The position numbers and the translations under genes were made by a program. Positions 1 to 22,748 of a stretch of DNA of 22,748 nucleotides are shown piece by piece. The notes under the pieces were generated by a model. The model did no database searches, was not told the origin of the DNA, and worked only from the letters and a program-made list of their open reading frames with translations. Within the stretch, counting starts at the first letter, position 1, and every line of letters starts with the position of its first letter. The stretch is taken from positions 1 through 22,748 of IMG/VR virus record IMGVR_UViG_3300030104_003808. One strand, written 5' to 3'. This stretch comes from a virus.

Positions 1-54
1 CTAGCAGCTAACAACATCGTGCCTATTGCACTGAAGACACCTGCTATTGGTTAA
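1..54 (+). CDS. C-terminal fragment of an upstream gene (possibly scaffold/capsid assembly protein)
   Basis: An open frame runs from the first base of the window to a TAA at 52-54, giving 17 residues that end LKTPAIG. The start lies outside the window. In T7-like phages the gene before the capsid gene encodes the scaffold (gp9), so scaffold is the expected identity, but 17 residues show no diagnostic motif. It could equally be another small gene between scaffold and capsid. The 27 bases between its stop and the next ATG hold nothing I recognise. Confidence 0.4.
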   Translation, partial: LAANNIVPIALKTPAIG

Positions 55-81
55 GCATCCCGTCCGTTCATCTTCTTAATT

Positions 82-252
82 ATGGAATACGAGATTAGAG
101 TCAACGATGCTTACGTTGAACTTATGCACAGGGCTGTCACGTTCTATTTGGACAAGTGGCCTGGTGGTGATCCAGGTGAGCAAGAAGCTCTTCTGGTACT
201 TAAAGCTCAACTAGACAAACTGAAGCTCGAAGTTTTGTTCGACACAATGTAG
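82..252 (+). CDS. Small acidic hypothetical protein, 56 aa
   Basis: ATG at 82 to TAG at 250-252. The product has no signal peptide or membrane segment. It begins with a MEYEIRV stretch, has a central acidic, glycine-containing loop (WPGGDPGEQ, residues 26-34) and ends in a predicted amphipathic helix rich in Leu and Lys (about residues 35-50). No Shine-Dalgarno (SD) sequence precedes the ATG, which is not unusual for genes in cyanobacterial hosts. I do not recognise a family. It lies in the spacer between scaffold and capsid, where cyanopodoviruses often carry small conserved genes, so a virion-assembly or late regulatory role is possible but is only inferred from position. Confidence 0.6.
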   Translation: MEYEIRVNDAYVELMHRAVTFYLDKWPGGDPGEQEALLVLKAQLDKLKLEVLFDTM

Positions 253-265
253 AAGACGCATGCTA

Positions 266-291
266 CTAACAGTATGGAACGGGACTGTTAG
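266..291 (+). promoter_or_regulatory. Perfect 8-bp inverted repeat between two small genes
   Basis: CTAACAGT (266-273) and ACTGTTAG (284-291) form a perfect 8-bp stem around a 10-nt loop. It sits 13 nt after the 56-aa gene and 21 nt before the next ATG. No U-tract follows, so it is not an intrinsic terminator. An RNA processing site or mRNA-stabilising hairpin, like the RNase III sites upstream of T7 late genes, is a reasonable inference. Confidence 0.45.
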
Positions 292-312
292 ATCTCCTCG
301 GAGGTAAACATC

Positions 313-366
313 ATGGTACGTATCGCTCGTCGTTACGTGTATCGCGGTGTCGCATACACCAAGTGA
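313..366 (+). CDS. Tiny basic protein with YRGVxY motif (DUF4278-like), 17 aa
   Basis: ATG at 313 to TGA at 364-366 encodes a 17-residue peptide, MVRIARRYVYRGVAYTK. The ribosome binding site is one of the clearest in the window: GGAGG at 300-304, 8 nt before the ATG, which argues that this tiny frame is translated. The core YRGVAY resembles the conserved YRG-x-x-Y motif of DUF4278, a family I know from small cyanobacterial and cyanophage proteins of unknown function. It has no membrane segment and carries a strong positive charge (net about +5). A nucleic-acid or host-protein binding role is possible but untested. It is the last frame before the structured capsid leader. Confidence 0.6.
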   Translation: MVRIARRYVYRGVAYTK

Positions 367-382
367 TTAGTTAAAGACTAAC

Positions 383-403
383 AGGGAGGTTTGAGTCCTC
401 CCT
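383..403 (+). promoter_or_regulatory. G/C-rich hairpin downstream of the 17-aa gene
   Basis: AGGGAGG (383-389) pairs perfectly with CCTCCCT (397-403) around a 7-nt loop. A smaller TTAGT/ACTAA hairpin (367-371 with 377-381) lies directly upstream and starts right after the stop codon at 366. No T-run follows, so termination would be weak at best. The CCTCCC arm is complementary to an SD consensus. It could be an RNase III-like processing or 3'-end stabilising element between the small-gene mRNA and the capsid mRNA. Confidence 0.45.
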
Positions 404-440
404 CACTTATTGGCTTTGGCCCGTACGCGGATACCCTTAG

Positions 441-452
441 CCGTCTAGACGG
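441..452. promoter_or_regulatory. 12-bp perfect palindrome in the capsid leader
   Basis: CCGTCTAGACGG reads identically on both strands. It lies about 70 bp before the capsid ATG, between the hairpin at 383-403 and the hairpins at 483-517. It could be a protein-binding site or part of the leader RNA fold. I cannot tell which, and no second copy is evident in the window. Confidence 0.35.
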
Positions 453-482
453 TGGGATAGACCACAAATAAAAATTGAATAA

Positions 483-517
483 CTCTGAACGTTCAGAGAG
501 TCTATGTAAAACTCTCT
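483..517 (+). promoter_or_regulatory. Two overlapping, mutually exclusive hairpins next to the capsid start
   Basis: CTCTGAAC/GTTCAGAG (483-498) is a 16-nt perfect palindrome. AGAGAGT (495-501) pairs with ACTCTCT (511-517) around a 9-nt loop. The two share bases 495-498, so both cannot form fully at once. The second stem ends 6 nt before the capsid ATG at 524, and there is no SD between it and the start. T7 also has a structured, highly active leader at gene 10, so a role in capsid translation or mRNA stability is a fair inference. Confidence 0.45.
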
Positions 518-523
518 ATAAAA

Positions 524-1648
524 ATGGCACAACAAAATTCTACCCTGACTACCGCTCTTACACAGGTAGGTCAGGCTAATCTTACCGGCGATAAGCGAGC
601 TTTGTATTTGAAGCTCTTTTCCGGCGAGATGTTTAAAGGCTTCCAGCATAACGCGATTGCTCGCGATTTGGTGATGAAGCGTACACTGAAGAACGGCAAA
701 TCTCTTCAGTTCATCTATACTGGCCGTACCAAGGCTGAGTACCATACACCTGGCAACGCAATCCTCGGTAACACCGATGGTGCGCCCCCGGTGGCTGAGA
801 AGACCATCACGGTTGACGACCTGCTGATTAGCTCAGCTTTCGTTTATGACCTTGATGAGACTCTTTCTCATTACGATCTGCGCTCAGAAATTTCTCGCAA
901 AATCGGCTACGCCCTTGCAGAAAAGTATGACCGCTTGATCTTCCGCGCTATTGCTCGCGGTGCTCGTGCTGCCTCTCCTGTTAGTGCAACTAACTTTGAA
1001 GAGCCCGGTGGTACCCAGATTCGTGTTGGCGCTTCTGCTAACGAATCTGATGCATTCTCTTCCTCTGCTCTTATCGCAGCCTTCTATGACGCTGCTGCTG
1101 CAATGGATGAAAAGGGAGTCAGTTCAGACGGACGTTGCGCTGTCCTGAACCCCCGTCAGTACTACGAACTGATCCAAGCTGTTGGTACTAACGGCCTCGT
1201 AAACCGTGACGCTCAGGGCTCTGCTCTGCAAGGCGGCAACGGTGTCATCGAGATTGCTGGTATCCACATCTACAAGTCAATGAACATTCCGTTCCTTGGC
1301 AAGTACGGCACCAAGTATGCCGGCACTACTGGTCAGACTTCTCCTGGCAATACCGGTGACTTCATCGGTCCTGCCCTGGAGGATGCTTCCGGTGCCTCTA
1401 CTGGCATCAACAACGACTATGGCACTGCTTCCGAATTCGGTGCTGTGTCTGCTGGCCTGATCTTCCAAAAGGAAGCAGCCGGTGTTGTCGAAGCAATCGG
1501 TCCTCAAGTACAGGTAACTTCTGGAGATGTCTCTGTCATCTACCAGGGCGATGTACTGCTCGGACGCCTCGCAATGGGCGCAGACTACATCAATCCTGCT
1601 GCAGCCGTTGAGCTGTATGTGGGTGGTACTGCACCTTCTGCATTCTGA
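524..1648 (+). CDS. Major capsid protein (T7 gp10-like)
   Basis: This 374-aa protein forms the icosahedral shell (HK97 fold). It shows the usual features of T7-like cyanophage capsid proteins: an N-terminal segment with LTGDKRALYLKLFSGE (about residues 20-35), the RTKAEYHTPG stretch in the region of the E-loop, the ILISS/FVYDLDE-like segment near residue 105, and a C-terminal part with QGDVLLGRLAMG. The length fits cyanophage homologues and is slightly longer than T7 gp10A (345 aa). Gene order agrees, with tail-tube genes following. No SD precedes the ATG, but the leader is densely structured. Codons are markedly richer in C/G at third positions than in the tail and core genes downstream, as expected for the most highly expressed gene. 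I saw no slippery site for a gp10B-like frameshift product. Confidence 0.96.
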   Translation: MAQQNSTLTTALTQVGQANLTGDKRALYLKLFSGEMFKGFQHNAIARDLVMKRTLKNGKSLQFIYTGRTKAEYHTPGNAILGNTDGAPPVAEKTITVDDLLISSAFVYDLDETLSHYDLRSEISRKIGYALAEKYDRLIFRAIARGARAASPVSATNFEEPGGTQIRVGASANESDAFSSSALIAAFYDAAAAMDEKGVSSDGRCAVLNPRQYYELIQAVGTNGLVNRDAQGSALQGGNGVIEIAGIHIYKSMNIPFLGKYGTKYAGTTGQTSPGNTGDFIGPALEDASGASTGINNDYGTASEFGAVSAGLIFQKEAAGVVEAIGPQVQVTSGDVSVIYQGDVLLGRLAMGADYINPAAAVELYVGGTAPSAF

Positions 1649-1662
1649 TATTTATTCATCAT

Positions 1663-1690
1663 GGGGTCTCTTCGGAGGCCCCTTTTTTTT
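1663..1690 (+). terminator. Intrinsic terminator after the capsid gene (T7 T-phi equivalent)
   Basis: GGGGTCTC (1663-1670) and GAGGCCCC (1675-1682) form an 8-bp stem with one G-T wobble. The stem is closed by a TTCG tetraloop and followed by eight T (1683-1690), a textbook Rho-independent terminator 15 nt after the capsid stop. T7 has its partial terminator T-phi at the same place, between genes 10 and 11, where it makes the capsid mRNA more abundant than downstream messages. No promoter is obvious before the next gene, so partial read-through is likely here too. Confidence 0.93.
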
Positions 1691-1702
1691 ACCAAAAAAA
1701 TT

Positions 1703-2317
1703 ATGGCTTTTCCAACCACTAATGCTCAGGCTGAGCTACCTGCTGTAAATAAAATTCTACAGTCATGTGGTCAAGCGCCTGTGACAACCCTAGATCAAAC
1801 CAACCCGGACGTTGCGATTGCCTATCAGACTTTGTTAGAAGTCTCCAGGGAAGTACAGGCGGAAGGATGGTCATTCAATAAGGAGTCTCATTATGAAATG
1901 ACTCCTGATATCAATAAAGAAATTCTAATCCCAAACAACATGCTACAAATTGATGCGACAACAAACGCAGCCAATGTAGAAGTAGATGTTATTAGAAGAA
2001 ACGGAAAGCTTTACGACAAAGCAAATCATACATATCAATTTGGAAATAGCATACTTTGCGACATTATTTGGCTATTTGATTACGTTGACCTACCAGTACC
2101 AATTGCCGATTTTATTTCCAGCAGAGCTGCAACTATTACTTCCAGTAGGTTGGTAGGAGATCCTAATCAATATCAAATCCTTCAGCAAAAGGAATCATTC
2201 AACAGAGCAATGGCAATGGAGTATGAGTGCAATCAAGGTGACTACACATTCTTTGGACACCCTGGTGAAACAAACTCGTATGTCGGATACAAACCATACA
2301 ACGCTATCTATCGATAA
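1703..2317 (+). CDS. Tail tubular protein A / adaptor (T7 gp11-like)
   Basis: This 204-aa protein is the ring that joins the portal to the tail nozzle. The N-terminus (AELPAVNKILQSCGQAPV, about residues 9-27) and the EVQAEGWSFNKE block (about 52-63) match the pattern of T7 gp11 (AELSAVNDIL..GEPPV, IQSRGWTFN). The length is close to T7 gp11 (196 aa). The frame is open from 1661, but an ATG there would place the start inside the terminator stem, so the ATG at 1703 is preferred: it is 12 nt after the U-tract and gives the family-typical N-terminus. The stop is directly followed by the ATG of the nozzle gene at 2318. Codons are more AT-rich than in the capsid gene. Confidence 0.93.
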   Translation: MAFPTTNAQAELPAVNKILQSCGQAPVTTLDQTNPDVAIAYQTLLEVSREVQAEGWSFNKESHYEMTPDINKEILIPNNMLQIDATTNAANVEVDVIRRNGKLYDKANHTYQFGNSILCDIIWLFDYVDLPVPIADFISSRAATITSSRLVGDPNQYQILQQKESFNRAMAMEYECNQGDYTFFGHPGETNSYVGYKPYNAIYR

Positions 2318-5005
2318 ATGGCAGCAGTAACTCAACGGATCTCTAACTATCTAGGCGGAGTATCAAAACAATCAGACGACAAAATGCTTCCCGGTCAAGT
2401 TCGTGAGTGCTTTAACGGATTCCCCGACGCCACCTATGGCCTAACAAAAAGACCTGGATTTGAACACATATCTAATCTAACTGCAGCAACATCACTTGAT
2501 GAGGCTAAATGGTTCTATATCAACAGAGATGATGATGAAATTTATGTAGGCTGTATAACAAAAGCAGACAACGTTTCATCTCCTACTGTTCCATCAAGTA
2601 TCTATGTATGGAATGCAGTCAGTGGAGTAGCTACAACAGTCACTTATTCAGGCACTGCTCAAAGTTATCTAACGGGAATAAGGACTGACTATGAATTGCT
2701 TACTGTCCAAGATACGACCATTGTCGTAAACAAGAAAAAAGCAATTGATAAAAAAGCTGCAGTTTCTTATAACGACAAGAAAGCAACTATCAATCTGACC
2801 AGTGCTGTACCAAGCGTAGAGTACAAGGTTGTCCTGCAAGGTATAAATACTACCATCACATCTCATGGTAGTGATTTTACATTTGATGATATCTTAGAAG
2901 ACAAGAATGGCCACAATTTAAAAACTGCACTTGAAGACCAGATTTCAGCTCAGAAGACAGCAAGTAATGCAGACTTCAGTGGCACCTGGACTGTTACAAG
3001 AACGGGTAAATCAACACTATCCATTGAACGAGTTGTAAGTGGTAATCCGGCAGCTTTTACTATCAGTGCTCAAGGTGGTGTCGCTAATACAGCTTTGGTT
3101 GCTTTTGTAGATGAGGTATCAAGTATCGATCTACTTCCTGCAGAATCATTCCATAACCATAAAGTAAAAATTATCAACACTGGATCTAGCGTAGATGATT
3201 ACTACGTTGATTTTATAGCTGATGATGGAACCAGTGGTAGAGGATATTGGAAAGAGTCGATTGCATTTAACGTATCGCCAGGTCTAGAAGATGCAACCAT
3301 GCCACACGAGCTGGTAAATACTGGACTAAATACATTTACATTTAAACAGATAAACTACGACGACAGGGTTGTTGGTGACGATGTAACAAACGCTCACCCT
3401 TCATTTGTCAGTCCAGATGTAAGTACAGATGCTAGATACATTACGGGTGCATTCTTCCAAAACAATCGTTTGGGATTTTTGTCCAAAGATAATGTGATAA
3501 TGAGTAGGACAGGTGAGTTTCATAACTTCTATTTTGAAACAGCCCAGACGACACTTGAAACTGACCCTATTGATATCAACTGCTCTTCAATCTTACCAAC
3601 AACACTAACGGCTGTTCTACCTACAGCTCAGGGTGTGATTCTGTTTTCACCGCGACAGCAGTTCATCATGTTTTCTGACAGTGGTGTGCTTACTCCATTT
3701 GCTGCAACAATCAGAGCTATCTCAAACTATGAGATGGACAGCAATGTAAAACCTGTTGACGTTGGCACAAACATCAATTTCATCAGCAAGACTCCCTCAT
3801 ATACAAGGGTGTTCAGCATGGTTACTAAAGGCCAACAACAGAACCCTCAGGTTTTGGATTTGTCCCGAGTAGTGAAGGAATGGATTTCATCAAATGTAGA
3901 TCTTCTTGTTTCAAGTCCACAAAACTCGCTGATTGCACTATCCAGTCAACAGAGTAAAGATATTTATATCTATAGATACTACAATAATGGCGAAAATAAT
4001 CTGATGGAAGCATGGTCTAGTTGGACAATGCCAGGTACTACGCAGTTTACACACATCGATACTGATGATATGTATGCTGTTACTAAACAGGCTGGCCAAG
4101 TAACTCTATTAAAAGCTGCGTTAAGTCAGAGTCCAGAACAAGCAATTATTGTAAACAACACAGGACAGCGAGTTAATCCAGCAATGGATTTATACAGAGT
4201 TGCAAGTAGTGTTGTATATGACTCTGCGAACAAGCTATCAAAATGTTATCTCCCTTATAATGATGTACCTGAATTGACACCTGTAATCGTCATTGCAGGT
4301 AACACTCAGACAGGACAGTTTGTGGAATCAGGTTTTACCATTACACCGGAAAGAGGAAGCGACGGAACTGGACCATACTTTATCGTTCCAAGTAAAAACC
4401 TAACAAGCAATGCGTCTGATGTCATTGTAGGATTTAAATATAGTTTTGATGTACATCTTCCAACAACTTATTATCGGCCCGACCCTAAAATAACTGACTA
4501 CACTGCATACTTAACTGTAGGAAGAATGAAATTTTCAGTTGGTTTGTCAGGTGTTATGAGCTTCAAGGTAAAGCAGAAAGGTAGATTACCTTACAGCATT
4601 TCCTTTACTGGTGACGGCACAACAACTGCGTTTCCATTCAACAAAAAGACTGACTTAGATTATCAATCAAAGGATGATGTAAAAGTAACTGTAAATGGAA
4701 TTGTAACTAGTGCATACTCATTCACGAATGCAAGTACGATTACATTTTCAACTGCTCCGGCAGCAAATGCAGTGATCAACTTTTCAGTTGATGAGTGGTT
4801 CACGACAAACCCAGTCAATGAAGCTAATGACTATTTAGCTAATGATGTACCACTAGACAACGAGACAGTATTTACTGTACCCATTCATCAAAGAACGGAG
4901 AATTTTAAAATCAAAATGTTTAATAACACGCCATTCCCCGTTGCAGTTAACGCAATGATGTGGGAAGGAAATTATACACCAAGATTCTACGGGAGGCAGC
5001 TCTAA
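2318..5005 (+). CDS. Tail tubular protein B / nozzle (T7 gp12-like) with a fibre-type insert domain
   Basis: This 895-aa protein forms the tail nozzle through which DNA exits. The N-terminal block (RISNYLGGVSKQSDDKMLPGQ, then GLTKRPGF) follows the T7 gp12 pattern (SIKNLKGGISQQPD...GLQKRP). The family signature continues with the QNNRLGFLS and LFSPRQQFIMFS segments (about residues 380-455). At 895 aa it is about 100 residues longer than T7 gp12 (794 aa). Much of the excess is residues 763-827, which carry TGDGTTT, DVKVTVNG and FSTAP motifs like the N-terminal domain of the tail fibre in this window. The ATG directly follows the gp11-like stop, and its own TAA overlaps the next ATG (TAATG), so translation is probably coupled. 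The C-terminus returns to a gp12-like end (WEGNYTPRFYGRQL). Confidence 0.93.
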   Translation: MAAVTQRISNYLGGVSKQSDDKMLPGQVRECFNGFPDATYGLTKRPGFEHISNLTAATSLDEAKWFYINRDDDEIYVGCITKADNVSSPTVPSSIYVWNAVSGVATTVTYSGTAQSYLTGIRTDYELLTVQDTTIVVNKKKAIDKKAAVSYNDKKATINLTSAVPSVEYKVVLQGINTTITSHGSDFTFDDILEDKNGHNLKTALEDQISAQKTASNADFSGTWTVTRTGKSTLSIERVVSGNPAAFTISAQGGVANTALVAFVDEVSSIDLLPAESFHNHKVKIINTGSSVDDYYVDFIADDGTSGRGYWKESIAFNVSPGLEDATMPHELVNTGLNTFTFKQINYDDRVVGDDVTNAHPSFVSPDVSTDARYITGAFFQNNRLGFLSKDNVIMSRTGEFHNFYFETAQTTLETDPIDINCSSILPTTLTAVLPTAQGVILFSPRQQFIMFSDSGVLTPFAATIRAISNYEMDSNVKPVDVGTNINFISKTPSYTRVFSMVTKGQQQNPQVLDLSRVVKEWISSNVDLLVSSPQNSLIALSSQQSKDIYIYRYYNNGENNLMEAWSSWTMPGTTQFTHIDTDDMYAVTKQAGQVTLLKAALSQSPEQAIIVNNTGQRVNPAMDLYRVASSVVYDSANKLSKCYLPYNDVPELTPVIVIAGNTQTGQFVESGFTITPERGSDGTGPYFIVPSKNLTSNASDVIVGFKYSFDVHLPTTYYRPDPKITDYTAYLTVGRMKFSVGLSGVMSFKVKQKGRLPYSISFTGDGTTTAFPFNKKTDLDYQSKDDVKVTVNGIVTSAYSFTNASTITFSTAPAANAVINFSVDEWFTTNPVNEANDYLANDVPLDNETVFTVPIHQRTENFKIKMFNNTPFPVAVNAMMWEGNYTPRFYGRQL

Positions 5006-6231
5006 TGCCCTTTTTTGTTGCCGCAGGCGTCACCGCGGTATCCGCCGGCTTAAGTTTCTTTGGAGCACAAAGCAGTAATGATAAAGCAAAAAAAGATAAT
5101 GATGACCTTAAAGATTATAACAAAGAAGTAGATAAGTTTAATTGGAAAGAGAGTGAGCGTAAATACAAATATCAAGTACAAGCGCAGCAAATAGCGAAGC
5201 AGAATAACGCTAATAATATTGCTTATCAAGAAGCTAATCTGAAACAAAGTTTTCAAAACTCCGTTAAAATACGGAACTTTGAAGAACGTCAAGCAATGCG
5301 GACTTATAACAAGTCAGTTAGCAATACTGCAAAGCAACTTGATTTCAATCAATTAGCTTATACAAATGCGTTAGCACAGCAGAATAGAGCCTACTATGAA
5401 ACGCAAGTAGGCTTGATGCTAGATGAAAATAACTCATTAATGGAGTATTTGTCAGCATCAACCGGTATAGATCTAAAAGAATCTGCGGCTAAACAAAAGG
5501 CTGCGTTTGATAGCGCCCGTAACCTACAAGGTTTCCAAGGAAGTACAGCAAAGCTTGGGATCAAAAGACAGGCACTAAGAGCTGAAGGGATGGATAAAAC
5601 CAACCAAACCATCCTAGCTGGATTAAAAGAATCAGCAAAGATAAGTGCATCAGGTGGTCAGGGTAGAAGTGCGACGAGAGCCGCTATGGGTGTATTAGCC
5701 GAGTCTGGAGCTAGACAAGCTGCTATTGCATCACAGCTTATGTTTCAAGAGGATGAGATTGCAGTTGACCTAGAAGCACTAGAGCAAGAATTTATTTTAG
5801 ATCAAACAATCGTCGCTGCAACGAAAGAGAATACATTGATGGGTCTTAATATTGAATCGTCATTGCTTGATGCACGGCGAAAGCTTGAAAGAACAGGGGA
5901 GAAAGCTACTAGAAGTAACGTTGCAGCTAGAAATAAGTTTGTAAAAAAACAAATTCTGCAAGCTAAGAAACAAGCTGATATGGAGGCAAAGGCACGAATG
6001 CTTTTGAAACCAGAAGCATTGCCACCAATTCCAAAACCATATCAACTTCCTAGACCTAAGTATCAAGCTATTTACAAACCTAAAAAGCCGCCTAAGACGT
6101 ATTCGGGATCACCTGCATACACGAATCCATGGATGGCTGGTCTTCAAAGCATTACGTCGTCTGCCCCAGGAGTTATACAAGCATTTAATCAACAGAATAA
6201 TATGAATATGGGTAACCCAGGAGGGACTTGA
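5005..6231 (+). CDS. Internal virion protein (T7 gp14 position)
   Basis: This 408-aa protein lies where T7 encodes gp14, an ejection protein that forms a pore in the outer membrane. Residues 2-21 are a hydrophobic Ala/Gly/Val-rich helix. The rest is largely helical and Gln/Ala/Lys-rich (coiled-coil-like, about 25-330), ending in a Pro/Lys/Tyr-rich tail (about 335-370) and an Asn/Met/Gly-rich end. It is about twice the length of T7 gp14 (196 aa), as in other marine T7-like phages. The start at 5005 is chosen over an upstream ATG at 4960 because it has GGGAGG at 4991-4996 and forms a TAATG overlap with the previous stop. Assignment rests on position, the N-terminal hydrophobic helix and composition rather than on a catalytic motif. 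Confidence 0.78.
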   Translation: MPFFVAAGVTAVSAGLSFFGAQSSNDKAKKDNDDLKDYNKEVDKFNWKESERKYKYQVQAQQIAKQNNANNIAYQEANLKQSFQNSVKIRNFEERQAMRTYNKSVSNTAKQLDFNQLAYTNALAQQNRAYYETQVGLMLDENNSLMEYLSASTGIDLKESAAKQKAAFDSARNLQGFQGSTAKLGIKRQALRAEGMDKTNQTILAGLKESAKISASGGQGRSATRAAMGVLAESGARQAAIASQLMFQEDEIAVDLEALEQEFILDQTIVAATKENTLMGLNIESSLLDARRKLERTGEKATRSNVAARNKFVKKQILQAKKQADMEAKARMLLKPEALPPIPKPYQLPRPKYQAIYKPKKPPKTYSGSPAYTNPWMAGLQSITSSAPGVIQAFNQQNNMNMGNPGGT

Positions 6232-8900
6232 TGGCATACAAACAAATGGCTTCCGAAGGAAGTTTTAGTGGCTTTCAATTGAAGGCTCCTGATGAAGTAG
6301 CTAAACAACAGAGAGAGACACAGCGACAAGTAAGTGCTCTCAAAGAGAATGCAACAATTGAAGCGCGAAACAGAGAAATTTATCTGAGAGCGCAGGAGTT
6401 TGCCCAAGGTGTCGAACTGGACAGCATGGAGCGAAACTTTGACTTCGAGACTGAAAATAGACAAGAGTTTATTGACAGAAAGAAGGAAAACATGCAGACT
6501 CTTCTTGCTGAGAATGAGCGAAAGGGTCAGGAAAGAGCAGAATTATATAAATCACTGGGTGGTTTAGCTAAGGGTGCACTTGAAACTTACAACGTTATTC
6601 AAGAGCAGAACAAACAAAACCGCATGAATGCTGCCAGCGCTGAGATCGCGACAACTGGCATAACCATGAAACAGATGCAGCTTTTAACCGGGCTTGACCG
6701 GAATCTGACACAGGCTGCATTACTGGAGAGTGAGAAGGTTCAAGCTATCATTGGTTCAGATGCTCCTGATGAAGTAAAGCAAGCGCTTTTCAACATCTAC
6801 AGGAATTCCGGTTCTTATGAGTATGTAAACAACAAAACTCTAATACAAAATACTGCTTATGCCTACAGTTCAGCAGTAAGTGATTTTAATGATAATTATC
6901 TACAGGAGAATCCTGACTCGACGGTTGAAGAGAGGCTTGAAGCATACAGAGATTTCGATAGAGATTGGCGAGTACAGTCAAGCAGCATAAATGGAAGAAG
7001 GATACGTCATGAGATGCTGGCTGCAAATCGTGACCCAGTTATCAATAGAGAACGCACTAGAGTTGAAGCTAGATTTCAAGCAGAAAGAGCTGAAAACACT
7101 AAGGAGCAAATCGAAAATGATAGGCAGGTTCACTTAGGAACTATTTGGCAAAGTGATGGTGGCAGAAATTTTGCAGGACTTGAAAGTTATCTCAAAGACA
7201 CAAGATCTGCAGCGGCTAGAAGCGGACTAACAACTTGGGCCATCAATTCAGCAAAGAGCACAGCTGATGGCAGCATGACAGTTGATGATTTGCAGACTCT
7301 GCTAAATCTACGAATGACTGGAATGCCAGGCAATCCTAGGTTTGAAGATCAATTTCCTGAAGAAGCTGCACAAGTCACAGCAGCTATCAGACAAATTAAA
7401 AACCAGAATAGAACGGATAGTAACAATAGACTTAGAGATCAACAGGAACTACAAGAATTTGAAGTTCGTGAAATGATTGCTAGTTTTTATCAAGATGCAG
7501 AGACACCTGGAATTTTGACAAAGCAAGAGCTTGAAAAGGCTGAAATCCTTGCACAGCAATTAGATCCTAGTAGAGAATTTAGGGTTATAACACAAGCCAA
7601 AAAGATGACTAGGTATGCTCAAGCCAAAGAAGAAGTAGATGAAACCTTGACAAAGTTGAGATCACAAGGAAATCTGACTACTGAAAGGGTGCTTGAAATG
7701 AATTTGCCAGAGGAAATAGAAACCTTCTGGTTAAGTCAAGCTAAGCAAATCACTGACTTTAGAAACGGTCCAAAGGCTCAGCAATTTGATAGGGAAATTT
7801 TGACCTTATTGAAGAGTCCAACACAAATCAAAGTGAATCCAAACGGTGATGCAAAGAATGTCAGCGTACTCACTATGGCTGGACATTATACGCGCTTGAG
7901 AAATACAAGATATGCGACACTTATATCAGAGGGTATGAGTCCTACGGCTGCAGCTGATGCCGCAACTGCTGAGACACTCACAAAGGTACGGGAGATGATA
8001 GCAGCGGACGGAAGTATTGATAGTGCTTCTGGATATACAGGTGCTGCCAAAATAGATCAAAATAGGAAAGATGAAGCCAAGGCTCTTCTGAACAGAACAG
8101 CAGCAGTAAGAGAGTTTAGGTCTCTCCCTGCAACCGATCAACATCCACAAGATATTGTTGCAGCTCTAGATCAAAACAAATACAAAGCATACATCGCACA
8201 AATGCAAAGTGGTAGTCCTATTCCACAAGAAGTAAGGGCACATGCAGAGATTATGAGATTAACACCTCTTGAATGGGTTAACTATATTGCACCTGCATTG
8301 CAAGTGGAACCAATTACATTGCCCGATGAACTAAAGGATTGGGAAACATATCTGAATGAAGTAGAACCAGAAACCAGAGCTCTATTTACTCTCAACCCAA
8401 CTGACGAAAGGATAAAACGTGCTATAGCAATTAAGGCATCCAATGAAGGAAATCCTCAACCCCAACCGGTAAGAGACGCATTCTTAACCTATGAAGGCAA
8501 CGAGCGAAGCTACATAGATGCAGGTAACGCTTTCCAAGGTTCTGATGGAGAAGGACCGGCTGGATTCCGCGTCAGAGAACATGTTGATTTTGGTGGTGTA
8601 GCACCTGGAGTACACAGTGCAGACGGGTTCCATCCATTTAACGAGGCATTTGACATTACTCACTGGACTAATGCTGATGGTTCCGACCCTGGTCGTGCAG
8701 AGTCTATTAGAAGAACTGGTGTATTGAAAGATTACATGAGAAGCATTGGTGCATTTAAAGAGATTCTAGGACCCGCTTCACCTAACTCTCCTGCTGACCG
8801 TAATCATGAATCACACCTTCACGTTGGTGGTCTAATTAGACCGTTAACACCTGAAGAAATGGCAACTATTCAAAGTATTGCTGAAGGAAGCTCTTATTAA
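6231..8900 (+). CDS. Internal core protein (gp15-like) with C-terminal M15-type zinc peptidase domain
   Basis: An 889-aa core or ejection protein in the T7 gp15 position (T7: 747 aa). The N-terminal three quarters is helical, Gln/Glu/Arg-rich and core-like. The last ~110 residues differ: FHPFNEAFDITHW puts H801 and D808 in the H-x6-D spacing of M15 (VanX/VanY/hedgehog-type) peptidases, with Ala at the usual place and Asn replacing the usual Gly. NHESHLHVGG (858-866) then supplies a Glu and an H-x-H pair (H862, H864) like the distal zinc ligand motif. This suggests a peptidoglycan-cleaving D,D-peptidase or L-Ala-D-Glu peptidase that locally opens the wall during DNA ejection. The start is ATG 6231, with GGAGGG at 6220-6225 and a TGATG overlap with the preceding stop. 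A TTG at 6228 is less likely. Confidence 0.82.
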   Translation: MAYKQMASEGSFSGFQLKAPDEVAKQQRETQRQVSALKENATIEARNREIYLRAQEFAQGVELDSMERNFDFETENRQEFIDRKKENMQTLLAENERKGQERAELYKSLGGLAKGALETYNVIQEQNKQNRMNAASAEIATTGITMKQMQLLTGLDRNLTQAALLESEKVQAIIGSDAPDEVKQALFNIYRNSGSYEYVNNKTLIQNTAYAYSSAVSDFNDNYLQENPDSTVEERLEAYRDFDRDWRVQSSSINGRRIRHEMLAANRDPVINRERTRVEARFQAERAENTKEQIENDRQVHLGTIWQSDGGRNFAGLESYLKDTRSAAARSGLTTWAINSAKSTADGSMTVDDLQTLLNLRMTGMPGNPRFEDQFPEEAAQVTAAIRQIKNQNRTDSNNRLRDQQELQEFEVREMIASFYQDAETPGILTKQELEKAEILAQQLDPSREFRVITQAKKMTRYAQAKEEVDETLTKLRSQGNLTTERVLEMNLPEEIETFWLSQAKQITDFRNGPKAQQFDREILTLLKSPTQIKVNPNGDAKNVSVLTMAGHYTRLRNTRYATLISEGMSPTAAADAATAETLTKVREMIAADGSIDSASGYTGAAKIDQNRKDEAKALLNRTAAVREFRSLPATDQHPQDIVAALDQNKYKAYIAQMQSGSPIPQEVRAHAEIMRLTPLEWVNYIAPALQVEPITLPDELKDWETYLNEVEPETRALFTLNPTDERIKRAIAIKASNEGNPQPQPVRDAFLTYEGNERSYIDAGNAFQGSDGEGPAGFRVREHVDFGGVAPGVHSADGFHPFNEAFDITHWTNADGSDPGRAESIRRTGVLKDYMRSIGAFKEILGPASPNSPADRNHESHLHVGGLIRPLTPEEMATIQSIAEGSSY

Positions 8901-8905
8901 ATTAA

Positions 8906-11900
8906 ATGGAAAATGATGAACAGCTATTAGGGGGTACGCTCCCTGAGCTGACTGAAGAAGAAAAACTTCAGTTATTGGCAGAACAACAACAAGTAGACCA
9001 GCAAACAGAATTCTTTTCTCCTGAAACTACGGAATCAGAAGTAAATACAGAACCTGTCGCAGGTACTGATGAACCTCAGCCAGGGATGGTGGAGATTGGT
9101 GGTGAGTATTATCCAGAAGAGGATACTGAGATTGTAAAAGGTATCTTTGGTAATGAGACAAGAATGCTCACCAAAGATGCCTACAAAGAGAAACTGGCTG
9201 AGGAACGGGAAGAAAGACCTGAGCAAATGGGGCAGGCATTAGATACATTCCAGAATCGAATGTCAGCTCCAGGCATGGGTGTAATAGATTTCGGTACAGA
9301 TTTACTCAACCTTACTCCTGGTGTAAATATCCCAAAAGTCCCTAAATATGAAGAGGAAATCACACAAAGTATTCGCGAAATATCGTCAATTTTGATTCCT
9401 ACAATGACAGGAACTGCTGCGCTTACTGGTGCAGCCACGGGCTCAAAACTTGTACAAGGCAGTAGGCTTCTGTCAAACCCACTGACACAATGGTTAGGTA
9501 AGACAGGTGCAGCAGCTGGTGTTGGTGTAGGTGTTGATTACACAGTTCAATTCAACCAAACAGACGACAACCTGACAGGAATGCTGAAGAAGACCTGGCC
9601 TCGCACATGGGGTTGGCTTCCAGACGACCTTGCAACATTGGACGGCGATGAGCCAGATGTCATCAGAAGGAAGAATGTAGAAGAAGGTATGTATTTAGGT
9701 GTAGGTAGTGATGCCCTTATGGGTTTCACAAAGCTAGTACGAGGAATCAGGGGCATTGTCGATGCAACTAAGTACGTTCCTGAAAGTGAAAAAGCAGGAA
9801 AATGGCTTGCCGATAACGTTGTACTTGACGCTACACCAGAAGAGATACTGACTAGAAACGCTGCTAAACGTACAGAAGCATTAGATGAAATTGGTGCATA
9901 CAATTTCAGTAAAAGTGTTGATGTAGATAAACCGATTTTTGGTTATCACGACAGCTACGGATATCAGGAAATTGGTATCAGGACCGTTGATGATCTTGGA
10001 ATTGTAAGTGCCTCAGTCCATGCAGCCCGTATTGCCACTAATGATGGTGTTATCGGCGGACGTGTGGGCAGTGTTATGTCAGAAGGTGCGCTGAAATTTG
10101 CTAATGAAAGCGGTACTAATGGACGGATGGTACTGAGAGGTTTAGGTGAGCAACTAAAAGAAGCAGATGCTTATGGATACGCGACTGCTCCAGGGAAATA
10201 TCTATCTTCTGTTGAGATCAAATCTATTGGAGATGACATTGCAGAAAATTTTGCTGGCATGAATGTTGGCGAAATGCAGGAATATATCAAGAGATTCCAA
10301 ACTGGTGTTGATGCAGACTCAGGAGTAGCAACACTGAGCTCTGAAGGTTATGCCGGTGTCATGGGTGCCATCAAGAAATACATGGATGATTTCATGAACA
10401 TGGATGACCTAAGAGCAGTGGGATATGTATCAGAATCATTCGGTGGACAAGTTAGTGATTTTGCTCAGGGTGTCCGTCTAGCTGAAGGTAATGCATCAGT
10501 AACCAGAGCACAAGAGATGATCCTTGACCGTCTTGAATTTTTGATGGCACATAAGGGCATAACTACTTACTCACGAGGTAGAGCACTAAACATGGTGAAC
10601 CTATGGGACAGGATGACTCTTAAAGGTAGTAAGGCAGCAGACAGAGCGGAGTATAAGCGTCTAAAGAATTTAATTAAGGATGAATCAAATGAAACTCTTG
10701 CAGCAATGGAACGTTTGAAGCAAGAGGCACGCCAAGTTACAGATAATCTGAGGCAAATCAACAAAGAGAATCCTGAGATGCTTGCGCCTCTGATGATTGC
10801 TTATGAGCTTACAGATGGCAACGTAAAAACAATCACTGCTCTCAACAAGTATATGAGAGCATCAACTGGCGTCTTTAGTAAAGCAATTATTGATAGGACT
10901 CCAGAGATCCCTTCAGTAGTTATGCAAGGTTTCTATGCAAACCTATATAACTCAACACTAAGTGCATTTGGTACTTTAGGCAAAGCTGGTATCTCTGGTT
11001 CACACCTACTTATTGAAAAACCTCTACGTACCTTTGCAGGTGCGGCAAGGAATCAAGACTGGAAACAGATGAGAAGAGGTTGGTATCAGTTCAATAATGG
11101 CTTCCGGTCCATTCAAAAAGGATTGGAGTTTGCTGGACAGATATACAAAAGGTCTGGTTTAGATCCTGATGTAGTTCCACGTAGAGAAAACATTGCTGCA
11201 GCCAATCCAAGGCAGGTTGAACTAATAAACGCATTTGCAGATGCCAAAGCTAAGAAGGGTGAATATGGCCCGCAAGTAATGGCAGAAATCGTCAATGACA
11301 ATCTTGCACTTGCTAAGCATCCTTGGCTGAGATTAGGCGTAAGAGGTATGCAAGCACAAGATGGCTTTGTACAGTCAATGATTGCAAGTTTTGAATCTAG
11401 GGGACGTATCTTTGATGAGTTAACTGATGGTGGTCAAAATGCATTTGATGCCGGTAAGGCAGCAGAACTAGAAGAAAAAGCATACTTAGATATGTTTGAT
11501 GAAGATGGTCTGATTAAAGATAAAGCCGTGCTGGCAGCAGCAGGTGAAATCTCTATGAACATCGATAACAAGGCTAACCGTGCTTTGTCAGACATGATTA
11601 GGCAGCTTCCTGTATTAAAACCGTTCCTTCTATTTACAAAGACACCAATCAATGAATTGGCATTGTCAGCTTCATATAACCCTGCTGGCTTCTTTGTTAA
11701 AGAGTTTAATGAATTCAAACTTCCGTTTGATGAAATGCCATTTGAAGAAGCAGAGCAACTACTTGCAAACAGGGGTGTTAAGGCAAGTGATGGTATCGAC
11801 TTACGTATGAAATATAACGAGATTAGAGATGACATCATGGGCCGGAAAGCACTCGGTACATTGATGGTCGGTTCAACTGTTGGACTACTAATGACTGACA

Positions 11901-12892
11901 GGATTACTGGCTATGGTCTCTACAATCGACAGAAGCAAAAAGTACGTGATGATGTAGGTAAGAAGAGATTGAGTATTACAGGTTTGGATGGTAAGCAACA
12001 TAGCTATGACGGATTAGGACCGATTACAAACTGGGTAGGTTTAATCGCGACTATTGGAGAAAACTTCGACATGCTCACACCAGATGAGATTGGAGAAAAT
12101 CTTAAAATCCTTAGCTTTATTGCAGCGACAAGCTTCACCGAAAAATCAATGCTTACTAGCCTGCAGCCTTTCCTTGACGTAGTACGTGGAGATGCAGGTG
12201 CAATTAACAAATGGGGTGCAAGTTTTATTAGCTCTGCGTCTATTCGTGGATCAAGTCAGCTTGCAGAACTTGGAAGATTGATGGATCCAGGAGTAAAAGA
12301 AGTTGAGCAGAATATTGCTGATCTTGTAAGAAACAGATTGCCAGGATTAAAGAGTACTCTCGCTAAAGAATATGATTACATTGATGGTGGTGAGGTAGGT
12401 GTACCTGACAACTTCCTAACACGTCTACGTAATACATACACACCATTTAAGGTAAGCGATTCAATTAGTGATCGAAAGCAATTTCTCATTGACATTGAAT
12501 ATGATGCTACGCCTACGCTTAGTACTGATGGTAGAGGCAATGACCTAACTAATAGGGAACGTGCTGCTATTAAGAATAAGATGGGTGAGCGCGGATATTT
12601 TAGAGATGCCATCGATCGTGTGATGACAGGAACTAAGGCAAAAGAATTCAGAAGGAGATATAAAGAGGCTAAGGCTAAAAATCTACGCCCTGACCTATCA
12701 ACATTTGAAAACGTACACTACGAGTTAGACGTGGCTTTAAGAGAGGCGATGACAACAGCTATGGCTGAAACATCGAACTTTGACTCCATCCAACAACGTA
12801 GATATGTTCAAGATGTTGTTGGAGAATATCTACGTTCTGGAAAACAAGATGAGGCAGAACGCTTCCTAGATGAAATGGAAAAACTAAAGTAA
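8906..12892 (+). CDS. Large internal core / ejection protein (T7 gp16-like)
   Basis: At 1328 aa this is nearly the length of T7 gp16 (1318 aa) and occupies the same place before the fibre gene. The N-terminal ~130 residues are very acidic and Gln/Glu/Pro-rich. Ala/Gly-rich hydrophobic stretches follow at about 158-178 and 198-212, with another (ALGTLMVGSTVGLLM) near 982-996, consistent with membrane insertion during ejection. The C-terminal third is mixed charged and helical. T7 gp16 has a lytic transglycosylase domain at its N-terminus; I find no comparable catalytic Glu region here, and the wall hydrolase appears to have moved to the preceding gp15-like protein. It probably forms the periplasmic DNA tunnel. 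Only 5 nt separate it from the gp15-like stop, and no SD is evident. Confidence 0.86.
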   Translation: MENDEQLLGGTLPELTEEEKLQLLAEQQQVDQQTEFFSPETTESEVNTEPVAGTDEPQPGMVEIGGEYYPEEDTEIVKGIFGNETRMLTKDAYKEKLAEEREERPEQMGQALDTFQNRMSAPGMGVIDFGTDLLNLTPGVNIPKVPKYEEEITQSIREISSILIPTMTGTAALTGAATGSKLVQGSRLLSNPLTQWLGKTGAAAGVGVGVDYTVQFNQTDDNLTGMLKKTWPRTWGWLPDDLATLDGDEPDVIRRKNVEEGMYLGVGSDALMGFTKLVRGIRGIVDATKYVPESEKAGKWLADNVVLDATPEEILTRNAAKRTEALDEIGAYNFSKSVDVDKPIFGYHDSYGYQEIGIRTVDDLGIVSASVHAARIATNDGVIGGRVGSVMSEGALKFANESGTNGRMVLRGLGEQLKEADAYGYATAPGKYLSSVEIKSIGDDIAENFAGMNVGEMQEYIKRFQTGVDADSGVATLSSEGYAGVMGAIKKYMDDFMNMDDLRAVGYVSESFGGQVSDFAQGVRLAEGNASVTRAQEMILDRLEFLMAHKGITTYSRGRALNMVNLWDRMTLKGSKAADRAEYKRLKNLIKDESNETLAAMERLKQEARQVTDNLRQINKENPEMLAPLMIAYELTDGNVKTITALNKYMRASTGVFSKAIIDRTPEIPSVVMQGFYANLYNSTLSAFGTLGKAGISGSHLLIEKPLRTFAGAARNQDWKQMRRGWYQFNNGFRSIQKGLEFAGQIYKRSGLDPDVVPRRENIAAANPRQVELINAFADAKAKKGEYGPQVMAEIVNDNLALAKHPWLRLGVRGMQAQDGFVQSMIASFESRGRIFDELTDGGQNAFDAGKAAELEEKAYLDMFDEDGLIKDKAVLAAAGEISMNIDNKANRALSDMIRQLPVLKPFLLFTKTPINELALSASYNPAGFFVKEFNEFKLPFDEMPFEEAEQLLANRGVKASDGIDLRMKYNEIRDDIMGRKALGTLMVGSTVGLLMTDRITGYGLYNRQKQKVRDDVGKKRLSITGLDGKQHSYDGLGPITNWVGLIATIGENFDMLTPDEIGENLKILSFIAATSFTEKSMLTSLQPFLDVVRGDAGAINKWGASFISSASIRGSSQLAELGRLMDPGVKEVEQNIADLVRNRLPGLKSTLAKEYDYIDGGEVGVPDNFLTRLRNTYTPFKVSDSISDRKQFLIDIEYDATPTLSTDGRGNDLTNRERAAIKNKMGERGYFRDAIDRVMTGTKAKEFRRRYKEAKAKNLRPDLSTFENVHYELDVALREAMTTAMAETSNFDSIQQRRYVQDVVGEYLRSGKQDEAERFLDEMEKLK

Positions 12893-12911
12893 ACTTATTA
12901 CAAACTAAGCA

Positions 12912-15608
12912 ATGGCTACAACCCAAAATAATTACACGGGTAACGGCTCCACTACCAATTACTCATTTACATTCCCATATATTGAACAGACTGACGTCAA
13001 AGTACTTCTTGACGGAACACCATCAACTGCATTTACACTTGCCAACGCTACCACTGTAAGTTTCAGTACTGCTCCAGGTAACGGAGTCAGTATTATTATC
13101 TTTAGAGATACTGCTAATGATGAAAGAGCCGCAACATTTTTTGCTGGCTCTGCTATCAAAGCAGAAGATCTAAATCTGAATTTTGACCAGGCACAGTTTG
13201 TATCACAGGAAACTGAGAACAACTCAATGAATTCGTTGGGTTCAACGATGACTGGTCAGCTCAATATGAGCAATCAGAAAATCGTCAGCCTTGGTACGCC
13301 CACTGCAGCTACTGATGCAAGCACTAGGGGCTACGTTGATACTCTCCTTGGTACTAACACGGCTGAGGCAGCGGCTGCTGCAGCTTCCGAGGCAGCGGCT
13401 GCAACATCAGAAGGCAACGCAGCTACGTCTGAAACAAACGCTGCTAATTCAGCTTCGGCTGCTGCTACTAGTGCAACTAATGCAGCTACGTCTGCAACCA
13501 GCGCCTCAGGTGACAAGGATGCTGCAAATTTATCTTATTTAGACGCACTTGCGTCGGCAACTAACGCTGCTACATCTGAAACTAACGCAGCAACTTCAGA
13601 GACAAACGCAGCTACTAGTGCAACTAATGCAGCTACTAGCGCATCCAATGCATCTACATCTGAAACAAACGCAGCTACCAGTGCAACGAGCGCATCTACC
13701 AGTGCAACATCTGCTGCATCATCTGCAGCTTCTGCACTAGCAGCCTTTGACAATTTTGATGATGTCTATTTAGGCCCTAAAGCAAGTGCTCCCACCACAG
13801 ACAATGACGGTGATGCACTGACAGGCGGAGACTTGTATTACGACACGACTAATTCAGTCATGAAGTTGTATACAGGATCTGCTTGGGTATCTGCTTACGT
13901 CCCTGGTGATGCTACTGGCATCCTAAATAATGCAAGCGGTAATCTAACATCTACAGTTGTTCAGGACTCACTTGAGGAGTTGCAAGGTGATATTGATAAT
14001 ATCAATTCCCATGTTATCCACAATGATACTAGCATTGTATTTAAGCCCAATACCTATGAAACCGTAAAAATTAAGGATAATCAGATTATTCTTTCTGCAA
14101 ATGACGCTCCTCCTGAAATTCGTTTCCTAGCGCAAGACAGTAGTGGCCATGCTTTTGGAGAAACAACACTTAATGACCACAAGATACTGGTAGATAGTAA
14201 TGGGTTTTTTAAAATTGAAAAGCATGACAGTGATTATGATGTAACCATTTTAAAGCTTTCTGAACAAATCAGCCAAGTTAATTGTAATTCTTTTGTTATT
14301 AAAGAGGGTTCTACTGCAGACAATTTAGCCGAAGACAATAGGGTAGAAATCAACCCTAGGGCTAACGACTCCGACGTAGATAAGATGGTGATAAAATATG
14401 TTAAAGGAACTGAATATAACAGCCAACCAGTCTGGGGCGTCACCGATGAAGGAACAGTAACTCAAAGAGATTCACTGACTGTTGGTAGACAACATTCTGA
14501 CGATAACACCCCTGTTCCTTACTATAGTTCTGGTAATAAGATATTATCAGTAGAAAGGGGAATGTCAGGTGACACTACAAAACGTTGTTTCTATTGGGCT
14601 GTTCTGGATGACGTAAGCAGTGATTCTGGTGATTTAAACAACATGAAAATGTATAATTCACTGAGCACTAGTACTGAACTTATTACTACTAATGATAGTA
14701 GTAGCCACCTGCGATTCGGCATCAAGATGAACGGCATGACTCAAAGCAAAAGTTCTTTTTTTGCCGGCCGTTGTGAAGGTGATTCTTCATCACCTGTTTC
14801 AGTTTACGGAGGTTCTTCTACGTGTTCTGCTTATGGTGATGGAGCTGGCGGCGTAACTTATATCAGAGGTGACAATAATCCAACGTCATCGCATATGGCC
14901 GTAAATGTCGATAACGATAACAGTGGTGGTACTAGTCCAAATAATTATGCAGGAGTTAAATTTAAAGTCAGGGCTCAAGATGGTCGTATTTACCAAGATT
15001 ACGGCTCTACCTTTTCAAACGCTGACTATGCTGAATTTTTTGAATGGACGGATGGTAATACAGCTAGTGAATATAGAGCAGGACATTCTGTTGTTTTAGT
15101 TGGAGAGAAAATCCGTCTAGCTACTGATGATGATAAGCAAGAAGATATTATCGGTATTGTTTCTCCTGCACCAGGTATCGTAGGTGATTCTGCATGTAAT
15201 CATTGGGACCGTGCATATCAAAAGGATCAGTTTGGCAAAGAAATCATGACACCTGTTAAGGTGTATAAATGGAATCCAGAACGTGATAACTGGCAACCCA
15301 AAACAGAACGTGAAGCCATTAATGCACGAGAAGGCTGTGAGGTTTCTAAATTTGAAGAACGTATTGCAAATGGTACTATCCCTCCATGGGTACGTGATGT
15401 TGTTTATGAAATCACTGACTATAGGAGGACTAAAAACACTGATTGGGATCGTTCTAAAGAATACATTCCACGCGAAGACCGTCCTGAATGGGATGCCATT
15501 GGTCTTGTAGGAAAGCTATGGCTTAAGCCTGGTCAACCAACTGGTGATCGATGGAAGCGACTAAAGGTTGATTCTGAAACTAAGAACGAACTTTGGCTTG
15601 TACGCTAA
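12912..15608 (+). CDS. Tail fibre: T7-type N-terminal domain, heptad shaft, C-terminal Peptidase_G2-like domain
   Basis: 898 aa. Residues 1-110 match the T7 gp17 N-terminal attachment domain pattern (TGNGSTTNYSFTFPY, FSTAP, then IIIFRDTAND and IKAEDLNLNFDQ). Residues 113-143 carry the common fibre motif MTGxLxM..KIxxLxxP..xxDAxxxxYVD. Residues 149-279 are an Ala/Ser/Thr heptad repeat (NAATSET type), probably a trimeric shaft. The middle region (about 340-690) is Ser/Asp/Gly-rich, probably beta-structured and receptor-binding. Near residue 702 the sequence SNADYAEFFEW begins a C-terminal block of about 197 residues resembling Peptidase_G2, the self-cleaving intramolecular chaperone known from phi29/GA-1 gp12. 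Cleavage near S702 is expected by analogy, not shown. The domain probably aids trimer folding and is then removed. Nineteen nt separate this gene from the gp16-like gene. Confidence 0.92.
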   Translation: MATTQNNYTGNGSTTNYSFTFPYIEQTDVKVLLDGTPSTAFTLANATTVSFSTAPGNGVSIIIFRDTANDERAATFFAGSAIKAEDLNLNFDQAQFVSQETENNSMNSLGSTMTGQLNMSNQKIVSLGTPTAATDASTRGYVDTLLGTNTAEAAAAAASEAAAATSEGNAATSETNAANSASAAATSATNAATSATSASGDKDAANLSYLDALASATNAATSETNAATSETNAATSATNAATSASNASTSETNAATSATSASTSATSAASSAASALAAFDNFDDVYLGPKASAPTTDNDGDALTGGDLYYDTTNSVMKLYTGSAWVSAYVPGDATGILNNASGNLTSTVVQDSLEELQGDIDNINSHVIHNDTSIVFKPNTYETVKIKDNQIILSANDAPPEIRFLAQDSSGHAFGETTLNDHKILVDSNGFFKIEKHDSDYDVTILKLSEQISQVNCNSFVIKEGSTADNLAEDNRVEINPRANDSDVDKMVIKYVKGTEYNSQPVWGVTDEGTVTQRDSLTVGRQHSDDNTPVPYYSSGNKILSVERGMSGDTTKRCFYWAVLDDVSSDSGDLNNMKMYNSLSTSTELITTNDSSSHLRFGIKMNGMTQSKSSFFAGRCEGDSSSPVSVYGGSSTCSAYGDGAGGVTYIRGDNNPTSSHMAVNVDNDNSGGTSPNNYAGVKFKVRAQDGRIYQDYGSTFSNADYAEFFEWTDGNTASEYRAGHSVVLVGEKIRLATDDDKQEDIIGIVSPAPGIVGDSACNHWDRAYQKDQFGKEIMTPVKVYKWNPERDNWQPKTEREAINAREGCEVSKFEERIANGTIPPWVRDVVYEITDYRRTKNTDWDRSKEYIPREDRPEWDAIGLVGKLWLKPGQPTGDRWKRLKVDSETKNELWLVR
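13356..13748 (+). repeat. Degenerate 21-bp repeats encoding the fibre-shaft heptads
   Basis: This stretch codes for residues 149-279 of the fibre. It consists of imperfect 21-bp units encoding Asn-Ala-Ala-Thr-Ser-x-Thr heptads, clearest at about 13560-13700 and interrupted by a non-repetitive GDKDAANLSYLDALAS segment (about 13509-13556). Near-identical units such as ACGCAGCTAC and ATGCAGCTAC recur. The repeats are prone to slippage and recombination, so shaft length probably differs between relatives. They also create spurious long open frames on both strands. Confidence 0.85.
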
Positions 15609-15624
15609 TTAACTATTTAAAATT

Positions 15625-15786
15625 ATGATTACACTTATTCGCCCACTACTATTTACATTTCTGCAATCTGATCGAGTTAAGAGCTTGATTGTTGAGATGC
15701 TGGAAAAGCTTGCTGAGTCAACCGATAACGATATCGACGACAAGGCAGTTGAGTTTGTACGTAACGGTCTTTTCCCGGCTAAGTAA
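15625..15786 (+). CDS. Small conserved-type hypothetical protein, 53 aa
   Basis: ATG at 15625 to TAA at 15784-15786. The N-terminus (IRPLLFTFLQ) is hydrophobic and short; the rest is an amphipathic, acidic helix region (VEMLEKLAESTDNDIDDKAVEF) ending GLFPAK. It is too short for a full transmembrane hairpin but could associate with the membrane. It lies directly after the fibre gene, where T7 encodes the holin (gp17.5), and its stop overlaps the ATG of the next gene (TAATG). I recall similar small proteins in cyanophages, but no function is known to me. A lysis or virion role would be a guess from position. Confidence 0.7.
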   Translation: MITLIRPLLFTFLQSDRVKSLIVEMLEKLAESTDNDIDDKAVEFVRNGLFPAK

Positions 15787-16220
15787 TGGAATGGGGAGAA
15801 CCACCGTTACTCCCCTCTGTAACGCTTCCTGAGCCGCCTAAACTGCCTGGTCCTGTACTTGATATACCGCAGGCAGATATACCGTCTTATACGCCCTTAG
15901 TGGTGCCACCTAGCGACCTTAGACCTCCTCCTGGAGTTAAACCTAGCGGTCAACCGAGTGCACCACCTAAGCCGCAGATACCTGTAGTACAACCACCACA
16001 GATACAGCCACCTGAAGTCCGAACACTGGATGTTCCAGGTACTGATATTGAGGTTCCTGTACCTAGCGGTGAAATTCTCGTCACTGCTGCCACAACAGCA
16101 TTCGTATCAGTTGCTGCCACCTTATCTGCTACTGCATTATTTAAATACCTAGTCACTTTATTAAAGCCTGTATTTAAGCAAGCATGGAGCAAGATAACCA
16201 AAAAAAAAGTGAGTTCATAA
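15786..16220 (+). CDS. Proline-rich protein with one C-terminal membrane segment, 144 aa
   Basis: The first ~95 residues are extremely Pro-rich (PPLLP, PEPPKLP, PPPGVKPSGQP, QPPQIQPPE), forming an extended, probably polyproline-II rod. Residues 96-119 are a hydrophobic segment (VTAATTAFVSVAATLSATALF), followed by a basic tail (KPVFKQAWSKITKKKVSS). No signal peptide is present, so a C-terminal anchor with the proline rod on one side of the inner membrane is the simplest model. It starts in a TAATG overlap with the 53-aa gene and overlaps the holin-like gene by 37 nt in another frame. Position after the fibre suggests a role in lysis timing or envelope passage. A virion-associated protein is the alternative. 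I do not know a named family. Confidence 0.78.
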   Translation: MEWGEPPLLPSVTLPEPPKLPGPVLDIPQADIPSYTPLVVPPSDLRPPPGVKPSGQPSAPPKPQIPVVQPPQIQPPEVRTLDVPGTDIEVPVPSGEILVTAATTAFVSVAATLSATALFKYLVTLLKPVFKQAWSKITKKKVSS

Positions 16221-16363
16221 AATTCATTGTCCTTGTCTGGTCTGCAGGTCTTTTGACAGCAAGTTATGCAGGGTGGATGGAGAAAATGGACCCTACTTAT
16301 GTCGCTTCAATTCTTAGCGGCACACTGGCAACCTTTTCAATTACAAGAGAAAAGAACAAATGA
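16184..16363 (+). CDS. Holin-like small membrane protein, 59 aa
   Basis: ATG at 16184 to TGA at 16361-16363. The charged start (MEQDNQKKSE) precedes a hydrophobic helix, FIKFIVLVWSAGLLTASYAGW (about residues 11-31, given the limits of inspection). A short polar turn with MEKMDP follows, then a second weaker hydrophobic segment, YVASILSGTLATFS (39-52), and a charged end (TREKNK). Size, two membrane segments and charged tail fit a small holin, and the place just after the fibre is where T7 has holin gp17.5 (67 aa). The gene lies 37 nt inside the end of the proline-rich gene and overlaps the next start by ATGA. Function is inferred from topology and position only. Confidence 0.65.
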   Translation: MEQDNQKKSEFIKFIVLVWSAGLLTASYAGWMEKMDPTYVASILSGTLATFSITREKNK

Positions 16364-16710
16364 AAGCAATTCTAGTCTCACTGATGCTGGCTACACCTGT
16401 GTCGGCACAGACAGTTACTCCTAAATTTACACAAGGGAGTATGCAATCAAATACCACTACTACCACCAATATCACCAGGACTATTGACCAGGAGGTACTT
16501 GGTGGCGCATATTCATCATGGTCAGGAACGAACGTAACTCCAAGCGGAGCTATTGGAGACGCAGCTACAACTTACTCGGTAACAACACCTGGAGATCAGT
16601 TTCAGCTGGAAATCACGGAGCGAGCAGCGGGAATTATCGAAAACATCGACATCACAGAAACCGTTACTCAAACTTCTACCACTACCTCATTGTCTGTCTT
16701 CTCTCAGTAA
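16360..16710 (+). CDS. Secreted Thr/Asn-rich protein with signal peptide, 116 aa
   Basis: The N-terminus is a clear signal peptide (MKAILVSLMLATPVSA, cleavage expected after residue 16, VSA|QT). The mature part is polar and Thr/Ser/Asn-rich (SNTTTTTNITRTID near residues 30-43), with a GTNVTPSG segment and a C-terminus ending SLSVFSQ. It has no cysteine and looks beta-rich. I recall similar secreted proteins in cyanophage genomes without assigned function. It is joined to the holin-like gene by an ATGA overlap and overlaps the next secreted-protein gene by 193 nt in the -1 frame. Export to the periplasm or outer membrane late in infection suggests a role in lysis or release, but this is inference. 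Confidence 0.82.
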   Translation: MKAILVSLMLATPVSAQTVTPKFTQGSMQSNTTTTTNITRTIDQEVLGGAYSSWSGTNVTPSGAIGDAATTYSVTTPGDQFQLEITERAAGIIENIDITETVTQTSTTTSLSVFSQ

Positions 16711-17180
16711 GTCCAGCTTACGCAGAAGATGCTCCAGAGGTTTACAACACATCTAATCCAGTGGCAGCAGCTACTGGCAACGTAACTAACCAAGCCGTTC
16801 AGTTTCAGAACAACGGTGCACCGTCCAGACAGTATTTCCACGGAAACAACTCCTGTAACGGCACCACCTTGTCATTCAGTCCCTTTTACATGGGGAATGA
16901 CACAACTCCTATGGAGCCTTCCGGTTATGTCAAAGGAAACAACTGGGGAGCACAGCTTAGTCTTTCTGTACCGCTTGACGGCGGCATGGTTGAAACGTGT
17001 AAGCAGATAGCAAGACGACATGAACAAAAGATGCGTCTTGACTATGAATTAGTTCGCGCATTGAAGTGCACGGAAATAATGAAAAGCGGCTTTACGTTTC
17101 GCCCTGGCAGCCGTGTATCGGTCTTATGTCAGGACATCGTGCCGATTGTATTAATCGACAAACGAGATCTCAACTGGTAA
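16518..17180 (+). CDS. Secreted protein with four cysteines; true start uncertain
   Basis: The frame runs from ATG 16518 to TAA 17178-17180 (220 aa). Only the part from about 16680 looks like real protein: a hydrophobic segment (YLIVCLLSVSPAYA, signal cleavage expected after A69) leads into a mature domain with Asn/Gly-rich blocks (NPVAAATGNVTNQAVQ, FSPFYMGNDTTP) and, further on, cysteines at CNGTT, CKQIARR, ALKCTE and VLCQD. Upstream of the hydrophobic segment the frame is the shadow of the 116-aa gene. The only usual start is ATG 16518, which would give a 69-residue basic extension; the only other candidate is ATT 16689. The TAATG overlap at its end couples it to the next gene. It probably acts in the periplasm or outer envelope; function unknown. 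Confidence 0.75.
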   Translation: MVRNERNSKRSYWRRSYNLLGNNTWRSVSAGNHGASSGNYRKHRHHRNRYSNFYHYLIVCLLSVSPAYAEDAPEVYNTSNPVAAATGNVTNQAVQFQNNGAPSRQYFHGNNSCNGTTLSFSPFYMGNDTTPMEPSGYVKGNNWGAQLSLSVPLDGGMVETCKQIARRHEQKMRLDYELVRALKCTEIMKSGFTFRPGSRVSVLCQDIVPIVLIDKRDLNW

Positions 17181-17434
17181 TGCTAGAAGCACTAGTAACT
17201 GCTGTAATCGCCTGCATTGCGGGCGGTGCAGCTTTAAACAACAGACTACACAACAGAATAGGAAATGTACACGACCGTATTAGCGGTCTAGACCGTCGTA
17301 TTGACACTTTAGAGCTAACAGTAGCTCAAGAATATGTATCTAAAACTGATCTATCTGCCTTAGTAAGCAGGATGGAAGATCACATGATTCGTATTGAAAA
17401 CAAATTAGATCAAATCGTATTAAGGAATAGCTAA
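17180..17434 (+). CDS. Membrane-anchored coiled-coil protein, 84 aa (spanin-like topology)
   Basis: Residues 3-19 form an N-terminal hydrophobic helix (ALVTAVIACIAGGAAL). The rest is charged and heptad-like: RIGNVHDRISGLDRRIDTLELTV (about 26-48) and ALVSRMEDHMIRIENKLDQIV (60-80), typical of a coiled coil. One membrane anchor plus coiled coil resembles inner-membrane spanins (Rz/gp18.5 class) or small XhlA-like lysis proteins, and the location between fibre and terminase matches the T7 lysis region. The longer frame from 17066 is open, but ATG 17180 in a TAATG overlap is preferred because upstream residues would overlap the previous domain. A structural role is possible. The lysis assignment is topological only. 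Confidence 0.72.
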   Translation: MLEALVTAVIACIAGGAALNNRLHNRIGNVHDRISGLDRRIDTLELTVAQEYVSKTDLSALVSRMEDHMIRIENKLDQIVLRNS

Positions 17435-17595
17435 TGCATTACGGAAAGCCACATAACCCAAGCCGTTTAGATGGCCCTGAAGAGCGTAAAAAGGATAGGC
17501 CAAAAGGTCCAGTTCCTGGTGGTGGTACTAATCCATTCAGGACACCACTAGTTCACAAGAAACTCAAAAGCGAACAACCCGGTCAAAACGTATAA
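17434..17595 (+). CDS. Small basic Pro/Gly/Lys-rich protein, 53 aa
   Basis: ATG at 17434 (TAATG overlap with the previous stop) to TAA at 17593-17595. The protein is polar and basic, with KPHNPSRLDG, ERKKDRPKGPVPGGGTNPF and VHKKLKSEQPG segments. No hydrophobic segment is present. It is probably disordered. It begins a run of three small Pro/Lys-rich proteins (17434, 17598, 17796) ahead of the terminase genes. Candidates would be DNA- or RNA-binding or minor head proteins, but no family is recognised. Tight coupling to both neighbours supports real translation. Confidence 0.65.
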   Translation: MHYGKPHNPSRLDGPEERKKDRPKGPVPGGGTNPFRTPLVHKKLKSEQPGQNV

Positions 17596-17597
17596 CT

Positions 17598-17792
17598 ATG
17601 GCAGCTCAAAAAAAGTATCGTGTTGCTGATCCTGGTCCTGGATATCGACCACGCCCTGGCAGTGATGCTGGTGGAATTAGATGGAGACTCGGTGAACCTA
17701 AACCTGAAAACGCTCCTGCACCACAACCACCAGTCCGCAGGGCTAAAAAACATAACCCAGTCAAAGGGGAACGCAAAAACTACAACGTATAA
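17598..17792 (+). CDS. Small basic Pro-rich protein, 64 aa
   Basis: The product is MAAQKKYRV followed by a Pro/Gly/Arg-rich segment (DPGPGYRPRPGSDAGG), a short RWRLGEPKPENAPAPQPP stretch and a basic end (RRAKKHNP...KGERKNYNV). It is probably unstructured and has neither membrane segment nor signal. It starts 2 nt after the previous stop and resembles the preceding 53-aa protein in composition and in ending NV, which could mean an old duplication followed by divergence. Function unknown. Strong positive charge suggests nucleic-acid or ribosome contact. Start choice is by operon spacing; no SD is visible. Confidence 0.65.
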   Translation: MAAQKKYRVADPGPGYRPRPGSDAGGIRWRLGEPKPENAPAPQPPVRRAKKHNPVKGERKNYNV

Positions 17793-17795
17793 CGT

Positions 17796-17966
17796 ATGAC
17801 ATACCAACTAGTAGACAACATTCGCGGCGTAGTGCTGCAAGAGTTTGAATCTAAAGAACTTGCTGAAAAGGCACTCGAACGCCAGAACGTTGAGGCAGAT
17901 GTCTCAGTTGTAGAGCCACCAAAGCCTACTAAAAAGAAGAAGACTAATGTCAAAGAAAGCGACTGA
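17796..17966 (+). CDS. Small hypothetical protein with Lys-rich tail, 56 aa
   Basis: ATG at 17796 to TGA at 17964-17966. The first ~40 residues look folded: a beta-like TYQLVDNIRGVVLQEF segment, then a helix ESKELAEKALERQN. The tail, PPKPTKKKKTNVKESD, is disordered and basic. The pattern (short strand, charged helix with repeated E/K) is often seen in small phage proteins that modify host functions, but no specific family is recognised. It begins 3 nt after the previous stop and overlaps the small-terminase gene by 20 nt in another frame, which supports translational coupling into packaging genes. Confidence 0.65.
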   Translation: MTYQLVDNIRGVVLQEFESKELAEKALERQNVEADVSVVEPPKPTKKKKTNVKESD

Positions 17967-18189
17967 AGACCAATTTAACGAGCTGCATAATCTGGTAACT
18001 ACTGAGTTTTTAAACAGAGTTAAGTCAGGTGAAGCTACTACTCAAGACTTGAAAGCAGCTTGTGACTGGCTAGCAAAGAATGACATCAGTGGTGTCGCTA
18101 TGGAAGGTAACCCATTAGCAAAACTAGCCAACATTATGCCTGAAATTGATCCCGAATTAGTGCAGAGCAGACTTTATGGCCGCCGGTAA
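17947..18189 (+). CDS. terS: Small terminase subunit (T7 gp18-like DNA maturase A)
   Basis: An 80-aa helical protein at the gp18 position, with large terminase further on. The sequence begins MSKKATEDQFNELHNLVTTEF and continues with a helix-turn-like part, SGEATTQDLKAACDWLAKND (about 30-47), which I associate with small terminase subunits of T7-like cyanophages. The C-terminus ends VQSRLYGRR. T7 gp18 is 89 aa, so the size fits. Its role would be to recognise concatemeric DNA and regulate the ATPase and nuclease of the large subunit. Identification rests on position, size and helical pattern, so a different small DNA-binding protein cannot be excluded. It overlaps both neighbours (20 nt and 14 nt). 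Unusually, terL does not follow directly. Confidence 0.72.
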   Translation: MSKKATEDQFNELHNLVTTEFLNRVKSGEATTQDLKAACDWLAKNDISGVAMEGNPLAKLANIMPEIDPELVQSRLYGRR

Positions 18190-18433
18190 AACGTCCACAT
18201 ATTACAAGAACAATCCTGAAGCTCGTAAGAAACGTCTTAAGCAACAGGCTAAGTACAACAAGACAGAAAAGGGACTAAAGATCCGAACTAAAGCTAACAA
18301 GCTAAACCGGAAACTTGGTACTTATGGCAATCGTGATGGCAAAGACGCCTCACATACAGGTCCAAACACAGGGACGTTAGAGAAACCCTCAACTAACCGA
18401 CGACGACCGCGCCTAAAGATCAAGTACGCATGA
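18176..18433 (+). CDS. Highly basic conserved-type phage protein, 85 aa
   Basis: The protein is rich in Lys, Arg, Asn and Thr: GKTSTYYKNNPEARKKRLKQ, a KTEKGLKIRTKANKLNRKLG stretch (about 29-48), a GNRDGKDASH loop, and a basic end (NRRRPRLKIKYA). It has no hydrophobic segment. I recall very similar proteins beside terminase genes in marine cyanophages and pelagiphages, without proven function. The composition suggests nucleic-acid binding, for example during packaging. The start lies 14 nt inside the small-terminase gene and the stop overlaps the HNH gene (ATGA), so it belongs to the packaging operon. Confidence 0.75.
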   Translation: MAAGKTSTYYKNNPEARKKRLKQQAKYNKTEKGLKIRTKANKLNRKLGTYGNRDGKDASHTGPNTGTLEKPSTNRRRPRLKIKYA

Positions 18434-18771
18434 CCCCACTACTTCCAACTCCTGAACATTACTTATACAACCTAATAGCCATGACATCTCCAGAAGCCAA
18501 GCGCCTATGGAGGCGCAGCATCAAAGAGCACTTTGGATGCACATGTGTTTATTGCGGAATTACTTATGAATTACATCAACTCACTTTGGATCACGTACTC
18601 CCTCGCAGTAAGGGAGGTGAAGACATTTCATCGAATGTTGTACCAGCGTGTACTAAATGCAATCAGGATAAAGGAAGTGAAGATTGGCTCATTTGGATGA
18701 GACAAAAATTCGGAACAAACGACTTACGAGAACACTTAATTAACAAACATAAATGTACAAAAAGCCAGTAA
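18430..18771 (+). CDS. HNH endonuclease, 113 aa
   Basis: A complete HNH domain is readable: CVYCG (C39, C42), LTLDHVLPRSKGG (D54-H55), N69 in SSNVV, and CTKCNQDKG (C74, C77, N78). These supply the two zinc-binding CxxC knuckles and the catalytic His/Asn of the HNH fold. The N-terminal ~35 residues are a helical extension. HNH enzymes beside terminase genes assist DNA packaging in HK97-type phages, whereas free-standing ones can also be homing endonucleases. The ATGA overlap with the previous gene and the place next to terS favour a packaging or DNA-processing role. I cannot exclude mobility, given the accessory insert that follows. Confidence 0.9.
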   Translation: MTPLLPTPEHYLYNLIAMTSPEAKRLWRRSIKEHFGCTCVYCGITYELHQLTLDHVLPRSKGGEDISSNVVPACTKCNQDKGSEDWLIWMRQKFGTNDLREHLINKHKCTKSQ

Positions 18772-18809
18772 AGCAAACAAAACCACGTCCTAAGAAGAAA
18801 GGGTACTGA
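18753..18809 (+). CDS. Tiny basic peptide, 18 aa
   Basis: ATG at 18753 to TGA at 18807-18809 encodes MYKKPVKQTKPRPKKKGY: eight Lys and one Arg out of 18 residues with no acidic residue. It overlaps the end of the HNH gene by 19 nt in another frame and ends 18 nt before the terminator hairpin, so it is the last frame of this transcript. No clear SD is seen, but translational coupling to the HNH gene is possible. The composition resembles the other small Lys/Pro peptides here. It could be real or chance; its uniformly basic composition and operon-end position make real translation plausible. Confidence 0.45.
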   Translation: MYKKPVKQTKPRPKKKGY

Positions 18810-18827
18810 ACAACTAATTAATTACAC

Positions 18828-18850
18828 GCCCCCGCAAGGGGGCTTTTTTT
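18828..18850 (+). terminator. Perfect intrinsic terminator inside the terminase region
   Basis: GCCCCC (18828-18833) and GGGGGC (18838-18843) form a perfect 6-bp G/C stem closed by a GCAA (GNRA) tetraloop and followed directly by seven T (18844-18850). The ATG of the 459-aa gene begins on the very next base. This separates the terS-HNH transcript from the following insert plus terL. Since no clear promoter follows, terL expression would need read-through or an unrecognised promoter. Confidence 0.95.
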
Positions 18851-20230
18851 ATGTCATTTCATACACCGGAAGCTCAGCGAATAAAAAAAAAAGCCATTGA
18901 GAAGATGCTCAATCAAATGGCTGAAAATATGGCACAACTAGAAGCCGGTAAAAAGATTAGCAGTTCTCAAAAACCTAAGATGTACCTTAGGATGGCTAGA
19001 TTGCTTGCAGGTACAGATGATTCAGTATTTATCGATACTGTTGATGACCTACTTGCTAAAGGTGCTACCGGTGATCAAATAAAGAATAAACTACGCAATA
19101 TATCTGAAAGTGTAATTCCTAAAAAGTTAAAAAGACTTGGTTCAGACAGATTGCATCATGGCGTTCCTCTAGAAGTTTTGGATCCGCTGATGAAGCAAGA
19201 GCCAGAAGTTATGCTTGAGTTCCTGCAACGTGGCGAAGCTGACGGCATCTTTTTTGGTGATAGCACGTCTAACATCGATAACTCGTTCCAAGAACAGTCC
19301 CATACGGGTGCTAGAGATAGAGCTAAAACCAGTCAAATTAACTATCCAGGTCAACTAGAGATTGAAGGTGATATACGATTCAGTGCTCACCCGCAAGGAA
19401 CAAACAAAGGTCTTGACCCTAAGTTGAACCGCAAATACAAAAGTGGTTCAGAAATGTATGAGGCTATGCTTCCTACAATTATGGAAGCTCAAGGTGAACT
19501 TGAAAGAGGAATTCTTGCTGATACACCTAGAAGAAATAAAGCAAATGAACTTCTAGTAGAAGAAGGTCTTCTGTTGCCTGGAGAAGATTACTGGTCTCAA
19601 GATATGTCACCAGAACGTATCAAGGTAAACAGAACTGCACTTGAAGCACCAGAACTTGGAATGCAAGTTGCAGCAGCTCAAAACAATTACTTGATGCAAG
19701 ATCCAAAACTGCTAAGGCAGCATGGTATTACAACAGCTTATATTGACGACGTTACAGCTGGAAATCAACTTAAGTTGGTAAAAGCTCGTGGTGCAATGAA
19801 ATTAATACCTTTACTTGGTTTGGCTGGAACTGCAGCAGCAGTTGTTCCTAACGTTGCACGAGCACAAGAAGCTTACGCTGCTGGTAATACACAAGAAGGC
19901 AACCTATACGCTGCTAATGCAGCAGCAGAAACTGTTGGTGGTCTAGTTGGTGAAGTACCTGTTGTCGGTGACGTTTTAGTTGAGTCAGTAGCTGGCTCTG
20001 GTGTGGCTGATGGCACTTTACAAGGTGCAGCGCGTACACAAATGACGCCACGAACTACTGCAGAACAAACTGCTGACAAATTATTTGATGACCCAATGAA
20101 TGAATTGGAATGGGCAGCAAAAAATCCAGGTGAAGTCCTACAAAACGTCATGAATAACGATACTGTTAAATCATTGCTTAGCTTCGCAGGTGGTGGTGCC
20201 AAATTTGTATTGGGTGTTGATGGTATATGA
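18851..20230 (+). CDS. Putative His-Me-finger (HNH/EndoVII-like) nuclease with hydrophobic C-terminal part, 459 aa
   Basis: No full-length family is recognised. Residues 1-95 are helical and basic. At 101-108, LHHGVPLE (H102, H103), then DGIFFGDSTSNIDN (131-144, N141), SHTGARD (H151) and SAHPQG (H180) reproduce the HH...N...H...H order of His-Me-finger nucleases of the EndoVII/AHH toxin type. Residues 315-335 (MKLIPLLGLAGTAAAVV) and 359-382 (GGLVGEVPVVGDVLVE) are Gly/Ala/Val-rich and hydrophobic, like membrane-insertion or packing segments of toxins and ejected phage proteins. The ATG touches the terminator U-tract, so the start may instead be M19 (18905) or M23 (18917). The gene separates terS from terL and is joined to the next gene by ATGA. 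A nuclease role is inferred from the pattern alone. Confidence 0.62.
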   Translation: MSFHTPEAQRIKKKAIEKMLNQMAENMAQLEAGKKISSSQKPKMYLRMARLLAGTDDSVFIDTVDDLLAKGATGDQIKNKLRNISESVIPKKLKRLGSDRLHHGVPLEVLDPLMKQEPEVMLEFLQRGEADGIFFGDSTSNIDNSFQEQSHTGARDRAKTSQINYPGQLEIEGDIRFSAHPQGTNKGLDPKLNRKYKSGSEMYEAMLPTIMEAQGELERGILADTPRRNKANELLVEEGLLLPGEDYWSQDMSPERIKVNRTALEAPELGMQVAAAQNNYLMQDPKLLRQHGITTAYIDDVTAGNQLKLVKARGAMKLIPLLGLAGTAAAVVPNVARAQEAYAAGNTQEGNLYAANAAAETVGGLVGEVPVVGDVLVESVAGSGVADGTLQGAARTQMTPRTTAEQTADKLFDDPMNELEWAAKNPGEVLQNVMNNDTVKSLLSFAGGGAKFVLGVDGI

Positions 20231-20781
20231 ATAACGTCCACCCAATACTTGTAACAGGACCACAAAGAAGCGGAACAACAATTACTGCAAGAATTCTAGC
20301 CGATAAATTTAACAGAACTTATGTAGATGAGATTGACTATCATCCAGACAACTTTAAAACTGACTCAATTATTCAAGCTCCTTTTGCTTTTAAATACATA
20401 ACAGAATTATCATACGCAAACCCTGAATTATTCTTTGTCATTGTAGTCAGGGATAAAGAAGATATAGTCAAAAGCATGGAACGTATTGAATGGTACAAAG
20501 ACATTATAAATAGTCCTGGATTCTATTCGTCATACGTAGACAGCGCTTACTCAACTATAGAAGCTCAACTACAACATCTATCAACAGATAGATATCTAAA
20601 GCTTAGTTACAACTCCCTAAAAGGACATACCTTATTTGTTGATGACAGAAAAGATTTTACCTCTAAACAGTGGCAAAAAAATAAAGCAGAAGGACCAAAA
20701 AAATGGAGAAATGACGAGCACCTTAGATTTAATGCTCTTGGACTTCAGGATTTTTCTCCAAGCACTATGGCAGCAGCTTGA
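20227..20781 (+). CDS. Sulfotransferase-like P-loop protein, 184 aa
   Basis: Residues 7-18 (ILVTGPQRSGTT) form the 5'-phosphosulfate loop typical of PAPS-dependent sulfotransferases. VIVVRDKEDIVKSMER (71-86) fits the 3'-phosphate binding pattern R-x3-D-x3-S with R75, D79 and S83. A general nucleotide-kinase P-loop is the alternative, but the GPQRSGTT form and the R...S motif favour sulfotransferase. At 184 aa it is shorter than most of the family (about 250-300), and its last 24 residues are coded by DNA shared with terL, so the C-terminus may be truncated or newly formed. It starts by ATGA overlap with the 459-aa gene and overlaps terL by 71 nt. The substrate is unknown; sugars, lipids or a host protein are possible. 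It is a rare cargo at this site in T7-like phages as far as I know. Confidence 0.72.
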   Translation: MNNVHPILVTGPQRSGTTITARILADKFNRTYVDEIDYHPDNFKTDSIIQAPFAFKYITELSYANPELFFVIVVRDKEDIVKSMERIEWYKDIINSPGFYSSYVDSAYSTIEAQLQHLSTDRYLKLSYNSLKGHTLFVDDRKDFTSKQWQKNKAEGPKKWRNDEHLRFNALGLQDFSPSTMAAA

Positions 20782-22441
20782 ATTACCTACGCCTACACGC
20801 GCACAATACGCCATTGCAGACTATCTACAACACGGTCCTAAACGTCTACAGATTCAAGCCTTCCGAGGAATCGGTAAATCTTGGATTACAGGTGCTTTCG
20901 TGTTGTGGACACTCTTTAAAGATCCAGAAAAGAAGATCATGATTATCTCAGCGTCTAAAGAACGTGCAGATAATATGTCCATCTTCCTACAAAAACTAAT
21001 CATTGAGACGCCTTGGCTATCTCACTTACAACCTAAATCAGATGACTCTCGCTGGTCTCGTATTAGCTTTGATGTTAATTGTAGTCCTCACCAGGCCCCC
21101 TCAGTCAAATCAGTAGGAATCACAGGCCAATTGACGGGATCTCGTGCAGATTTAATGATTCTGGACGACATCGAAGTACCTGGCAACTCAATGACAGAAA
21201 TGATGCGCGAGAAACTTCTACAACTTTGTACTGAAGCTGAATCCATCCTTACTCCTAAAGATGACAGTCGCATCATGTACTTGGGTACTCCTCAAACTGT
21301 CTTTACTGTCTACAGAAAACTCGCAGAACGTAACTATAGACCTTTTATTTGGCCAGCTCGCTTCCCACGTAATTTATCTAATTACGAAGGTCTAATTGCA
21401 CCTCAATTACAAGAAGATATTGATCAAGGTGCAGAAAAATGGCAAGTAACTGACCCAGATAGATTTAATGAAGATGACCTTATTGAACGTGAAGCAGCAA
21501 TGGGCAGAAGCAACTTCATGCTTCAGTTCATGCTCGATACCTCGCTTAGTGACGCTGAAAAGTTTCCACTCAAAATGGCTGATCTCATTGTTACTAGCGT
21601 CAATCCAACTACTGCGCCCGATTCAATCGTATGGTGCTCCGATCCAAGGAACGTCATCCGTGACGCTCCCACTGTCGGCTTACCTGGAGATTATTTCTAC
21701 AGTCCAATGCAGCTCCAAGGAGAATGGGATTCCTACCAAGAAACAATCTGCTCAGTTGATCCGTCGGGTCGTGGCTCAGATGAAACAGCAGCAGCTTATA
21801 TCTCGCAGCGTAATGGTTTCCTGTACTTGCACGAAATGCGAGCTTACAGAGATGGGTACTCTGATTCAACGCTACTCGATATCCTCAAGGGGTGTAGCAA
21901 GTTTGGTGTCACCAAATTAGTTATCGAAACAAACTTCGGTGATGGTATCGTCGCTGAACTATTTAAAAAACACTTAGTAAATACTAAACAAGGTATAGAT
22001 GTCGAAGAAGTTAGAGCAACTGTACGCAAAGAAGCACGTATTATCGACTCTCTGGAACCCGTTCTCAACCAGCATCGTCTTGTTGTGGATCGCTCTGTTA
22101 TTGATTGGGACTACAACTCCAACAAAGACGCTCCCCCTGAAGAACGACTCCTCTACATGCTCTTCTATCAGATGAGCCGCATGTGCCAAGAAAAAGGCGC
22201 AGTTAAACACGATGACAGAATTGACTGCCTAGCTCAAGGTGTTAAATACTTCACTGAAGCTATGTCCATCTCTGCTCAAGATCAAATAAATCACCGTAAA
22301 TATGAAGAGTGGATTGACCTTCTTCATGCCTCAATAGATGACCCTCAACAGTCAGCTAATCACCTCGTCCTAGGTCTGACAAAAGAACAAAGACAACAAG
22401 CTAGAGGTACTTCTAAAAACCCTGTCCCTAACTGGGTTTAA
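20711..22441 (+). CDS. terL: Large terminase subunit (T7 gp19-like DNA packaging ATPase/nuclease)
   Basis: 576 aa from ATG 20711 (T7 gp19: 586 aa). It translocates DNA into the prohead and cuts concatemers. Walker A is QAFRGIGKS (K56), followed by the family block IMIISASKERAD (77-87). SVGITGQLTGSRADLMILDD (134-153) contains Walker B with D152-D153, and YLGTPQT is motif III. The RNase-H-like nuclease has D350 (SVDPSGRGSDE), E406 (VIETNFGDG) and KHDDRIDCL (D501, D502, D505). The frame is open from 20636, but ATG 20711 gives the T7-like N-terminus (LDFRIFLQALWQQLELPTPT) and has GGAG at 20705-20708. The start lies inside the sulfotransferase-like gene. Structured intergenic DNA follows the stop. 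Confidence 0.97.
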   Translation: MTSTLDLMLLDFRIFLQALWQQLELPTPTRAQYAIADYLQHGPKRLQIQAFRGIGKSWITGAFVLWTLFKDPEKKIMIISASKERADNMSIFLQKLIIETPWLSHLQPKSDDSRWSRISFDVNCSPHQAPSVKSVGITGQLTGSRADLMILDDIEVPGNSMTEMMREKLLQLCTEAESILTPKDDSRIMYLGTPQTVFTVYRKLAERNYRPFIWPARFPRNLSNYEGLIAPQLQEDIDQGAEKWQVTDPDRFNEDDLIEREAAMGRSNFMLQFMLDTSLSDAEKFPLKMADLIVTSVNPTTAPDSIVWCSDPRNVIRDAPTVGLPGDYFYSPMQLQGEWDSYQETICSVDPSGRGSDETAAAYISQRNGFLYLHEMRAYRDGYSDSTLLDILKGCSKFGVTKLVIETNFGDGIVAELFKKHLVNTKQGIDVEEVRATVRKEARIIDSLEPVLNQHRLVVDRSVIDWDYNSNKDAPPEERLLYMLFYQMSRMCQEKGAVKHDDRIDCLAQGVKYFTEAMSISAQDQINHRKYEEWIDLLHASIDDPQQSANHLVLGLTKEQRQQARGTSKNPVPNWV

Positions 22442-22446
22442 GAGCG

Positions 22447-22481
22447 GTCCCACCCTTATACAGGGAGGAGAGAGGGTGGAC
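22447..22481 (+). promoter_or_regulatory. Bulged hairpin with an alternative small hairpin after terL
   Basis: GTCC (22447-22450) plus ACCCT (22452-22456) pairs with AGGGTGGAC (22473-22481), leaving one bulged C at 22451 and a 16-nt loop. The inner CCCT (22453-22456) can instead pair with AGGG (22462-22465) around a 5-nt loop. No U-tract follows, so it is not by itself an intrinsic terminator. It begins only 5 nt after the terL stop and could stabilise the 3' end or be an RNase III-like site. Confidence 0.45.
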
Positions 22482-22496
22482 TCGAATTCCTGGACT

Positions 22497-22522
22497 GGGG
22501 AAGAGCCTGAATCTTCCCCTTT
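22497..22522 (+). terminator. Probable intrinsic terminator ending the late operon
   Basis: GGGGAAGA (22497-22504) and TCTTCCCC (22512-22519) form a perfect 8-bp stem with a 7-nt loop. A short T-rich end (TTTAATAATAT from 22520) follows. The U-tract is shorter than in the two other terminators, but the position 55 nt after terL, at the end of the late genes, agrees with T7-type organisation. Confidence 0.7.
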
Positions 22523-22525
22523 AAT

Positions 22526-22547
22526 AATATCCCCGGTAATGGATATT
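22526..22547. repeat. Inverted repeat AATATCC...GGATATT
   Basis: AATATCC (22526-22532) and GGATATT (22541-22547) form a perfect 7-bp dyad with an 8-nt spacer (CCGGTAAT). It lies directly after the probable terminator and has no T-run. It could be a binding site or a third hairpin of the terL 3' region. In T7-like phages this area is close to the genome end and packaging signals, but nothing specific can be read. Confidence 0.4.
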
Positions 22548-22589
22548 CCGTAAACACCGCCAGACACAATAAACCCAACTGACACAAAC

Positions 22590-22644
22590 TTGATATATCT
22601 ACTTATTGATCTTGTTGATATATATGAATTATATCATATATCAA
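22590..22644 (+). promoter_or_regulatory. AT-rich repeats and dyad with promoter-like hexamers
   Basis: TTGATATAT occurs at 22590-22598 and again at 22615-22623. The second copy is the left arm of an imperfect dyad whose right arm is TCATATATCAA (22634-22644), with a 2-nt length difference between arms. TTGATC (22607-22612) is 17 bp before TATATC (22630-22635), and TTGATA (22615-22620) is 16 bp before TATATC (22637-22642), both fair matches to host sigma70-type -35/-10 hexamers. A promoter with an operator-like dyad for the gene starting at 22680 is the natural reading. AT-rich DNA produces such matches easily, so this is tentative. Confidence 0.4.
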
Positions 22645-22679
22645 TTCCGTGATTACATCCACTATACATACACATATAC

Positions 22680-22748
22680 ATGAAAAGAATACCTTTCCCC
22701 CACAATGATAAAGACTTCATTGTTGAGTATCACAAAACAAGAGAAGGT
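22680..22748 (+). CDS. Start of a further gene, cut by the window end
   Basis: ATG at 22680 opens a frame that stays open through the last base (23 codons), beginning MKRIPFPHNDKDFIVEYHKT. No SD is evident; the upstream sequence is AT-rich and promoter-like. It comes after the late-operon terminator, so it may be a small terminal gene or, if the genome was assembled as a circle, the first early gene. No family can be named from 23 residues. The fragment is too short for certainty that it is coding. Confidence 0.45.
   Translation, partial: MKRIPFPHNDKDFIVEYHKTREG

Follow-up and report, generated by a model that had tools for sequence, protein, structure and literature searches.

The window, by which we mean the whole 22.7-kb virus record analysed here, has a T7-like cyanophage gene order and contains two genes, ORF1 and ORF2, that overlap out of frame by 193 nt. 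In this report, we found that both are very probably genuine genes, carried on one mRNA and each encoding an exported protein, and that ORF2 is translated from an independent start at ATG 16518, a start that appears mobile between tryptophan positions of ORF1. From the comparative evidence, we put the probability of this reading at roughly 0.88. As judged by alignment with its relatives, the overlap is genuine, conserved and under selection, and ORF2 initiates in the ordinary way, on an AUG, though at an unusual position; readings that invoke unusual initiation are unneeded.

Overlapping genes for two predicted exported proteins

ORF1 (16360-16710, plus strand) runs from ATG 16360 to the TAA at 16708-16710 and encodes 116 amino acids. 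ORF2 (16518-17180, plus strand) lies in the -1 frame of ORF1, from ATG 16518 to the TAA at 17178-17180, and encodes 220. The T and G of the ORF2 ATG (16518-16520, plus strand) are the first bases of the ORF1 W54 codon, TGG 16519-16521, and its A is the wobble base of TCA, the ORF1 codon preceding W54. An SD-like GGTGG (written GGtGG) is located within ORF1 at 16501-16505 (plus strand), 12 nt 5' of the ATG. ORF2, still on the plus strand, comprises a basic leader of 56 codons lying entirely within ORF1 (16518-16685), a hydrophobic core with an AxA site, LIVCLLSVSPAYA (16686-16724), which is antiphase to the ORF1 C-terminus TSLSVFSQ-stop, and a mature region of 151 amino acids (16725-17177) with invariant C44, C92, C115 and C135. 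The gene 3' of ORF2 (17180-17434, plus strand) begins at the last base of the ORF2 stop (TAATG).

The entire run of small genes from 15786 to 17434 is tightly overlapped: 15786-16220 overlaps 16184-16363, an ATGA lies at 16360, ORF1 and ORF2 share 193 nt, and the TAATG is at 17178. The ORF at 16184 has a match to Pfam DUF6450 and resembles a small membrane protein.

The initial annotation had described the 193-nt overlap and a separate hydrophobic core in each frame. We verified the exact length, found the overlap and the ORF2 frame again in 413 non-redundant loci, well outside what chance would give, and located both cores, ILVSLMLATPV..SA in ORF1 and the stretch given above in ORF2. ORF1 has a signal peptide, MKAILVSLMLATPVSA, no cysteine and a single tryptophan (W54). 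ORF2 has the features of an over-long Sec signal peptide (basic n-region, hydrophobic core and AxA, by sequence and hydropathy) followed by the mature domain with its four cysteines. The predicted cleavage regions, between PVSA and QTV in ORF1 and between AYA and EDA in ORF2, were assigned, like the signal peptides themselves, by eye and hydropathy. From these features, we infer that both proteins are exported and cleaved; the four invariant cysteines of mature ORF2 fit an oxidising compartment.

In the mechanism that we propose, ribosomes would initiate ORF2 on their own at ATG 16518, aided by the SD-like GGTGG that ORF1 encodes. The first 56 residues would constitute an over-long basic n-region, the core would direct the protein to Sec, with probable signal peptidase I cleavage after AYA then freeing a disulfide-containing domain. 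Over evolution, the start has shifted between tryptophan positions, making the overlap longer or shorter, and the frame 3' of the current start has stayed free of stops.

Database comparisons place ORF1 in PHROG 650 (Pfam DUF6322 only below threshold) and ORF2 in PHROG 1755/848, none of which carries a function annotation. NCBIfam gave no match above its cut-off, and a PDB sequence search returned nothing significant. The structural model of ORF1 (pLDDT 84, pTM 0.41) is a long-stranded beta structure with no helix; its PDB matches are weak (best E 2e-3, TM 0.23), and six matches at E<=0.001 in a viral library are to unnamed or uncharacterized proteins, some of them from cyanophages. The low-confidence model of ORF2 (pLDDT 66) has beta strands and then a 35-residue helix, and found no PDB structure match at E<=0.001. 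A role in the envelope during infection or lysis would be our guess.

Selection on the shared DNA and the start of ORF2

ORF2 was matched in 392 phage records by tblastn and ORF1, a short and Thr-rich query, in 30. Scans of IMG/VR added several hundred relatives, for a set of 413 non-redundant overlapping pairs in the -1 frame that excludes duplicates, loci cut by contig ends, loci in other frames and those failing a strict pattern for the ORF1 end. The pair is found in cyanopodoviruses and T4-like cyanomyoviruses. Seven named phages from the podoviruses and T4-like myoviruses have the overlap without exception, with an ORF1 end of SLSVFSQ-stop or a near variant antiphase to the ORF2 core; ORF1 is conserved among the relatives and keeps this C-terminus. 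In every one of the 413 loci, ORF1 contains an ATG, GTG or TTG that is in frame with ORF2. These loci are related, and counts among them are not independent events; our within-sequence and between-clade controls lessen, but do not remove, the effect of kinship. The comparisons speak directly to frame use, start position, stop avoidance and start mobility.

One signal is the avoidance of stops in the ORF2 frame, with expected counts obtained by synonymous recoding of the same ORF1 proteins and with positions given in nt relative to the ORF1 stop. In the clade of the window, 8 stops were observed against 284 expected from -190 to -60, and 0 against 110 from -60 to 0, whereas upstream of the start there were 370 against 199 expected; the depletion begins exactly at ATG 16518. 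The myoviruses that start at -61 have 0 stops against 85 expected inside ORF2 and 158 against 122 upstream. These stop counts, like the wobble-base and third-position tests, use clade-level boundaries, whereas zero counts taken per start class are built into the definition of the class. At third positions where a T would create a stop inside ORF2, T occurs in 0.65%, compared with 35% at the other third positions there and 73% upstream. We thus give almost no credence to the notion that the -1 frame is open merely from the Thr/Ser-rich composition of ORF1, the overlap being an artefact or remnant. Repetitive Thr/Ser codons can keep other frames open, and 30 of 66 P-SSP7-clade loci have an open frame over -300 to -195, near the 24 expected. 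Yet recoding of the very same proteins yields hundreds of stops, stops 5' of the window-clade start and of the -61 and -109 starts reach or exceed their expected numbers (for the P-SSP7 clade, 136 against 116 upstream of -109), and the mature ORF2 domain is conserved, with its four invariant cysteines.

The start codon itself is also preserved. The base before the window-clade tryptophan is A in 112 of 116 loci, nearly always in a Ser TCA codon, and the ATG is retained to the same extent; the P-SSP7 clade, which starts elsewhere, has a mixture of ACG, ACT, ACC and ACA beside its tryptophan at -190. Across all loci, the base ahead of the first tryptophan past the last stop in the ORF2 frame is A in 372, G in 26, T in 15 and C in none, whereas ahead of tryptophans 5' of that stop it is T in 53, G in 28, A in 28 and C in 7. 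Synonymous variation in ORF1 falls to 0.07-0.30 of expectation at the window-clade start (0.07 at the TCA codon) and to 0.0 at the -61 start. The initial annotation had proposed synonymous constraint across the overlap as a check; the dip appears at the ORF2 start codon, but the leader is near average. The SD-like site has the window-clade consensus TAtGGtGGtGct and a mean anti-SD duplex energy of -6.46, against -2.11 at control positions. Only the window and -61 clades show this embedded signal strongly; the -109 start lacks it. Taken together, the comparisons indicate that ORF1 and ORF2 are both under selection over their shared DNA, as in a dual-coding pair; of the arrangements initially put forward, dual coding is thus the one with strong comparative support (frame kept open, stops avoided, start kept).

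Two other arrangements had been suggested, namely initiation on the non-AUG codon ATT 16689 and re-initiation coupled to the ORF1 stop, near the TAA at 16708. We confirmed that ATG 16518 and ATT 16689 are the only start-like codons in the ORF2 frame between 16518 and the core, and either suggestion would give ORF2 a short signal peptide of more usual length. We nevertheless consider both very unlikely. They leave unexplained the 190-nt open frame, the fixed A before W54 and the constraint boundary at -190; ATT 16689, although in frame, lies inside the hydrophobic core and would leave no basic n-region; and every overlapping relative surveyed has an NTG start 5' of the core. Selection preserves the ordinary ATG 16518 instead. 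This ATG had been deemed awkward for its 69-residue leader: the length is as described, but the codon is selectively kept. It had also been anticipated that, if a normal ATG directly preceded the core in homologues, this would point to a local error here. Such starts do exist in some relatives (the -61 myoviruses, including S-H38), but the arrangement in the window is not a local error, since its entire clade retains both ATG -190 and the open frame.

A programmed -1 frameshift in ORF1, yielding an ORF1-ORF2 fusion, seems highly improbable. ORF2 is in the -1 frame at nearly all loci, and a fusion needs no ORF2 start. However, a search of the ORF1 frame for X-XXY-YYZ slippery heptamers again came up empty, as it had in the initial annotation, and the stop-free zone starts exactly at the NTG of each clade, at places that differ between clades. 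Further, the AxA-bounded core would sit inside the fusion, which is the wrong topology, and ORF2 is in the +1 frame in one group of loci and separate from ORF1 in another (both described below).

An independent start leaves the leader to be accounted for. A signal peptide of 69 residues, or of more than 120 as in the NATL1A-7 clade, would be of unusual length for Sec, which counts against the reading that we favor. The leader might instead have a function of its own, for example as a cytoplasmic regulatory or nucleic-acid-binding tail. Leaders are indeed more basic than expected, with a net charge per residue of 0.172 against 0.140 in the -190 class and 0.174 against 0.078 in the -109 class. 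Against this stand the near-average variation of ORF1 synonymous sites, which are the first codon positions of ORF2, and leader lengths that range between clades from about 14 to more than 110 residues. The sequence is barely constrained beyond its openness and its start, and we infer from the near-average synonymous variation that the leader is carried along rather than selected for its sequence; a separate function is thus unlikely in our estimation.

Start positions and tryptophan codons among the relatives

The relatives differ in where ORF2 begins. The start is at -61 in S-H38 and DSL-LC02; at -64 or -109 in P-SSP7, P-GSP1 and SS120-1; at -163 in S-ShM2 and S-RIM50; at -190 in the window, S-TIP37 and KBS-P-1A; at about -289 to -322 in Bellamy, S-SM2, P-RSM6 and their relatives; and at -346 to -361 in NATL1A-7 and its relatives, where nearly all of ORF1 is inside ORF2. 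In the NATL1A-7 clade (L086, 2806-3690), ORF2 opens 8 nt past the ORF1 ATG (ATG AAG AAA TGG), and the ORF2 frame contains 5 stops against 55 expected from -360 to -207. The NATL1A-7 "gp165" was considered as an in-frame ORF1-ORF2 fusion, which was ruled out: its translation is the long ORF2 frame only.

A simple rule appears to govern these positions. An NTG in the -1 frame requires TGN in the ORF1 frame, that is, Trp, Cys or a stop. No cysteine occurs in mature ORF1 among the 413 overlapping loci, and the ORF2 start must therefore use a tryptophan codon. The start is the last tryptophan of ORF1 before the core in 317 of the 413. The window-clade leader is long because ORF1 there has no nearer codon fit for a -1-frame NTG; a minority of the clade has an extra tryptophan at -136 or -109, mostly after T or C.

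The tryptophans of ORF1 follow the same pattern. Alignment column 131 is Trp in 49/49 loci of the -61 class and in no other class, column 94 is Trp in 52/53 of the -163 class, and column 32 is Trp in 65/66 of the class near -300 and Tyr in 53/53 of the -163 class. For three of the six tryptophan columns, Trp is essentially limited to the clade whose ORF2 begins at that position; columns 36 and 114 depart from this, being podovirus-wide or common to several podovirus classes. A tryptophan in ORF1 thus appears, largely though not always, to be the footprint of an ORF2 start. A tree of ORF2 from 77 representatives, with partial branch support, has 11 changes of start position, where the minimum for 8 classes is 7; along this series, the overlap may have grown or shrunk. 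We consider it probable that the ORF2 start moves along ORF1 (with overlaps of 61 to 361 nt, and separated and other-frame relatives), lands on tryptophan codons only, and imposes tryptophan on ORF1.

Other arrangements are rare. Four loci (L170-L173) carry ORF2 in the +1 frame relative to ORF1; there it begins with TTG and has a signal peptide of the usual length, whose hydrophobic core is quite different but still signal-peptide-like. Three freshwater contigs (L584, L585 and L587) have the two genes separated, with an ORF1 that contains cysteine but no tryptophan and has Ala in the column of the -61 tryptophan.

Relation to other overlaps and to existing annotation

The spanins of tailed phages (lambda Rz/Rz1, P2 LysB/LysC; PMC6139136) are likewise two envelope proteins from out-of-frame overlapping genes, in which the second gene starts within the first, the length of the overlap varies between phages, and one gene or its start is often missed by annotators, as here. 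The resemblance does not extend to the proteins. Neither cleavage region in our pair has a lipobox or a cysteine as in an o-spanin, and ORF1, whose signal peptide is short and of AxA type and whose model shows beta strands but no helix, does not resemble an i-spanin with its uncut anchor and periplasmic coiled coil; both ORF1 and ORF2 carry AxA-type signal peptides, and neither has an uncut N-terminal membrane anchor. The spanin survey found no family linking embedded to other architectures (PMC6139136), whereas one homologous pair here covers separated, short, long and nearly nested states.

Co-directional overlaps that arise by 5' extension (Fonseca 2013, PMC3887535; Palleja 2008, PMC2478687) also place the start of the downstream gene inside its upstream neighbour, in phase 2. 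When prokaryotic genes on the same strand overlap at length, the usual verdict is a mispredicted start, and no real co-directional overlap above 60 bp was found among 338 cellular genomes (Palleja 2008, PMC2478687). The present overlap, by contrast, occurs in phages, has selection behind it and extends to as much as 361 nt, as supported by independent tests in hundreds of viruses; it also makes visible a start rule confined to tryptophan codons. Because the relatives show overlaps of various lengths, and some have none, one can follow here how an overlap grows instead of modelling it. If our reading is true, the start series would be a natural example of long-overlap growth in which the start of one gene rewrites another protein. 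The rule that the host gene must supply a Trp or Cys codon for a -1-frame start explains the odd, far-upstream starts and could be applied in gene calling.

Our open-access literature searches found no description of the ORF1/ORF2 overlap. P-SSP7 gp44/gp45, cyanomyovirus T4-GC 236/235 and NATL1A-7 "gp165" are homologues of ORF1/ORF2 that have been annotated separately as hypothetical proteins, and the present results correct the annotation of two gene families widespread in marine cyanophages. The GenBank start of ORF2 is often wrong, as in S-TIP37 (L082), where it is placed inside the mature part, and ORF1 is unannotated in S-P4 (L414), S-RIM50 (L416), P-RSM6 (L415) and S-SM2 (L417). In P-GSP1 (L409), ORF2 apparently carries, as a C-terminal fusion, a homologue of the small window gene at 15625-15786. 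Finally, ORF1/ORF2 pairs also occur on contigs binned as Neomarinimicrobiota, Euryarchaeota, Bacteroidetes and others (L578-L595), which look like mis-binned cyanophage contigs.
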